Below are positions 1-64,000 of a stretch of 64,000 bases of DNA, one piece after another. Numbering within the stretch: position 1 is the stretch's first letter; every line of letters begins with the position of its first letter. This DNA comes from Paracoccus sp. C2R09 (lineage in GTDB: Bacteria; Pseudomonadota; Alphaproteobacteria; Rhodobacterales; Rhodobacteraceae), in the NCBI RefSeq assembly GCF_018860625.1, contig NZ_JAHKQB010000019.1, forward strand, positions 47,702-111,701, in the 5' to 3' direction. Under the pieces are notes generated by a model. It was not told where the DNA came from. It made no database searches and saw only the letters and a list, made by a program, of their open reading frames with translations. Made by a program: the position numbers and the translations under genes.

Positions 1-167
1 TCCGCACCCGCCTGTCCGATCATTCGCCCGCGCGGATCACCGTGGACCAGGAGGTGCTGCGGGGCGACGAGACCCTGTTCCGGGCCAGGGTCGTGATCGC
101 CTGCCTTGCGGCATCGGGGCGCCCGGCGCGGCTTCCGGCCGGGCTGGTCGCATGTCTGACCGGCTGA
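1..167 (+). CDS. ybgC: Acyl-CoA thioesterase YbgC, C-terminal fragment
   Basis: Only the last 54 codons are present; the reading frame enters from the left edge (first full codon at base 3) and stops with TGA at 165-167. The peptide ends in a V-x-A-C-L-A-A-S-G-R-P-A-R-L-P pattern, which matches the tail of hotdog-fold YbgC thioesterases ('...LVCLDRxGRPxRIP'). Position supports this: ybgC is the usual first gene of the tol-pal operon and tolQ follows. The N-terminal catalytic Asp region lies outside the window, so activity cannot be judged. The 149 bases between this stop and tolQ hold no gene. Confidence 0.75.
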   Translation, partial: RTRLSDHSPARITVDQEVLRGDETLFRARVVIACLAASGRPARLPAGLVACLTG

Positions 168-316
168 GGCAAAAGCGGCACATTCCCCGCGGCCCGTGGT
201 TCGGGTGACGCCATTGTGTTGCGCCGGGGGATGAAACCTGCCCTAGGAACGCGCTAGAAACCGCGCGACACCGGGCCGCATCCGCGCGCCCGGTCCATGA
301 CGATGAGGCAGTGACT

Positions 317-1009
317 ATGGAACCCATTCAGGCCGCCGAGGCCATCGATTTTTCGGTCGTGGCGCTGTTCATGCGCGCATCCCTGACCGTGCAGGTGGTG
401 ATGATCGTGCTGATCGTCGCATCCGTCTGGGCCTGGGCGATCATCATCCAGAAGTTCCTGGCCTTCACCCGCGCCCGGCGCGAGGCGGCAAAGTTCGACC
501 GCGCCTTCTGGTCGGGCGAACCGCTGGACGATCTGTATGACCAGCTGGGCGACCGCCCGCGCGGGGCCTCGGCCCGGATCTTTGCCGCGGGCATGACCGA
601 ATGGCGCCGCAGCCACCGCGATGACGGGCGACTGATCCCCGGCGGCATCGCCCGGATCGACCGGGCTATGAACGTGGCCATCCAGCGCGAGGAAGGCCGC
701 CTGTTCCGGGGCCTGTCCTTCCTTGCCACCGTCGGTTCCACCGCGCCGTTCATCGGTCTGTTCGGGACCGTCTGGGGGATCAAGACCGCGTTCGAGGGTA
801 TCGCCCTGTCGCAGGACACCAGCCTTGCCGTCGTCGCACCGGGCATCGCCGAGGCGCTTCTGGCGACGGCCCTGGGTCTTGTCGCGGCCATTCCGGCGGT
901 CGTCTTCTACAACAAGCTGTCGGGCGATGCCGAACGCATCACCGGCGGGTGGGAGCAGTTCTCGGACGAATTTTCGACCCTGCTGTCGCGCCAGATGGAC
1001 GAGGCCTGA
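317..1009 (+). CDS. tolQ: TolQ, inner-membrane motor subunit of the Tol-Pal system
   Basis: Proton-channel subunit of the TolQRA motor, which energises outer-membrane constriction at division. The 230-residue product is family length and belongs to the MotA/TolQ/ExbB proton channel family. Three hydrophobic spans are visible: about residues 18-40, 136-158 (containing the typical G-L-F-G-T-V-W-G-I turn) and 172-198. The ATG at 317 is preferred because GAGG at 304-307 sits well before it; an in-frame GTG at 311 would add only two residues. First gene of tolQ-tolR-tolA-tolB-pal-cpoB, with tolR three bases after the stop. Confidence 0.96.
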   Translation: MEPIQAAEAIDFSVVALFMRASLTVQVVMIVLIVASVWAWAIIIQKFLAFTRARREAAKFDRAFWSGEPLDDLYDQLGDRPRGASARIFAAGMTEWRRSHRDDGRLIPGGIARIDRAMNVAIQREEGRLFRGLSFLATVGSTAPFIGLFGTVWGIKTAFEGIALSQDTSLAVVAPGIAEALLATALGLVAAIPAVVFYNKLSGDAERITGGWEQFSDEFSTLLSRQMDEA

Positions 1010-1012
1010 TCC

Positions 1013-1462
1013 ATGGCCGGTCAGGTGGTCAAGCGGGTCCGCAGCAAGGGACGCAGGCGCAACCAGCCCATGTCCGAGATCAACGTCACGCCCTTCGTGG
1101 ACGTGATGCTGGTGCTTCTGGTGATCTTCATGGTCGCGGCGCCGCTGATGACGGCGGGCGTGCCGCTGAACCTGCCGGAAACGGCGGCCAGCGCGGTCCC
1201 GACCGAGCAGGAGGAGCCGCTGGTGATCTCGATCCCGGCAGAGGGCCAGATGAGCGTCATGGACCGCGCCGTCGATGATGCCGGCCTGCTGCCCGCCCTG
1301 CGCGAGGTGCTGGAGACGCGGCAATCGGCCCGCGTCTATCTGCGCGCGGATGGCGGCATTCCCTATTCCCGCGTGGTGCAGATCATGGGCGCGCTGAACG
1401 CCGCGGGCATCACCGACATCGTTCTGGTCACCGAAACCGGCGGCCCCCGGATGGACGGCTGA
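1013..1462 (+). CDS. tolR: TolR, inner-membrane proton-coupling subunit
   Basis: ExbD/TolR family, 149 residues. The N-terminal cytoplasmic stretch is very basic (K-R-V-R-S-K-G-R-R-R), followed by the conserved S-E-I-N-V-T-P-F-V-D and a single transmembrane helix at about residues 30-47. Asp30 in that helix aligns with the essential proton-carrying Asp of the family. The rest is a periplasmic domain thought to contact peptidoglycan. It partners TolQ and TolA, and starts 3 bases after tolQ and ends 2 bases before tolA, so the three are surely cotranscribed. Confidence 0.96.
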   Translation: MAGQVVKRVRSKGRRRNQPMSEINVTPFVDVMLVLLVIFMVAAPLMTAGVPLNLPETAASAVPTEQEEPLVISIPAEGQMSVMDRAVDDAGLLPALREVLETRQSARVYLRADGGIPYSRVVQIMGALNAAGITDIVLVTETGGPRMDG

Positions 1463-1464
1463 CC

Positions 1465-3348
1465 ATGGCGGATCGCGACGAGAGGATCGGCTGGTGGGTC
1501 TCGGGCGGCGTGCATGGCGCGCTGCTGGTGGCGCTGATCCTTGGCGGTGCGCTGTTCCGTCCCCAGCCGGGACCGGGAACGCGCAGCACGCAGGTATCCA
1601 CGATCAGCGGGGCCGAGTTCGAAGCCTTGGCCGCTGCTGCGCGCGGATCGGGCCCGGTGGGCGCGAATGCGACCGATATCGACCAGATGACCAACCCCGC
1701 CGAGCCCGAAGCCGAAGCCGCGCGGCCCGCCCCGGCATCGCCCCCCGCGACGGATGATGCGGCCGAGCTGTCGGCCCCGGACCGATCCGAGCCCGCCCCC
1801 GATCTGAGCGATTTCGAGCCGCGCGATCCGGTCGCGGTCACGACCGATCTGCCCGATCCGACGGCCCCCGCGACCCCCGAGGCGCTGCCCGACCTGCCCC
1901 GGGCGACCGACGCCCCGCAGACGGGCCGCAGCGCTGCGGTTCCGGTGGCCCCTGCGCCGGACGAGGTGGCCGAACCCGTCGCCCCGCGCTCTGCGCTGGC
2001 GCTCGATCAATCACGGAACCCGCAATCGCGTCCCGATGGGCTAGTCGAGGCATATCGCCAGCGCCAGGCCGAAGCTGCAGCCGCCGAGGCTGCAGCAGCT
2101 GCGCAACGTGAAGCTGCTGCGGAGGCTGCGCGGGCCGAAGCCGCACGGGCGGAAGCTGCGCGGGCCGAAGCTGCGCGGGCCGAAGCTGCGCAGCAGGCCG
2201 CGGATGCGCAAGCAGAGGCACAGGCCGAGGCCCGTGCGCAGGCTGAGGCTGAGGCGGAGGCACAACGCCGCGCCGCCGCCGAAGAGGCTGAAGCCCGCGA
2301 AGCGGCGGAGGCTGCCGAGGCGCGCCAGCGCGCCGAAGAGGAACGGCAGGCCGCCGAAGCTGAACGCCGTGCTGAGGAAGAGCGCCGTGCCACCGAGGCC
2401 GCGCAAGCGGAACGCCGTGCGGAAGAGGCTGCGGAAGCGGAACGTCGGGCCGAGGCCGAGCGTCAGGCCGCCGAGGCCGAACGCCGTGCCGAAGAGGAAC
2501 GCCGCGCGGCGGAAGCCGCCGAAGCCGCTGAAGAAGAGCGTCGTGCCGAAGCCGAGCGCCGCGCAGAGGAAGAACGTCGCGCCGCGGAGGCCGCCGAGGC
2601 CGAGCGCCGCGCGGAAGAAGAGCGCCGCGCTGCGGAAGCCGCGGAAACCGCTGAAGAAGAACGCCGTGCCGAAGCCGAACGTCGCGCCGAGGAGGAGCGC
2701 CGCGCGGCAGAGGCCGCCGAAGCCGACCGCCAGGCGCTGGAGGACGCGCTCCGCGAGGCGCAGGGCGCAGGCGGCGGTGCGGATGGCACGGACACGGCCG
2801 CAGGTGCCGATGCCTTCGGCGACAGCCAGAGCATCGAGGGCGGCAGCGGTGCCTCGGCCGAGATGGACCCCCTTGCGGCCGCACTTGCGGGCGCGATGTC
2901 GGCGGGTTCGGGGACCGAGGATGCGGGCGGCGCCGCCCCCGCGGCTGCACCGAACCAGCTGGTCCCGGGCGATATCCGCCCCTCGACCCTTCCCGATCCG
3001 TCGCAGCAGGGGGCGCTGCCCCTTGGCGATCCTCTGTCCCAATCCGAACGCGACGAGCTGCGCTTTGCCATCCACGATTGCTGGAACAAGGGGCTGCTGT
3101 CGGTCGAGGCTTCGCAGATGACCGTCTCGGTCGGGGTGCGCCTGTCCCCCGAGGGCATCCCCGAACAGGACAGCCTGCGCATGGCCGGATATCGTGGCGG
3201 ATCGGAAGGGGCCGCCCAGCAGGCATTCGAGATCGCAAGCCGCGCCATATTGATGTGCGGGCGGGCAGGTTTCGACCTGCCGATGTCGAAATACGGGCGT
3301 TGGCGCGACATCGTCGTCGATTTCCGCCCCGATGGTGTCGAGTTCTGA
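1465..3348 (+). CDS. tolA: TolA with an unusually long Ala/Glu/Arg repeat stalk
   Basis: Inner-membrane anchored protein that spans the periplasm to reach TolB-Pal. Residues 11-32 form the single N-terminal helix; residues about 35-190 are Pro/Ala/Asp-rich; residues about 195-430 are a low-complexity stalk built from variants of A-E-A-E-R-R-A-E-E-E-R-R-A, predicted to be one long helix or coiled coil; the last ~100 residues form a globular TolA C-domain with a Cys pair. At 627 residues it is far longer than E. coli TolA (421), and the excess is mostly stalk. The underlying DNA (2045-2750) is imperfectly repetitive, so stalk length may vary between strains. The repeat also makes long spurious frames on both strands. 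Confidence 0.93.
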   Translation: MADRDERIGWWVSGGVHGALLVALILGGALFRPQPGPGTRSTQVSTISGAEFEALAAAARGSGPVGANATDIDQMTNPAEPEAEAARPAPASPPATDDAAELSAPDRSEPAPDLSDFEPRDPVAVTTDLPDPTAPATPEALPDLPRATDAPQTGRSAAVPVAPAPDEVAEPVAPRSALALDQSRNPQSRPDGLVEAYRQRQAEAAAAEAAAAAQREAAAEAARAEAARAEAARAEAARAEAAQQAADAQAEAQAEARAQAEAEAEAQRRAAAEEAEAREAAEAAEARQRAEEERQAAEAERRAEEERRATEAAQAERRAEEAAEAERRAEAERQAAEAERRAEEERRAAEAAEAAEEERRAEAERRAEEERRAAEAAEAERRAEEERRAAEAAETAEEERRAEAERRAEEERRAAEAAEADRQALEDALREAQGAGGGADGTDTAAGADAFGDSQSIEGGSGASAEMDPLAAALAGAMSAGSGTEDAGGAAPAAAPNQLVPGDIRPSTLPDPSQQGALPLGDPLSQSERDELRFAIHDCWNKGLLSVEASQMTVSVGVRLSPEGIPEQDSLRMAGYRGGSEGAAQQAFEIASRAILMCGRAGFDLPMSKYGRWRDIVVDFRPDGVEF

Positions 3349-3399
3349 TAATGCACCGACATCTTTTGCTTTTCGCAGACCCAAGGTAATGAGGTTTCC

Positions 3400-4728
3400 A
3401 TGTTCCGCCCCCTGATCCTCGCCTCGACCTTCCTGACCGCCGGCCTGGCCGCGACGGTCCTGCCCGTCATGCCCGCCCATGCGCAGGACGAACCCCTGCG
3501 GATCGAAATCACCGACGGGGTGATCGAGCCTATGAGCATCGCGATCCCCGCCTTTCACGGCGACGAGGAGGTCGCGGCCAAAGTGCGACAGGTCGTGGCC
3601 GACGACCTGACCGGAACGGGCCTCTTTTCCGAGATCCCGGCCGAGGCGCAGGTCGCCCGTCCGGGCAGCTTCGCGGAACCCGTCAGCTACGAGGATTGGC
3701 GCGCGGTCGACGCGCAGGCGCTGGTCACCGCCGAGGTCCGCCAGATGGGCGAGAACATCTCGGTCCGGTTCCGCCTGTTCGACGTCATCTCGGGGCAGCC
3801 ACAGGGCGACGGGATGCAGTTCGATGCCCGCGCCGCCGATTGGCGCCGCGCGGCCCACAAGATCGCGGACCAGGTCTATGCCCGCCTGACCGGCGAACGG
3901 CCCTATTTCGACAGCCGTATCGCCTTCGTCCAGGAAACCGGTCCGAAAAGCGCGCGGATCAAGCGCATCGGGGTCATGGATTACGACGGCAAGAATACGT
4001 TGTGGATGACCAATGGCGCCTCGCTGGTGCTGGCGCCCAAATTCTCGCCCGACGGGACCAAGATCCTCTATACCAGCTATGACAGCGGCTTTCCGCAGAT
4101 CCGCCTGCTGGACGTGGCGACGGTCACGTCGCGGGCGTTGACGCAGGACGCGCAGGCGATGTCCTTCTCGCCCAGCTTCGGTCCCAAGGGGCAGTCGATC
4201 GTCTACAGTCGCGAACAGGGCGGCAATACCGACATCTGGCTGATGGCACCCAATACCGGCGCGGGTCGCCCGCTGACCGACGCCCCCTCGATCGAGACCT
4301 CGCCCAGCTTCAGCCCCGACGGGCAGCGCATCGTCTTCGAGAGCGACCGTTCCGGCAGCCCGCAGCTCTATATCATGGGGGTGGATGGCGGCGAGCCGGT
4401 GCGCATCAGCTTCGGCGACGGGCGCTATGGCAGCCCGGTCTGGTCGCCCAAGGGGGACATGATCGCATTCACCAAGCAGGTCGGCGACCGCTTCCATATC
4501 GGGATCATGCGGACCGACGGCTCGGGCGAGAAGATGCTGACCGAATCCTTCCTTGACGAGGGTCCGACCTGGGCCCCCAATGGGCGTGTCGTCATGTTCA
4601 CGCGGGTGACGCCCGGCGGGAACGGCCAGCCGCGCCTGCATTCCGTGGACATCACGGGTCGCAACATGCGCCCGATGAACCTCGATTTCGCCGCCTCGGA
4701 CCCGTCCTGGGGTCCCCTGATGCAATGA
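3400..4728 (+). CDS. tolB: TolB, periplasmic beta-propeller of Tol-Pal
   Basis: Periplasmic translocation protein that binds Pal and TolA. 442 residues, family length. A Sec signal peptide covers about residues 1-29, ending A-H-A before Q-D-E. An N-terminal alpha/beta domain follows, then WD40-like repeats seen as recurring F-S-P-D-G motifs (for example around residues 211 and 306), giving a six-bladed propeller. GAGG at 3391-3394 lies just upstream of the ATG. 51 bases separate it from tolA, the largest gap inside the tol operon; pal follows after 7 bases. Confidence 0.97.
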   Translation: MFRPLILASTFLTAGLAATVLPVMPAHAQDEPLRIEITDGVIEPMSIAIPAFHGDEEVAAKVRQVVADDLTGTGLFSEIPAEAQVARPGSFAEPVSYEDWRAVDAQALVTAEVRQMGENISVRFRLFDVISGQPQGDGMQFDARAADWRRAAHKIADQVYARLTGERPYFDSRIAFVQETGPKSARIKRIGVMDYDGKNTLWMTNGASLVLAPKFSPDGTKILYTSYDSGFPQIRLLDVATVTSRALTQDAQAMSFSPSFGPKGQSIVYSREQGGNTDIWLMAPNTGAGRPLTDAPSIETSPSFSPDGQRIVFESDRSGSPQLYIMGVDGGEPVRISFGDGRYGSPVWSPKGDMIAFTKQVGDRFHIGIMRTDGSGEKMLTESFLDEGPTWAPNGRVVMFTRVTPGGNGQPRLHSVDITGRNMRPMNLDFAASDPSWGPLMQ

Positions 4729-4735
4729 GGACCAG

Positions 4736-5275
4736 ATGATCAACGCCGCGACGAAACCCGCCCTGCTGATGGCCCTTCTGGGCCTTGCCGCCTGTGCCCA
4801 GCCTGCACCCCAATCCGCCGCCCCTGTGGTCGATCCCTATGCCAATACCGGCGGCGGGGCGGTCTTTCAGGGCAATGTGGCGACGGGCAGCCTGGGCAAC
4901 CAGGCCACGGCCGAATATTTCCGTTCGGAGGTCGGGGACACGGTGCTGTTCGCCGCCGATCAGACCACGCTGGATGCCGATGCCCGCGCGATCCTTGCGC
5001 GTCAGGCGCAATGGCTGAACAGCCATGGCGGTTTCCAGGCGGTGGTCCAGGGCCATGCCGAGGAGACCGGCACCCGCGAATACAACCTTGCCCTGGGCGC
5101 GCGCCGCGCCAGCGCCGTTCAGGAATACCTCGTGGCCGAGGGCGTGTCGCCCGGTCGCATCCGCACGCTGTCCTTCGGCAAGGAACGTCCCGCGGCGACC
5201 TGCTCGGACGAGAGCTGCTGGTCGCGCAACCGCCGCGCCGTCACCGTGGTCAGCGAAGCAGGCCCCGGGGCATGA
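4736..5275 (+). CDS. pal: Pal, peptidoglycan-associated outer-membrane lipoprotein
   Basis: Lipoprotein anchoring the outer membrane to peptidoglycan. The signal peptide ends in the lipobox L-A-A-C with lipidated Cys20. After a short linker, residues about 60-175 form an OmpA-like peptidoglycan-binding domain, with G-H-A-E-E-T-G-T-R-E-Y-N followed by L-G-A-R-R-A-S-A-V, the classic meso-DAP binding signature. 179 residues is normal. The stop overlaps the start of cpoB (ATGA at 5272-5275), which indicates translational coupling. Two cysteines in C-S-D-E-S-C near the C-terminus may form a disulfide. Confidence 0.97.
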   Translation: MINAATKPALLMALLGLAACAQPAPQSAAPVVDPYANTGGGAVFQGNVATGSLGNQATAEYFRSEVGDTVLFAADQTTLDADARAILARQAQWLNSHGGFQAVVQGHAEETGTREYNLALGARRASAVQEYLVAEGVSPGRIRTLSFGKERPAATCSDESCWSRNRRAVTVVSEAGPGA

Positions 5276-6180
5276 TCCGCAAGATCGCGCTGACGCTGTT
5301 CCTCGGGCTTGGCACGCCCGCACTGGCGCAACCCGCGCCGGACCAGGCGACCCTGGCCGATCTGCGCGCCGAACTGACGGTGCTGCAGGGGAACCTGACG
5401 ACCCTTCGGGCCGAGCTGGTGGGTTCGGGAACCTCGGGCATCCGCGCGGCAGGCGGGGCTTCGGCCATCGACCGGATGAACGCGATGGAGGCGCAGCTGC
5501 GCCGCCTGACCAATCAGGCCGAACAGCTGCAGAACCGCGTGGGTCGCATCGCCGCCGAGAATGAACGGCGGCTGGCCGACATGGAGTTCCGCCTGTGCGA
5601 GATGGAGCAGGGCTGCGATCTGTCCAAGCTGACGATGACCGCGGGCGCGGGCGGGGTGACGCCGGAACTGCTGCCCGCGAACCCGTCCGAACGCCCCGCA
5701 TCCGACCCCGCCTCGACCGAGGCCGAGCGCAGCGATTTCGAGTCCGCCGAGGCCGCCCTGTCCGAGGGCGATCACCTGCGCGCGGCCCGCATGTTCGGGG
5801 CCGTCGCGGAAAACCATGCAGGCGGCCCCCTGACCGCCGAGGCCCTGTTCCGCCGGGGCCAGGCATTCGAGCTTGCGGGCCAGCCCCGTGACGCCGCCGC
5901 CGCCTGGCTGGAAGGTTTCGCCGCCGATCCGGACGGATCTCGGGGCGGGGCCAGCCTTCTGGGCATCGCCCGCGTGATCGAGGGCGAGGGCGACCGCACC
6001 GCATCCTGCCTGTACCTGGCCGAGATCCCGGCCCGCTTCCCCGGTTCCCCCGAGGCTGCGACCGCGCTTGCCAGCGCCGAGCGCCTGGGCTGCGGAACTG
6101 CCGACCTGGGTGCGCTGGACCCGTTGCTGGACACCGGCCTCGACCCCGAGGCGGCTGCGGACATGGCCGTGCATGAGTGA
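5272..6180 (+). CDS. cpoB: CpoB (YbgF), Tol-associated cell division coordinator
   Basis: Periplasmic protein that links outer-membrane constriction to peptidoglycan synthesis. 302 residues from the ATG overlapping pal. A signal peptide covers residues 1-19 (cut after A-L-A). A coiled coil at about residues 25-110 is rich in L, Q and R (trimerisation region), followed by a Pro-rich linker and a TPR-type C-terminal domain with recurrent A-L-x-x-G-x-x-x-x-A pattern from about residue 160. It closes the tol operon; its end overlaps the start of tilS by 8 bases. Confidence 0.92.
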   Translation: MIRKIALTLFLGLGTPALAQPAPDQATLADLRAELTVLQGNLTTLRAELVGSGTSGIRAAGGASAIDRMNAMEAQLRRLTNQAEQLQNRVGRIAAENERRLADMEFRLCEMEQGCDLSKLTMTAGAGGVTPELLPANPSERPASDPASTEAERSDFESAEAALSEGDHLRAARMFGAVAENHAGGPLTAEALFRRGQAFELAGQPRDAAAAWLEGFAADPDGSRGGASLLGIARVIEGEGDRTASCLYLAEIPARFPGSPEAATALASAERLGCGTADLGALDPLLDTGLDPEAAADMAVHE

Positions 6181-7399
6181 CGTCGCCTCCCGCATCCGTG
6201 GGGCGCTGGACCGGCTGGCAGGGGATCGCCCCGCGCTCGGGCTGGCGGTATCGGGCGGGGGCGACAGCGTGACCCTGATGCGGGTCGCCGCTGAATGGGC
6301 GGGGGGGCGCAAGCTGATGGTCGCCACCGTCGATCACGGGTTGCGATCCGACAGCGGCGCCGAGGCCGAGCGGACCGCCCGCATGGCCCGCGCCCTTGGG
6401 CTGCCCCATGCGATCCTGCTGTGGAAACGCGAAACGCAGGCGGGGAACCTGATGGCACAGGCGCGCGATGCGCGGTTGCGTCTGCTGTCGGCCTGGGCGC
6501 AGCGCAACGACCTGCCCGCCGTGGCGCTTGGGCATACCGCCGACGATCTGGCCGAAACGCTGCTGATGCGGCTGGGGCGCGGATCGGGCATCGACGGGCT
6601 GGCCGCCATGGCCGAATGGCGGGACGCCTTCGGGATGCGCTGGCTGCGCCCCATGCTGGGTGTCGGTCGCGCCGAAACCCGCGACTGGCTGCGCGGGCAG
6701 GGGGCCGAATGGATCGACGACCCCACGAACGAGAATACCGATTACGAACGTGTCCGCACGCGCCGCGCCATCGCGGCGCTCGGGCTGGACGTCTCGGGGC
6801 TGGCACGTTCCGCGCGCCACATCTCCGAGGCGCGGCAGGCCCTGTCGGATTACGCGTCACTGCTGGCCAAGGGGGCCGAGGTCGATCGCGGCAGCCTGAT
6901 CCTGCCGCGCCACGTCCTGCGCGACAGCCCGACCGATATCCGGCGCAGGCTGCTGGTCGCTTCCTGCCGATGGGTGACGGGTGCCGATTATCCGCCCCGC
7001 CGGGCGACGCTGCTGCATGCGCTGGACGCGCTGCGCGCACAGGCCCGTGTCACGCTGGACGGCTGCCTGGTCAGCCCGATGCAGGGCGACTGCATCCGCA
7101 TCACCCGAGAGGCCGCCGCCGCAAGCCGCGCCATGCCCGCGACCGAAGGTGTCTGGGACCGGCGCTGGCGGATCGGAACGCTGCCCGAAGGCCACCATGT
7201 CGCGGCCCTTGGCACCGCCGCGCTCGAGGGGCGGAACTGGCGTCGCAGCGGATTGCTGCGCGACGAGGCCGCGGCCTCGCCCGCGATCTGGAAAGGTGAT
7301 ATGGTGGTCGACGCACCCCTGCTGCGCGACGATCCCGATGACCTGCTGCGACCGCTTCGGGGCGCGGCAGATTTCCGCAGTCTGGTGAAGGCGCATTGA
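6173..7399 (+). CDS. tilS: TilS, tRNA(Ile)-lysidine synthase
   Basis: Cytoplasmic N-type ATP pyrophosphatase that converts C34 of the CAU-anticodon tRNA-Ile to lysidine, so it reads AUA codons. The PP-loop S-G-G-G-D-S begins at residue 27, followed by H-G-L-R (about 58-61) and the H-T-A-D-D-L-A-E-T segment near residue 122, all expected in TilS. 408 residues. The ATG at 6173 overlaps the end of cpoB; a longer frame upstream only reads through cpoB in another frame. In many bacteria tilS precedes ftsH, as it does here. Confidence 0.94.
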   Translation: MSDVASRIRGALDRLAGDRPALGLAVSGGGDSVTLMRVAAEWAGGRKLMVATVDHGLRSDSGAEAERTARMARALGLPHAILLWKRETQAGNLMAQARDARLRLLSAWAQRNDLPAVALGHTADDLAETLLMRLGRGSGIDGLAAMAEWRDAFGMRWLRPMLGVGRAETRDWLRGQGAEWIDDPTNENTDYERVRTRRAIAALGLDVSGLARSARHISEARQALSDYASLLAKGAEVDRGSLILPRHVLRDSPTDIRRRLLVASCRWVTGADYPPRRATLLHALDALRAQARVTLDGCLVSPMQGDCIRITREAAAASRAMPATEGVWDRRWRIGTLPEGHHVAALGTAALEGRNWRRSGLLRDEAAASPAIWKGDMVVDAPLLRDDPDDLLRPLRGAADFRSLVKAH

Positions 7400-7459
7400 A
7401 CCTTCTCAGATAATCCCTATCTTCATGGGCAAACCGCTTTTCCGCCGGAGGAACCCGAT

Positions 7460-9352
7460 TTGGGCAACGCTCGCAACCTCGCCTTCTGGGTGGTCCTGTT
7501 CCTGATGATCCTGGCGCTGTTCAACCTGTTCAGCGACGGACCAGGCACCATGAACAGCCGCCAGATCAGCTACTCGGACTTTATTCAGAGGGTCGAGAAC
7601 GATCAGGTCAGTGCCGTCACCATCGACGGCGAGGATCTGACCTTCACCGGTGCCGATGGCCAGCAATACGCCACCGTCCGCCCCATGGGCGAAGAGATCT
7701 CGGACCGGTTGATCGAACGTGACATCGATGTCCGCGTGGTCAAGCAGCAGAGCTCGGGCTTCATGTCGCTTCTGGGCGTCTGGCTGCCCTTCATCCTCCT
7801 GATCGGCGTCTGGATCTTCTTCATGAACCGCATGCAGGGCGGCGGCAAAGGCGGGGCGATGGGCTTTGGCAAGTCGCGCGCCAAGCTGCTGACCGAAAAG
7901 CACGGCCGCGTTACCTTCGACGATGTCGCCGGCATCGACGAAGCCAAGGAAGAGCTGGAGGAGATCGTCGAGTTCCTGCGCAACCCGCAGAAGTTCAGCC
8001 GTCTGGGCGGCAAGATCCCGAAAGGCGCGCTGCTGGTCGGCCCTCCGGGCACCGGCAAGACGCTGCTGGCCCGTGCCATCGCGGGCGAGGCTGGCGTGCC
8101 CTTCTTCACCATCTCGGGTTCGGACTTCGTCGAGATGTTCGTGGGCGTCGGCGCAAGCCGTGTCCGTGACATGTTCGAGCAGGCCAAGAAGTCCGCCCCC
8201 TGCATCGTCTTCATCGACGAGATCGACGCCGTGGGCCGTGCGCGCGGCGTCGGCATCGGCGGCGGCAACGACGAACGCGAACAGACGCTGAACCAGCTGC
8301 TGGTCGAGATGGACGGCTTCGAGGCGAACGAAGGCATCATCATCGTTGCCGCGACCAACCGCAAGGACGTGCTGGACCCCGCGCTGCTGCGCCCGGGCCG
8401 TTTCGACCGCCAGATTCACGTGCCGAACCCCGACATCAAGGGCCGCGAAAAGATCCTGTCGGTCCATGCACGCAAGGTTCCTGTCGGTCCCGATGTCGAT
8501 CTGCGCCTAATCGCGCGGGGGACGCCCGGCTTCTCGGGTGCCGATCTGATGAACCTGGTGAACGAGGCCGCGCTGACCGCCGCGCGGATCGGTCGCCGTT
8601 TCGTCAGCATGGCCGATTTCGAGAACGCCAAGGACAAGGTCATGCTGGGTGTCGAACGCCGCAGCCTGGTCCTGACGCCCGAACAGAAGGAAAAGACTGC
8701 CTATCACGAGGCCGGTCACGCCATCGTCGGGCTGTCGATGCCGAAATGCGATCCCGTCTACAAGGCGACGATCATTCCGCGCGGCGGTGCCCTGGGCATG
8801 GTCGTCAGCCTGCCCGAGATGGATCGGCTGAACTTCCACAAGGACGAAGCCAAGCAGAAGATCACGATGACCATGGCCGGCAAGGCCGCCGAGATCATCA
8901 AATACGGCGAAGAGGGCGTGTCGAACGGACCCGCAGGCGACATCCAGCAGGCCAGCCAGCTGGCGCGCGCGATGGTCATGCGTTGGGGCATGTCCGACAA
9001 GGTCGGTGCCGTGGATTACGCCGAGGCGCATGAGGGGTATTCCGGCAATACCGGCGGGTTCTCGGTCTCGGCCTCGACCAAGGAGCTGATCGAGCAGGAA
9101 GTGCGCGATCTGATCGAGACCGGCTATCAGGAGGCGCGCCAGATCCTTCTGGACAAGTCCGAAGAGTTCGAGCGTCTGGCCAAGGGGCTTCTGGAATACG
9201 AAACCCTGACCGGCGAAGAGATCGGCCGCATCATCCGGGGCGAATCGCTGGACGGCGATGACGATGACACCCCGTCGAGCGTGATCCCGGCGGTCACATC
9301 CGTCCCGAAGGCCGGCAAGCCCGCCCCGGGGGGCGATCCCGCCCCTGCGTGA
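7460..9352 (+). CDS. ftsH: FtsH, membrane AAA+ zinc metalloprotease
   Basis: ATP-dependent inner-membrane protease degrading misfolded membrane proteins and regulators such as RpoH and LpxC in other bacteria. 630 residues: transmembrane helix at about 6-24, periplasmic domain, second helix at about 98-118, AAA+ module with Walker A G-P-P-G-T-G-K-T near 194 and Walker B V-F-I-D-E-I-D, second region of homology, and the zinc site H416-E-A-G-H420. Translation must begin at TTG 7460, which follows GGAGGA at 7446-7451 at good spacing; no ATG exists before the first transmembrane helix. It is followed by a strong terminator. Confidence 0.97.
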
Positions 9353-9376
9353 TACGCCGCCATGGCGATGCATCAC

Positions 9377-9410
9377 GGCCCCCTTCGCGATCGCGGAGGG
9401 GGCCTTTTTC
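9377..9410 (+). terminator. Intrinsic terminator after ftsH
   Basis: GGCCCCCT (9377-9384) pairs with AGGGGGCC (9397-9404), with extra pairing inside the loop, and is followed directly by five T residues (9405-9409). It lies 25 bases after the ftsH stop and closes the tol-tilS-ftsH strand run. Confidence 0.9.
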
Positions 9411-9622
9411 ATGCGCGAGTCGACGAATCGCGGCTGGCTGGCGGTGAAGATGACCGCCGAGATGCGTCGATAGGACGATGTCGGGCCTCGATTAATGTTA
9501 GCCGATGCGGTTCGTTGTCGCGCGCAACTTTGGCGCGAAAAATCGTGCCGCTACAATAATCCTTAACAGATACGCCCGTTTACGGATCGTTAGGAAATGA
9601 TTCCAAAACTTCAGGGTTTCCT
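9411..9622. other. Intergenic stretch, no gene seen
   Basis: Between the ftsH terminator and the regulator's control region. No frame here has a ribosome site plus family-like sequence. From about 9480 the base composition becomes AT-richer than the surrounding genes, as expected for a regulatory region. I see no RNA gene. Confidence 0.5.
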
Positions 9623-9634
9623 GATTGATCAATC
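9623..9634. promoter_or_regulatory. Perfect 12-bp palindrome, candidate operator of the OhrR-type regulator
   Basis: GATTGATCAATC is an exact palindrome 28 bases upstream of the likely -35 box of the MarR/OhrR gene. MarR-family dimers bind such short AT-rich palindromes and usually control their own gene. Binding is inferred, not shown. Confidence 0.4.
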
Positions 9635-9661
9635 GACCAAACCGTATGGTTCGTTTCTACC

Positions 9662-9690
9662 TTGAGGTTAATTCGATGTATTCCTATCCT
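9662..9690 (+). promoter_or_regulatory. Candidate promoter of the OhrR-type gene
   Basis: TTGAGG (9662-9667), 17-base spacer, TATCCT (9685-9690). This would start transcription near 9697, giving a leader of about 40 bases before the ATG at 9737. Confidence 0.45.
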
Positions 9691-9736
9691 TTAGGATATG
9701 AGGTCGCGTATCTCTTTTTCTATGGCGGAGAACAGC

Positions 9737-10183
9737 ATGTCCAAGATCGATCACTCGCCCATGGCTGAAATGCTCTGCTTCGATGTGTATGCCCTGAACC
9801 TGGCATTCGGTCGGATCTACAAGCCGCTTCTGGACCCGCTCGGGGTCACCTATCCGCAGTATCTGGTCCTGATGACGCTGTGGCGCGAAGGTGATCTTGC
9901 GGTCGGGGAAATCGGCGCGCATCTGGGGCTGGACAGCAGCACGCTGACGCCGCTGTTGAAGCGGCTGGAACAGAACGGCATGGTCATGCGCCGTCGCGAC
10001 CGCCGGGACGAACGCCGGGTGATCATCAGTCTGACCCCCAAGGGCCGGCGCCTCGAGGCCGAGGAGAAGCGGATCGAAAGCTGCCTGGTGAACGTGGCCA
10101 AGTTCTCTCAGGAGGAGAAGATGGCCATGCAGGGGCTGGTCCAGAAGCTGACCACGCATCTTCAGGCCGGCGTTCACGGCTGA
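9737..10183 (+). CDS. MarR family regulator of the OhrR (peroxide-sensing) type
   Basis: 148-residue winged-helix regulator. The start at 9737 follows GGAG (9727-9730) at six bases; two earlier in-frame ATGs lack such a site. The N-terminus reads E-M-L-C-F-D-V-Y-A-L-N, with Cys14 where OhrR proteins carry the organic-hydroperoxide-sensing cysteine. Then come Y-R/K-P-L-L-D-x-L-G-x-T-Y-P-Q-Y-L-V-L and the recognition region L-D-S-S-T-L-T-P-L-L-K-R-L-E, both typical of OhrR. The wing D-R-R-D-E-R-R-V is intact. No ohr peroxidase gene lies beside it, so targets other than itself are unknown. Confidence 0.82.
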   Translation: MSKIDHSPMAEMLCFDVYALNLAFGRIYKPLLDPLGVTYPQYLVLMTLWREGDLAVGEIGAHLGLDSSTLTPLLKRLEQNGMVMRRRDRRDERRVIISLTPKGRRLEAEEKRIESCLVNVAKFSQEEKMAMQGLVQKLTTHLQAGVHG

Positions 10184-10201
10184 GGCTTGCGAATGACCGC
10201 G

Positions 10202-10222
10202 CATGGGTGCAAGACACCCATG
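10202..10222 (+). repeat. Perfect inverted repeat immediately upstream of the chorismate mutase start
   Basis: CATGGGTG (10202-10209) and CACCCATG (10215-10222) form an 8-bp stem with a 5-base loop. No T-run follows, so it is not a standard terminator. It ends two bases before the preferred ATG at 10225 and would cover the ribosome landing site; if the GTG at 10207 is used instead, the hairpin lies in the coding sequence. Confidence 0.6.
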
Positions 10223-10224
10223 CC

Positions 10225-10527
10225 ATGACAGAGATCCGCGACATCCCCGACATGCCCGCGCTGCGCGCCGAAATCGACAAGGTCGATCGGCAGCTGATGG
10301 CGCTTTTCGCCCACCGTCACGCGCTGATCGACCGCGCCGCGCAGATCAAGCGTGGCAACGGGCTGCCTGCCCGCATCGACGACCGCGTCGAGGAGGTGGC
10401 GATGAACGCCAACCGCAATGCGCGCGAGGCCGGGCTGGATCCGGATTTCTACGAGGCCCTGTGGCGGCAGCTGATCGAGGCTGCCATCGCCCAGGAGGAT
10501 CGCCAGCTGAACAAGGATCGCCCATGA
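10225..10527 (+). CDS. Chorismate mutase, AroQ class (first of two in the window)
   Basis: All-helical AroQ-type chorismate mutase converting chorismate to prephenate for Phe/Tyr synthesis. The 100 residues contain the signature [19 protein letters not shown] near residue 13, then K-R-G-N and R-x-D-D-R-V-E-E, the pattern of basic active-site residues in the family. The start could be GTG 10207 (six residues longer) or ATG 10225; neither has a good Shine-Dalgarno and a hairpin precedes the ATG. The stop overlaps the folD start (ATGA), implying coupling with one-carbon metabolism. Confidence 0.83.
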
Positions 10528-11399
10528 CTGCCCAGATCATAGACGGCAAGGCCTTTGCGGCCGGCCTTCGCGCCCGCATCGCCACCGAGGTCGCCGCAAT
10601 GGCGGAACGCGGGATCACCCCCGGCCTTGCGGTCGTTCTGGTGGGCGAGGATCCGGCCAGCCAGGTCTATGTCCGCTCGAAGCACCGCCAGACGGTCGAG
10701 GTGGGCATGAACTCCTATGAGCACCGTCTGCCTGCCGACACCACGCAGGAAACGCTGCTGGCGCTGATCGACAAGCTGAACGCCGATCCAGCCGTGAACG
10801 GCATCCTAGTGCAGCTGCCGCTGCCCGACCATCTGGACGAGGCGCTGGTCATCAATGCCATCGCCGCCGAGAAGGATGTCGACGGGTTCCACATCCTGAA
10901 CGCGGGGCGCCTTGCGACCGGGCAGAAGGCGATGGTGCCCTGCACGCCGCTTGGCTGCCTGATGATGCTGCGCGACCAGCTGGGCAGCCTGTCGGGCAAG
11001 AACGCCGTCGTGATCGGGCGCAGCAACATCGTGGGCAAGCCGATGGCGCAGCTGCTGCTGCGCGACAGCGCGACGGTGACGGTGGCCCATTCGCGTACCG
11101 CCGATCTGCCCGCGGTGGTTCGCGGTGCCGATATCGTCGTCGCGGCTGTCGGTCGCGCGAATTTCGTCCAGGGCGACTGGATCAAGCCGGGGGCGACGGT
11201 GATCGATGTGGGCATCAACCGCACCGATGACGGGCTGGTGGGCGATGTCGATTTCGCCGCCGCTTCGACGGTCGCGGGTGCGATCACGCCGGTGCCGGGT
11301 GGGGTAGGGCCGATGACGATCGCCTGTCTTCTGGCCAACACCCTGACCGCCACGGCGCGCGCCAACGGTCTGCCCGACCCCGAGGGGCTGACCCCCTAG
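10524..11399 (+). CDS. folD: FolD, methylenetetrahydrofolate dehydrogenase/cyclohydrolase
   Basis: Bifunctional cytoplasmic enzyme interconverting 5,10-methylene-THF and 10-formyl-THF (NADP-linked). 291 residues. The catalytic pair Y49 and K53 sits in V-Y-V-R-S-K-H-R; the family signatures Q-L-P-L-P, K-D-V-D-G-F-H and [11 protein letters not shown] are all present, as is the C-terminal [11 protein letters not shown]. It overlaps the chorismate mutase by four bases. Its TAG stop shares CTAG with the stop of the convergent gene on the other strand. Confidence 0.97.
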
Positions 11400-11965
11400 G
11401 CCATTCGCGCCATCAGCCTCAGCGCGTGCGAGGGATCGTTCGCCACGGCAGGCATCACCGGATCATAGGCCGCGCGGATCAGCGCGGCCTTTTCGGTATC
11501 GGGCTGGATTTCCTGCGCGAAGGTCAGCGTCGATTCCATGGTGATCTTCTCGGCCAGCGCGCCGGGATGGGCGTGGGCAAGGGGGCCGCTCATGTCGAAG
11601 AAGGCAAAGCAGGCGCGGATGGCCCCGGCCTCGTCGAAGCGAAAGATGCGGTAGCTGGCAGCGCCTTCGGCCGCCAGTCGCGCGGGCAGGTCGGGCTGTC
11701 CCGTCAGCCGGTCGAGATCGGGCACGCCCGCCAGATCGTCCCAGCCGCGCGCGAAGAACAGCATCAGGTTCGACCCGCTTTCGGGGTCGGTATCGACCAC
11801 CGGATGCCCCGCATGGGCGAAACCCGCCTTCAGCGCGGCGCGCAGGATGTCCAGCGTCTCGTCGGCCAAGCCGAAGGCCACGGGCGCCACGGGGCGGCCC
11901 CATCTTGCGCAGCGATAGGTTCCGTCGGAACGGGTGAACAGGGCCGCGATCTCTTGCGCTGTCAT
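11396..11965 (-). CDS. Conserved protein of unknown function
   Basis: 189 residues starting at the ATG at 11965, which follows AGGAAG at good spacing; a TTG six codons earlier is less likely. I do not recognise a family. It has no signal peptide or membrane span, and appears as a compact soluble alpha/beta protein with many aromatic residues (F-x-[21 protein letters not shown]). Composition and codon use match the neighbours, so it looks like a normal chromosomal gene and not a shadow of folD. The end overlaps folD by four bases, tail to tail. Confidence 0.65.
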
Positions 11966-12033
11966 GTGTCTTCCTGAAAACAAGTATGCCGGGACAGGGC
12001 CTGCGCTCCGTCCCGGCTGGTGTCATGGCACGA

Positions 12034-12660
12034 TCAGTTGACGATCGTGGCCTCGGTCGCCGCGCGAAGCTCGTCCTCGGTGACGCCATCGGCCAGCTCG
12101 ACGATCTTCAGCCCGCCCTCGACCACGTCCAGAACGCCCAGGTTGGTGATGATCCGGTTCACCACGGCCTTGCCCGTCAGCGGCAGGGTGCATTCGCGCA
12201 ACAGCTTGGATTCGCCGGCCTTGTTCGTGTGATCCATGACCACGATCACGCGCTTGACGCCCGCCACCAGGTCCATCGCACCGCCCATGCCCTTGATCAG
12301 CTTGCCGGGGATCATCCAGTTCGCAAGATCGCCGTTCTCGGCCACCTCCATTGCGCCCAGGATCGCCGCCGCGATCTTGCCGCCCCGGATCATCCCGAAG
12401 CTGGTCGCGCTGTCGAAATAGGACGTGCGGTCCAGTTCCGTGATGGTCTGCTTGCCCGCATTGATCAGGTCGGGATCCTCTTCGCCCTCGAAGGGGAAGG
12501 GGCCCATGCCCAGCATGCCGTTTTCGGACTGCAGCGTGATGTCCTTGTCGCCGGTATAGTTCGCCACCAGCGTGGGAATGCCGATCCCGAGATTCACGTA
12601 CATGCCGTCTTCCAGCTCCTCCGCGGCGCGCGCGGCCATCTGATTGCGATCCCAGGGCAT
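12034..12660 (-). CDS. scoB: 3-oxoacid CoA-transferase, subunit B
   Basis: Beta subunit of succinyl-CoA:acetoacetate CoA-transferase (family I). 208 residues. The catalytic glutamate is E46 in the conserved S-E-N-G-M-L-G-M-G motif, which forms the covalent CoA thioester. The N-terminal G-x-Y-V-N-L-G-I-G-I-P-T-L signature is typical of SCOT beta subunits. Starts on the stop codon of the alpha subunit (ATGA at 12657-12660), so the two are made together. Role: activation of acetoacetate during ketone-body or PHB turnover. The exact acid substrate cannot be fixed from sequence. Confidence 0.9.
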   Translation of the reverse strand: MPWDRNQMAARAAEELEDGMYVNLGIGIPTLVANYTGDKDITLQSENGMLGMGPFPFEGEEDPDLINAGKQTITELDRTSYFDSATSFGMIRGGKIAAAILGAMEVAENGDLANWMIPGKLIKGMGGAMDLVAGVKRVIVVMDHTNKAGESKLLRECTLPLTGKAVVNRIITNLGVLDVVEGGLKIVELADGVTEDELRAATEATIVN

Positions 12661-13364
12661 CACGCGGTCTCCTTCTTGCGGGTGGTGCGCTGTTCGATGC
12701 GCTTCTCGTGCTGGCCCTGAATGATGCGGTGGACATAGATGCCGGGCAGGTGGATCATGTCGGGGTCCAGGCTGCCGCGCGGGACGATCTCCTCGACCTC
12801 GGCCACGCAGATCTTGCCGCACATGGCCGCGGGCGGGTTGAAGTTGCGCGCCGTCTTGCGGAACACGAGGTTGCCGGTGTCGTCGGCCTTCCACGCCTTC
12901 ACGATGGACAGGTCGGCAAAGATCCCGCGTTCGAGGATATAGGTCTCGCCGTCGAAATCCTTGTGCTCCTTGCCCTCGGCGATGACGGTGCCGACGCCGG
13001 TCTTGGTGTAGAAGCCCGGAATGCCCGCGCCGGCCGCGCGCATGCGTTCGGCCAGGGTGCCCTGCGGGTTGAACTCCAGCTCCAGCTCTCCGGACAGGTA
13101 TTGGCGCATGAATTCGGCGTTCTCGCCGACATAGCTGCTCATCATCTTGCGGATCTGGCGCGTTTCCAGCAGCTTGCCCAGCCCGAACCCGTCGACGCCG
13201 CAATTGTTGCTGGCGACCGTCAGGTCCTTGACGCCGCTTTTCACCAGCGCATCGATCAGCAATTCGGGGATCCCGCAGAGACCGAAGCCCCCTGCGGCGA
13301 TCAGCATCCCGTCATGCAGGATGCCCTCCAGCGCCTCCTCGGCGCTTGCATGGATCTTCTTCAT
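12660..13364 (-). CDS. scoA: 3-oxoacid CoA-transferase, subunit A
   Basis: Alpha subunit, 234 residues, with the CoA-binding G-G-F-G-L-C-G-I-P-E-L-L-I signature near residue 25 and G-x-G-I-P-G-F-Y-T-K-T-G-V-G-T later. The start at 13364 follows GGGAGGGG on the minus strand; a longer frame upstream has no family similarity. Transcribed from a promoter-like pair at 13399-13429 and coupled to scoB by a 1-base overlap of stop and start codons. Confidence 0.9.
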   Translation of the reverse strand: MKKIHASAEEALEGILHDGMLIAAGGFGLCGIPELLIDALVKSGVKDLTVASNNCGVDGFGLGKLLETRQIRKMMSSYVGENAEFMRQYLSGELELEFNPQGTLAERMRAAGAGIPGFYTKTGVGTVIAEGKEHKDFDGETYILERGIFADLSIVKAWKADDTGNLVFRKTARNFNPPAAMCGKICVAEVEEIVPRGSLDPDMIHLPGIYVHRIIQGQHEKRIEQRTTRKKETA

Positions 13365-13398
13365 AGCCCCTCCCGTCCAAAGATTTCTGCAACTGCAC

Positions 13399-13429
13399 AA
13401 TATGTCGCGCGCAGGTCGCGTCCTGTCAA
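13399..13429 (-). promoter_or_regulatory. Candidate promoter of scoAB
   Basis: On the minus strand, consensus TTGACA (13424-13429) is followed after 18-19 bases by ACATAT/CATATT (13399-13405). It lies 35 bases ahead of the scoA start, just past the topA terminator. Confidence 0.5.
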
Positions 13430-13440
13430 TCTTGGCGGAT

Positions 13441-13466
13441 GGGAAAGGGGGGGCATGGCGCCCCCC
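13441..13466 (-). terminator. Intrinsic terminator after topA
   Basis: Read on the minus strand: GGGGGGC, 5-base loop, GCCCCCC, then CTTTCCC. It starts four bases after the topA stop and separates topA from the scoAB promoter. Confidence 0.75.
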
Positions 13467-13470
13467 GACC

Positions 13471-16173
13471 TCATTCCTCGGTCTTCTTCGCGGCGGCCTT
13501 CTTGGCGGGTGCCTTCTTCGCGGCGGGTTTCTTTGCGGCGGTCTTGGGCGCAGCCTTCGTCGTGGCCTTCTTCGCGGCGGGCTTCTTGGCCGCGACCTTC
13601 TTGGGCGATTTCGCCGCCTTGGCCGCGATCAGTTCCAGCGCGCGTTCCTGGGTCAGATCCTCGGGCGAGACATCCTGAGGCAGGGTCGCGTTGATCTTGG
13701 CCCATTTGACATAGGGGCCATAGCGCCCGTTCATCACCTGGATGGGACCGCCATCGGGATGTTCGCCCAGTTCCCTGAGGGGTGCCGCAGCGGTGCGCCC
13801 GCGGGTCTGCTTCTGGGCCAGAACCTCGACCGCGCGGTTCATGCCAACGATGAAGACCTCGTCCACATCGGGCAGGTTTGCGTATTTCGACCCGTGCTTC
13901 ACATAGGGGCCATAGCGACCGATGCCGGCCTCGATCATCACGCCGTCATCGGGATGCGGGCCGACGGGGCGGGGCAGGGACAGAAGCTGGACGGCGCGGT
14001 CCAGGTCCATCTCGGCCGGGTTCCAGCCCTTGGGCACGGATGCACGCGGGGGCTTGGGCTGTTCCTCGGTCGCTTCGCCGCGCTGGACATAGGGGCCGAA
14101 ACGGCCCGATCGCAGGCTGATCTCGTCCCCGTCGTCATGGCCCAGCACCCGGTCGCCCACGGCTTCCTCGCCGTCGGGGGCCGACAGGGGGCGGGTATAG
14201 CGGCATTCGGGATAGTTGGTGCAGCCGATGAAGGCGCCGCCCGAACGCGCGGTCTTGAGGTTCAGCCGCCCCTGACCGCATAGCGGGCATTCGCGCGGAT
14301 CGCCCCCATCCGCACGCGGCGGATAGAGATGGGGCGCAAGCGCATCGTCGATCGCGTCCAGAACCTCGGTGATGCGCAGCTCGGACGTGCCCTCCAGCGC
14401 CTTCGAGAAGTCGCGCCAGAAGCGGCCCAGAACCTCGCGCCACATCAGGTCGCCGGCGCTGATCTCGTCCAGCTCGTTTTCCAGATCGGCAGTGAAGTCG
14501 TAGCTAACATAGCGCGGGAAGTATTTCACGAGGAAGGTCGTCACCAGACGGCCCTTGTCCTCGGGGATCAGGCGGTTCTTGTCCTTGCGGACATAGTCGC
14601 GGTCCTGGATCGTGGTGACGATGCTGGCATAGGTCGAGGGACGCCCGATGCCCAGTTCCTCCATCCGCTTGACCAGCGTCGCTTCGGTGTAGCGCGGGGG
14701 CGGCTGGGTGAAATGCTGACGCGAAGCGGTCGATGCGGCCTGGTCGGCCAGCATGCCGGGCGCGGCCAGCTGGGTTGCGGGCGCTGCGGGCAGATCGCCG
14801 CCCTTCTCGCGCGCCTTGGCCAGTTCCGGCTCGAACGCGCCACCGACCAGCCTTGCGGCCTCGCCCTCGGAGATGGCGGGCAGGCGTGCGCTGTCCTCGC
14901 CATCGTCATCGTCGCGGCCCTGGTCGTAGACGCGCAGGAAGCCGTCGAACAGCATGACCTGACCGGTCGCGCGCAGGCCGACCTGGTTGTCGGGGCTGGC
15001 GATCTCGACGGTGGTCCGCTCCATCCGGGCAGCTTCCATCTGGCTGGCGATCGTGCGCTTCCAGATCAGCTCGTACAGCTTGCGTTGATCGTCGGCGGTG
15101 ATCTTCAGGCGGTCCGGCGACATCATCATGTCGGTCGGACGGATGCACTCGTGGGCCTCCTGCGCGTTCTTGGCCTTGTTCTTGTACATGCGCGGCGATT
15201 TCGGAACGTAATTCTCGCCGAACTTGGCCTTGATCGCGTCGCGTGCGGCATGGACGGCCTCGGGGGCCATGTCGATGCCGTCGGTCCGCATATAGGTGAT
15301 CAGCCCGGCCTCGTACAGGCGCTGCGCCGCCGACATGCAGGCCTTGGCGCCCATGCCCATCTTGCGGCTGGCCTCCTGCTGCAGGGTCGAGGTCATGAAG
15401 GGCGGCCAGGGATTGCGGCTGGCAGGCTTGGCTGCGACGCCCGTGACCTTCAGATCGCGGCTGGACACCGCGCTGACGGCCATGGCGGCCTTTTCGGCAT
15501 CGGCCAGATCGTACCGGTCCAGCTTGGACCCCGCCAGCGTGGTCAGGGTCGCGTCGTATTCGTCGCCCCCCGGTGTCGCAAGCCGCGCATGCACCGACCA
15601 GTATTCGCGGGCCTTGAATGCCTCGATCTCCATCTCTCGGTCGACGATGACGCGCAGGCAGACCGATTGCACGCGGCCTGCCGATTTCGCGCCGGGCAGC
15701 TTGCGCCACAGGACCGGCGACAGCTTGAACCCCACGAGATAGTCGAGCGCGCGGCGTGCCAGATAGGCATCGACCAGCGCCTGATCGATCTGGCGGGGCT
15801 GCTTCATCGCCTCGGTCACGGCGGGCTTGGTGATCGCGTTGAAGGTGACGCGGCTGACCTCGCTCGTCTTCTTCAGCGACGATTGCAGCGCTTCCAGCAG
15901 GTGCCAGCTGATCGCCTCGCCCTCGCGGTCGGGGTCGGTCGCAAGGATCAGGTTGGGGTCTTCCTTCAGCGCGTCCTTGATGGCCTTCAGGTGCTTCTTG
16001 CTGTCGGAAGCGACCTCCCATTTCATGTCGAAATCATGGTCGGGATCGACGCTGCCATCCTTGGGGGGCAGGTCGCGGACATGGCCGAAACTGGCCAGAA
16101 CGGTGAAGTCGCCGCCGAGATATTTCTCGATGGTCTTGGCCTTGGCCGGGGATTCGACGACGACGACGGGCAT
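13471..16173 (-). CDS. topA: TopA, DNA topoisomerase I
   Basis: Type IA topoisomerase relaxing negative supercoils. 900 residues starting M-P-V-V-V-V-E-S-P-A-K-A-K-T-I. The TOPRIM acidic triad region D-P-D-R-E-G-E lies near residue 84; the active-site tyrosine is Y294 in L-I-T-Y-M-R-T-D-G; a four-Cys zinc finger begins near C629 (C-P-L-C...C-x-x-Y-P-E-C). Further C-terminal repeats carry G-R-Y-G-P-Y-V-K, and the last ~45 residues are a K/A-rich histone-like tail. Start 16173 has GAGG upstream; a TTG 21 bases earlier is possible. The antisense strand carries very long open frames that are composition artefacts. Confidence 0.97.
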   Translation of the reverse strand: MPVVVVESPAKAKTIEKYLGGDFTVLASFGHVRDLPPKDGSVDPDHDFDMKWEVASDSKKHLKAIKDALKEDPNLILATDPDREGEAISWHLLEALQSSLKKTSEVSRVTFNAITKPAVTEAMKQPRQIDQALVDAYLARRALDYLVGFKLSPVLWRKLPGAKSAGRVQSVCLRVIVDREMEIEAFKAREYWSVHARLATPGGDEYDATLTTLAGSKLDRYDLADAEKAAMAVSAVSSRDLKVTGVAAKPASRNPWPPFMTSTLQQEASRKMGMGAKACMSAAQRLYEAGLITYMRTDGIDMAPEAVHAARDAIKAKFGENYVPKSPRMYKNKAKNAQEAHECIRPTDMMMSPDRLKITADDQRKLYELIWKRTIASQMEAARMERTTVEIASPDNQVGLRATGQVMLFDGFLRVYDQGRDDDDGEDSARLPAISEGEAARLVGGAFEPELAKAREKGGDLPAAPATQLAAPGMLADQAASTASRQHFTQPPPRYTEATLVKRMEELGIGRPSTYASIVTTIQDRDYVRKDKNRLIPEDKGRLVTTFLVKYFPRYVSYDFTADLENELDEISAGDLMWREVLGRFWRDFSKALEGTSELRITEVLDAIDDALAPHLYPPRADGGDPRECPLCGQGRLNLKTARSGGAFIGCTNYPECRYTRPLSAPDGEEAVGDRVLGHDDGDEISLRSGRFGPYVQRGEATEEQPKPPRASVPKGWNPAEMDLDRAVQLLSLPRPVGPHPDDGVMIEAGIGRYGPYVKHGSKYANLPDVDEVFIVGMNRAVEVLAQKQTRGRTAAAPLRELGEHPDGGPIQVMNGRYGPYVKWAKINATLPQDVSPEDLTQERALELIAAKAAKSPKKVAAKKPAAKKATTKAAPKTAAKKPAAKKAPAKKAAAKKTEE

Positions 16174-16255
16174 GGGAACCTCGGGCTGCTGCAATGGGGC
16201 GGCAACATGGGTGCGGCTCGACCTGCTGTCAACGGGTCAGCTGCGTTGCCGCTGT

Positions 16256-17380
16256 TCAGGCGATGGCCAGCCGTCCCCCTGCAAGACGCTGGACGCGGCC
16301 TTCCAGTTCCAGCGCAAGGATGGCCGCACTTGCGGTTGCAGCCGACACCCCCAGATCGCGTATCAGGTCGTTTTCATCCGTCGGAGAGGGGCCCAGCCGC
16401 GACATGATGCGCCCCTCCAGCTGGACGGGACCGCCCGCATCGCGATGGGATCGCCTTGGTGCGGCAGGCGGCTTGGGCGGGGCCGGGGGCTGCCGCAGGG
16501 GCAGGGCACCCAGGGCGTCGATCACGTCTGCGGCACTGCGCACCAGCGTGGCGCCGTCGCGGATCAGCGCGTTGCAGCCCGAGGCCCGCGCATCCATCGG
16601 ATGGCCCGGCACCGCCATGACGTCGCGATGCTGGTCCAGCGCGTTCTTCGCGGTGATCAGCGTGCCGGACCTGCATGCCGCCTCGATCACGACGACGCCG
16701 CGGGTGATGCCCGACACGATCCGGTTGCGGGTGGGAAAATGTCGCGCCTGCGGTTCGGTGCCGGGGGGCTGTTCCGATATCAGCGCGCCGGATTCGGCGA
16801 TCCGTGCCGCAAGCGAGGCGTTCTCGGGCGGATAGATGACGTCCACGCCGCCCGCCATGACGGCGACGGTGCCGGTGGGCAGGGCGGCGTCATGGGCGGC
16901 GGTGTCGATGCCGCGTGCAAGGCCGGCAACGACGTTCAGCCCGCCTTCGCCCAGGCCCGCGGCCATGCCCCGCGCCATGCGCAGCCCCAGAGAGCTGGCA
17001 TTGCGTGCACCGATCACGGCCATGCCGTCGCGCGACAGCCAGGCAGGATCGCCACGGACCCACAGCACGGGGGGCGCGCCGTCGATCTCGCGCAGGCGGT
17101 CGGGGTATCGGGCATCGTCGCAGCGGATCAGCACGGCCCCCGCACGGCGCCCCGCGGCCAGTTCGGCGGCGGCCACGCCTTCGGGGCAGGTGCGATAATC
17201 GGCCATGCCGGACCGGGCGGCGATTTCGGGCAGGGCCAGAAGCGCGGCGGTCGCGCTGCCATGTTCGGCCAGCAGCCGATGGAACGTCGCCGGACCGACC
17301 CGCCGCGACCGGATCAGGCGCAGCCAGTCGATATCGCTGTCGGTGCCCGACATCGTGGGCGGGGCGGTTCCGGTATCCAT
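16256..17380 (-). CDS. dprA: DprA (Smf), DNA-processing protein of natural transformation
   Basis: Loads RecA on incoming single-stranded DNA. 374 residues: an N-terminal helical segment, a central Rossmann-like fold (about 70-280) with the family signatures G-A-R-N-A-S, V-V-A-G-L-A-R-G-I-D, G-G-V-D-V-I-Y-P-P-E-N and P-T-R-N-R-I-V-S-G, and a C-terminal winged-helix domain. Start 17380 follows GGAGG at six bases. It lies between topA and tldD on the same strand, 82 bases from topA, a common alphaproteobacterial order. Confidence 0.94.
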   Translation of the reverse strand: MDTGTAPPTMSGTDSDIDWLRLIRSRRVGPATFHRLLAEHGSATAALLALPEIAARSGMADYRTCPEGVAAAELAAGRRAGAVLIRCDDARYPDRLREIDGAPPVLWVRGDPAWLSRDGMAVIGARNASSLGLRMARGMAAGLGEGGLNVVAGLARGIDTAAHDAALPTGTVAVMAGGVDVIYPPENASLAARIAESGALISEQPPGTEPQARHFPTRNRIVSGITRGVVVIEAACRSGTLITAKNALDQHRDVMAVPGHPMDARASGCNALIRDGATLVRSAADVIDALGALPLRQPPAPPKPPAAPRRSHRDAGGPVQLEGRIMSRLGPSPTDENDLIRDLGVSAATASAAILALELEGRVQRLAGGRLAIA

Positions 17381-17443
17381 GGCAAGCCTCCGGTAATGTC
17401 CGGGGGCCTGCATAGCCTGAAACTGGTTAAGGAAGCGTTGACG

Positions 17444-18859
<1,416 letters not shown>

Positions 18860-19054
18860 GCAGGGCTCCTGATGGGGGTCGTGGACGGGGGCGCGGCACC
18901 CGGTCGCAATGCCCGCGGGCGCGGGATTGCTGTAGGTATGTCTTGCCCGGACAGGCATAATATGGTCATAGAACCTGTACTGTGAAAGGGAAAGGGGCGG
19001 GCATGAACCGCACCTGGGGCCGGTAAGGCCGGACCAGCACGACGGGGTGGGAAG

Positions 19055-19951
19055 ATGGCAATAGCGATGATTCGCCGTGGATGCGCGGCAGTGGCAGGCT
19101 TGGCTTCGGCAGCCGCGCTGACCGGGGCGGCCGCGGCGCAGGACGTGATCGGGGACCTTCCGGTGATCGGCAGGCCGGTCGATGGCGGCATGGGCTTCCA
19201 GCCCGCCGCGACGGAACTGGCACGCGATCAGCAGTGGCTGGATCATTTCGTGCTGATCATCATCGCCGTCATCACCGTTTTCGTCTGCGGCCTGCTGCTG
19301 GTCTGCATCCTGCGCTTCAATTCGCGTTCGAACCCGGTCCCGGCCAAGTTCACGCACAACACCACGCTCGAGATCGGCTGGACCCTGGTTCCCGTGCTGG
19401 TGCTGATCGCCATCGGCGTCTTCTCGTTGCCGATCCTGTTCCGCAGCCAGGAGATGCCCGAGGATCCGGATGTCGTCATCAAGGTGACCGGCCACCAGTG
19501 GTACTGGTCCTACGAATATCCCGACAACGGCGTCAGCTTCGACAGCCTGATGCTGCCCGAGGAGGACCTGGCCGAGTTCGGCTATGCCCCCGAGGAATAC
19601 AAGCTGGCCACCGACACCGCCGTCGTCGTGCCCACCGGCCAGAACGTGCTGCTGCAGGTGACCGCCAGCGACGTGATCCACAGCTGGACCATCCCCGCCT
19701 TCGCCGTGAAGCAGGACGCCGTTCCGGGCCGCATCGCCCAGGCCTGGTTCAATGTCGAACAGGAAGGCACCTATTTCGGCCAGTGCAGCGAGTTGTGCGG
19801 CGTGAACCACGCCTACATGCCCATCGTCGTCAAGGCCGTCTCGCCCGAGGTCTATGCCGAATGGGTGGAATCCCAGGGCGGCACCACCGGCAACGCCGAT
19901 GCCCAGACCGCCGCGCTGAGCGCCTCTGCACGGATCGCCAGCGCCGACTGA
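19055..19951 (+). CDS. ctaC: CtaC, cytochrome c oxidase (aa3) subunit II
   Basis: Carries the CuA centre that accepts electrons from cytochrome c. 298 residues: signal peptide about 1-28 (A-A-A-A-Q-D), two transmembrane helices (about 64-86 and 107-129), then the periplasmic cupredoxin domain with the aromatic H-Q-W-Y-W-S-Y-E-Y and the CuA ligands C244-x3-C248-x3-H252-x2-M255. The sequence is strikingly Paracoccus-like (G-D-L-P-V-I-G opening; F-R-S-Q-E-M-P). First gene of ctaC-ctaB-small ORF-ctaG-ctaE; the gene for subunit I is not in the window, as in Paracoccus. Confidence 0.98.
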
Positions 19952-20012
19952 CCCGCCAAACCTGCCCGGGATGCGCGACCGCGTTCCGGGCATGCCAGAT
20001 CGTGAAGGCCCG

Positions 20013-20930
20013 ATGACCGACATCAACGCATATGACGCCAGCCCCGAAGGCGAGTTCCGCGATTACGTGGCGCTGCTGAAGCCGCGCGTGATGTCGCTGG
20101 TTGTCTTCACCGCCTTTGTCGGCCTGTGGGTCGCACCGGGTCAGGTCCATCCCTTCATCGGCTTCTGCGCGGTGCTGTTCATCGCCCTTGGCGGCGGGGC
20201 CTCGGGCGCGCTGAACATGTGGTACGACCGCGATATCGACGCGGTAATGAACCGCACCCGGTCGCGCCCCATCCCTTCGGGCCGCGTGCAGGAAAGCGAG
20301 GCCCTGGGCCTGGGGATCGTGCTGGGGACCATCTCGGTGATGATGCTGGGGCTGGTCGCGAACTGGTTTGCGGCGGGCTTTCTGGCCTTCACCATCTTCT
20401 TCTATGCCGTCGTCTATACCGTCTGGCTGAAGCGTTCGACGCCGCAGAACATCGTCATCGGCGGTGCCGCGGGCGCATTCCCCCCGATGATCGGCTGGGC
20501 CTGCGCGACGGGGGGCATCGGCATCGAATCCATCCTGATGTTCATGCTGATCTTCGTCTGGACGCCGCCGCATTTCTGGGCGCTGGCGCTGTTCATGAAA
20601 GAGGATTACCACCGCGCGGGTGTGCCTATGCTGACGGTGACCCATGGCCGCCGGTCCACGCGCCGCCACATTCTGGCCTATGCCGTGGCGCTGGCACCCT
20701 TCGCGATCGGGCTGGGGCTGACCTCGATCGGCGGGCCGCTCTACATGGCGGTGTCGGTCGTGCTGAACGTGGCCTTCCTGCGCGGCTGCTGGCAGATCTT
20801 CCGCCGGTCCGAGGATCAGGCCATCGCCGACGACTATGCCGTCGAGAAGCGCGTCTTCCGCCTGTCGCTCTACTATCTGTTCCTGCATTTCCTGGCGCTG
20901 CTGGTTCAGAGCTGGCTGGGGGGATGGTGA
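20013..20930 (+). CDS. ctaB: CtaB, protoheme IX farnesyltransferase (heme O synthase)
   Basis: UbiA-type membrane prenyltransferase that makes heme O, the precursor of heme A for the oxidase. 305 residues with about nine hydrophobic spans. The allylic-diphosphate motif [15 protein letters not shown] is exact and is followed by R-P-I-P-S-G-R. The start at 20013 has GAAGG upstream; a longer frame begins earlier but has no family support. Lies 61 bases after ctaC; its stop overlaps the next small gene. Confidence 0.97.
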
Positions 20931-21166
20931 TGCGCATCGAACATGAACTGCATGCGCGTCGCCGGTCGCGGAATGTGGGCCTGGGGCTTGTCCTTCTGGC
21001 CTTCGTCGCGCTGATCTTCGCGCTGACCGTGGTGAAGGTTCGCCAGGGCGATCTGATGGAAGCCTATGACCACCAGCCGCGCGTGTCCCTGACACCGCTG
21101 GACACACCTGCCGGAGCCCCGGCCGAGGAGACACCTGCCGGAGTCCCGGCGGAGGAGGCGCCATGA
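20930..21166 (+). CDS. Small single-pass membrane protein in the cta operon (CoxF-like)
   Basis: 78 residues beginning on the last base of the ctaB stop (alternative starts at 20924 and 20927). A basic N-terminus (H-A-R-R-R-S-R-N) precedes one transmembrane helix at about residues 16-35, then a short outside tail. Alphaproteobacterial oxidase operons often hold such a protein between ctaB and ctaG, usually labelled CoxF; the role is presumably in oxidase assembly but I cannot show it. The tail ends in two copies of T-P-A-G-x-P-A-E-E, from a 27-bp tandem repeat. Confidence 0.75.
21104..21157 (+). repeat. Two-copy 27-bp tandem repeat inside the CoxF-like gene
   Basis: 21104-21130 and 21131-21157 are identical except for two bases. 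Each encodes a T-P-A-G-(A/V)-P-A-E-E peptide. Length 27 keeps the frame, so copy number could change without breaking the gene. It ends five bases before the ctaG start, so it may also affect ctaG translation. Confidence 0.85.
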
Positions 21167-21735
21167 AGCGCCCCGGACGCGAGGCACGCACCGCGCTCGG
21201 GCTGGTCGGCGTCGTCCTGACCATGGGCGCGCTGGCATGGGCCGCGGTGCCCTTCTACAACTGGTTCTGCAGCGTTACGGGCTTCGGCGGCACCACGCAG
21301 GTGGCCGAAACCGCATCCGACGAGATCCTGGACGAGATCGTGCGCGTGCGCTTCGACGCGAATGTGGACGACAACCTGGGTTGGACCTTCCGCCCCATGC
21401 AGAACCGCATGGACCTGCGGATCGGGGAAAACGGCCTCGCCTTCTACGAGGCGGTGAACAATACCGACCAGCCGCTGACGGGCACGGCCAGCTACAATGT
21501 CGCGCCGGACGTCTCGGGCTACTATTTCATCAAGATCGAATGCTTCTGCTTTACCGAGCAGACCCTGCAGCCGGGCGAGCGGATCGAGATGCCGGTCAAT
21601 TTCTATGTCGATCCCGAGATCGTTCAGGATCGCGACGCGTCATGGGTGCGCGACATCACCCTGTCCTATACCTTCCACCGGACCGAACCCCAAAGCGCCG
21701 CGCTTGACACGGGCACGTCCGGCACCATCAACTGA
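21163..21735 (+). CDS. ctaG: CtaG (Cox11), copper chaperone for the CuB site
   Basis: Delivers copper to subunit I of the aa3 oxidase. 190 residues: cytoplasmic N-terminus, one transmembrane helix at about 13-32, then a periplasmic immunoglobulin-like domain with the copper-binding pair C127-F-C129-F and the flanking [12 protein letters not shown] third conserved Cys is near the membrane ([10 protein letters not shown]). Overlaps the preceding small gene by four bases. Confidence 0.96.
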
Positions 21736-21770
21736 CCTGAAGACAAAGAGGGGGCCTCTGGGGACCAACG

Positions 21771-22598
21771 ATGGCGCATGCTAAGAACCACGATTACCAC
21801 ATTCTGCCGGCCTCCATCTGGCCGTTCCTCGCTTCGGTGGGGGTGTTCGTCATGCTGTTCGGCGCCGTCGCATGGATGAGCGGTGACGTCACCCTGATGG
21901 GTGCCGCGATCACCGGTCCCTGGCTGTTCGGGATCGGCCTGATCGCGACCTGCTATGTGGCCTTCGGCTGGTGGGCGGATGTCGTGCGCGAGGCGGAATC
22001 GGGCGATCATACCCCCGTCGTGCGCATCGGCCTGCAGGTCGGCTTCATCCTGTTCGTGCTGTCCGAGGCGATGCTGTTCGTGTCGCTGTTCTGGAACTTC
22101 ATGAAGAACGCACTCTATCCGATGGGCGAACAGAGCCCGATCACCGATGGCGTCTGGCCGCCCGAGGGGATCCAGACCTTCGACCCCTGGCATCTGCCCT
22201 TCATCAACACGCTGATCCTGCTGCTGTCGGGTGTGGCCGTCACCTGGGCGCACCATGCCTGGGCGCATGAGGGCGACCGCAAGACCACGATCAACGGCCT
22301 GGCCATCGCGGTCGTGCTGGGCGTGGCCTTCACCGGGCTTCAGGCCTACGAATACAGCCACGCGGCCTTCGGCCTGGCCGACACCGCCTATGCCTCGGCC
22401 TTCTATATCGCCACCGGGTTCCACGGGCTGCACGTGCTGATCGGCACGATCTTCCTGCTGGTCTGCCTGATCCGCTTCACCCGCGGCCAGATGACCCGCG
22501 ACCAGCATATCGGCTTCGAGGCCGCCGCCTGGTACTGGCACTTCGTCGACGTGATCTGGCTGGTGCTGTTCGCCGTCATCTACGTCTGGGGCAGCTGA
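21771..22598 (+). CDS. ctaE: CtaE, cytochrome c oxidase (aa3) subunit III
   Basis: Seven-helix subunit III, 275 residues, family length. Typical starts [17 protein letters not shown] and F-G-W-W-x-D-V are visible; the lipid-binding cleft residues and [14 protein letters not shown] near the C-terminus are conserved. GAGG lies upstream at 21749-21752. Followed by a strong terminator that separates it from surf1. Confidence 0.98.
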
Positions 22599-22620
22599 TT
22601 TCCCCGACGCGACGAAACGG

Positions 22621-22648
22621 CGCGCGGGGGCTGTCCCCGCGCGTTTTT
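22621..22648 (+). terminator. Intrinsic terminator between ctaE and surf1
   Basis: CGCGCGGGG (22621-22629), 5-base loop, CCCCGCGCG (22635-22643), five T residues. A perfect 9-bp GC stem, so most oxidase-operon transcription should end here and SURF1 would be made at a lower level by read-through or from its own promoter. Confidence 0.9.
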
Positions 22649-22672
22649 CGTCCGGCCCGTCCCGAAAGCCCC

Positions 22673-23344
22673 ATGCGCCGTTACCTTTTCCCCGTCCTGA
22701 TCGGCATCGTCGGATGCACCATCCTGATCCAGCTTGGCCTGTGGCAGCTGGATCGGCGCGACTGGAAGGAAGGCATGCTGGACCAGATCCGGCAGGGTAT
22801 CGACGCCGAACCCGTGCCGCTGCCGGGCGATATCGACCCGTCGATGAAATACATGCCCGTCACGGTCGAGGGCACCACCTCGGGGGCCGAGATCAACGTG
22901 CTGTCCCATACCAAGGAGCAGGGCGCGGGATACCAGGTCGTGTCGCGCTTCATCACGGATGACGGTCGCGCGATCCTGCTGGATCGGGGTTTCGTACCCC
23001 AGGACGATCGGCATGTGAAACGCGGCCCCGTGCGGCTGCGCGTGACGGGCAACCTGCATTGGCCGCAGGATGCCGGCAGCTCGACCCCGGCACCGAACCT
23101 GGACGAGAACATCTGGTTCGCCCGCGACGTGGATGCGATGGCGCGGCAGCTGGGCACAGAACCCGTGCTGGTCGTCGCAAGCTTCGTCGAAGGCGACAAC
23201 CAGGGCGCCGAACCCATTCCCGTCGCGATCGAGGGGATACCGAACAACCACCTGTCCTATGCCATGCAGTGGTTCATGATCGCCGCGACATGGGCGGTGA
23301 TGACACTGGCGCTGATCTGGCGTATCAGGCAGCGCAGCTATTGA
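22673..23344 (+). CDS. surf1: SURF1 family oxidase assembly factor
   Basis: Membrane protein aiding heme A insertion into the oxidase. 223 residues with the family layout: an N-terminal helix (about 5-24) ending in L-G-x-W-Q-L-x-R-R-x-W-K, a periplasmic domain, and a C-terminal helix (about 197-215). Conserved G-x-G-Y-x-V and L-x-D-R-G-F-V-P are present. Gene order after ctaE is as in other Rhodobacteraceae. No clear Shine-Dalgarno precedes the ATG. thrC begins 10 bases after the stop. Confidence 0.92.
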   Translation: MRRYLFPVLIGIVGCTILIQLGLWQLDRRDWKEGMLDQIRQGIDAEPVPLPGDIDPSMKYMPVTVEGTTSGAEINVLSHTKEQGAGYQVVSRFITDDGRAILLDRGFVPQDDRHVKRGPVRLRVTGNLHWPQDAGSSTPAPNLDENIWFARDVDAMARQLGTEPVLVVASFVEGDNQGAEPIPVAIEGIPNNHLSYAMQWFMIAATWAVMTLALIWRIRQRSY

Positions 23345-23354
23345 AGGATTGACG

Positions 23355-24731
23355 ATGCGTTACGTCTCGACCCGCGGAGAGGCCCCGAGCCTGGATTTCG
23401 AACAAGCCATGCTGTCCGGTCTGGCCCGCGACGGGGGGCTGTACTTGCCCGAGACCATCCCGACCATCGACGGCCTGGACCGCATGGACGGCCTTCCCTA
23501 CGAGGAGATCGCCTTCCGCGTCGTGCGTCCCTTCACCGGCGACTGCTTCACCGACGAGGAACTGCGCGGCGCGATCGACCGGGCCTATGACCGGATCAGC
23601 CACGCGGCCCGCGCGCCGCTGGTGCAGCTGGCCCCCGGCCATCACCTGCTGGAGCTGTTCCACGGCCCGACGCTGGCCTTCAAGGACTTTGCGATGCAGC
23701 TGATCGCGCAGCTGTTCCAGATCGCGCTGAAGCGGTCGGGTCAGCGGATCACCATCGTGGGCGCGACCTCGGGCGATACCGGATCGGCCGCGATCGAGGC
23801 CTTCAAGGGCATCGACAACGTGGACGTGTTCATCATGTATCCCCATGGCCGCGTGTCCGAGGTGCAGCGCCGCCAGATGACCACCCCCGAGGCGCAGAAC
23901 GTCCACGCGCTGGCGATGACGGGTCATTTCGACGACTGCCAGGCGCGGCTCAAGGACCTGTTCAACGATCACGATTTCCGCGACACCGTCGGGCTTGCGG
24001 GCGTGAACAGCATCAACTGGGCGCGGGTCGTGGCGCAGATCGTGTACTACTTCACCGCGGCGGCCAGCCTGGGCATGCGCCCGACCGATTTCTGCGTGCC
24101 GACCGGCAATTTCGGCGACATCTTCGCGGGCAGCATCGCGCGCCGCATGGGCCTGCCGGTCCGTCGCCTGATCGTCGCCACGAACCAGAACGACATCCTG
24201 CACCGCGCGCTGACCACCGGCGAATACCGCGTGGGCGAGGTCGCCCCCTCGATCAGCCCGTCGATGGACATCCAGGTCAGCTCGAATTTCGAACGCGCGC
24301 TGTATCTGGCCTATGACAAGGATGCGGGTGCGATCCGCCAGCTGATGGACGAACTGAAGGCTGGCGGCTTCTCGATCAGCCAGGGCGCGCTGGAGACCCT
24401 GCGCGACGAGTTCCTGTCGGGACGTGTCAGCGAAGAGGAAACCACCGCCCAGATCCGCGCCACCCGCGATGCCACGGACGAGATCCTGTGCCCGCACAGC
24501 GCCATCGGCGTGGCCGTGGCCGAACGCCATATCGAACCGGGCGTGCCCATGGTGACGCTTGCCACCGCCCATCCCGCGAAATTCCCCGACGCGGTGGAAG
24601 ACGCCATCGGTCAGCGCCCCGGCCTGCCGCCGCACATGGCCGGGCTGTTCGATCTGCCCGAACGCGTCACCCGGGTTGAAAACGACGTCGAGGCGCTTAA
24701 ATCGCTGATCCTCGACCGGAGGACCAATTGA
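23355..24731 (+). CDS. thrC: Threonine synthase
   Basis: PLP enzyme converting O-phosphohomoserine to threonine. 458 residues, the longer (bacterial/yeast) class. Start 23355 follows AAGGA at six bases. The N-terminus reads R-Y-V-S-T-R-G; the PLP lysine is K110 in L-A-F-K-D-F-A-M-Q; the phosphate-binding S-G-D-T-G-S-A-A follows near residue 140. TGA overlaps the TTG start of the M16 peptidase gene (TTGA at 24728-24731). Confidence 0.96.
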   Translation: MRYVSTRGEAPSLDFEQAMLSGLARDGGLYLPETIPTIDGLDRMDGLPYEEIAFRVVRPFTGDCFTDEELRGAIDRAYDRISHAARAPLVQLAPGHHLLELFHGPTLAFKDFAMQLIAQLFQIALKRSGQRITIVGATSGDTGSAAIEAFKGIDNVDVFIMYPHGRVSEVQRRQMTTPEAQNVHALAMTGHFDDCQARLKDLFNDHDFRDTVGLAGVNSINWARVVAQIVYYFTAAASLGMRPTDFCVPTGNFGDIFAGSIARRMGLPVRRLIVATNQNDILHRALTTGEYRVGEVAPSISPSMDIQVSSNFERALYLAYDKDAGAIRQLMDELKAGGFSISQGALETLRDEFLSGRVSEEETTAQIRATRDATDEILCPHSAIGVAVAERHIEPGVPMVTLATAHPAKFPDAVEDAIGQRPGLPPHMAGLFDLPERVTRVENDVEALKSLILDRRTN

Positions 24732-26002
24732 ACCAAGACCCCAACAGCCGCCTGACGACCCTTCCCAACGGCCTGCGCATCGTGACGCGCCGGATGCCGG
24801 GGCTGCATTCCGCGGCCCTGGGCGTCTGGGTCAGCGCGGGCGGACGCAACGAACGCGCCGAACAGAACGGCATCGCGCATTTCCTCGAACACATGGCGTT
24901 CAAGGGCACGAAGACCCGCAGCGCCCTGCAGATCGCCGAGGCGATCGAGGATGTGGGCGGCTATATCAACGCCTATACCTCTCGCGATGCGACGGCCTAT
25001 TACGTCCGCGTGCTGGAACAGGACGTTGACCTGGCCTTCGACGTCATCAGCGACATCGTCCTGAACCCGGTCTTCGACCAGCGAGAGATCGAGGTCGAGC
25101 GCGGCGTCATCCTGCAGGAGATCGGCCAGTCGCTGGACACGCCCGACGACATCATCTTCGACTGGCTGCAGGAAGCGGCCTATCCCGACCAGCCCATCGG
25201 TCGCACGATCCTGGGCCCGGCCGAGCGCGTAAGCAGCTTCGGCCGCGAGGACCTGGCCCAGTTCGTGACCGAACATTACGGCCCCGGCCAGATGATCGTC
25301 GCGGCATCGGGGGCCGTCGATCACGACCGCATCGTCCGCCTGGCCGAGGCGACGCTCGGCCATATCGCGCCTCGCCCGCAGGCGGTCCGCGAAGGCGCGC
25401 GTTGGAAGGGTCTAGAATTCCGCCGCGACAAGCCGCTGGAACAGGCGCATTTCACGCTGGCGCTGGAAGGGCCGGGCTATCACGCGCCCGACTTCTATGC
25501 CTCGCAGATCTTCTCGGCGGCGCTTGGCGGGGGGATGTCCTCTCGCCTGTTCCAGAAGATCCGCGAGGAACGCGGTCTGTGCTACACGATCTTCGCGCAA
25601 TCGGGTTTTCATGACGATACCGGCATGATGACCGTCTATGCGGGCACGGGCGCCGACGATCTGGGCGATCTGGCCAACCTGACCATAGACGAAATCAAGC
25701 GCGCCGCGGAGGACATGTCCGAGGCCGAGATCGCGCGCGCCAAGGCGCAGCTGCGCGCGGGGCTGCTCATGGGGCTCGAAAGCCCCTCGGCCCAGGCCGA
25801 ACGCGCGGCGCGGACCTTGGCGATCTGGGGCCATGTCCCCGATCCCGCCGATGTGGCCGAACGCATCGCCGCCGTCACCGCCGCCGATGTGCGCGCCCAT
25901 GCCGAGGCGATGATCGCGAATGCGCAGCCTGCGCTGGCGCTCTATGGGCCGATTTCACGCGCACCGTCGCGCGATGCGTTGATCGAAAGGCTGGCCGCAT
26001 GA
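24728..26002 (+). CDS. M16 family zinc peptidase (mitochondrial processing peptidase-like)
   Basis: 424 residues, a single-chain pitrilysin-clan peptidase similar to alphaproteobacterial relatives of the mitochondrial processing peptidase. The inverted zinc motif H51-F-L-E54-H55 is intact, with the third ligand Glu expected in E-V-E-R-G-V-I-L-Q-E about 75 residues on. Both M16 domains are present. Initiation must be TTG 24728, which follows GGAGGA at four bases; there is no ATG before the conserved region. Its physiological substrate is unknown. The stop overlaps the following acetyltransferase start (ATGA). Confidence 0.9.
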   Translation: MNQDPNSRLTTLPNGLRIVTRRMPGLHSAALGVWVSAGGRNERAEQNGIAHFLEHMAFKGTKTRSALQIAEAIEDVGGYINAYTSRDATAYYVRVLEQDVDLAFDVISDIVLNPVFDQREIEVERGVILQEIGQSLDTPDDIIFDWLQEAAYPDQPIGRTILGPAERVSSFGREDLAQFVTEHYGPGQMIVAASGAVDHDRIVRLAEATLGHIAPRPQAVREGARWKGLEFRRDKPLEQAHFTLALEGPGYHAPDFYASQIFSAALGGGMSSRLFQKIREERGLCYTIFAQSGFHDDTGMMTVYAGTGADDLGDLANLTIDEIKRAAEDMSEAEIARAKAQLRAGLLMGLESPSAQAERAARTLAIWGHVPDPADVAERIAAVTAADVRAHAEAMIANAQPALALYGPISRAPSRDALIERLAA

Positions 26003-26583
26003 TCATGGCGCGGCGACGTTCCTTCCGGCTCGACGCCGAACGGATCGTGCTGCGCCTGCCCCAACATACCGATTTCACGGCCTGGAGCACGCTCCGGGCC
26101 GAAAGCCGGGACTTCCTGACGCCCTGGGAACCGGTCTGGTCGCCCGATCACCTGACCCGCAAGAGCTTTACCAACCGCGTCTACTGGGCCGCGCGGGCCA
26201 GCCGTCAGGGCACGGCCTTTCCGCTGTTCATCCTGCGCCGCGACGGGGCGCTGGTCGGGGCGATCACGCTGGACAACATCCGCCGCGGGCCTGCGCAATC
26301 GGGGACGATCGGCTATTGGATCGGCCAGCGCCATGCACGCATGGGCTACATGGCCGAGGCCATCGGCGTGCTGGTCCATTACGCCTTCACCACGCTGGAC
26401 CTGTCCCGGATCGAGGCCGCCTGCCTGCCCGAGAACGCCGCCTCGCGCGGGGTGCTGGAGAAGTCCGGCTTCAAGTACGAGGGCGTCGCCCAGAGCTATC
26501 TGCAGATCGCGGGGCGCTGGCGGAACCACGTCCTCTATTCCAACCTGCGGCTGGACCGACGCGGCCGCACCGATATCCGCTGA
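25999..26583 (+). CDS. GNAT acetyltransferase, RimJ-like
   Basis: 194 residues with the GNAT fold of the RimJ/RimL group: an R-L-x-L-R-L-P start, F-x-I-x-x-R-x-x-G-x-L-V-G-A-I-T-L-D-N-I strand, I-G-Y-W-I-G acetyl-CoA region and N-x-A-S-R-x-V-L-E-K-S-G-F end motif. RimJ acetylates the N-terminus of ribosomal protein S5, but many relatives act on other amines, so the substrate is open. Coupled to the M16 peptidase by a 4-base overlap. An in-frame ATG two codons on (26005) is an alternative start. Confidence 0.85.
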   Translation: MIMARRRSFRLDAERIVLRLPQHTDFTAWSTLRAESRDFLTPWEPVWSPDHLTRKSFTNRVYWAARASRQGTAFPLFILRRDGALVGAITLDNIRRGPAQSGTIGYWIGQRHARMGYMAEAIGVLVHYAFTTLDLSRIEAACLPENAASRGVLEKSGFKYEGVAQSYLQIAGRWRNHVLYSNLRLDRRGRTDIR

Positions 26584-26593
26584 CAGGTTGCCC

Positions 26594-27991
26594 ATGCTGA
26601 ACCCCGCCGACGACCGCCTTGCCGCCTGCCTTCCGCAAGGCGTCCTGCGCGAGGTCACCCCCGCCCATGTCGAGGAACCGCGCGGGCGTTTCCGCGGGCA
26701 GGCGGGCCTTGTCGCGGCCCCCCGCGATGCCGAGGAATGCGCCGCCGTCATCCGCGCTTGCGCGGAAGCCCGCGTGGCCGTCGTTCCGCGTGGCGGCGGC
26801 ACGGGCCTGGTCGGGGGCAACGTCATGCCCGACGGCCCCGCGCCCCTCGTCCTGTCGATGGAACGGATGACCGCCATCCGCGCCACCTGGCCCGAGGAAG
26901 GCGTGATGATCGCCGAGGCCGGGGCGATCCTGCAATCGGCCCGCGATGCGGCGGCAGCGGTGGGGCGCCAGTTCCCGCTGTCGTTGGCATCGCAGGGCAG
27001 CGCGCAGATCGGCGGCGTCCTGTCGACCAATGCGGGCGGCGTCAACGTGCTGCGCCATGGCAATGCCCGCGCCCTGTGCCTGGGCATCGAAGCCGTTCTG
27101 CCATCGGGCGAGATCATGCGCGACCTCCAGCGTCTGCGGAAGGACAATACCGGATACGACATGCGCGACCTGCTGATCGGGGCCGAAGGCACCCTTGGGG
27201 TGATCACGGCCGCATCGCTGGTGCTGGCGCCCGTGCCTGCGGAAACCGGCGTCGCGATGATGGTGGTGGACAGCCCCGCGGGGGCCCTGTCGCTGCTGTC
27301 GCTTGCGCAGGCGCGCATGGCGGGCGGCGTCACCGCGTTCGAGCTGATCTCGGGGCAGGGAATGCGCTTTCTGGCCGAGGCATTCCCGGACATGCGCCAG
27401 CCCTTCGACCCCGCGCCCGAATGGATGGCCCTGGTCGAGGTCGGCCTGCCTGCGGGCCTGTCGGCCGATGCCGCGCTGGAGGGGCTGTTCACCGCCGGCC
27501 TTGAGGCCGGGCTGGTCGATGACGGCACCATCGCGCAATCGGGTCAGCAGGCTGCGGATCTCTGGGCCCTGCGCGAACATATCCCGCTGGCCAACCGCCA
27601 TGTCGGCGCGATCGCCAGCCACGACATCAGCCTGCCTTTGTCCGAGGTGGCGCGCTTCATCGCGGATGCGGGGGCGATGATGGCGGGGCAGGGCGACATG
27701 CGCATCAACTGCTTCGGCCATCTGGGCGACGGCAACCTGCATTACAACCTGTTCCCCGCCAAGGGCCGCCCGCGCGAGGAATATGACGATCGCCGCCGCG
27801 ACCTGTCGCGGATGATCCACGAGATGGTCGTCGCACGCGGCGGGTCGTTTTCCGCCGAACACGGGGTGGGGCGGCTCAAGGCGCAGGATCTGGCCCGTTG
27901 GGGCGATCCCGTGCGCCTGTCGGCCATGCGGGCCATCAAGGGGGCGCTGGACCCCCTTGGCATCATGAACCCCGGCGCGGTCCTGGCTTAA
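26594..27991 (+). CDS. FAD-binding oxidase of the GlcD / D-2-hydroxyacid dehydrogenase type
   Basis: 465-residue flavoprotein. The FAD-binding PCMH domain shows [13 protein letters not shown] near residue 60 and I-G-G-x-L-S-T-N-A-G-G near residue 138; the C-terminal FAD-oxidase domain ends with [10 protein letters not shown], a catalytic metal/His region, and E-H-G-V-G. This is the pattern of D-2-hydroxyglutarate dehydrogenase, glycolate oxidase GlcD and D-lactate dehydrogenase; the substrate cannot be told from sequence. Its stop codon overlaps that of apt on the other strand (TTAA). Confidence 0.88.
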
Positions 27992-28521
27992 TCGCCCTCG
28001 AATTCGCACAAGGCATGGACCGGCATGTCCATGCCCTCCAGCAGCTTGCGACCGCCCAGATCGGGCAGGTCGATGACGAAGGCGCAGCCCACGACCTCGG
28101 CACCCAGACGGCGGCACAGCTTGATGCTGGCCTCGGCGGTGCCGCCGGTCGCCAGCAGATCGTCCACGATCAGCACGCGTTCGCCGGGCTTCAGCGCATC
28201 GTCATGGATCTCCATCACCGCCTCGCCATATTCCAGCTGATAGGCCTCGGAGATGACGGTGCCGGGCAGCTTGCCCTTCTTGCGGATCGGCACGAAGCCC
28301 GTCGACAGCTGATGCGCCACCGCGCCGCCCAGGATGAAGCCGCGCGCCTCGAGGCCCACGACCTTGTCGATCCGGTCCCCGGCATAGCCGTGCAGGATCT
28401 GGTCAACCGCCATGCGGAACCCGCGCGCATCGGCGAACAGGGTCGTCACGTCGCGGAAGATGATGCCTTCCTTGGGAAAGTCGTGGATGCTGCGGATGTA
28501 ATCCTTGACGCTTCGGCTCAT
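27988..28521 (-). CDS. apt: Adenine phosphoribosyltransferase
   Basis: Salvage enzyme making AMP from adenine and PRPP. 177 residues. The start [19 protein letters not shown] is the APT signature and the PRPP loop reads [13 protein letters not shown]. Its ATG overlaps the end of the flavin reductase-like gene (28518-28521), so both are one transcription unit. Confidence 0.96.
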
Positions 28522-29120
28522 GCCGGACGCTCCATCTCGAACAAATCGGTCACGGCGGCATAGTCCTTGTAGCCCAGGCGCGCAATCCAGCCGCCCGCCG
28601 TGCGCGGATCGAAGCGCCCGTCCACGATGCAGTCGTCGCGCATGTGCACGCCCGTCACCACGCCGAAGACCGCGACATTCGCCTGACCGGCCAGCGGCAC
28701 GACCTGCGTCATCCGGCATTCCAGGGATGCGGCGGCATTGCGCACGCGCAGGCAGTCGATCGTGTCGCAGGGCGCCATCTCGATGCCGGCGGCATCCGCC
28801 TCGGAACTGCCGGCGGGCAGGGGGGCCGAGGTCGCGTTCAGCGCATCGCGCAGATCGCCCGTCGCGATGTTGACGCAGAAGACGCCCGTCTCGATGATCT
28901 GGGCCATGCTGTCCTTGGTGCCGCTGCGGTCGGGCTTGGTCCCGGTCGAGGCGAACATCACCTGCGGCGGGACATAGGCCACCGCATTGAAGAAGCTGTA
29001 GGGGGCGAGATTGTCGCCCTGCGCGCCGCGCGTCGAGATCCAGCCGATGGGCCGGGGCGCGACGATCGCGTTGAAGGGGTTGTGTGGCAGGCCGTGTCCG
29101 GCTTCGGGGCGATAGAACAT
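28518..29120 (-). CDS. Flavin reductase-like, FMN-binding split barrel protein
   Basis: 200 residues starting at 29120 after AGGAG. The opening [17 protein letters not shown] and A-P-Y-S-F-F-N-A-V are the hallmark of the DIM6/NTAB flavin reductase-like domain, which binds FMN or FAD and reduces it or acts on small substrates. G-V-V-T-G-V-H later is also typical. Function beyond flavin binding is uncertain. Genes of this group often lie beside adenine or purine salvage genes without known reason; here it overlaps apt by four bases. Confidence 0.85.
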
Positions 29121-29232
29121 GATCGGCCTCTCCTTTGATGCGCGCCCAAACTGCCACCGGATTTCTGCATGTGCAATGTTCCGCATGGGAAAGCGCCGTG
29201 CTATGCGCCGCCCGTTGAGACGAGGATGCGCC

Positions 29233-29730
29233 ATGTACCGGATCACCCCCGAGACGCCCGCCGATACCGCCGAGGTCGAGGCGCTCTATGATCTGTGCTT
29301 CGCGCCGGGGCGGACGGCGCTGTCGTCCTATCGCCTGCGTGACGGGGTGGCGCCGATCTGGCCCCTGTGCCTGACGCTGCGCAGCGACGGTCACCTGCTG
29401 GCCGCGATCCGGTTCTGGCCGGTGCGCGTGGCGGGGCGTCGTGTTCTGTTGCTGGGGCCCATCGCGGTCCATCCCACCGCGCAGGGCGAGGGTCTGGGCG
29501 GGATGCTGATGCGCGACAGCCTGGAACGCGCGCGCGGCATGGGATTCGGGCGGGTGCTTCTGGTGGGCGATGCGCCCTACTATTCGCGCTTCGGCTTCGC
29601 GCGGCTGGACGAGGTCGAGATGCCGCCCCCCACGAATCCCGACCGGGTGCTGGGGCTGGAACTGCGGCCCGGCGCATGGGTTGATGTGACAGGCCCCGTG
29701 ACGCGCGACGATACCGCGCCATCGGCCTGA
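29233..29730 (+). CDS. GNAT N-acetyltransferase, YhbS-like
   Basis: 165 residues. The GNAT core is clear: [20 protein letters not shown] (acetyl-CoA loop) and [15 protein letters not shown], the latter typical of the YhbS subgroup. Start at 29233 follows GAGG at 7 bases. Divergent from the flavin reductase gene, with 112 bases between. Substrate unknown. Confidence 0.86.
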
Positions 29731-29769
29731 CCGCCCCCCGTGCCAAACGGATATGCCGAAGGATCCGCG

Positions 29770-30540
29770 ATGACCGACAAGACCCCCATGGTTCTGCCTC
29801 CGATCTCAGACCCGTCCGTCCATGCCCAGATCGACCGCCTTGCGCAGCGGCATGCGAAGGCGGGCGGCATCGGGATCGACCTTCTGACGCGGGTGGGCAG
29901 CAGCGCCGAGGGGCTGCTGGACCGCTTGCCGGGCTTCGTTCGCAGCAGGCTGGACGGTGCGACGCAGGTGGCGCTGTCGCGCGCCTTCAAGGCCGCATCG
30001 GGCAGCAGGCGCGTCACGCGGGACCGTGGCGACATGTTCAACCGCGTGGCCTCGACCGTGACGGGGGCTGCGGGCGGCATCGGCGGCTTCGCGGGCGCGC
30101 TGGTCGAGCTGCCCTTTACCGTCACGCTTCTGCTGCGGGCGATGCTGGACATTGCCGCGGAACACGGTCTGGACCCCGACGACGAGGAGGTCCGCAAGGA
30201 ATGCCTGCGCATCTTCGCCGCCGCCGGTCCGATGGAGGATGACGACACGACCGATCTGGGCTTCCTGGCCGCGCGGATGTCGGTCACCGGACAGACGGTT
30301 CAATCGCTGATCAGCAAGGTCGCACCGCGTTTGTCTGTCTCGCTCGGGCAGAAGATGGCGGCGCAGGCGGCGCCGGTCCTCGGGGCGGTCGTGGGGGCCG
30401 GGATCAACTATACCTTCGCGCGGTATTACCAGGAAATGGCGCGCGTGCATTTCGGGCTGATGCGGCTGTCGAGCGAAACCGGCCTGCCGCCCGAAGCCCT
30501 GGCCGAGGCGTTGCGACTGCGGATCCGGGCCTTGGGCTGA
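29770..30540 (+). CDS. EcsC family protein
   Basis: 256 residues; ATG 29770 has AAGGA seven bases upstream. It matches the EcsC family by a long helical, Ala/Gly-rich central region with weakly hydrophobic stretches ([20 protein letters not shown] and [16 protein letters not shown]). The family name comes from the third gene of the Bacillus ecs ABC locus, and its biochemical role is unknown. Its TGA abuts the stop of the helicase gene on the opposite strand, forming TGATCA. Confidence 0.8.
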
Positions 30541-32070
30541 TCACTCCTGCCCCTCCAGCGTCAGGGCGGTGTTGGGGCTGGGCAGATCGTCCGTGCCCAA
30601 GGGGGCCGAGGGCCGGGCAAGCCGCGGCTTCGTCACCCAGATCAGCCGTTCCTGCGCCCGCGTGATCGCGACATAGGCCAGCCGCTTCCACAGCTGTATC
30701 CCCGCCTCGTTCCGGTTCGACCATGCGGCGGCTGAGATGTCGGGCGCGAAGACCTGCACGTCGCGCCATTGCGAGCCCTGCGACTTGTGGATCGTGATCG
30801 CGGCCCCGTGCAGGAAGGTCGCCCCCATGCGGGCGGCGAAGGGGATGAAGGGTTCCTCTTCGTCCAGCAGCTCGATCTTGACGATGGATGCCGCGGACAG
30901 GCGCGGATCCTCGGCCCCGATGACATGCAGGCGTGAAAAGCCCGGCTTGCGCCCCGGACCCATATAGACCACCTGCGCCCCCTTGATCAGGCCCCGCGCC
31001 TCGAGGTCGATGCGCTTCTTGCGATGTTTCAGCGGCAGCTCGATCCCGTCGCAGACCAGCGGCTCGCCCGGCAGCAGGGCATCGCCCGGTGCGCCGAAAG
31101 CGGTGCGGAAGGCGTGGATCAGGCGGATGCGCGTCGCGTTGCGCCAGACCAGCACGGGGCTGCGCGACATGAGGTCGCTTTCGACGCGTTCGGACCAGAC
31201 CACGCGGTCGTCGCGGCGGGCGGCGTCGCGGATCATGCGCTCGAACGCGTCGAAGGTCAGGCTGTCATCGGCCAGCGCATGGGCCAGATCCAGGATCGGG
31301 CTGTCATCCGATTGCCGGTGGATGCGGTCCAGATACAGGCGCTGCTGCGGGGCCAGGCGGTCGAAGACCATTTCCCCCGACTGCCCGACGGGGGCCAGCT
31401 GCGCAGGGTCGCCGAACAGGACCAGCGTCGGGAAGATCTCTCGCAGGTCGTCGAACTGCTTCTCGTCCAGCATCGACGCCTCGTCGATGAGACCCACGTC
31501 CAGCCCTTCCTCGCGTCGGCTCCAGCCGCGGATAAAGTCCGATCCGCGCAGGCCCGCCGCCGCCAGCGCGCCGGGAATGGATGCATGCTGCTGATAGAAG
31601 GCCAGCGCGCGATCCAGGGCCACGTCCTCCAGCGCCTCGATGTTCGGGCGGTCGCCCTGACCGGTCAGCCATTCGGCGATCTTTTCGTATTCAGGGTCGT
31701 AGACGGGGGTATAGAGGATGCGGTGGATCGTCGTGGCCGGAACGCCGCGCATCCGCAGCACGAAGGCCGCCTTGTTCGTGGGCGCCAGGATCGCGACGGA
31801 CCGGCGGTCCTTGCGGCGGCGTCCCTCCCAGTCGGGGCTGATCAGATCGACGCCCGCCGCCAGCAGCGCCTTGGTCATCTGCGACAGGATCAGTGTCTTG
31901 CCCGACCCCGCCTTGCCGATCACGGCCATCACGCGGCCCTTGCCTTCGGTCGCGGGGGCGACCTCCTCGGCGATCAGGTCGATGCCCGCCTCCTGGAAGG
32001 TCTCGGCCAGCCGGTCCCAGGCGGTGGCCTGGTCGGGCGAAAGGGTAAGGGCGGGGGATGTCTGGGTCAT
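30541..32070 (-). CDS. RecD-like superfamily 1 DNA helicase
   Basis: 509 residues. The Walker A G-K-A-G-S-G-K-T is near residue 53, Walker B L-I-D-E-A-S and motif III F-G-D-P-A-Q-L-A-P-V-G follow, and the C-terminal UvrD_C_2-type end has H-K-S-Q-G-S-Q-W...Y-V-A-I-T-R-A-Q-E-R-L. This is an AAA_30/RecD-type 5'-3' helicase, shorter than RecD2 and with no RecB or RecC gene nearby, so it is not a RecBCD subunit. The start at 32070 was set by the beginning of similarity; the open frame continues upstream without support. Confidence 0.88.
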   Translation of the reverse strand: MTQTSPALTLSPDQATAWDRLAETFQEAGIDLIAEEVAPATEGKGRVMAVIGKAGSGKTLILSQMTKALLAAGVDLISPDWEGRRRKDRRSVAILAPTNKAAFVLRMRGVPATTIHRILYTPVYDPEYEKIAEWLTGQGDRPNIEALEDVALDRALAFYQQHASIPGALAAAGLRGSDFIRGWSRREEGLDVGLIDEASMLDEKQFDDLREIFPTLVLFGDPAQLAPVGQSGEMVFDRLAPQQRLYLDRIHRQSDDSPILDLAHALADDSLTFDAFERMIRDAARRDDRVVWSERVESDLMSRSPVLVWRNATRIRLIHAFRTAFGAPGDALLPGEPLVCDGIELPLKHRKKRIDLEARGLIKGAQVVYMGPGRKPGFSRLHVIGAEDPRLSAASIVKIELLDEEEPFIPFAARMGATFLHGAAITIHKSQGSQWRDVQVFAPDISAAAWSNRNEAGIQLWKRLAYVAITRAQERLIWVTKPRLARPSAPLGTDDLPSPNTALTLEGQE

Positions 32071-32135
32071 GCGCCCTGAAATAGCGCGGCGGACCGGGAA
32101 AGCGAAGCCCCGCAATCGCGGGGCCCCGGCGGTGT

Positions 32136-33422
32136 TCAGTCGCGGGCGGCCAGCGCGTCCTCGAAGGTGCGCAGCCCGGTCGTGGGGGATTGCACCAGGA
32201 CGGCCATGTTCCCCGGCTTGTGCTGGTTGCGATACATCTGCAGATGCGCGGCCGGGATCTGCGCCCAGGGGAAGACCTCGGACATGCAGGGATCCAGCCG
32301 GCGCTCCAGCATCAGCTTGTTCGCGGCGCTGGCCTGCTTCAGATGCGCGAAATGGCTGCCCTGCAGGCGCTTCTGGTGCATCCACATGTAGCGCACGTCG
32401 AAGGTGCAGTTGAAGCCGGTGGTGCCCGCGCAGATCACGACCATGCCGCCCTTCTTGCAGACGAAGGTGCTGACGGGGAATGTCGCCTCGCCCGGATGTT
32501 CGAAGACGATATCGACATTGTTGCCCTTGCCGGTGATGTCCCAGATGGCCTTGCCGAAGCGGCGGACCTCGTCGAACCATGCCTTGTATTCCGGCGTGTT
32601 GACGGTGGGCAGCTGGCCCCAGCAGTCGAACTCCTTGCGGTTGATGACGCCCTTGGCGCCCAGGCCCATGACGAAGTCGCGCTTGTCCTCTTCGCTGATG
32701 ACGCCGATGGCATTGCCGCCTGCCGCGTTGATCAGCTGGATCGCATAGGACCCCAGACCCCCCGACGCGCCCCAGACCAGCACGTTCATGCCGGGCTTCA
32801 GCTCGTGCGGTTCATGGCCGAACAGCATCCGGTAGGCAGTCGCCAACGTCAGCGTGTAGCAGGCCGATTCCTCCCATGTCAGGTGGCGGGGGCGGGGCAT
32901 CAGCTGCTGGGCCTGGACGCGGGTGAATTGCGCGAAGCTGCCATCCGGCGTCTCGTATCCCCAGATGCGCTGCGAGGGCGAATACATCGGGTCGCCGCCG
33001 TTGCAATGCTCGTCGTCGCCATCGTCCTGATTGCAATGGATGACGACCTGATCGCCGACCTTCCAGCGCTTGACCTTGTCGCCCACCGCCCAGACGATCC
33101 CCGAGGCATCCGAGCCCGCGATGTGATAGGGCTGCTTGTGGACGTCGAACATGCTGATCGGAACGCCCAGTCCCGCCCAGATGCCGTTGTAGTTGACGCC
33201 GGCGGCCATCACCATGACCAGAACCTCGTTGCTGTCGATGGTTGGCGTCTCCACGACCTCCAGCTGCATGGCCTTGTCGGGTTCGCCCTGACGATCGCGG
33301 CGGATCGCCCAGGCATGCATCCTTGCGGGCACATGGCCCAGGGGCGGCATCTCTCCGATGTCGTAGAGATCCTTCACGGGCGCCTGATAGGGCGCGATCG
33401 GGTTCGGGGCGTCCAGGGCCAT
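32136..33422 (-). CDS. ccr: Crotonyl-CoA carboxylase/reductase
   Basis: Key enzyme of the ethylmalonyl-CoA pathway: crotonyl-CoA + CO2 + NADPH gives (2S)-ethylmalonyl-CoA. 428 residues, close to the Rhodobacter enzyme. MDR-type fold with V-W-G-A-S-G-G-L-G-S-Y-A nucleotide-binding loop and the characteristic insertion C-N-Q-D-D-G-D-D-E-H-C-N-G-G-D-P-M. The start at 33422 follows AAGGAG. Divergent from meaA across a 211-base control region. It allows growth on acetate and other C2 units without the glyoxylate shunt, and supplies butyryl/ethylmalonyl units. Confidence 0.96.
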   Translation of the reverse strand: MALDAPNPIAPYQAPVKDLYDIGEMPPLGHVPARMHAWAIRRDRQGEPDKAMQLEVVETPTIDSNEVLVMVMAAGVNYNGIWAGLGVPISMFDVHKQPYHIAGSDASGIVWAVGDKVKRWKVGDQVVIHCNQDDGDDEHCNGGDPMYSPSQRIWGYETPDGSFAQFTRVQAQQLMPRPRHLTWEESACYTLTLATAYRMLFGHEPHELKPGMNVLVWGASGGLGSYAIQLINAAGGNAIGVISEEDKRDFVMGLGAKGVINRKEFDCWGQLPTVNTPEYKAWFDEVRRFGKAIWDITGKGNNVDIVFEHPGEATFPVSTFVCKKGGMVVICAGTTGFNCTFDVRYMWMHQKRLQGSHFAHLKQASAANKLMLERRLDPCMSEVFPWAQIPAAHLQMYRNQHKPGNMAVLVQSPTTGLRTFEDALAARD

Positions 33423-33569
33423 CGTGTCGTCTCCTTCCCTTTGCTGCGGCGCGGAATCGCCGCTGATGGTCATCTTGCTACCGTCGTAAAAGTAATAAAG
33501 CAATAGTTTTTCATATTAATGCGCAACTTTGTGTCCGCCGCGACGCAGCGTATTCCGCATCGCAGCGAA

Positions 33570-33598
33570 TTGACGCGGCAGTTTTGTTTCTGTAACGA
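33570..33598 (+). promoter_or_regulatory. Candidate meaA promoter
   Basis: TTGACG (33570-33575), 17-base spacer, TAACGA (33593-33598), 35 bases ahead of the meaA start. The whole ccr-meaA gap is AT-rich compared with its flanks and must also hold the ccr promoter, for which I see no clear hexamer pair. Confidence 0.5.
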
Positions 33599-33633
33599 TC
33601 CGTGAAAGGCAATTTTATTGCGGATGTGATGAC

Positions 33634-35592
33634 ATGACCCAGAAGGACAAGCCCTGGCTGTTCCGGACCTATGCCGGGCATTCGACAGCGGCGGCGTCGA
33701 ATGCGCTTTATCGTGCGAACCTGGCCCGGGGGCAGACGGGGTTGTCGGTGGCCTTCGATCTGCCGACCCAGACCGGCTATGACAGCGATCACGTCCTGGC
33801 GCGCGGCGAGGTGGGCAAGGTCGGCGTGCCCATCTGCCATCTGGGCGACATGCGCGCGCTGTTCGACCAGATCCCGCTGGAGCAGATGAACACCTCCATG
33901 ACGATCAACGCGACGGCGCCTTGGCTGCTCGCGCTGTATATCGCCGTGGCCGAGGAGCAGGGCGCGGAGGTGTCCGCCCTGCAGGGCACGGTCCAGAACG
34001 ATCTGATCAAGGAATACCTGTCGCGCGGAACCTATATCTGCCCGCCCGCGCCCAGCCTGGCGATGATCACGGATGTCGCGGCCTATACGCGCACGCATCT
34101 GCCGAAATGGAACCCGATGAATGTCTGTTCCTATCACCTGCAAGAGGCCGGCGCGACGCCCGAGCAGGAGCTGGCCTATGCCCTGGCGACGGCCATCGCG
34201 GTGCTGGACGACCTGAAGGGCAAGGTCCCGCCAGAGGGGTTCCCGGCAATGGTCGGGCGCATCAGCTTCTTCGTGAACGCGGGCATCCGCTTCGTGACCG
34301 AGCTGTGCAAGATGCGCGCCTTCACCGAGCTGTGGGACGAGATCTGCCGCGAGCGATACGGCATCGAGGAGGAGAAGTTCCGCCGCTTCCGCTATGGCGT
34401 GCAGGTCAACAGCCTAGGGCTGACCGAACAGCAGCCCGAGAACAACGTCTATCGCATCCTGCTGGAGATGCTGGCCGTCACCCTGTCGAAGAACGCGCGG
34501 GCGCGGGCGGTGCAGCTGCCCGCCTGGAACGAGGCCCTGGGCCTGCCGCGTCCCTGGGATCAGCAATGGTCGCTGCGGATGCAGCAGATCCTGGCCTACG
34601 AGACCGACCTGCTGGAATATGGCGACCTGTTCGACGGCAACCCCGTCATCGCGGCCAGGGTCGAGGAGCTGAAGCAGGGTGCGCGGGACGAATTGGCGGC
34701 GCTGGACGGAATGGGCGGCGCGATCGCGGCCATCGATTACATGAAGGCGCGGTTGGTCGAATCGAACGCGGCGCGTCTGGGGCGGATCGAGACGAACGAG
34801 ACGGTCGTCGTTGGCGTGAACCGGTGGGAGCAGGGCGAGCCTTCGCCGCTGACGGCGGGGGATGGCGGCATCATGGTCGTCGATCCGGCAGTGGAACAGG
34901 ACCAGATCGACCGGCTGCAGGCGTGGCGCGAGGCACGCGACGAGGGGGCCATCGAGGCCGCCCTCGCCGCGCTGCGCGTGGCCGCGCAGAAGGGCGCGAA
35001 CATCATGCCGGCATCCATCGAGGCGGCCCGGGCAGGTGTCACCACCGGCGAATGGGCGGGCGTGATGCGGGCGGTGCATGGCGAATATCGCGGACCGACC
35101 GGCGTGTCCGACAGCCCCTCGAACCGGACCGAGGGGTTGGACGATATCCGCGAGGCGGTCGATGCCGTCAGCACCCGGCTGGGGCGCCGGCTGAAGTTCC
35201 TGATGGGCAAGCCGGGGCTGGACGGGCATTCCAACGGTGCCGAGCAGATCGCCTTTCGCGCCCGCGATTGCGGAATGGACATCACCTACGAGGGGATCCG
35301 CCTGACGCCCGAACAGATCGTATCGCGCGCGCAGCAGGAGGAGGCCCATGTCATCGGCCTGTCGATCCTGTCGGGCAGCCACCTGCCGCTGATCGAGGAG
35401 GTCGTCGCGCGGATGGAGGCCGCCGGCCTGTCGCATGTGCCGCTGATCGTGGGCGGCATCATCCCCGACGAGGATGCCGCGCGGTTACGGACAATGGGCG
35501 TCGCGCGGGTCTATACCCCCAAGGATTTCCAGCTGAACGCCATCATGCGCGACATCGTCGGATTGGCCGAACCGGGGGCAGTGGCCGCGTGA
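33634..35592 (+). CDS. meaA: Ethylmalonyl-CoA mutase (MeaA type)
   Basis: Coenzyme B12-dependent mutase turning (2R)-ethylmalonyl-CoA into methylsuccinyl-CoA, the step after Ccr and epimerase. 652 residues in one chain: a TIM-barrel substrate domain with the R-T-Y-A-G-H-S-T and F-D-L-P-T-Q-T-G-Y-D-S-D signatures and a C-terminal cobalamin domain with D530-G-H532-S-N-G535 (His is the cobalt ligand). Methylmalonyl-CoA mutase large subunits are longer, and linkage to ccr favours the ethylmalonyl enzyme. Divergent from ccr. Confidence 0.94.
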   Translation: MTQKDKPWLFRTYAGHSTAAASNALYRANLARGQTGLSVAFDLPTQTGYDSDHVLARGEVGKVGVPICHLGDMRALFDQIPLEQMNTSMTINATAPWLLALYIAVAEEQGAEVSALQGTVQNDLIKEYLSRGTYICPPAPSLAMITDVAAYTRTHLPKWNPMNVCSYHLQEAGATPEQELAYALATAIAVLDDLKGKVPPEGFPAMVGRISFFVNAGIRFVTELCKMRAFTELWDEICRERYGIEEEKFRRFRYGVQVNSLGLTEQQPENNVYRILLEMLAVTLSKNARARAVQLPAWNEALGLPRPWDQQWSLRMQQILAYETDLLEYGDLFDGNPVIAARVEELKQGARDELAALDGMGGAIAAIDYMKARLVESNAARLGRIETNETVVVGVNRWEQGEPSPLTAGDGGIMVVDPAVEQDQIDRLQAWREARDEGAIEAALAALRVAAQKGANIMPASIEAARAGVTTGEWAGVMRAVHGEYRGPTGVSDSPSNRTEGLDDIREAVDAVSTRLGRRLKFLMGKPGLDGHSNGAEQIAFRARDCGMDITYEGIRLTPEQIVSRAQQEEAHVIGLSILSGSHLPLIEEVVARMEAAGLSHVPLIVGGIIPDEDAARLRTMGVARVYTPKDFQLNAIMRDIVGLAEPGAVAA

Positions 35593-35680
35593 TGCGCGGA
35601 AAGATACCGAACGCGTTCTGGTGATTTGAACCCTTCGCGCCCCCTGCTGTTTAACCGGCAGGAATGCATGCGGAGGTTCG

Positions 35681-36595
35681 ATGCCGGAAGCCACCAACAG
35701 AAACAGCGCGATAGACCCGTTGCGCCTTCTTCTTGCGCTGAGCGTGATCGCCCTGCACAGCGGATTTCCGGACGGCGCGCCGGCGCTGGTCTATCAGTCG
35801 TTGATCAACGGGCTGTTCCGGCTGGCCGTCCCGGTCTTCGCGGTGATTTCGGGGTTCTTCTTTCTGGGGGCGATGCGGTCGGGCAGGGCAGGGGCCTATA
35901 TCGGGCGGATCCTGTCGCTCTATGCGATGTGGATGGTGATCTATCTGCCGATCTACGGGCCCGATTTCACCTCGGTCGGGCATGCGGCGCAGCTGTTCTT
36001 CTTCGGCTATTTTCACCTGTGGTTCCTGCCGGGGCTGGCCATCGGGGCGATGCTGGTGTTGGTGCTGCGCAATCGCGCGGTGATCGCCGTCGCGGCGGTG
36101 ATCTGCGCGATGACGGGGCTTTTGCTGGAATACCTGACGCTGTCCGGGCGCGCCTCGATCGAGCTGGATTTCTATCGCAACGGGTTGTTCGTGATCTTCC
36201 CGTTCTTCGCTTCGGGCTGGCTGCTGGCCGGGATGCCCCGTCCCAATGTCCGCGTGTCCTGGATCGCCCTGTCGCTGCTGGGCGTCGTGGCCGAGAGCAT
36301 GTGGTGGTACCGGGTCGCGGGGGGCGGCTACGGGGTGGACACGATGGCCAGCCTGTTCCTGGCCGCGCCGCTGCTGTTCCTGGGGGCGGGACAGATCCGC
36401 GGGGGATGGGACGGCAAGAGGCTCGCCTCGATGGCGGCCTTCATCTACTTCATTCATGTCCTGATCATGATCACCGCAAGCCGCTTCGGACTGGAGGGGA
36501 ATGCCAAGGCCGGATTCGTGATGGCCGTCAGCCTGGCGCTGGCCTGGTGGCTGGGGGCCGAACATCGCCGTCCGGTCCTGCGATTGCTGACTTGA
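35681..36595 (+). CDS. Membrane acyltransferase, family 3
   Basis: 304 residues, about ten hydrophobic spans, nearly the whole chain in the membrane. The start R-N-S-A-I-D-P-L-R-L-L-L-A-L-S-V-I-A-L-H-S with the family His in the first helix, and F-x-V-I-S-G-F-F, mark the acyltransferase 3 family (OafA/WecH/NodX group), which O-acetylates or acylates surface sugars. GGAGG at 35669-35673 precedes the ATG. Stand-alone: no polysaccharide genes nearby. A bidirectional terminator separates it from rpmE. Confidence 0.88.
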   Translation: MPEATNRNSAIDPLRLLLALSVIALHSGFPDGAPALVYQSLINGLFRLAVPVFAVISGFFFLGAMRSGRAGAYIGRILSLYAMWMVIYLPIYGPDFTSVGHAAQLFFFGYFHLWFLPGLAIGAMLVLVLRNRAVIAVAAVICAMTGLLLEYLTLSGRASIELDFYRNGLFVIFPFFASGWLLAGMPRPNVRVSWIALSLLGVVAESMWWYRVAGGGYGVDTMASLFLAAPLLFLGAGQIRGGWDGKRLASMAAFIYFIHVLIMITASRFGLEGNAKAGFVMAVSLALAWWLGAEHRRPVLRLLT

Positions 36596-36612
36596 CAGGT
36601 GCCCCCCCAACG

Positions 36613-36640
36613 AAAGACGCCGCCCCGAGGGGCGGCGTTT
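36613..36640. terminator. Bidirectional intrinsic terminator between the acyltransferase and rpmE
   Basis: ACGCCGCCCC (36617-36626) and GGGGCGGCGT (36629-36638) form a long GC stem flanked by AAAG on the left and TTT on the right, so it can stop transcription from both convergent genes. Confidence 0.85.
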
Positions 36641-36662
36641 CCGTGTCGCGTGGTGCGCAGGT

Positions 36663-36884
36663 TCAGAAGCCCAGACCGGCGTACTTGTTCTTGAACTTCG
36701 ACACGCGGCCGCCGGTATCCATGAGGCGCGAGTTGCCGCCGTTCCATGCCGGGTGCGTGGTAGGATCGATGTCCAGCGTCATGGATTCGCCTTCGGCGCC
36801 CCAGGTCGAACGGGTCTGATAGACGGTCCCGTCCGTCATCTTGACGTCGATCATGTGGTAATCGGGATGGATGTCTTTTTTCAT
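36663..36884 (-). CDS. rpmE: Ribosomal protein L31
   Basis: 73 residues, [10 protein letters not shown] start. It lacks the zinc-binding CxxC pair of the C+ type, so it is the C-minus, zinc-independent form usual in alphaproteobacteria. Ends in G-R-V-x-K-F-x-N-K-Y-A-G-L. Last gene of the ffh-to-rpmE operon, 11 bases after rplS. Confidence 0.96.
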
Positions 36885-36895
36885 CGGGCGACCTC

Positions 36896-37273
36896 TCAGG
36901 CGTTGGCTTTGGGCTTGTAGTTGGTCTTTTCAGCGATACGGGCCGACTTGCCGCGACGATCGCGCAGATAGTACAGCTTCGCGCGACGGACCTTGCCGCG
37001 GCGGACGACTTCGATCGAATCGATGTTGGTCGAATACAGCGGGAACACGCGTTCCACGCCTTCGCCGAAGCTGATCTTGCGCACGGTGAAGCTGGCGCTG
37101 ATGCCGCTGCCGCCCTTGCGCGAGATGCAGACGCCTTCATAGGCCTGCACACGCGTACGGGTGCCTTCGGTCACCTTGTAGCCGACGCGCACGGTGTCGC
37201 CGGCCTTGAAATCGGGGATCGACTTGCCGAGCTCGGAAATCTGCTCGGCTTCGAGTTGGGCGATCAGGTTCAT
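36896..37273 (-). CDS. rplS: Ribosomal protein L19
   Basis: 125 residues, containing the L19 signature [16 protein letters not shown] and [19 protein letters not shown]. Two bases separate it from trmD, the usual rpsP-rimM-trmD-rplS order. Confidence 0.98.
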
Positions 37274-37275
37274 CG

Positions 37276-38142
37276 CTATGGTTCCTTGTCATGCTCGCGG
37301 TGTTTCCGCGATTGGTCTGATGCGCCCGAGAGCTGTCGGTCCTTTGCCGGGTCCATACCGTCCTGGTATGCCCGCCACAGGTCGGGGCGGCGTTCCTTGG
37401 TCAGCCTTTCGGCCTCACTTGCCCGCCAAGCATGAATGGCCGCGTGATTTCCCGACAGCAGCGTGTCGGGGATCTCGCGACCGTCCCATTGGGCGGGTTT
37501 CGTGTACTGGGGGGCCTCGAGAAGTCCCCGATTGCCGACGGAAAAGGATTCCTCGGCCAGCGATTCCTGATTCCCCAGCACGCGCGGTATAAGGCGGACC
37601 GTCGTGTCGATCAAGACCTGAGCGGCGATCTCTCCTCCGGTGAGGACGTAATCGCCGATGCTGATCTCCTCGACCCCATGGGCGTCCAGAACCCGCTGGT
37701 CCACGCCCTCGAAGCGGCCGCAGATCAGCGTGACGCCGGGGCCCTGCGCCAGGTCGCGCGCGCGCGCCTGGGTCAGCGGCTTGCCGCGCGGCGACATGTA
37801 GATCACGGGCAGGGGGCTGTTGCCCGCCGCATGGCGCAGCGCCGCATCCATCACGTCGGCGCGGATCACCATGCCCGCACCACCGCCCGCAGGCGTGTCG
37901 TCCACGTTGCGGTGCCGGCCCACGCCGAAATCGCGCAGCGGCACGGTTTCCATGTTCCACAGGCCCTGTGACAGGGCCTTGCCGGTCAGCGACAGGCCCA
38001 GGATGCCCGGGAACGCCTCGGGGAACAGGGTGACGATCCGCGCGGTCCATGCGCCCAGGACCTGAGGCTCGGCCATCAGTTCACGGGGGCGCAGGCTGGG
38101 ACGGATCGTCAGGCGGCCATGCGATTTGGGCGGCTGGCTCAT
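37276..38142 (-). CDS. trmD: TrmD, tRNA (guanine37-N1)-methyltransferase
   Basis: Essential SPOUT methyltransferase making m1G37 and preventing frameshifts. 288 residues, longer than the usual ~245 because of about 28 extra N-terminal residues (S-Q-P-P-K-S-H-G...) and a charged C-terminal tail (K-D-R-Q-L-S-G...H-D-K-E-P). The trefoil-knot signatures are intact: [32 protein letters not shown] and [11 protein letters not shown]. Start 38142 overlaps the rimM stop (ATGA); an internal ATG at 38076 would remove most of the extension but has no ribosome site. Confidence 0.95.
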
Positions 38143-38651
38143 TCGGCGTCTTCCGCGGCATCCTCGCCCGGCGGGTCCGCGATGATGCGGCCGGCGGTCA
38201 GATCCACGGTCGGCACGACGGCCCGGGTGAAGGGCAGCAGGATCTGACCCGCGGGGCCCGTCACCTCGAGGATGTCGCCCGCGCCGTGATCGTAGATCGC
38301 ACGGACGCGGCCAAGCGCCACGCCGCCGGTATCGAAGACCTGAAGCCCGATCAGGTCGGCATGGTAGAATTCGTCATCGGGAAGCGAAGGCAGCGCCTCG
38401 CGCGGGGCCCAGAGGGTCGTGCCCTTCAGCGCCTCGGCCTCCTCGCGGGTGGCAATACCCGTCACGCGGGCCCCGAGGCCCCCGGTCACCGGGCGTGTCA
38501 GGCTGATCTGGAAGCTGCGCTGACCGTCCTCGGTCGTCAGCAGGCCATAGGCCGCGATATCCGCAGGTTCGGTGCAGAAGCTTTTCAGGCGAACCTCGCC
38601 CTGGACGCCGAAGGCTCCGGCAATGGCTCCGACGCAGATCTTGTCCGTCAT
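38139..38651 (-). CDS. rimM: RimM, 16S rRNA processing protein
   Basis: Maturation factor for the 30S head that binds S19. 170 residues from ATG 38651: the RimM N-domain starts [17 protein letters not shown] and the PRC-barrel C-domain contains [10 protein letters not shown]. A longer frame upstream reaches into the rpsP end without similarity. Overlaps trmD by four bases. Confidence 0.95.
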
Positions 38652-38716
38652 TGCTGATGGCCCTTGCGGTTGTCGGGAAGAAAATGGCCCGGCGGGGTGC
38701 GCCGGGCCATCCTGCA

Positions 38717-39076
38717 TCACTCGGCGTCGGCCGAAGCTGCGTTCGCCTTTTCAGCACGCTCTTCGGCGCGCTTGGTCGCCTTCGCGCCCGGAACGGCCTT
38801 CTTCAGGTTCTGGCGCGTGGCCTTCTCGCGCACGCCGGCAGCTTCCAGGAAGCGCGAGATGCGGTCGGTCGGCTGGGCGCCCTGGGCGATCCAGTGCTGG
38901 ACGCGCTCGATGTCCATCTTCACGCGCTCTTCGCTGTCTTTCGGCAGCAGCGGGTTGTAGGTGCCCAGCTTTTCCAGGAAGCGGCCGTCGCGCGGCATGC
39001 GCGTGTCGGCTGCGACGATTGCGTAATGGGGGCGCTTCTTGGAACCACCACGGGCGAGACGGATTTTAACGGCCAT
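38717..39076 (-). CDS. rpsP: Ribosomal protein S16
   Basis: 119 residues; [16 protein letters not shown] and G-x-Y-N-P are diagnostic. It has an Ala/Lys/Glu-rich C-terminal extension of about 35 residues, common in alphaproteobacteria. 45 bases downstream of the chorismate mutase gene; AAGGAG precedes the start. Confidence 0.97.
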
Positions 39077-39121
39077 TTGAGTTTCTCCTTTGAATGGCAG
39101 ATGTCGCGGCGCGGCGGCGCC

Positions 39122-39418
39122 TTACGACTGATAGCTTTCGTGATGCCGGATGACTTCGGCGATCACGAAGTTCAGGAATTTGCGCGCGAATTCCGGGTCG
39201 AGATCGGCCTCGCGCGCGAGGCGTTCCAGCCGTTCGATCTGGGTCGCCTCGCGGGCGGGATCGGAGGGCGGAAGATCGTGTTCGGCCTTGAGACGGCCGA
39301 CCGATTGCGTGTGCTTGAACCTTTCGGCAAGCGTGTAGACGAGGATCGCGTCCAGCCGGTCGATGCTGGCGCGATGTTCCTTCAGCAGCTCGGCTGCGCG
39401 GAGGGCGGGATCGGTCAT
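39122..39418 (-). CDS. Chorismate mutase, AroQ class (second copy)
   Basis: 98 residues with R-A-S-I-D-R-L-D-A-I-L-V-Y-T-L-A-E-R-F, then V-G-R-L-K-A-E-H and P-x-D-P-A-R-E, the arrangement of active-site basic residues of AroQ mutases. It differs clearly from the copy at 10225 and sits in the ffh-rpsP operon, where Rhodobacteraceae commonly keep a monofunctional chorismate mutase. Start 39418 overlaps the stop of the GNAT gene. Confidence 0.88.
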   Translation of the reverse strand: MTDPALRAAELLKEHRASIDRLDAILVYTLAERFKHTQSVGRLKAEHDLPPSDPAREATQIERLERLAREADLDPEFARKFLNFVIAEVIRHHESYQS

Positions 39419-39957
39419 GCGGCACCTTTCGCGGAACCCGCCGGGTGGCGGAAGACAAGGCAGGGGTGATCCGAAGCGGGCGCGGCGGCCGCATCGTCGC
39501 GGGTCGCGCCCAGCCTTTCGGCCAGTGCGATGGACCGCGTGTTGCGCGTGTCGACATAGCTGACGGCCGTATCCCAGCCAAGCGTGCCGAAGGCGTGATC
39601 GCGCGCGGCAACGGCCGCCTCGCGGGCAAAGCCGCGACCCTCGGCGGCCGCGGACCAGATCGTCCAGCCGATCTCTCGTTCGGGCTTGCCTGCGGGGAAC
39701 CACGGGCCCGCCATGCCGATGGGCGTGTCGTCACCCTTCGCCGTGATGGCGAACATCCCCCAGCCGCGCATCACCCAATGGCCGATGACATGCCCGAAGG
39801 CGCGCCAGACCTTGCCCTCGTCGAAATCGCCGTCGCGGACGAACCGGGCGCGGTCGGTGGACATGAAGTCCCGCCAATGCGGCCAGTCGCCCGCCGCCGG
39901 TGCACGCAGCACCAGCCGGTCGGTCTCGATCCGGGGGGTGGGGGACAACTGGATCAT
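39415..39957 (-). CDS. GNAT acetyltransferase, RimJ/RimL-like
   Basis: 180 residues: I-E-T-D-R-L-V-L-R-A-P start, I-G-W-T-I-W core strand, then R-G-F-A-R-E-A-A-V-A-A-R-D-H-A-F acetyl-CoA loop and T-R-N-T-R-S-I-A-L-A-E-R-L-G. Overlaps the ends of both ffh (stop) and the chorismate mutase (start) by four bases, so it is translated as part of the ribosomal operon; a protein N-terminal acetylation role is plausible but unproved. Confidence 0.86.
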   Translation of the reverse strand: MIQLSPTPRIETDRLVLRAPAAGDWPHWRDFMSTDRARFVRDGDFDEGKVWRAFGHVIGHWVMRGWGMFAITAKGDDTPIGMAGPWFPAGKPEREIGWTIWSAAAEGRGFAREAAVAARDHAFGTLGWDTAVSYVDTRNTRSIALAERLGATRDDAAAAPASDHPCLVFRHPAGSAKGAA

Positions 39958-41450
39958 TTCTTGCCGAACATCCCGCCCAGGCCGCCGGGCAGACCGGCCT
40001 TGCCCAGCTGACCGCCCAGACCCTTGGGGTCCTGCAGCATCTTCTGGGCCTCGGCCATCTTTTCGGGGTCCATGTTGGCCATGTCGGGCAGACCGCCGCC
40101 CTTGCCTGTCATCGCGCGCATGGCCTGCTTCAGCATGCCGCCCTTGCCCATCTTGCCAAGCTTCTTCATCGTGTCGCCCATCTGCTTCTGCATCTTCAGC
40201 AGACGGTTCAGTTCCGACACCTCGAGGCCCGCGCCCGCGGCGATCCGCTTCTTGCGGCTGGCCTGCAGCATGTCGGGATTGGCGCGTTCCTTCTTGGTCA
40301 TCGAGTTGATGAGCGCGATCTGCCGGCGCACGACGGTATCATCGTAACCTGCGGCCTCGGCCTGCTTGGCCATCTTCTGCATGCCGGGCATCATGCCCAT
40401 GATCGACTGCATGCCGCCCATCTTCTGCATCTGTTCCAGCTGGCCCTTGAGGTCGTTCATGTTGAACAGACCCTTCTGGAAGCGCTTCATCATGCGCTCG
40501 GCCTGCTCGACCTCGAGGACTTCCTGCGCCTTCTCGACCAGGGCGACGATATCGCCCATGCCAAGGATCCGGCCCGCGACACGCTGCGCGTCGAAGGCTT
40601 CCAGCGCGTCCATCTTCTCGCCCAGGCCGACAAAGCGGATCGGCTTGCCGGTGACCTGGCGCATCGACAGGGCGGCACCGCCGCGCCCGTCGCCATCCAT
40701 CCGCGTCAGCACCACGCCCGAGATCCCGACCTTGCCGTCGAATTCGGTCGCGACGTTCACCGCGTCCTGACCCGTCAGGCCGTCGACGACCAGGATCGTC
40801 TCGCGCGGGTCGGCGATGTCGCGGACCTGCTGGACCTCGGACATCAGCGTCTCGTCGATATGCAGGCGGCCGGCGGTATCCAACAGCACGACGTCGTAAC
40901 CCCCGAGCGATGCCTGCTGCTTGGCGCGCTTGGCGATCTGGGGCGCGGTCTGGCCCGGCACGATGGGCAGGCAATCGACGCCGATCTGCTGGCCCAGGAT
41001 GGCCAGCTGCTCCATCGCCGCCGGACGATTCGTGTCGAGCGATGCCATCAGGACGCGCTTCTTCTCGCGGTCCTTCAGGCGCAGGGCCAGCTTGGCGGTG
41101 GTCGTGGTCTTGCCCGAACCCTGCAGGCCGACCATCAGGATGGCGGCGGGCGGATTGTCGATGCGCAGCGCCTCGGGGGCGTCCTCGCCCTGAAGGACCT
41201 TGATCAGTTCGTCATGGACGATCTTGACGACCTGCTGGCCCGGGGTGATCGATTTCGTGACCGCCGCGCCGGTGGCCTTCTGGGTGACGGCCTTGACGAA
41301 GCTGCGCGCCACCGGCAACGAGACGTCGGCCTCGAGCAGGGCGATGCGGACTTCGCGCATGGCGGCGGTGACGTCGTCCTCGGACAGGGCGCCTTGCTTG
41401 GTCAGCCGGTCGAAGACGCCGCCAAGACGGTCGGAAAGGTTCTCGAACAT
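39954..41450 (-). CDS. ffh: Ffh, signal recognition particle protein (SRP54)
   Basis: GTPase that with 4.5S RNA targets membrane proteins to FtsY. 498 residues: N domain 1-90, G domain with G-L-Q-G-S-G-K-T-T-T near residue 107, D-T-A-G-R near 190 and T-R-M-D-G-D-G-R-G-G-A near 248, then a Met-rich M domain (many M-G-M / Q-M-Q-K-M runs) and a Gly-rich tail. Start 41450 follows AGGAGG at six bases. First gene of the eight-gene operon down to rpmE. Confidence 0.97.
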   Translation of the reverse strand: MFENLSDRLGGVFDRLTKQGALSEDDVTAAMREVRIALLEADVSLPVARSFVKAVTQKATGAAVTKSITPGQQVVKIVHDELIKVLQGEDAPEALRIDNPPAAILMVGLQGSGKTTTTAKLALRLKDREKKRVLMASLDTNRPAAMEQLAILGQQIGVDCLPIVPGQTAPQIAKRAKQQASLGGYDVVLLDTAGRLHIDETLMSEVQQVRDIADPRETILVVDGLTGQDAVNVATEFDGKVGISGVVLTRMDGDGRGGAALSMRQVTGKPIRFVGLGEKMDALEAFDAQRVAGRILGMGDIVALVEKAQEVLEVEQAERMMKRFQKGLFNMNDLKGQLEQMQKMGGMQSIMGMMPGMQKMAKQAEAAGYDDTVVRRQIALINSMTKKERANPDMLQASRKKRIAAGAGLEVSELNRLLKMQKQMGDTMKKLGKMGKGGMLKQAMRAMTGKGGGLPDMANMDPEKMAEAQKMLQDPKGLGGQLGKAGLPGGLGGMFGKK

Positions 41451-41560
41451 GGCCGGGCCTCCTGATGGCTCCAATACGGTTATGCCCCCGTGGGCGCGAC
41501 GCGCTGACGGGGGGCGATCCCCGCGCCATGCGGGGACCGGAAGGGTGGCCTTCCGGGAAT
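41451..41560 (-). promoter_or_regulatory. Structured 5' leader of the ffh operon
   Basis: About 110 bases from the predicted transcription start to the ffh ATG. Read on the minus strand it holds two short GC hairpins: CCGGAAGG/CCTTCCGG (about 41541-41560) and CCCCGC/GCGGGG (about 41519-41536), with no T-run. No coding frame with a ribosome site. Function unknown; the operon encodes four ribosomal or ribosome-maturation genes, so leader control is possible. Confidence 0.4.
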
Positions 41561-41567
41561 CCCGGTT

Positions 41568-41596
41568 TGATTAGGGGATTCCCGTGGCCGAGTCAA
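41568..41596 (-). promoter_or_regulatory. Near-consensus promoter of the ffh-rpmE operon
   Basis: Minus strand TTGACT (41591-41596), exactly 17 bases, TAATCA (41568-41573). The start point would be near 41561. Confidence 0.65.
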
Positions 41597-41709
41597 TCAC
41601 CGTGGTCGGCGGCGCGGGCGGCGCCCCGCCGTGGGCGGCAGGGGATCGCGATCATGCCGCAGCCGATGGGCCGACAGGTGGCCGAAGATGCGGATGACAG
41701 ATGCCACGC

Positions 41710-41750
41710 TGACGAAGAAACCACCGGATCGCGCGAAGCGGTCCGGTGGT
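41710..41750 (-). terminator. Intrinsic terminator after the azoreductase gene
   Basis: On the minus strand ACCACCGGA (41742-41750) pairs with TCCGGTGGT (41720-41728), with additional GC pairing inside, followed by TTCTTCG. It begins 24 bases past the stop. The 110 bases between this and the ffh promoter hold no gene. Confidence 0.8.
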
Positions 41751-41773
41751 CGTGTCGGAAGCGCAGGCCCGGT

Positions 41774-42361
41774 TCAGGCGGCGATGTTTTCCAGCGCGGC
41801 CTGTGCGCGCGCCAGTCCCGCGTCGCGGTCCATCGCAAGGCCGTCGGCCGGCACGAAGGTGACGTCGGTGATGCCGAGGAAGCCCAGCATGTGGCGGACA
41901 TAGCCCGAGGCGTGATCCAGATCCGACCCGAAGGGGGTGCCCGCCGCGGCATAGGCGATGATCGCGCGCTTGCCTGTCAGCAGACCCTCGGGGCCTTCGG
42001 CGGTATAGCGGAAGCTGACGCCCGCGCGGGCGATCTGGTCCAGCCAGTTCTTCAGCTGTGCAGGCAGCGTGAAGTTGTAGACCGGCAGCCCGATCACCAG
42101 CGTATCGGCGTCTTGCACCTCGGCCAGCAACTGGTCCGAGACGCGGATGTGACGTTCTTGCTCCGGGGTCGGGTTCTCGGTGCCGACGCGGATGGCGGCG
42201 AACCATTCGGTGTCGATGGGCGTCACGCCCTTGTTCAGGTCGCGATAGGTGACCTTGGCCGAGGGGTTCGCGGCGGTCAGGCGTGCCGTGATCTCGGCGG
42301 TCAGCTGGCGGGTGACCGACGCATCGCCGGTGATCGCGCTGTCGATATGCAGGATGTTCAT
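41774..42361 (-). CDS. azoR: FMN-dependent NADH-azoreductase
   Basis: Flavodoxin-fold quinone/azo reductase, 195 residues. M-N-I-L-H-I-D-S-A start, G-L-P-V-Y-N-F-T-L-P-A-Q-L-K-N-W-L-D-Q-I-A-R-A-G-V-S-F-R-Y is the AzoR signature, and A-Y-A-A-A-G-T-P matches the FMN loop. Start 42361 follows GAGG. Divergent from a LysR regulator with 97 bases between, the usual arrangement for inducible quinone-stress reductases. Confidence 0.93.
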   Translation of the reverse strand: MNILHIDSAITGDASVTRQLTAEITARLTAANPSAKVTYRDLNKGVTPIDTEWFAAIRVGTENPTPEQERHIRVSDQLLAEVQDADTLVIGLPVYNFTLPAQLKNWLDQIARAGVSFRYTAEGPEGLLTGKRAIIAYAAAGTPFGSDLDHASGYVRHMLGFLGITDVTFVPADGLAMDRDAGLARAQAALENIAA

Positions 42362-42458
42362 CGGATGACCTCGTTTCATATTGGGTTGGGATTCACTTAG
42401 TCCTATGCACCAGCGAACAAAACGCCGATAATCGCGCAGTATCTGTGCGGAGATGCAC

Positions 42459-43307
42459 ATGCCTGTCGAAACCTGGGACGATATCCGCGTGGCGCTGGCC
42501 GTGGCGCGTCATGGCACCGTCAGCGGGGCCGCGGGGGCGCTTGGCGTCCATCATGCGACGGTCATCCGCCGCATCGACGCGCTCGAGGCTGCGCTGCGCA
42601 CCCGCCTGTTCCAGCGCCATGCGCGCGGTTATGCCCTGACCGAGACGGGCCGCGCGATGCTGGCCGCGGGTGCCGCCGCCGAGGAACGCTTTGCCCAGAT
42701 GGCGGCCCAGATCGAAGGCGCGGGCGACCGGGTCGAGGGGCAGCTGACCGTCACCTCGCTTCCGGGGCTGGCCGATCTGGTCATGCCCCGCCTGATCGGG
42801 CTGATGCGGCGGCATCCGGGACTGCGCGTGAACTATGCCCCCGACCTGCGGCTGCTGCGGCTGGACGCCGGAGAGGCGCATGTCGCGATCCGCGCGGGCG
42901 CCAGGCCGACCGAGCCGGATTACGTCGTGCGGGCCATGGGATCGGGTGGGCATGCCCTGTTCGCCACGGCGGATTACATGCGCATCCACGGCCCGATCGA
43001 CGATCTGGACCGCCACCGCTTCGCGCTGCCTGCGATCACCGGCGCGCTGGCACCCAGCACGCGCTGGCTGCTGGAACGCCTGCGCCCCGAGAACATCCTG
43101 CTGACCGCCCCCGAGGATGACGCCCGCGAAAGCGTCATCCGCGCCGGGCTGGCGGTGGGCATCCTGCCGCCGGGGCGGGGGGCGGGGCTGGAAGCGGTGA
43201 TGCAGCTGCCCGAATGGGACGCGGATCTGTGGCTGGTGACCCATGTGGACCTGCACCGCACGCCCAAGGTGCAGGCCGCACTCCGCGCGCTGAGGGAACC
43301 GGACTGA
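42459..43307 (+). CDS. LysR-type transcriptional regulator, probable regulator of azoR
   Basis: 282 residues from ATG 42459 (GGAG six bases upstream; an ATG at 42453 is too close). The N-terminal helix-turn-helix reads V-A-R-H-G-T-V-S-G-A-A-G-A-L-G-V-H-H-A-T-V-I-R-R-I-D-A-L-E, followed by a substrate-binding domain. Its orientation against azoR suggests control of that gene; the inducer is unknown. The shared intergenic region is the natural operator site. Confidence 0.87.
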   Translation: MPVETWDDIRVALAVARHGTVSGAAGALGVHHATVIRRIDALEAALRTRLFQRHARGYALTETGRAMLAAGAAAEERFAQMAAQIEGAGDRVEGQLTVTSLPGLADLVMPRLIGLMRRHPGLRVNYAPDLRLLRLDAGEAHVAIRAGARPTEPDYVVRAMGSGGHALFATADYMRIHGPIDDLDRHRFALPAITGALAPSTRWLLERLRPENILLTAPEDDARESVIRAGLAVGILPPGRGAGLEAVMQLPEWDADLWLVTHVDLHRTPKVQAALRALREPD

Positions 43308-43421
43308 CGCCGCCGCTTCGTGCAGGGACGCCACATCTTGTGGGTGAACGCCATGCAACGGCTTTCCTTCGGATCACACGCTCGTTACGTTCGCGGCAGG
43401 GACAGGAAAACGGGGCGGCAA

Positions 43422-44192
43422 GTGGCGCATATCATCGTCGTCGGAAACGAGAAGGGCGGCTCGGGGAAATCGACGACCACGATGCATGTGGCGACCGCGC
43501 TGGCGCGGCTGGGGCACAGGGTCGGCGGGCTGGACCTGGACGTGCGCCAGCGCAGTTTCGGGCGATATATCGAGAACCGCACCGCCTTCTGCACGAAGGA
43601 GGGGCTGGACCTGCCCACCCCCTTCGTGGGCCAGCTGGGTGAAGGGACCGATCCGCTGACCCCCGCGCTGGAGATGCTGGAGCGCGACTGCGACTTCATC
43701 CTGCTGGATTGTCCCGGATCGCATACCAAGCTGAGCCAGATGGCCCATACGTTGGCCGATACGCTGGTGACGCCGCTGAACGACAGCTTCGTCGATTTCG
43801 ACCTGCTGGCACGGCTGTCCCCCGAACAGGAGATCCTCGGGCCGTCGATCTATGCCGAGATGGTGTGGAACGCGCGGCAGATGCGGTCACAGGCGGGGGC
43901 GGGGCCGATCGACTGGCTGGTGCTGCGCAACCGGCTGGGCACCCAGCAGATGCACAACAAGCGCCGCGTGGGCGGGGCGCTGGAGAAGCTGTCGCGCCGC
44001 ATCGGGTTCCGCGTGGCGCCGGGCTTCTCGGAACGGGTGATCTTCCGCGAGCTGTTCCCGCGCGGCCTGACATTGCTGGACATGAAGGATGTGGGCGTCG
44101 AAAGCCTCAGCATGTCCCATATCGCCGCAAGGCAGGAACTGCGCGACCTGATCGGCGAATTGCGGCTTCCGGGCGTGACCGTCACCTTCTGA
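43422..44192 (+). CDS. mipZ: MipZ, division-plane positioning ATPase
   Basis: ParA/MinD-type ATPase that forms gradients from the chromosome origins via ParB and blocks FtsZ away from midcell. 256 residues starting A-H-I-I-V-V-G-N-E-K-G-G-S-G-K-S-T-T; the deviant Walker A lies at residues 11-18. L-D-L-D-V-R-Q-R-S-F-G-R-Y-I-E-N-R is specific to MipZ. The start is GTG 43422 by alignment to the family; the frame is open for 34 codons more upstream but that part has no resemblance. Not linked to parAB here. The dcw cluster lies about 9 kb away. Confidence 0.93.
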   Translation: MAHIIVVGNEKGGSGKSTTTMHVATALARLGHRVGGLDLDVRQRSFGRYIENRTAFCTKEGLDLPTPFVGQLGEGTDPLTPALEMLERDCDFILLDCPGSHTKLSQMAHTLADTLVTPLNDSFVDFDLLARLSPEQEILGPSIYAEMVWNARQMRSQAGAGPIDWLVLRNRLGTQQMHNKRRVGGALEKLSRRIGFRVAPGFSERVIFRELFPRGLTLLDMKDVGVESLSMSHIAARQELRDLIGELRLPGVTVTF

Positions 44193-44259
44193 CGCAGGAA
44201 CCCGGCAGACCTGCCGGACATTGGATGGGGCAGAAGGACCCACCCAATGGAGGCATTTC

Positions 44260-44778
44260 ATGGCCAAGATCCTCATCATCGCATCCGACGGATTCGAGCA
44301 GTCCGAACTTTTCGTCCCGCTGGAGAAGCTGAAGGCCTCGGGGCATGACGTCCACCTGGCCGCACCCGAAAAGGGCGACATCCGCGGCTGGGACAAGACC
44401 GATTGGGGCAAGTCGGTCGCGGCCGACCTGACCATCGCCGACGCATCCGAGGGCGATTACGACGCGCTCGTCTTGCCGGGCGGGCAGATCAATCCCGACG
44501 TTCTGCGCCTGAACGATGACGCCGTCGCGCTGATCCGCAAGTTCGGCAATGCGGGCAAGCCGGTCGCTGCGATCTGCCACGCGCCTTGGCTGCTGATCGA
44601 GGCCGGACTTGCGAAGGGCCGCAAGCTCACGAGCTTCCCCTCGATCCGCACCGACATTGCCAATGCCGGGGCCGAGGTGCTGGATGAAAGCGTGGTGGTC
44701 GACGGCAACATCATCACCAGCCGCAATCCCGACGATCTGGACGATTTCGTGGGCGCCATCGAGAAGGCCGTCGCCTGA
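44260..44778 (+). CDS. DJ-1/PfpI family protein (YhbO/deglycase-like)
   Basis: 172 residues; GGAGG seven bases before the ATG. The nucleophile elbow A-I-C106-H-A-P-W and the nearby D-x-D-A-L-V-L-P-G-G mark the PfpI/YhbO branch of the DJ-1 superfamily. Members have been reported as proteases, glyoxalases or deglycases acting on stress damage; the activity is not settled. Followed by a bidirectional terminator. Confidence 0.87.
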   Translation: MAKILIIASDGFEQSELFVPLEKLKASGHDVHLAAPEKGDIRGWDKTDWGKSVAADLTIADASEGDYDALVLPGGQINPDVLRLNDDAVALIRKFGNAGKPVAAICHAPWLLIEAGLAKGRKLTSFPSIRTDIANAGAEVLDESVVVDGNIITSRNPDDLDDFVGAIEKAVA

Positions 44779-44787
44779 CACGAACAG

Positions 44788-44820
44788 AAAAGGGGGCCAT
44801 GACGGCCCCCTTTTCGTTTT
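44788..44820. terminator. Bidirectional intrinsic terminator between the PfpI gene and pdhC
   Basis: AAAAGGGGGCC (44788-44798), 5-base loop, GGCCCCCTTTT (44804-44814), then CGTTTT. The symmetric A and T tracts allow use on both strands by the convergent genes. Confidence 0.92.
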
Positions 44821-44837
44821 CTTCCGTCCGGTCCGGA

Positions 44838-46187
44838 TCAGGCGAGCATGCCGACCGGGTTTTCCAGATGAGAGACGATCCGCTCCATCAGCTGGGCACC
44901 CAGGGCGCCGTCGATCACGCGGTGATCGACCGACAGGGTCATCGACATCACGTTGCGGATGACGACCTGATCGCCCTCGACCACGGGGGTCTTGATGCCC
45001 GCGCCGACTGCAAGGATCGCACCATGCGGCGGGTTGATGACGGCGTCGAAATTCTCGATCCCGAACATGCCCAGATTGCTGATCGCGAAGCTCCCGCCCT
45101 GGTATTCGTGGGGCGCAAGCTTCTTCGATTTGGCGCGACCTGCCAGGTCCTTCATCTCGGCCGACAGCTTGGACAGCGTCTTCATGTCGGCGTCCTTCAG
45201 GACAGGCGTGAACAGCCCGCCCTCGATTGCGACGGCGACCGCCACGTCGGACGGCTTCAGCTTGAGGATGCGGTCGCCCGCCCAGACGGCATTGGCGTCC
45301 GGCACCTCCTGCAGGGCCAGCGCGCAGGCCTTGATGATGAAGTCGTTGACCGACAGCTTCACGCCGCGACCTTCCAGCTGCTTGTTCAGCGTGGCGCGGA
45401 ACTCCATCAGCGCATCCAGCTTGGCCGAGCGGCGCAGGTAGAAATGCGGGATGGTCTGCTTGGCCTCGCCCAGGCGCTGCGCGATGGTGCGACGCATGCC
45501 GTCCAGCTGGACCTCGGTCGTTTCGCGATCGGCATACATCTTGATGATCGCATCGGCCGAAGGGGCCTTGGGCGGCTGGGCCGCTGCCGATTTCGGCGCT
45601 TCGGCGGGTGCCGGGACGGGTGCTGCGTCGGCGGCCGACTTGGCACCGGGCTGAGCCGCCTCGACATCGGCCTTCACGATCCGACCGCGCGGACCCGAGC
45701 CCTGGACCTGCGACAGGTCCAGACCCTTGTCGGCCGCGATGCGGCGCGCCAGGGGCGATGCGAAGATGCGCTGACCGTCGCCGGATTTCGGCGCGGGCGC
45801 ACCGCCTGCCGACTTGGTGGGCGAGATGTCGGCATCGGCCTGGCCCTGCACTTCGCGCGGGGCCTCGGCGGGGGCGTCGTCGGTCTTGCCCTCGGCAGGC
45901 TTGGCGTCGGACTTGGGCGCGGCCTCGATGTCGTCCGCGCTCTCTCCGTCCTCCAGCAGGACGGCGATGGCGGTGTTGACCGCCACGCCCGAGGTTCCTT
46001 CCGCGATCAGGATCTTGCCGATCTTGCCCTCGTCGACGGCCTCGAACTCCATCGTGGCCTTGTCGGTCTCGATCTCGGCGATGATGTCGCCCGATTTGAC
46101 CTCGTCGCCCTCTTTCACCAGCCATTTGGCCAGCGTGCCTTCCTCCATCGTGGGGGACAGCGCGGGCATCAGGATTTCCGTTGGCAT
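44838..46187 (-). CDS. pdhC: Pyruvate dehydrogenase E2 (dihydrolipoyl acetyltransferase)
   Basis: 449 residues: one lipoyl domain (1-80) with lipoylated K43 in E-T-D-K-A-T-M-E, an Ala/Pro/Asp linker, a peripheral-subunit-binding domain at about 136-172 ([13 protein letters not shown]), a second linker, and the catalytic domain ending with [10 protein letters not shown], containing the active His. Third gene of pdhA-pdhB-pdhC, 13 bases after pdhB. No E3 (lpd) gene follows in the window. The 5' end of the gene is nearly identical to that of pdhB. Confidence 0.96.
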
Positions 46188-46200
46188 CGCACTGCCTCCC

Positions 46201-47577
46201 TTACTTGTAGGTGACTTTCCGCACGGCCTCGACCACCTCGTCGACGGTGATCAGCGCGTGGCGTTCCAGGTTCGCGGCATAGGGCATGGGGACGTCCTTG
46301 CCGGTGCAGTTGATCACCGGGGCGTCCAGCCAGTCGAAGGCGTTCTCCATCACATAGGCCGAGATGTGGTTCCCGATCGATCCGACGGGGAAGCCTTCCT
46401 CGACGGTGATCAGGCGGTTCGTCTTCTTCACCGATTCGATGATGCTGGCGTAATCCAGCGGGCGCAGCGTGCGAAGGTCGATGACCTCGGCGTCGATGCC
46501 CTGCTCGGCCAGCTTCTCGGCCGCGTCAAGCGAATGCGCCACGCCGATGCCGAAGCTGACGATGGTCACGTCCGCACCCTTGCGGGCGATGCGGGCCTTG
46601 CCGAAGGGGATGGTGAAGTCCTCGAGATCCGGCACCTCGAAGCTGCGACCGTAGAGGATCTCGTTCTCGAGGAAGATGACCGGGTTCGCATCGCGGATCG
46701 CCTGCTTCAGCAGGCCCTTCGCATCGGCCGCGCTGTAGGGCATGACGACCTTGAGGCCCGGAATGGCCGAATACCAGGCCGCATAGTCCTGGCTGTGCTG
46801 CGCACCCACGCGGGCGGCGGCGCCGTTCGGACCGCGGAACACGATCGGGCAACCCATCTGGCCGCCGGACATGTAGAGCGTCTTGGCCGCCGAGTTGATG
46901 ATGTGGTCGATCGCCTGCATCGAGAAGTTGAAGGTCATGAACTCGACGATGGGACGCAGGCCCGCAAAGGCCGCGCCGGTCGCGATGCCGGTAAAGCCGA
47001 TCTCCGAGATCGGCGTGTCCACGACGCGGCGTTCGGTGAACTCGTCCATCAGGCCCTGGCTGATCTTGTAGGCGCCCTGGTATTCGCCGACTTCCTCGCC
47101 CATCAGCAGGACGTTCTCGTCGCGGCGCATCTCCTCGGCCATGGCTTCGCGCAGGGCTTCCCGCACGGTCATGGTCTTCATGGGCGTGCCTTCGGGCCAG
47201 TCGGGGCTGCGATCGGGCTCGGGCGTCTCGACGGCCTCGACCGCGGATGCGGCGGGCTTGGCCTCGGACTTCTCGGCGGGGGCTTCGGTCTTGGCCTCGG
47301 GTTCGGCGGGGGCCTCGATGTCGTCGGCGGATTCGCCTTCCTCGATCAGCACGGCGATGGCGGTGTTCACCGCGACGCCCTGCGTGCCTTCCTGCACGAG
47401 GATCTTGCCGAGGATGCCCTCGTCGACGGCCTCGAATTCCATCGTGGCCTTGTCGGTCTCGATCTCGGCGATGATGTCACCGGATTTGACCTCGTCGCCC
47501 TCTTTCTTCAGCCATTTGGCCAGCGTGCCTTCCTCCATCGTCGGAGACAGGGCGGGCATCAGGATTTCGGTTGCCAT
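46201..47577 (-). CDS. pdhB: Pyruvate dehydrogenase E1 beta with an N-terminal lipoyl domain
   Basis: 458 residues. Residues 1-80 are a complete lipoyl domain (K43 in E-T-D-K-A-T-M-E), then a linker, and from about 135 the transketolase-like E1 beta ([30 protein letters not shown]). E1 beta subunits of most bacteria lack the lipoyl domain; the fusion is characteristic of alphaproteobacteria. Follows pdhA after 12 bases. Confidence 0.96.
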
Positions 47578-47589
47578 GAATGATCCCCC

Positions 47590-48624
47590 TCAGGCGTTCT
47601 CGGTCGCGCTGCCCTGCGGCAGTTCGTCGGCATAGATGTCGGTCCAGAGTTCCTCCAGGGCGGGCTCGGGGCTCTCCTTGGCGAATTCGGCCGATTCGTT
47701 GACGATGTCCTTGATCTCCTTGTCGAGGGCCTTCAGCTCGTCTTCCGACGCGTGCTTGCCCTGCAGCAGGATCTCGCGGATGTTCTCGATCGGGTCGCGC
47801 TCGTCGCGCATCTTCTGGACCTCTTCGCGGGTCCGGTACTTGGCCGGGTCCGACATCGAGTGCCCGCGATAGCGATAGGTCATCACCTCGAGGATGTAGG
47901 GGCCCTTGCCGGCGCGGCAATGCTCGACCGCCTTCTCGCCCGCGGCCTTGACCGCCAGCACGTCCATGCCGTCGACCTGCTCGCCCGAGATGCCGAAGGC
48001 CTCGCCGCGACCGAAGAGGCTGGTCGAACGGGTCGAGCGCTTGACCGAGGTGCCCATCGCGTACTGGTTGTTCTCGATCACAAAGACCACCGGCAGATCC
48101 CACTGGGCCGCCATGTTGTAGGTCTCGTAGACCTGGCCCTGGTTCGCCGCGCCGTCACCGAAATAGGTGAAGGTGACGTTGTCGTTGCCCAGGTACTTGT
48201 CGGCGAAGGCAAGGCCCGCGCCAAGCGGCACCTGCGCCGCGACGATTCCGTGACCGCCGTAGAAATGCTTCTCGCGGCTGAACATGTGCATGCTGCCGCC
48301 CTTGCCCTTGGAATACCCGCCCTCGCGGCCGGTCAGCTCGGCCATGACGCCGTTCGCCTCCATGCCGCAGGCCAGCATGTGGCCGTGGTCGCGATAGGAG
48401 GTGATGCGCTTGTCACCTTCCTTGGCGCAGGCCTCGAGGCCCACGACGACGGCTTCCTGGCCGATATAGAGGTGGCAGAAACCACCGATCAGACCCATGC
48501 CGTAAAGCTGGCCGGCCTTCTCTTCGAAGCGCCGGATCAGCAGCATGTCACGATAATACTGGAGCAGCTCGTCCTTGGAGACGTTTGCAGGCGTCTCGCC
48601 TTCGGAGCTTGGTTTCCTGGCCAT
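47590..48624 (-). CDS. pdhA: Pyruvate dehydrogenase E1 alpha
   Basis: 344 residues. The thiamine diphosphate/Mg motif runs from Y-F-G-D-G-A-A-N-Q-G to V-I-E-N-N in the middle of the chain, and S-T-R-S-T-S-L-F-G-R-G is the E1 alpha loop usual near the active site. AGGAGG precedes the ATG. First gene of pdhABC, which converts pyruvate to acetyl-CoA. Confidence 0.96.
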   Translation of the reverse strand: MARKPSSEGETPANVSKDELLQYYRDMLLIRRFEEKAGQLYGMGLIGGFCHLYIGQEAVVVGLEACAKEGDKRITSYRDHGHMLACGMEANGVMAELTGREGGYSKGKGGSMHMFSREKHFYGGHGIVAAQVPLGAGLAFADKYLGNDNVTFTYFGDGAANQGQVYETYNMAAQWDLPVVFVIENNQYAMGTSVKRSTRSTSLFGRGEAFGISGEQVDGMDVLAVKAAGEKAVEHCRAGKGPYILEVMTYRYRGHSMSDPAKYRTREEVQKMRDERDPIENIREILLQGKHASEDELKALDKEIKDIVNESAEFAKESPEPALEELWTDIYADELPQGSATENA

Positions 48625-48672
48625 GCCGGTATCCTCCTGGCTCTGCGGTCGGAATAGTTCAGCGTTAAACCA

Positions 48673-48701
48673 TCCCTATCCCAAAGCGTAGTGTGCTGCA
48701 A
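48673..48701 (-). promoter_or_regulatory. Candidate pdhA promoter
   Basis: Minus strand TTGCAG (48696-48701), 17-base spacer, TAGGGA (48673-48678), 49 bases ahead of pdhA. The FtsB-like gene 120 bases upstream could also read into pdhA. Confidence 0.4.
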
Positions 48702-48745
48702 TCTGCCTTGAGGAGCAGGGCAGATTCCGGCGCATCGCAGGGGAT

Positions 48746-49039
48746 TCAGCGGATCATGATCTCGTCGGCGCGGATCAGGCCCAGCACGTCGCGGGCGCGT
48801 TCGTCCAGCAGGTCGAGGTCCAGGTATTCGTCCGACAGGCGGTGCGTCAGGTTCTGCATCTGGGCCACCTCGTCGCGCAGGGCATTGCGCTGTTCGACCA
48901 GCTCGGCCGTCTCGGCCTCGATCTGGATGCGGCGAAGGATGCCCGACGGCCCCTGAACGGCGGCATATGCGAAATACAGCGCCAGCGCGCAGAAGAGGAC
49001 GATGAACACGGTCGCGCCGATCGAAAGGCGTTGCGGCAT
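48746..49039 (-). CDS. FtsB/DivIC-like septum formation protein
   Basis: 97 residues from ATG 49039 (AAGGGAAG upstream). A short cytoplasmic start, one transmembrane helix at about 9-28 and a coiled coil at about 32-65 (R-I-Q-I-E-A-E-T-A-E-L-V-E-Q-R-N-A-L-R-D), then a small C-terminal region with D-L-L-D-E-R-A-R-D-V-L-G. This matches the septum formation initiator family (FtsB, DivIC), which joins FtsL and FtsQ in the divisome. In alphaproteobacteria it commonly lies just before pdhA, as here. Confidence 0.85.
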   Translation of the reverse strand: MPQRLSIGATVFIVLFCALALYFAYAAVQGPSGILRRIQIEAETAELVEQRNALRDEVAQMQNLTHRLSDEYLDLDLLDERARDVLGLIRADEIMIR

Positions 49040-49099
49040 GGTGGCTTCCCTTATGTCGCGGTCATCATGCCACAAGCGCCGCCCGGTGGGGAATCCCCG

Positions 49100-49879
49100 T
49101 CAGGCGCGTTCGGCAAAGATGGTTTCCAGGCTGCGCGCCTCGTCGGCAAGACCCCAGGGCGCGTTCAGGATCCACATCCCGGAACCGACCATGGCGTGGC
49201 CGGGCCGGGCGGGGGGGAATCGCACCTCGGACGACAGCGCATCCGGATGATCGGCCATCAGGGCGCGCGTCATCGGCAGATGCCGTTCGTCGGTCAGGAT
49301 CGGATACCAAAGCGCGATGACGCCCACGTTCCACTTTCGCACGATCTTGGCGATGTGGCGGGGGATGTCGGCGTAATCCGTCTTCACCTCGAAGCTGGGA
49401 TCGATCAGCAGCATGCCCCGGCGGGGATTGGGCGGGCAGACCGCCTGCGCCATCTCGAATCCGTCGCGCTGGTGCAGGGTCGCGAATCCGCTGATTTGCC
49501 ACAGGGCATCATGTTCGGCCGGATGCAGTTCCGCCAGGTACGCGCGATCGTCGGGACGCAGGAAATGCGCCGCGATCAACGGCGATCCCGGATAGCTGTC
49601 CGGCCCGCGCGTGGCGCGGATCGCGTGCAGCGCCCGCATCAGCGGATGATCGGCGGGCAGCCAGCCCTCGGCCAAGGCGCGCTCGATCCCGGCGGCGGCC
49701 TCGCCCGTCTTGCGGGCCTCGGCCCCGTCAAGGCGATAGAGCCCGCGCCCGGCATGGGTTTCCAGGTAGGACAGCGGCTTGTCCTTGCGCGTGAGGTATT
49801 CCATCGCCGATGCAAGCAGCGCGTGCTTGTGCAGATCGGCAAGGTTTCCGGCGTGATAGGCGTGCTGGTAACTGAGCAT
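49100..49879 (-). CDS. rlmJ: RlmJ, 23S rRNA (adenine2030-N6)-methyltransferase
   Basis: 259 residues, close to E. coli RlmJ (280). The opening L-S-Y-Q-H-A-Y-H-A-G-N-L-A-D-L-H-K-H is diagnostic; Y-L-E-T-H-A-G-R-G-L-Y binds SAM and the catalytic D-P-S-F-E (variant of D-P-P-Y/F-E) is present. Free-standing, minus strand. Confidence 0.94.
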   Translation of the reverse strand: MLSYQHAYHAGNLADLHKHALLASAMEYLTRKDKPLSYLETHAGRGLYRLDGAEARKTGEAAAGIERALAEGWLPADHPLMRALHAIRATRGPDSYPGSPLIAAHFLRPDDRAYLAELHPAEHDALWQISGFATLHQRDGFEMAQAVCPPNPRRGMLLIDPSFEVKTDYADIPRHIAKIVRKWNVGVIALWYPILTDERHLPMTRALMADHPDALSSEVRFPPARPGHAMVGSGMWILNAPWGLADEARSLETIFAERA

Positions 49880-49917
49880 GCCCAGCCCATAGCGCCATTG
49901 CGGGCCCTGGGGAAGGC

Positions 49918-50130
49918 TTACTCGGCGCGTTTGACCTCGGACCGGCTTTTCAGCACGCGGTCGCCGTCATCCTGTTCGATCATGTAGGCGGGATCGTCCC
50001 TGGACGCATCGCGCGTGACCTTCGATCCCTTGATCGTCCGTTCGACCTTGTCGTGAAAGATTTCCGTGATCTTGCCGGCCCCCTTGCCGTTGCCCCAGTC
50101 CCATTCGACCTTCGTGCCCTTGCGCAGCAT
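49918..50130 (-). CDS. DUF2945 (TUDOR-like) small protein
   Basis: 70 residues: G-x-x-V-E-W-D-W-G-N-G-K-G-A-G-K-I-T-E-I-F and D-D-P-A-Y-M-I-E-Q-D-D-G-D-R-V-L-K are the pattern of the short 'hypervirulence-associated protein TUDOR' family (DUF2945). No enzymatic role known. It starts 70 bases past the last hairpin of the sRNA array on the same strand, after an apparent terminator. Confidence 0.82.
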   Translation of the reverse strand: MLRKGTKVEWDWGNGKGAGKITEIFHDKVERTIKGSKVTRDASRDDPAYMIEQDDGDRVLKSRSEVKRAE

Positions 50131-50199
50131 GACGCATCCCCTGTCCGTGACATGTCGGGATCAATGTGGATGCGGGTTTTCGGTTCCGGAAATGAGAAA

Positions 50200-50235
50200 G
50201 CGGCGACACCCAGGGAGGAGGAGGGGTGTCGCCGC
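50200..50235 (-). ncRNA. CcsR-type hairpin 1 (terminal copy, also terminator-like)
   Basis: Perfect 12-bp stem: GCGGCGACACCC (50200-50211) with GGGTGTCGCCGC (50224-50235). On the transcribed strand the stem is followed by CTTTCTCATTT, so this last hairpin probably also ends transcription of the array. Confidence 0.85.
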
Positions 50236-50236
50236 C

Positions 50237-50270
50237 GAACGCTGGCCCAGGGAGGAGGAGGGGCCGCGTA
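50237..50270 (-). ncRNA. CcsR-type hairpin 2
   Basis: GGCCC (50244-50248) pairs with GGGCC (50261-50265); loop holds the motif. Near-identical to hairpin 6. Confidence 0.8.
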
Positions 50271-50275
50271 GTGTT

Positions 50276-50310
50276 GCGGTGCTGGCCAGGGAGGAGGAGG
50301 GCCACACCGC
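50276..50310 (-). ncRNA. CcsR-type hairpin 3
   Basis: Two-part stem: GCGGTG (50276-50281) with CACCGC (50305-50310), and GGCC (50284-50287) with GGCC (50300-50303). Homologous to hairpin 7. Confidence 0.83.
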
Positions 50311-50312
50311 TT

Positions 50313-50350
50313 GCGCAAGGTCCGGGAGGGAGGAGGAGAGGACCCAGCGC
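50313..50350 (-). ncRNA. CcsR-type hairpin 4
   Basis: Outer GCGC (50313-50316) with GCGC (50347-50350), inner GGTCC (50319-50323) with GGACC (50340-50344). Homologous to hairpin 8. Confidence 0.83.
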
Positions 50351-50355
50351 AATTC

Positions 50356-50379
50356 GGTTGCCGCGAATGGGGCGGCTAT
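50356..50379 (-). repeat. Inter-block spacer hairpin, copy 1
   Basis: 24 bases identical to 50545-50568. GCCGC (50360-50364) pairs with GCGGC (50372-50376); no CCTCCTCCC motif. It separates four-hairpin blocks and could be a processing signal. Confidence 0.6.
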
Positions 50380-50385
50380 CTAGGC

Positions 50386-50422
50386 GCGGCGACACCCAGG
50401 GAGGAGGAGAGGGTGCCGCCGC
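50386..50422 (-). ncRNA. CcsR-type hairpin 5
   Basis: Same arms as hairpin 1 with one A-C mismatch: left arm 50386-50397, right arm 50411-50422. Starts the duplicated block, 186 bases from hairpin 1. Confidence 0.83.
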
Positions 50423-50427
50423 TGAAC

Positions 50428-50456
50428 GCTGGCCCAGGGAGGAGGAGGGGCCGCGT
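50428..50456 (-). ncRNA. CcsR-type hairpin 6
   Basis: GGCCC (50431-50435) pairs with GGGCC (50448-50452). Near-identical to hairpin 2. Confidence 0.8.
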
Positions 50457-50463
50457 ATGGGGT

Positions 50464-50500
50464 GCGGTTCGGCCCAGGGAGGAGGAGAGGGCTTCACCGC
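50464..50500 (-). ncRNA. CcsR-type hairpin 7
   Basis: GCGGT (50464-50468) with ACCGC (50496-50500) and an inner GCCC (50472-50475) with GGGC. Homologous to hairpin 3, with arm changes that keep pairing. Confidence 0.8.
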
Positions 50501-50503
50501 GTA

Positions 50504-50540
50504 GCGCGGGTCCGGGAGGGAGGAGGAGAGGACCCGGCGC
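50504..50540 (-). ncRNA. CcsR-type hairpin 8
   Basis: GGGTCC (50508-50513) with GGACCC (50530-50535), extended by GCGC (50504-50507) with GCGC (50537-50540). Homologous to hairpin 4. Confidence 0.83.
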
Positions 50541-50544
50541 ATAA

Positions 50545-50568
50545 GGTTGCCGCGAATGGGGCGGCTAT
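50545..50568 (-). repeat. Inter-block spacer hairpin, copy 2
   Basis: Identical 24 bases to the spacer at 50356-50379, again just beyond a block of four hairpins. Confidence 0.6.
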
Positions 50569-50574
50569 GAGGTC

Positions 50575-50610
50575 GCGGCGGTCCCGAGGGAGGAGGAGTG
50601 GGACCGCCGC
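50575..50610 (-). ncRNA. CcsR-type hairpin 9
   Basis: Perfect 11-bp stem: 50575-50585 with 50600-50610 (GCGGCGGTCCC / GGGACCGCCGC). Belongs to the divergent block next to the DUF1127 gene. Confidence 0.87.
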
Positions 50611-50615
50611 TGCTG

Positions 50616-50652
50616 GCGCGAAACCCCTAAGGGAGGAGGGGGGTTCCGTCGC
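50616..50652 (-). ncRNA. CcsR-type hairpin 10
   Basis: AACCCC (50622-50627) with GGGGTT (50640-50645), weaker outer CG pairs. The loop copy reads GGGAGGAGGGGG, so the motif is extended by G. Confidence 0.8.
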
Positions 50653-50660
50653 GTCTTATA

Positions 50661-50698
50661 GGCGGCATCTCCGAGGGAGGAGGAGTGGAGATGCCGCC
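50661..50698 (-). ncRNA. CcsR-type hairpin 11
   Basis: Perfect 12-bp stem: GGCGGCATCTCC (50661-50672) with GGAGATGCCGCC (50687-50698). Arm sequence is unlike the other copies, good evidence that pairing and not sequence is selected. Confidence 0.88.
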
Positions 50699-50702
50699 GA
50701 TC

Positions 50703-50729
50703 CCGACCCAGGGAGGAGGAGAGGGTCGG
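50703..50729 (-). ncRNA. CcsR-type hairpin 12 (first transcribed)
   Basis: CCGACCC (50703-50709) with GGGTCGG (50723-50729). It is 11 bases past the DUF1127 stop, so the first RNA would be cut directly from the mRNA end. Confidence 0.85.
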
Positions 50730-50740
50730 TAGAGGAATTC

Positions 50741-50965
50741 TTATTTCTTGCCCCAGGCGGCTTCGTGGGCCAGACGGGTGATCATCGAGCGGTTGATGCC
50801 CAGATCGGCAAGGTCGCGGTTGGTCAGCGCGTTCAGTTCGCGGACCGTCTGCTTGTAAACGGCACGGCGGGCGCGGTTTTCCTGCATGCGCAGGATCGCG
50901 TTCTGCAGGCGGCCGGTCAGGCCGGTTGCGGCGACGGCGTTTTGCGTTTGAGCGATAGCAGCCAT
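50741..50965 (-). CDS. DUF1127 small protein, host gene of the CcsR array (CcaF1-like)
   Basis: 74 residues from ATG 50965 (AAGGA upstream). The C-terminal R-E-L-N-A-L-T-N-R-D-L-A-D-L-G-I-N-R-S-M-I is the DUF1127 (YjiS) signature; the N-terminal part is Ala/Gln-rich and basic. Rhodobacter's counterpart is cotranscribed with CcsR RNAs under stress sigma factors and is reported to bind RNA and affect their processing; that role is carried over by analogy. Basic composition (many K, R) fits RNA binding. Confidence 0.88.
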   Translation of the reverse strand: MAAIAQTQNAVAATGLTGRLQNAILRMQENRARRAVYKQTVRELNALTNRDLADLGINRSMITRLAHEAAWGKK

Positions 50966-51300
50966 GTTCGTTTCCTTTCGGTTCATCCTTCGCACCGTCC
51001 CCGGATTGGTCCGGCGCTGCGTTGAGATGAAGATGGCGCTAACCGCATCGATTCACAACGCACGCTTTGGGAATGCTGCCATGCAGCAAATGCATGACTG
51101 AAGCTGACCTATCGTTAGCTTGTGTGATGAAATGCTGTCACAAAATTGATACGACACATTCGTTAACGGTAACGGAATCGCCCCGAAAACCCAATGTTCC
51201 AAGGCGGTTGCGGAGGGTCTTCGGACAGCCTGACGCAGCCCATTGAGATGCCCCGCGCGATGCGTCATGCTGCGCGCGTTCTTACGAAAGGCTGCCGCTC
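50966..51300. other. Divergent control region between the DUF1127 gene and mrp
   Basis: 335 bases without a gene, clearly AT-richer than the flanks from about 51045 to 51180. It should hold promoters for both directions. Only one pair of hexamers stood out (51030-51058, minus strand). No RNA gene recognised. Confidence 0.6.
51030..51058 (-). promoter_or_regulatory. Tentative stress (RpoH-like) promoter of the DUF1127-CcsR transcript
   Basis: Minus strand TTGTGA (51053-51058), 17 bases, CATCTT (51030-51035), about 65 bases ahead of the ATG. The Rhodobacter counterpart is transcribed by RpoHI/RpoHII; the match here is loose. Confidence 0.3.
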
Positions 51301-52359
51301 ATGTCCGTCACGCGCGAAACGATATTGGCCACGATCGCGGATATTCCGCTTCCGCAGGGTGGAAAACTGCAAGAGGCGGACCTGATCCGTGCCCTTGTCG
51401 TCGAGGATCGCGCGGTGCGATTCGTCATCGAGGTGGCCGATGCGGATGCCGCCAAGGCGATGTCGGGCGTCGAGGCCGAGGCCAAGCGCCGGATCGAGGC
51501 GCTGGACGGCGTGGACAGCGTCAGCATCGTCACCACCGCCCCGGCCAAGGCGCCGCCGCAACTGAAGGTCGGCGGCCACGCCACGCCCCAGCAGGGTCCG
51601 CAGCCGATTCCCGGTGTGCGCCACATCGTGGCCATCGGTTCGGGCAAGGGCGGCGTCGGCAAATCGACCGTCACCGCGAACCTTGCAGTCGCGCTTGCCA
51701 GGGCCGGCAAGAAGGTCGGCCTGCTGGATGCCGACATATATGGCCCCTCGCAGCCGCGCATGATGGGCGTGTCGGGCAAGCCCCACAGCCCCGACGGCAA
51801 GCGGATCGAGCCGATGTATGCGCATGGCGTCACGGTCATGTCGCTTGGGCTGATGCTGCGCGAGGGCGAGGCCGTCGTCTGGCGCGGTCCCATGCTGATG
51901 GGCGCGATGCAACAGATGCTGCAGCAGGTGAACTGGGGAGAGCTGGACGTCCTGCTGATCGACCTGCCGCCCGGCACGGGCGACGTGCAGCTGAGCCTCT
52001 GCCAGAAGGCGCCGGTCACGGGGGCGGTCATCGTGTCGACCCCGCAGGACGTTGCGCTTCTGGATGCGCGCCGCGCGATCGACATGTTCAACAAGCTCAA
52101 GACCCCCGTCCTGGGCATGATCGAGAACATGACGAGCTATGTCTGCCCCAATTGCGGCCACGAGGCGCATCTGTTCGGGCATGGCGGCGTCGTGCAGGAG
52201 GCCGAGATGCTGAAGCTGCCGCTTCTGGGTCAGCTGCCGCTGGAGATCGAGACCCGGCTGGCAGGGGATTCGGGCAAGCCCGTCGCCACGACCGACAGCC
52301 CGGCAGCATCCGCCTATGCCGACCTGGCCGCGCGCCTGATCGCGCAGGGCGTGATCTGA
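51301..52359 (+). CDS. mrp: Mrp (ApbC/Nbp35-type) iron-sulfur cluster carrier
   Basis: P-loop ATPase that moves Fe-S clusters to apo-proteins. 352 residues: an N-terminal DUF59 (MIP18-like) domain to about 75, a Pro/Ala linker, then the MinD-like domain with Walker A G115-K-G-G-V-G-K-S-T and [11 protein letters not shown]. The cluster-binding pair C282-P-N-C285 is present. Free-standing on the plus strand between the sRNA locus and the dcw leader. Confidence 0.95.
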
Positions 52360-52431
52360 CCCTCTGATCCGATCGCCTGCCCGGGCAGCACGTCTGGGCG
52401 GCCGGCGGGAATTCACGGAACCCTCGGGAAA

Positions 52432-52465
52432 AGACGGGAGAGGCCGGGCGGCCCCTCTCGTCTTC
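52432..52465 (+). terminator. Probable intrinsic terminator after mrp
   Basis: 14-bp stem with one G-T pair and one mismatch (52432-52445 with 52450-52463), 4-base loop, then TCG. The T-tract is weak, so termination may be partial. Confidence 0.5.
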
Positions 52466-52710
52466 GTGATTCTGCGTGATCGGCATCGGCTGCTGCATTC
52501 GGACGCTCAAATGCGCTGCATATTGCATTGGCAGCCCTGTTGCAGGGATGCGCCAGTCGCAGGCGCGTGGCTGGACGGCGTTCCTTCCCATATTTCGTGA
52601 CCACCCTGCGCTTCGCCACCATAAGTTGTGACGCCCGGCGGTCTTCACGCGTCTGCAGAAAAACTTTCCACTGTAAGGTTGGCTGCGAAACCCCGCCGAG
52701 TAGGGAAAAA
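52466..52710. other. Intergenic stretch upstream of the dcw promoter, no gene seen
   Basis: No coding frame with a ribosome site, and no tRNA cloverleaf or RNase P RNA core motifs were found. AT content rises toward the right end. A possible second promoter pair (TTGGCT at 52679, TAGGGA at 52701, 16-base spacer) is present but weak. Confidence 0.4.
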
Positions 52711-52735
52711 TTCCGTTGCTTCCCGTAAAATCCCA
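52711..52735 (-). promoter_or_regulatory. Three MraZ-type boxes at 10-base spacing
   Basis: Read on the minus strand: TGGGA (52731-52735), CGGGA (52721-52725), CGGAA (52711-52715), each separated by 5 bases. MraZ binds direct TGGG-type repeats spaced by five bases upstream of its own gene and represses the dcw cluster. Box orientation is opposite to mraZ. Confidence 0.55.
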
Positions 52736-52744
52736 TGGCACAAC
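52716..52744 (+). promoter_or_regulatory. Candidate dcw/UpsM promoter overlapping the MraZ boxes
   Basis: TTGCTT (52716-52721), 17 bases, CACAAC (52739-52744), start near 52750. The -10 is poor. The position agrees with the long mraZ leader known in Rhodobacter. Confidence 0.35.
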
Positions 52745-52749
52745 GAACT

Positions 52750-52977
52750 CACGAAAACGGGCAGTGACTAAGGGGCGACCAAGACCCCGACGAAGATCGA
52801 AGCAGGCTTCATACAGGCATCCGTTTTCCAACATCGACCGGCCCGCACGTGCGAGCAGCACCTCCCCCAGGTGGCGCGTGACAGGGACGGCGGCCAACCC
52901 CGAAAAGGGGCCCGGGTGACGGGAACGAGGGCGGCGGATCGGGCAGTGGCAGCGGCTCGATCCGCCCTTTCTCGTTT
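52750..52977 (+). ncRNA. UpsM-type sRNA from the mraZ 5' leader
   Basis: About 230 bases between the candidate promoter and an intrinsic terminator that ends 43 bases before mraZ. In Rhodobacter the dcw leader is largely terminated to give the abundant sRNA UpsM, with read-through feeding the cluster; position, size and terminator agree. Internal hairpins include CACCT/AGGTG with a C-rich loop (about 52858-52873). The 5' end is inferred. No detailed sequence alignment to UpsM was possible. Confidence 0.6.
52933..52977 (+). terminator. Leader terminator ahead of mraZ
   Basis: GGCGGATCG (52933-52941) pairs with CGATCCGCC (52958-52966), with extra pairs inside the loop, then CTTTCTCGTTT. Efficient termination here would make the sRNA and limit cell-wall and division gene expression. 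Confidence 0.8.
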
Positions 52978-53019
52978 CAGGGCAGGGCCCATGGGCAGGA
53001 CAGTGAGGGCGGACGCAAG

Positions 53020-53532
53020 GTGGCGCGGAAGTTCAGAGGCACCGAAACCGTCAAGGTCGATGGCAAGGGTCGCATGTCGATCCCGGCCCGGCTGCGTCGT
53101 GTCTTCGATGCGGGCGATCCGTCCTTTGCCGCATCCAATGCCGGGCGCACCCAGCTGGTGGCCGTCTACGGTCCCGATTGGTGGAACTGGCTGGAACTCT
53201 ATACCATCGACGCCATCGAAGAGATCGACGAACAGATCGATGCCCTGCCGCGCGGCAGCCAGGAACGACGCTGGCTGGAGCTGCTGATGAACGGGCAATC
53301 CACCGATCTGGACATCGACAAGGAAGGCCGCATGGTCCTGCCGCTGAAGCTGCGCGAAAAGCTGGGCTTCGGCGACGGGGCTGAAACGGTCTTCGAATCA
53401 CGTGGCGACTACATCCAGGTCTATCTGCCCGAATCCCGTCCCAAGGATGTCGAGGCGCTGGAGCAGTTCGCCGAAAGTCACGGACCGGAATTCGACCCGC
53501 GCGTCTTCCTCAGCCGCAATAAAGAGGGCTGA
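53020..53532 (+). CDS. mraZ: MraZ, dcw transcriptional regulator
   Basis: 170 residues, AbrB-fold, with two SpoVT-type halves: V-D-G-K-G-R-M-S-I-P-A-R-L-R (about 12-25) and D-K-E-G-R-M-V-L-P-L-K-L-R (about 106-118), each with the D-x-K/E-G-R-hydrophobic DNA-binding loop. Start is GTG 53020, with GGGCGG a little upstream; alignment to the family supports it. First gene of the dcw cluster, three bases from rsmH. Likely represses its own promoter. Confidence 0.95.
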   Translation: MARKFRGTETVKVDGKGRMSIPARLRRVFDAGDPSFAASNAGRTQLVAVYGPDWWNWLELYTIDAIEEIDEQIDALPRGSQERRWLELLMNGQSTDLDIDKEGRMVLPLKLREKLGFGDGAETVFESRGDYIQVYLPESRPKDVEALEQFAESHGPEFDPRVFLSRNKEG

Positions 53533-53535
53533 CCA

Positions 53536-54504
53536 TTGGCAGATCCGCATATTCCCGTACTTCTCAATCCCCTTCTGCGCGCGGTCGATGCGGTCGCGGG
53601 CGTCTGGCTGGACGGCACCTTCGGGGCGGGCGGTTATGCCCGCGGGCTACTGGCCGCGGGCGCCGATGTCGTGATCGGCGTCGATCGCGACCCTTCGGTG
53701 TTTCGCATGGCCGATGCGTGGCGGGGCGAACATGGCGACCGCCTGCGCCTGGTCGAGGGCACGTTTTCCGACATGGACAGCCTGGCGGGCGAGCCGCTGG
53801 ACGGTGTGGTCCTGGATCTTGGCGTCAGCTCGATGCAGCTGGACCAGGCCGATCGCGGGTTCTCGTTCCTGCGTGACGGTCCCCTGGACATGCGCATGGG
53901 GGACGACGGACCGTCCGCCGCAGACCTGCTGAACACGGCCGAGGAATCCATGATCGCGGATGTCCTTTATCACTATGGCGAGGAACGGGCCTCGCGCAGG
54001 ATCGCGCGGGCGATCGTCATGGCGCGCCCGCTGACGCGCACCTCGCAGCTGGCCGAGGTCGTGGCCTCGTGCCTGCCGCGTCCGAAACCGGGTCAGAGCC
54101 ATCCTGCCACGCGCAGCTTCCAGGCGATCCGCATCTGGGTGAACGACGAATTCGGCCAGCTGGTCGCGGGACTGTCCGCCGCGGAACGCGCGCTGAAGCC
54201 CGGCGGCAAGCTGGCCGTGGTCAGCTTCCATTCGCTGGAGGACCGGATCGTCAAGCGCTTCATGCAGGCCCGCGCCGACAGCGGCGGGGGCGGCAACCGC
54301 TATGCCCCCGTGCAGGAGGAACGCCAGCCCGCCTTTACCCTGCCCACGCGCCGCGCGATCGGGCCGGACCCGGACGAACTGAAGGTGAACCCGCGCGCCC
54401 GTTCGGCCCTGCTGCGGGTGGCCATCCGCACCGAGGCGCCGGCAGGCAGCGTCGATGCCCGGTCGCTTGCCATGCCGAGGCTGCCCGGACGGGAGGGCGC
54501 CTGA
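53536..54504 (+). CDS. rsmH: RsmH (MraW), 16S rRNA m4C1402 methyltransferase
   Basis: 322 residues. [10 protein letters not shown] start, D-G-T-F-G-A-G-G-Y (SAM loop), [10 protein letters not shown] near residue 96 and [13 protein letters not shown] are all diagnostic. Starts at TTG 53536, the only start before the conserved region, with GAGG 8 bases upstream. Overlaps ftsL (TGATG). Confidence 0.96.
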
Positions 54505-54845
54505 TGCGGTCCCTCGCCTATCTTGCCGGGGTGCTGGTCCTGATGGGCCTGGCCTTCTGGGCCTATCGCGAGAATTACGCCACCCAGGCCGCCATCGGTC
54601 AGATGGGGCAGGTCCAGCGCGAGATCGCGGGCCTGCGCGAGGAACTGGGCGTGCTGCGCGCGGAATGGGCCTATCTGAACCGTCCCGACCGGCTGAGCGG
54701 GCTTGTCGATCTGAATTTCAACCGCCTGCAGCTCGTGCCCCTCGAATCCGAACAGTTCGTGGGGCCGGGCCATGTAGATTACCCGAAGCCCCCCGAACCC
54801 GCCGTCGATCCCGAAGGTGTCGCCCAGATCGAGGAACAGCCATGA
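54504..54845 (+). CDS. ftsL: FtsL-like divisome protein
   Basis: 113 residues. One transmembrane helix at about 3-21, then a leucine-rich coiled coil (about 30-60: I-G-Q-M-G-Q-V-Q-R-E-I-A-G-L-R-E-E-L) ending L-N-R-P-D-R-L-S-G-L-V, as in alphaproteobacterial FtsL. Assigned largely by topology and its place between rsmH and ftsI; sequence similarity in this family is low. Forms the FtsQLB complex, possibly with the FtsB-like protein at 48746. Confidence 0.85.
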   Translation: MRSLAYLAGVLVLMGLAFWAYRENYATQAAIGQMGQVQREIAGLREELGVLRAEWAYLNRPDRLSGLVDLNFNRLQLVPLESEQFVGPGHVDYPKPPEPAVDPEGVAQIEEQP

Positions 54846-56671
54846 TCCGCACCCCCCTGCGCCCCCTGGCCCGCATCCTTCGCGCCCGCGAACGCGGCGA
54901 GAATCCCGACGATATCGAGGCCGAGAATCGGCGCGTCCGCCACGAGCAGATCCAGGACAAGGCCCGCCGCCGGGCCGAGGGGCGGCTTCTGCTGCTGTCG
55001 GCCTGCTTCCTGATCGCCTATGGCACCGTGGCCACGCGCATGGGCACGCTGGCGCATAGCAGTCCCTCCGAACCGCGCGCGGCGGTGCTGTCGGCGCAGA
55101 TCATGTCGCAGCGCGCCGACATCACCGACCGGCGCGGGCGGGTGCTGGCGACGAACCTGCTGACGCATTCGATCTATGCCCATCCCCATCAGATGGTGGA
55201 CCCGATCGGTGCCGCGCGGGGGCTGGCGCGGATCTTCCCCGACCTGTCCGAGGAGCGGCTGATCCGCGATTTCACCGGCAGCCGCAAGTTCATGTGGATC
55301 AAGCGCAAGATCAGCCCCGAGCAGATGCAGGCGGTCCACGACATCGGCGAACCGGGCCTGCTGTTCGGCCCCCGAGAGATGCGCGTCTATCCCAATGGCG
55401 ACATCGCGGCGCATATCCTGGGCGGTTCCGGCTTCGGCAACGAAGGGGTGAACAGCGCCGAGGTGATCGGCATCGCGGGCGTGGAAAAGGCCTTCGACGC
55501 CTGGCTGCGCGATCCGGCAAATGACGGTGCGCCGCTGCAGCTGTCCATCGACCTGACCCTTCAGCAGGCGATGGAGGAAGTGCTGGCCTCGGGCATGGAC
55601 GTCATGAGCGCCAAGGGCGCGACGGGCATCCTGATGGAGATTTCCTCGGGCGAGGTGATGGCCATGGCCAGCCTGCCGGATTTCGATCCGAACGACCGTC
55701 CCCGCCCGCTGCTGACCGGTGAGCCCTCGGACAGCCCGCTGTTCAACCGGGCGGTGCAGGGCCAGTACGAACTGGGTTCGACCTTCAAGATTTTCCCGGT
55801 CGCGCAGGCGATCGACCTGGGGCTGATCAATCCCTCGACGCAGATCAACGCGCAGACGCCGATGCGGATCGGCAAGTTCCTCATCAACGATTTCCACGAT
55901 TACGGCCGCACGCTCAGCACGACCGACGTGATCGTGAAATCCTCGAACGTGGCGACGGTCCGGATCGCGCAGATGATCGGCGTGGATCGGCAGAAGGACT
56001 TTCTGCAGAAGCTGGGCCTGTTCGAGCCGACCCCGATCGAGATGGTCGAGGGTTCGACCGGTCAGCCGCTGGTCCCGTCGCGCTGGCCGGCCGTCACCTC
56101 GGCCACGGTCAGCTTCGGCCATGGCCTGGCGGCAAGCCCGCTGCACCTGGCCACCGCCTATGCGACGATCGGCAATGGCGGCAAGCGCGTCACGCCCACG
56201 CTGATCCATAACCGCGAACGCCCCGAGGGCGAACAGATCCTGTCGCCCCGTGCCGCCGCGATGGCCGTGGACATGCTGCGCCAGGTCGTCACCCGCGGCA
56301 CCGCCCGCAAGGCCGAGATCGAGGGCTACGAGGTCGCGGGCAAGACCGGCACCGCCGACAAGCCGCGGGCCTCGGGGGGGTATTACAAGAACAAGGTGAT
56401 CGCGACCTTCGCGTCGGTCTTCCCGGCCAGCGACCCGAAATACGTGCTGATCGTCGCGCTGGACGAACCCTCGATCGAGACCGCGGCGGGCGAGAGCCGG
56501 ACCGCCGGCTATACCGCCGTTCCGGTCGCCGCCGAGGTGCTGCGCCGGATCGGCCCGCTTCTGGGCCTGCACGGGGCGGGCGACGAAAACCTGCCGACGA
56601 TCACCGCGCGTGCCGAACCCCGTGTTGAACCCGGGGAAGACCCTGAGCTAAAGCTCGTCGCGAACCAATGA
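54842..56671 (+). CDS. ftsI: FtsI (PBP3), septal peptidoglycan transpeptidase
   Basis: 609 residues. Cytoplasmic N-terminus, transmembrane helix at about 50-66, PBP dimerisation domain starting R-A-D-I-T-D-R-R-G-R-V-L-A-T-N, and the transpeptidase with S313-T-F-K, S367-S-N and K501-T-G-T, all intact. Target of beta-lactams. ATG overlaps ftsL by four bases and murE begins in its stop codon. Confidence 0.97.
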   Translation: MIRTPLRPLARILRARERGENPDDIEAENRRVRHEQIQDKARRRAEGRLLLLSACFLIAYGTVATRMGTLAHSSPSEPRAAVLSAQIMSQRADITDRRGRVLATNLLTHSIYAHPHQMVDPIGAARGLARIFPDLSEERLIRDFTGSRKFMWIKRKISPEQMQAVHDIGEPGLLFGPREMRVYPNGDIAAHILGGSGFGNEGVNSAEVIGIAGVEKAFDAWLRDPANDGAPLQLSIDLTLQQAMEEVLASGMDVMSAKGATGILMEISSGEVMAMASLPDFDPNDRPRPLLTGEPSDSPLFNRAVQGQYELGSTFKIFPVAQAIDLGLINPSTQINAQTPMRIGKFLINDFHDYGRTLSTTDVIVKSSNVATVRIAQMIGVDRQKDFLQKLGLFEPTPIEMVEGSTGQPLVPSRWPAVTSATVSFGHGLAASPLHLATAYATIGNGGKRVTPTLIHNRERPEGEQILSPRAAAMAVDMLRQVVTRGTARKAEIEGYEVAGKTGTADKPRASGGYYKNKVIATFASVFPASDPKYVLIVALDEPSIETAAGESRTAGYTAVPVAAEVLRRIGPLLGLHGAGDENLPTITARAEPRVEPGEDPELKLVANQ

Positions 56672-58167
56672 CGGATGGGACCGTGGGCAAGGACAATGTG
56701 ACGCTGTCGCGGCTGGGGCTGCACGCACAGGGCGGGCGCGATCCGCTGATCTCGGGGCTGGCCATCGACAGCAGGGATGTCGAACAGGGCTTCCTGTTCG
56801 CGGCGCTGCCCGGATCGGCGGTGCATGGCGGGGAATTCATCACCTATGCGCTGCGCATGGGCGCCTATGCGGTGCTGACCGATCGCAAGGGCGCCGAGAT
56901 CGCGGCCGAGGAACTGCGCGACTGGGACGGTGCCCTGGTCATCGCCGAGGATCCCCGCGCCGCGCTGGCAGGTGCCGCAGCATTGTGGTTCGAAAAGCAG
57001 CCGCAGCATGTCGTGGCCGTCACCGGCACCTCGGGCAAGACCAGCGTCGCGACCTTCACCCGCCAGATCTGGCAGCATATCGGGCATGGCGCGATCAGCC
57101 TGGGCACGATGGGGGTCGAGGGCGATTTCCACGCGAAACTGGCGCATACCACGCCCGATCCGCTGACGCTGCACGCCGTTCTGGCCGATGCGACCCGCGC
57201 GGGCATCACCCATGCAGCGATGGAGGCCTCCAGCCACGGGCTGGATCAGCGCCGCCTGGACGGTGTGCGGGTCGAGGCCGGGGCCTTCACCAATCTCAGC
57301 CAGGACCACCTGGATTATCACGCCGATTTCGACGCCTATTTCGCGGCCAAGGCCCTGCTGTTCAATCACGTGCTGGAAGAGGGCGCGTCCGCGATCATCA
57401 ACACCGACAGCCAGCGCGGGCGGCAGATGGCCGATATCGCCACCGATCGCGGGCTGGCCGTCACCGATATCGGCACGCATGAGGGTGCGATGCTGCGCAT
57501 CCTGGGGCAGCGCTACGACGCGACGGGGCAGGATCTGCGCTTTTCCGTGATGGGCGTGACGCAGATGGTGCGGCTGCAGCTGATCGGCGGCTTCCAGGCC
57601 GAGAACGTGCTGGCGGCGGTGGGGCTGTGCGTCGCCGCGGGCGACCCGATGGACGAGGTGCTGGCCGCGCTGCCGCATCTGACCACGGTGCGCGGGCGCA
57701 TGCAGCTGGTCGCGCAGCGCGAAAACGGTGCGGCGGTCTTCGTCGATTACGCCCACAAGCCGGGCGCCGTCACGGCCGCGCTGAAATCGCTGCGCCCGCA
57801 TGTGATGGGCCGCATCGTCTGCGTCATCGGCGCGGGCGGGGATCGCGACAAGGGCAAGCGTCCGCTGATGGGGCAGGCCGCGCGCGAATTCGCGGATGTG
57901 GTCATCGTCACCGACGACAACCCCCGGACCGAGGATCCGGCCCTGATCCGTGCCGCCGTCATGGAAGGCGCGGGCCCCGAGGCGACCGAGGTGCCCGACC
58001 GCGCCGAGGCGATCCTGCGCGGCGTCGATGCGCTGCAGCCGGGCGATGCGCTGCTGATCTGCGGCAAGGGGCACGAGACCGGCCAGATCATCGGGCAGGA
58101 CGTCTATCCCTTCGACGACGCCGAACAGGCCTCGGTCGCGGTCGCCGCATTGGATGGCAAGATATGA
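56668..58167 (+). CDS. murE: MurE, UDP-MurNAc-tripeptide synthetase (meso-DAP adding)
   Basis: 499 residues. ATP loop G120-T-S-G-K124-T; L-A-I-D-S-R-D-V near the N-terminus; the acceptor-specificity motif D-D-N-P-R (residues 416-420) indicates meso-diaminopimelate and not lysine. Overlaps ftsI and murF by four bases each. Confidence 0.97.
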   Translation: MTDGTVGKDNVTLSRLGLHAQGGRDPLISGLAIDSRDVEQGFLFAALPGSAVHGGEFITYALRMGAYAVLTDRKGAEIAAEELRDWDGALVIAEDPRAALAGAAALWFEKQPQHVVAVTGTSGKTSVATFTRQIWQHIGHGAISLGTMGVEGDFHAKLAHTTPDPLTLHAVLADATRAGITHAAMEASSHGLDQRRLDGVRVEAGAFTNLSQDHLDYHADFDAYFAAKALLFNHVLEEGASAIINTDSQRGRQMADIATDRGLAVTDIGTHEGAMLRILGQRYDATGQDLRFSVMGVTQMVRLQLIGGFQAENVLAAVGLCVAAGDPMDEVLAALPHLTTVRGRMQLVAQRENGAAVFVDYAHKPGAVTAALKSLRPHVMGRIVCVIGAGGDRDKGKRPLMGQAAREFADVVIVTDDNPRTEDPALIRAAVMEGAGPEATEVPDRAEAILRGVDALQPGDALLICGKGHETGQIIGQDVYPFDDAEQASVAVAALDGKI

Positions 58168-59534
58168 GCCTTTGGACCGCAAGCGATGCCGCAGCCGCCA
58201 CCGGCGGTCGCGCCGTCGGCGACTGGACCGTGGACGGCGTGTCCATCGACACGCGTACGATCAGTCCGGGCGATTTGTTCGTGGCGCTGACCGCCGTCCG
58301 CGACGGGCATGAATTCGTGGCGATGGCCCTGTCCAGGGGCGCGGGGGCCGCATTGGTCAGCCGCATCCCCGAGGGTGTCCCCGAAGACGCACCGCTGCTG
58401 ATCGTCGACGACGTGCTGCAGGGCCTCGAGGCGCTTGGCCGTGCCGGGCGCGCGCGCATGGCGGGCAAGGTCGTCGCGATCACCGGTTCGGTCGGCAAGA
58501 CCTCGACCAAGGAAATGGCGCGCGACGCGCTGGCGGGGCAGGGCGTGATCCACGCGGCCGAGGCCAGCTACAACAACCATTGGGGCGTGCCGCTGACGCT
58601 GGCACGGATGCCCGCCGATACGGATTTCGCCATCATCGAGATCGGCATGAACCACCCGGGCGAGATCGCGCCGCTGGCGCGCATGGCCCGCCCGCATGTC
58701 GCCATGATCACCACCGTCGCCGCCGCCCATCTGGAGGCGTTCGGCGCGATCGAGGGCATCGCCCGCGAGAAGGGCGCCATCTTCGAGGGGCTGGAGCCGA
58801 TCGGCACCGCCATCATCCCCGAGGATCTGCCCGTCACCCAGATCCTGCGCGACTGCGCGGACGCGGCGGGGGCCATCGTGGTGGGCTTCGGGGAACAGGG
58901 CATGGCCCGCCCCATGCGCATCGAGGTGCAGGATGACGGGCTGTCCGTCCGCGCCCGCATCACCGGTGAGACACTGGATTTCACGCTTCGGACCACGGGC
59001 CGCCATTTCGCGATGAACGCGGTCGGCGTGCTGGCCGCGCTGTCGGCTGCGGGCGCGGACCCCAAGGCCGCAGCGGCCGCGATGTCGAACTGGCTGCCCC
59101 CCAAGGGGCGCGGCGCGGTCGAGACCCTGGGCGGCATCCGCCTGATCGACGATGCGTTCAACGCGAACCCGGCCTCGCTTGCGGCGGGGCTTGCGACGCT
59201 GGCGGGTCTGCAGGGCGGGCCGCGGGTGGCGATCCTGGGCGACATGCTGGAACTGGGCGACGACGAGATGCGCCTGCATCGCGACGTCGCCGCCGATCCG
59301 GCGATGGCCGCGATCGATCGCGTGCATTCCGCGGGCCCCCGCATGCGCCACCTGCACGAGGCGCTGCCGCAGGACAAGCGCGGCATCTGGGCCGAGGATG
59401 CGTCGGAACTGGCCCGCCGGGCCGGTGAACTGGTCGAGCCGGGCGACATCGTCCTCGTGAAGGGCTCCAAGTCCTCTCGCGTCTCGGCCGTGGTCGACGC
59501 GCTGCGCGCGCTGGCCGAAGAAGACAAAGGATAA
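58164..59534 (+). CDS. murF: MurF, UDP-MurNAc-pentapeptide synthetase
   Basis: 456 residues adding D-Ala-D-Ala to UDP-MurNAc-tripeptide. The ATP loop [11 protein letters not shown] lies near residue 108; [13 protein letters not shown] and D-D-A-F-N-A-N-P follow as expected. ATG lies inside the murE stop overlap. Four bases separate it from mraY. Confidence 0.97.
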
Positions 59535-59538
59535 CGCC

Positions 59539-60621
59539 ATGCTCTATTGGCTCAGCCACCTGTCCGAGGGCGGGGATTTCTTCAACCTCTTTCGGTACAT
59601 CACCTTCAGGGCGGGGGCGTCCTTCTTCACGGCACTGTTCTTCGGCTTCATCTTCGGGCGTCCGCTGATCGAATATCTGCGCCGCGTCCAGAAGAAGGGC
59701 CAGCCCATCCGCGACGACGGTCCCGAGACGCATCTGGCAAAGGCGGGAACGCCCACGATGGGCGGGCTGCTGATCCTGTCGGCGCTGTTCTTCTCGACCC
59801 TGCTCTGGGCGCGGCTGGACAACGGATATGTCTGGATCGTGCTTCTGGTGACGGCCGGCTTCTCGGCCATCGGGTTCGCGGACGATTACGCCAAGGTCTC
59901 CAAGCAGAACACCAAGGGCGTCAGTTCGCGCAAGCGGATGGCCCTGGGGCTGGGGATCGCGTTCCTGGCCTCGGTCGCGGCGATGCTGCTGCACCCGGCC
60001 GAGCTGTCGGGCCAACTGGCGCTGCCGATCTTCAAGGACACGCTGGTCAACCTGAGCATCTTTTTCGTGCCCTTCGCGATGGTCGTGATCGTGGGCGCGG
60101 CCAATGCGGTCAACCTGACCGACGGTCTGGACGGGCTGGCGATCATGCCGGTGATGATCGCGGCAGGCACCCTGGGCGTGATCGCCTATACCGTCGGGCG
60201 CGTCGATTTCACCGATTACCTGGGCGTCCACCATGTCCCCGGCACGGGCGAGATCCTGATCTTCGTCGCCGCCCTGATCGGCGGGGGCCTGGGCTTCCTG
60301 TGGTACAACGCGCCCCCGGCCGCGGTCTTCATGGGCGATACCGGATCGCTGGCCCTGGGCGGCGCATTGGGCGCGATCGCGGTGGTGACCAAGCACGAGA
60401 TCGTCCTGGCCATCGTCGGCGGTCTTTTCGTGGTCGAGGCGCTGAGCGTCATCATCCAGGTCCTGTATTTCAAGCGCACCGGCAAGCGGGTCTTCCTGAT
60501 GGCGCCGATCCACCACCACTTCGAGAAGAAGGGATGGGGCGAGGCGCAGATCGTGATCCGCTTCTGGATCATCGCGCTGATCCTTGCACTGATCGGGCTT
60601 GCGACGCTGAAGCTGCGTTGA
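59539..60621 (+). CDS. mraY: MraY, phospho-MurNAc-pentapeptide translocase
   Basis: Integral membrane enzyme forming lipid I from UDP-MurNAc-pentapeptide and undecaprenyl phosphate. 360 residues, ten helices. Active-site motifs [17 protein letters not shown] and [11 protein letters not shown] are exact, as is K-x-G-T-P-T-M-G-G near the N-terminus. Confidence 0.98.
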
Positions 60622-60652
60622 CGCGCCGGATCACCGACATATCTATCATCCA

Positions 60653-60673
60653 CCGGGGGCATCGCGCCCCCGG
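60653..60673 (+). repeat. Perfect 8-bp hairpin between mraY and murD
   Basis: CCGGGGGC (60653-60660) and GCCCCCGG (60666-60673) with a 5-base loop, then CTTGTGTTT. Placed in the only sizeable gap (73 bases) inside the mur genes, it may be a weak terminator or an RNA-stability element. Confidence 0.7.
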
Positions 60674-60694
60674 CTTGTGTTTCAGGAGGCCATG

Positions 60695-62107
60695 ATGATC
60701 CCGGTTCAGGACGTCGACGATCAGACTATCGCGGTTCTCGGCCTTGGCCGTTCGGGGCGCGCGACCGCGGCGGCACTGGCGGCAGGGGGCGCCCGCGTCA
60801 TCGCATGGGATGACGGGCAGGACACCCGCGAGGCCGCCGAGGCCGAGGGGCTGGAGCTGGTCGATCTGACCCGCGATGCGGCCTGGACGGGGGTTTCCGC
60901 GCTGATCGTCAGCCCGGGTATCCCGCATCTGTTCCCCAGGCCGCACCCCATCATCGCCAAGGCCTATGAGCTGGGTGTTCCGGTGGACAACGATATCGGG
61001 CTGTTCTTTCGCAGCTATGCCACGCGCGACTGGGATGCCTTCGACCGCCCGCCGCGGGTGATCGCGGTCACGGGTTCGAACGGCAAGTCCACGACCACGG
61101 CGCTGATCCATCACATCCTGCGCGAGAACGGCCGCCCCACCCAGATGGGCGGCAATATCGGCACGGGCGTGCTGTCGCTGGAACCCGCCACCGACCGAGA
61201 GGTGGTGGTGCTGGAGCTGTCATCCTATCAGACCGATCTGGCACGGGCACTGACGCCCGACGTGGCGGTCTTCACAAACCTGTCGCCCGATCACCTGGAT
61301 CGCCATGGCGGGCCCGGCGGCTATTTCGCGGCCAAGCGTCGCCTGTTCGCAGAAGGCGGGCCGGACCGGGCCATCATCGGCGTGGACGAGGTCGAGGGGC
61401 GATACCTTGCCAACCAGCTGACCGTCGCGCCCTCGGACGACCGGGTGATCCGCGTGTCGGCGGGGCAGAAGCTGGACGGGGCGTCCTGGTCGGTCTTTGC
61501 GCGCAAGGGGTTCCTGTCGGAATACCGCAAGGGGCGGCAGGTCGCATCGATCGATCTGCGCGGCGTGACGGGGCTGCCCGGGTCGCACAATCACCAGAAT
61601 GCCTGCGCGGCCTATGCCGCCTGTCGCGCCGTGGGGATCGCGCCGCGCGATGTCGAAGCGGCATTCCACAGTTTCGCGGGCCTTCCGCATCGCAGCCAGA
61701 CCGTGGCCGAGATCGGCGGCGTTCGGTACGTGAACGATTCGAAGGCCACGAATATCGATGCCGCCGCCAAGGCGCTTCAGGCCTTTGACCGGATCCGCTG
61801 GATCGCGGGCGGCCTGGGCAAGGATGGCGGCATCGCGGCGCTTGCGCCCTTCATGGGGCAGGTCAGCAAGGCCTATCTGTTCGGGCATTCCGCGCGCGAC
61901 TTCGCGCTGGAGGTCGGGCAGACCCCGCATGAGGTCGTCGATACGCTGGATCAGGCGCTGGCCCATGCCACGTCCGAGGCCCAGCCCGGAGAAACCGTGC
62001 TGCTGGCCCCTGCCGCCGCCAGCTTTGATCAGTATCCGAATTTCGAGAAGCGGGGCGAGCATTTCGTCCGGCTGGTCGAGGAGCTTGCAGCGAAGGCCGC
62101 CGAGTGA
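60695..62107 (+). CDS. murD: MurD, UDP-MurNAc-L-Ala:D-Glu ligase
   Basis: 470 residues. V-L-G-L-G-R-S-G start, ATP loop [10 protein letters not shown] near residue 127, Q-M-G-G-N-I-G-T-G and [10 protein letters not shown], and N-D-S-K-A-T-N in the C-domain are all expected. ATG 60695 has AGGAGG at five bases; ATG 60692 and GTG 60677 are less well placed. Last dcw gene seen in the window on this strand; ftsW/murG do not follow directly, a break in the usual order. Confidence 0.97.
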
Positions 62108-62165
62108 GCCATTGATCCCCCTGCCGTTCTGCGGAAACCTGCAGGCGACAGGGCAGGGGGACAAG

Positions 62166-62588
62166 ATGACAATGGCAATGGATGCGGAAGCGCTGAACAG
62201 GTTTCTGCAAAGCGACTTTCCGCAGGTGGCGGGCAGTTTCCGCGTGGACGATGCGAGCCATGACCGCCTGACCGCGCGGCTGGTCGTGGGGCGCGACCAT
62301 CTGCGCCCGGGCGGGACGGTCAGCGGCCCGTCGATGTTCGCGCTGGCCGATCTTGCGGTCTATTGCATGGTGCTGGCCCGGATCGGGCCGGTCGCATTGG
62401 CGGTCACCACGAATGCCTCGATCGACTTCATGCGCAAACCGGCCGCGGGGCGGGACCTGGTCGCGGAATGCCGGCTGCTGAAGCTGGGGCGCGTTCTGGC
62501 CGTCGCGGATGTGCTGATGCATTCCGACGGGCAGGAGGGGGCCGTCGCCAGATGCTCGATGACCTACTCGATACCGCCTGCGACCTAG
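62166..62588 (+). CDS. PaaI-type hotdog thioesterase
   Basis: 140 residues with the hotdog-fold PaaI layout: R-P-G-G-T-V-S-G-P-S-M-F-A-L-A-D-L-A (central helix, normally with H-G-G...D) and a final V-A-D-V-L-M-H-S strand. Acts presumably on acyl-CoA. GGGGG precedes the ATG; two other in-frame ATGs close by are possible. It splits murD from the ribosomal genes; 58 bases from murD. Confidence 0.8.
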   Translation: MTMAMDAEALNRFLQSDFPQVAGSFRVDDASHDRLTARLVVGRDHLRPGGTVSGPSMFALADLAVYCMVLARIGPVALAVTTNASIDFMRKPAAGRDLVAECRLLKLGRVLAVADVLMHSDGQEGAVARCSMTYSIPPAT

Positions 62589-62672
62589 CGATTCCGGGGG
62601 CTTATTTCGAGGTATATGGATACCTATATTGCAAAGCATTGTTATTGCTTTAGAAATAAGAGCGCATGCGTC

Positions 62673-62700
62673 TTGACCGAAGGGCGGCAATCTTGGATAA
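62673..62700 (+). promoter_or_regulatory. Candidate rplM-rpsI promoter
   Basis: TTGACC (62673-62678), 16 bases, GGATAA (62695-62700), 41 bases ahead of rplM. The 80 bases before it are strikingly AT-rich for this genome. Confidence 0.45.
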
Positions 62701-62741
62701 GCCGCCATCTCGAATTCAAAACGACCCTGAAGGGACGAAAG

Positions 62742-63206
62742 ATGAAAACCTATACCGCGAAACCGGCGGAGATCGAGAAGAAGTGGATCCTGATCGACGC
62801 CGAGGGCGTCGTTCTGGGCCGCCTCGCAACGATCGTCGCCAACCGCCTGCGCGGCAAGCACAAGCCGAGCTTCACGCCGCACATGGACATGGGCGACAAC
62901 GTCATCATCATCAACGCCGACAAGGTGCAGATGACCGGTGCGAAGCGCGATGACAAGAAATACTACTGGCACACCGGCCACCCGGGCGGGATCAAGCACC
63001 GCACCGCGCGCCAGATCCTCGAAGGCGCACATCCCGAGCGCGTCGTGATCAAGGCCGTCGAGCGCATGATCAGCCGCAACAAGCTGGGCAAGCAGCAGAT
63101 GACCAACCTGCGCGTCTATGCAGGTGCCGAGCATCCGCACGAAGCACAGCAGCCCGAAGTTCTGGACGTCAAGGTCCTGAACAAGAAAAACACCCGGAGC
63201 GCGTGA
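62742..63206 (+). CDS. rplM: Ribosomal protein L13
   Basis: 154 residues starting [18 protein letters not shown] and H-P-G-G-I-K, plus [12 protein letters not shown], are signature regions. AAGGGA precedes the ATG. An upstream frame extension reads through the promoter and is not real. rpsI begins two bases after. Confidence 0.97.
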
Positions 63207-63208
63207 TC

Positions 63209-63700
63209 ATGGCCGAAGACATCAAAACCCTGGACGATCTCAAGTCGGTCGTGACGGGCACTCCGGCTGCCGAAGCCGAGACCCAGATCAACCGCGAGCC
63301 GCAGCGCGATGCGCAGGGCCGTTCCTATGCCACCGGCAAGCGCAAGGACGCCGTCGCACGCGTCTGGGTCAAGCCGGGTTCGGGCAATGTCGTGGTCAAC
63401 GGCAAGCCGATCAACGAGTACTTCGCTCGTCCGGTTCTGCAGATGATCCTGAAGCAGCCCTTCGACGTCGCCGGCGTTGCCGGTCAGTACGACGTCTTCG
63501 CCACCGTCAAGGGTGGCGGTCTGTCGGGCCAGGCAGGCGCCGTGAAGCACGGCATCAGCCAGGCACTGCAGCTGCACGAACCGAGCCTGCGCGCCGCGCT
63601 GAAGGCCGCCGGCTTCCTGACCCGCGACAGCCGCGTCGTCGAGCGTAAGAAGTACGGCCGCGCGAAAGCACGCCGCAGCTTCCAGTTCTCGAAGCGCTGA
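63209..63700 (+). CDS. rpsI: Ribosomal protein S9
   Basis: 163 residues with an acidic N-terminal extension of about 35 residues, usual in alphaproteobacteria. [14 protein letters not shown] and the C-terminal [17 protein letters not shown] (which reaches the P-site tRNA) are exact. Start ATG 63209 has GGAG upstream; a GTG two codons earlier is possible. Confidence 0.97.
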
Positions 63701-63723
63701 TCCGCTTCTACGGACGATCAGGG

Positions 63724-63760
63724 GAAAGGGCGCAGCTTCGGCTGCGCCCTTTCTTCGTTT
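63724..63760 (+). terminator. Strong intrinsic terminator after rpsI
   Basis: Perfect 13-bp stem GAAAGGGCGCAGC (63724-63736) with GCTGCGCCCTTTC (63741-63753), UUCG tetraloop, then TTCGTTTT. Confidence 0.95.
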
Positions 63761-64000
63761 TGGCACTGCCTGGCCGTGCGGCAGGGCGGTCCGGGGCTGC
63801 CGGTCGGCTGTGCAGAATCGGAATCACCGGCGCGATTCCGGACGATTCCGTCACCGGAATGTCGTCAGCGCATGCAATCATGGTTCTAGACAGCTTGGGT
63901 GAACGATTTCCGCGTCCGAAATGCGCTGGTTTGAATCGTTCAGGATCAGGGGCTTGGAAGGTTTTTGAACCTCGGCCTCGTTTTTCCTCTTGCGGGTTTT
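63761..64000. other. Intergenic end of the window, with interleaved GATTCCG inverted repeats
   Basis: No gene seen. CGGAATC (63819-63825) is an exact inverted copy of GATTCCG at 63834-63840 and again at 63844-63850, and CCGGAAT recurs at 63854-63860. The right part is T-rich and may hold a promoter for a gene outside the window. Confidence 0.4.

Follow-up and report, generated by a model that had tools for sequence, protein, structure and literature searches.

What is an array of twelve hairpins, all of which present the same loop, doing directly behind a small DUF1127 gene, and of how many RNAs does it consist? The locus lies in a 64 kb stretch of DNA, hereafter the window, in which an earlier note had picked out twelve minus-strand hairpins with CCTCCTCCC in the loop, had likened them to the CcsR or "cuckoo" small RNAs of Rhodobacter and had spoken of an expanded array. 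Our preferred answer, to which we give a probability of roughly 0.78, is that the DUF1127 gene and six tandem CcsR/cuckoo double hairpins would form one stress-induced transcript, likely cut into small RNAs that would occlude Shine-Dalgarno (SD) sequences, with predicted solute-binding targets. The gene order, the six units, the compensatory stem changes, the invariant loops and the conserved upstream box and core can all be read directly from the sequences compared here.

The hairpin array and its setting

The plus strand carries twelve exact copies of GGGAGGAGG, which is CCTCCTCCC on the minus strand, and all of them fall within the array region 50200-50729 (Table 1). Outside the array the exact motif is absent from the 64 kb window (shuffled windows: mean 1.03, maximum 4), and copies with one mismatch are not enriched over the whole window (21 against 27.7 expected), so that what stands out is the exact motif and the way its copies cluster. 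The minimum-energy fold of the region places every one of the twelve motifs in a hairpin loop which, together with the exact-motif search, bears out the twelve hairpins behind the DUF1127 gene; when the motif is held unpaired, the stems comprise 7-13 pairs. The earlier note had further remarked that the arms differ yet keep their pairing. This also holds: in the window, an arm folded with its own partner averages -19.7 kcal/mol, against -10.7 kcal/mol with an arm from another hairpin, and the modelled pairs described below carry compensatory changes. We extended the comparison to 108 arrays, namely the window, loci L039-L068 and those of L069-L148 with at least two motifs, a set in which some genomes occur twice (L059/L127, L050/L132). 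Here at least six pairs enclose the motif in 894 of 898 cases, and own arms again outdo swapped ones (-19.5 against -10.1 kcal/mol over 764 distinct arm pairs). Within the window's genome the paired-motif pattern is found at this place only, and the reversed control pattern gave no match (0). Long mechanical open reading frames cross the array on both strands, yet the motif spacings of 36-71 nt argue against a protein-coding reading, which we rejected; only 3 of 11 spacings are multiples of three, and spacings shift between relatives.

The host genus is Paracoccus, and Paracoccus species also supply the best named relatives of the upstream protein (identity up to 82%), most of them followed by arrays. 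The DUF1127 setting was described correctly in the earlier note: a gene with a PF06568 match adjoins the array directly upstream on the same strand. Downstream, again on the same strand, lie a Hva1_TUDOR gene, an RlmJ gene, a DivIC gene and genes for pyruvate dehydrogenase-type E1, of which the beta-subunit ORF was assigned without a family scan. A DUF1127 gene is present in 54 of 59 fetched loci, and the first motif stands 16-26 nt past its stop codon in 43 of these 54. The locus of P. zeaxanthinifaciens ATCC 21588 (L085) has twelve hairpins at spacings nearly those of the window.

Some Paracoccus genomes have two or three DUF1127 loci, most of them with arrays of their own, some short (2-4 hairpins). 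Such loci are L069, L072 and L086 in P. acridae, L070, L080 and L097 in P. benzoatiresistens, and, in further genomes, L071 and L105, L073 and L083, L078 and L081, L075 and L079, and L087 and L115. At two of them, L097 and L115, no exact motif occurs within the fetched stretch.

Table 1. Features of the locus, in window coordinates and, apart from the first row, in order of transcription
Feature	Position	Strand	Details
GGGAGGAGG, twelve exact copies	50213, 50250, 50289, 50328, 50399, 50437, 50477, 50518, 50588, 50631, 50675, 50711	+	
Conserved box TGCATTTGCTGCATGGCAGCATT	51072..51094	-	contains TGCA-N6-GCAT
Candidate promoter core TTGTGA-N17-CATCTT	51030..51058	-	RpoH-like -10; conserved among relatives
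DUF1127 gene, alternative upstream start	50741..50995	-	in-frame GTG, 84 aa
DUF1127 (CcaF1-type) gene	50741..50965	-	74 aa; ATG behind GAAAGGAAACGAAC; Pfam PF06568, E 3.5e-12
Double hairpin 1	50661..50733	-	hairpins 50703-50729 and 50661-50698; model R1 57.1 bits, E 9e-08
Double hairpin 2	50574..50652	-	hairpins 50616-50652 and 50575-50610; R1 50.1 bits at 50574-50650
Spacer between blocks	50541..50566	-	motif-less hairpin GCCGC...GCGGC; from fold, linker
Double hairpin 3	50463..50540	-	hairpins 50504-50540 and 50464-50500; R1 33.6 bits, E 5.4e-04; weakest unit
Double hairpin 4	50385..50459	-	hairpins 50426-50456 and 50386-50422; R1 60.1 bits
Second spacer	50353..50377	-	motif-less hairpin; from fold, linker
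Double hairpin 5	50275..50352	-	hairpins 50311-50352 and 50276-50310; R1 48.1 bits at 50275-50351
Double hairpin 6	50199..50272	-	hairpins 50239-50269 and 50199-50236; R1 68.6 bits, E 1.2e-09
U-rich tail after hairpin 12	50187..50198	-	6 T in 12 nt; candidate transcript end

The double hairpin as the repeating unit

Linker lengths give the array its rhythm. In transcription order they measure 4, 8, 5, 34, 3, 7, 3, 33, 0, 6 and 2 nt, and GCGG or GGCGG opens all six even-numbered hairpins and no odd one (in hairpins 7 and 11 GCGG starts after two bases). The same pattern runs through the 108 arrays, where 534 of 682 pairs of adjacent linkers switch between short and long (1000 shuffles gave 364 on average and 401 at most) and where a GCGG-type arm is found in 298 of 458 hairpins after linkers of up to 5 nt, against 38 of 207 after linkers longer than 15 nt.

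A covariance model, R1, was trained on 45 double hairpins from loci outside Paracoccus, taken from 92 listed ones with at most three listed per locus; 26 belong to named records, not one of which bears a Paracoccus label, and the remaining 19 were drawn from further genera of the family; the set included three units each from Cereibacter johrii and from locus L143. In the window R1 finds exactly six units, all on the minus strand and with E-values between 1.2e-09 and 5.4e-04, and the next match has an E-value of 0.27. A sequence-only model built from the same alignment recovers the same six units with 12.7-21.4 bits less apiece; pairing therefore adds to the R1 score, and sequence alone still locates the units. 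In C. johrii R1 gives four strong units, three of them used in training, and a fifth, weak match (27.8 bits), and on the two motif-less DUF1127 loci (L097, L115) it gives no match. Changes on both sides occur in 16 of 16 modelled pairs, with a covariation of 0.555 against 0.245 in shuffles (none of 500 reaches 0.555) and no more than 0.169 in slid controls, in a test that somewhat favours the R1 structure since this was derived from the same alignment. The earlier note had wavered between six and twelve RNAs. Given the linker alternation and the six in-register matches, the count of six double-hairpin RNAs stands and that of twelve independent RNAs is ruled out.

Array size and growth

To call this array expanded is true only in comparison with the eight-hairpin locus of C. 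johrii, as twelve hairpins are common in Paracoccus. The number of hairpins per array ranges from 2 to 26; exactly twelve are found in 15 of 108 arrays, P. denitrificans DSM 413 (L133) among them, and at least twelve in 21, with arrays of 14, 16 and 26. These counts rule out an exceptional expansion. The largest array seen, at L049 (Rhodobacteraceae, G193), has 26 hairpins, much of the array being a tandem three-hairpin repeat. At least one motif pair occurs in 196 of 296 sampled genomes of the family, the window's own included, and in 27 of 36 other genomes of the genus. The pattern search undercounts: of ten Paracoccus genomes without a pattern match, nine from the 36-genome genus survey and one from the 296-genome family survey, three still carry motifs beside DUF1127.

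How did the array reach its size? Between hairpins 5-8 and hairpins 9-12 the identity is 86.9%, and these blocks are 91.6% and 93.0% identical to their counterparts in P. zeaxanthinifaciens. Judged from these identities, the array likely grew through duplication of a four-hairpin block (5-8, 9-12), and because the copies match that species' counterparts better than each other, the duplication is likely older than the split from P. zeaxanthinifaciens.

Relation to known families

At gathering cut-offs Rfam returned no match in the array. Below the CcsR1 (RF02791) cut-off of 65.3 bits, a 1 kb search gave 46.7, 42.6 and 40.3 bits for double hairpins 2, 6 and 4 and 18.3 bits (E 0.11) for double hairpin 3; double hairpins 1 and 5 do not appear among the matches listed. 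The ar14 model (RF02344) reached 54.2 bits over hairpins 1-3 and 49.6 bits over hairpins 9-11, missing its cut-off of 58.8, and scored 61.6 bits once in P. denitrificans (L133); 6C, an unrelated C-rich family, also matched weakly (at most 32 bits, E 0.039). As a stand-in for R. sphaeroides we used C. johrii (L147), which we take to be closely related to it. Its eight hairpins form four pairs, which fits the four published CcsR RNAs, and we treated this locus as the CcsR1-4 counterpart. One of its units passes the CcsR1 cut-off (106.2 bits) and the others score 46.6, 43.6 and 39.4 bits, a range (39.4-46.6) like that of three window units (40.3-46.7). With only one C. johrii unit above it, the cut-off is narrow, and this partly accounts for the window's failure to reach it.

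The structural-model check proposed in the earlier note did not refute its reading: our own R1 scores all six units, and the Rfam models score only below their curated cut-offs. The CcsR/cuckoo identity itself was supported by the double hairpins, the CCUCCUCCC loops, the DUF1127 setting and the sub-cut-off Rfam scores resembling those of C. johrii. The array has the invariant loop and compensating stems of the cuckoo superfamily and, in six units, the two adjacent hairpins, each with a CCUCCUCCC loop, of CcsR; RS0680a is likewise described, in passages of PMC3927594, as two stem loops with the motif in each. Like CcsR1-4 and CcaF1 of R. sphaeroides, the locus sets tandem double hairpins directly after a DUF1127 gene, with shorter linkers within units than between them. 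Unlike CcsR1-4 it has six units instead of four and Rfam scores under the cut-off, and its pairs are arranged in blocks of four hairpins, with 6-8 nt between pairs and spacer hairpins only between blocks. With rhizobial ar14/NfeR1 (SmelA075, SmelA099; RF02344), as portrayed in passages of PMC3927594 and PMC10746234, it shares identical loops, several hairpins and variable stems, and passages of the latter also give a TGCA-N6-GCAT promoter box, which the window has too. These rhizobial RNAs differ from the window in having three or four hairpins and in being separate trans-acting sRNAs, and the passages concerned (PMC3927594, PMC10746234) describe no DUF1127 gene ahead of them. DUF1127 proteins are associated with CcsR-like RNAs in the "cuckoo" family/CIN1 locus, according to part of PMC10253847, and the window also joins the two.

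Another likeness is to AbcR1/2, which are sRNAs with (partial) anti-SD loops against transporter mRNAs, AbcR1 being activated by LsrB/VtlR. To our knowledge AbcR1/2 are not tandem hairpin arrays. The cuckoo members treated by Reinkensmeier and Giegerich in 2015 reportedly have 2-4 hairpins each. The kind, the loop and the setting of the array are already published; for Paracoccus, the searchable open literature yielded no report of CcsR, cuckoo or DUF1127 sRNAs.

Our analysis fixes the double hairpin as the unit of the family, countable with a covariance model, and extends CcsR arrays to Paracoccus, among them P. denitrificans, a species used in the laboratory. It also indicates that CcsR arrays can escape annotation, given that the RF02791 gathering cut-off in Rfam 15 (65.3 bits) fits one copy only and excludes three of the four C. 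johrii double hairpins.

Promoter region and transcript end

Upstream of the DUF1127 gene the box TGCATTTGCTGCATGGCAGCATT lies 36 bp upstream of the TTGTGA-N17-CATCTT core, a candidate promoter core whose label as RpoH-like presumes the usual RpoH consensus. We compared 107 upstream regions of at most about 330 nt each, which come from related and repeated species, some with uncertain gene starts (L121/L122 excluded). The core pattern is present in 88 of them and the box form TGC-N7-GCATGG in 67; where box and core occur together, in 61 regions, they are spaced by 36 or 37 bp in all 61. TGCA-N6-GCAT, located in the box, the core or both, is found in 89 of the 107 regions against 0.45 expected from shuffles, a figure that overstates independence because the patterns were drafted on the same related sequences and shuffles ignore kinship. 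Inside the core, TGCA-N6-GCA is found in 66 of 107.

In S. meliloti, TGCA-N6-GCAT is the LsrB site of NfeR1, as stated in passages of PMC10746234, and this element of LsrB/VtlR regulon promoters is present in the window. The Brucella/Agrobacterium box form GCAT-N3-TG-N3-T, taken from part of PMC7486931, is absent from the window's box when the two are compared by eye, and a 2025 study carries the section title "LsrB is a LTTR unique to Rhizobiales" (PMC11975290, in part). An identification of the upstream factor as LsrB was set aside: no LysR-type ORF beside trxB, and so no trxB-lysR pair, was recognised by eye in the 3.9 kb trxB locus L169. A search of the open literature found no report of CcsR with a LysR promoter in Rhodobacter. 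Elsewhere in the genome (G000), the box core TGCTGCATGGCAGCA has a second exact copy at about 1501-1515 of L149 on contig C1, upstream of a 75-aa ORF that has no Pfam match, though it looks DUF1127-like by eye.

A sigma-70 promoter scan of the locus gave no hit, nor did a strict terminator scan at the array end. Among the 108 arrays, 52 have a U-rich tail after the last hairpin; of 790 internal hairpins, 6 are followed by such a tail.

Predicted targets

The genome has 60 sites with the pattern GGAGGAG-N3-10-ATG, against 9 for the reversed control. We read 56 of the 60, setting aside three that lie in the array and one that overlaps; 39 have ORFs of at least 100 aa, and 14 of these look like genes for periplasmic solute-binding proteins, in agreement with Pfam tallies (first 25 of 54 families). 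As a strong-SD control we used AGGAGGT, for which 36 of 39 sites were read (three shared with the GGAGGAG set were omitted) and 17 had ORFs of at least 100 aa; solute-binding proteins account for 3 of these 17 and for 14 of the 39 above, an excess that lacks statistical significance (p 0.22). The targets are predicted to lean to periplasmic solute-binding-protein mRNAs, and it may be that solute-binding genes just favour such SDs.

Pairing with the loop can be compared gene by gene, with the start codon of each gene set by the best 16S anti-SD pairing. Loop pairing below -15 kcal/mol was found for 9 of 16 DctP start regions, 0 of 21 DctM start regions (p 9e-05; DctM being an imperfect control because its starts are weaker SDs overall) and 1 of 40 window genes, the latter being crude longest-ORF calls. 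For DctM, 21 of 23 matches were scored, the second pieces of split matches (L313, L314) being omitted. DctP starts average -15.1 kcal/mol with the loop against -11.2 with the 16S anti-SD; the corresponding values for DctM are -8.7 and -9.3. Many of the 16 DctP genes of G000 share a start signal of the GGGAGGA/GGAGGAG type, closer to the cuckoo loop than to the 16S anti-SD.

No co-evolution of the array with loop-complementary start sites was seen: the two do not co-vary across 38 Paracoccus genomes (ratio 1.32 in 7 without a detected array against 1.13 in 31 with one, p 0.30). The neighbouring pdh genes were likewise dismissed as cis targets, their pairing being moderate only (-11.9 kcal/mol at the pdhA start, and -14.1 kcal/mol). 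The pdhA start is the target expected from Rhodobacter physiology, and that it pairs only moderately counts against our best explanation.

Proposed mechanism and alternatives

For R. sphaeroides, co-transcription of ccaF1 and CcsR1-4 from an RpoHI/HII promoter, maturation by RNase E and CcaF1, and Hfq dependence are reported in PMC10253847, PMC8307010, PMC8625941 and PMC7866481; in S. meliloti, NfeR1 silences ntrB together with two ABC-transporter mRNAs by means of its anti-SD loops (PMC10746234). By analogy with these systems, stress induction, RNase E processing, Hfq binding and target silencing would apply to the present locus as well. The DUF1127 gene and the array would be made as a single stress-induced transcript, which would likely be cut into six CcsR-type RNAs, as by RNase E in Rhodobacter. 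The CCUCCUCCC loops would then pair with SD sequences and block ribosome binding and translation, more units meaning a higher loop dosage, and because the predicted targets lean to solute-binding-protein mRNAs, the effect of the array under stress would be a reduced uptake of nutrients.

A broader proposal, which we regard as doubtful, holds that cuckoo arrays throughout the Rhodobacteraceae could be the tunable-dosage output of a joint RpoH and LysR-type redox promoter, with 2-26 hairpins acting as a brake on periplasmic uptake whose strength evolution sets through unit number; here an activator site, TGCA-N6-GCAT, whose distance to the heat-shock core is constant at 36-37 bp, would drive the operon. 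If the target and promoter predictions are true, rhizobial NfeR1/AbcR and Rhodobacter CcsR would be parts of a single stress circuit acting to reduce solute uptake, and the natural variation in unit number would offer a ready dosage experiment.

Could the loops act in another way, or not act at all? They might serve as a decoy or sponge, binding a shared protein (DUF1127/CcaF1 or Hfq) or blocking ribosomes generally, so that specific mRNAs matter little. Such a role would sit well with invariant loops on drifting stems and with a unit number that varies freely between 2 and 26 hairpins, and in Rhodobacter the related array shares its locus with the gene of an RNA-binding DUF1127 protein (passages of PMC10253847). 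However, identical loops silence named mRNAs in S. meliloti (passages of PMC10746234) and DctP starts are more complementary to the loop than to the 16S anti-SD, and we consider a sponge unlikely. More improbable still is a purely local role, in which the array stabilises the DUF1127 mRNA or buffers its processing as a 3' UTR and the loops do nothing in trans: while the array does begin directly past the stop codon and end in a hairpin with a U-rich tail, stem stability alone leaves the invariant nine-base loop unexplained, and the rhizobial members are separate sRNAs with trans targets (PMC3927594, PMC10746234).

That the array is a functionless repeat, REP-like or expanded by slippage, is hardly credible. 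The 86.9% identity of blocks 5-8 and 9-12 implies that tandem duplication does occur; against this stand the compensatory changes in every modelled pair, the conserved place behind DUF1127 and the single occurrence of the paired motif in the genome, and it is on the covariation that we rejected this reading, which is strongly disfavoured. Processed anti-SD RNAs with predicted solute-binding targets remain our preferred account of the locus.

At some distance from the array, Rfam also matches its "ffh" sRNA family in the window, at 41477-41528 on the minus strand, with 60 bits.
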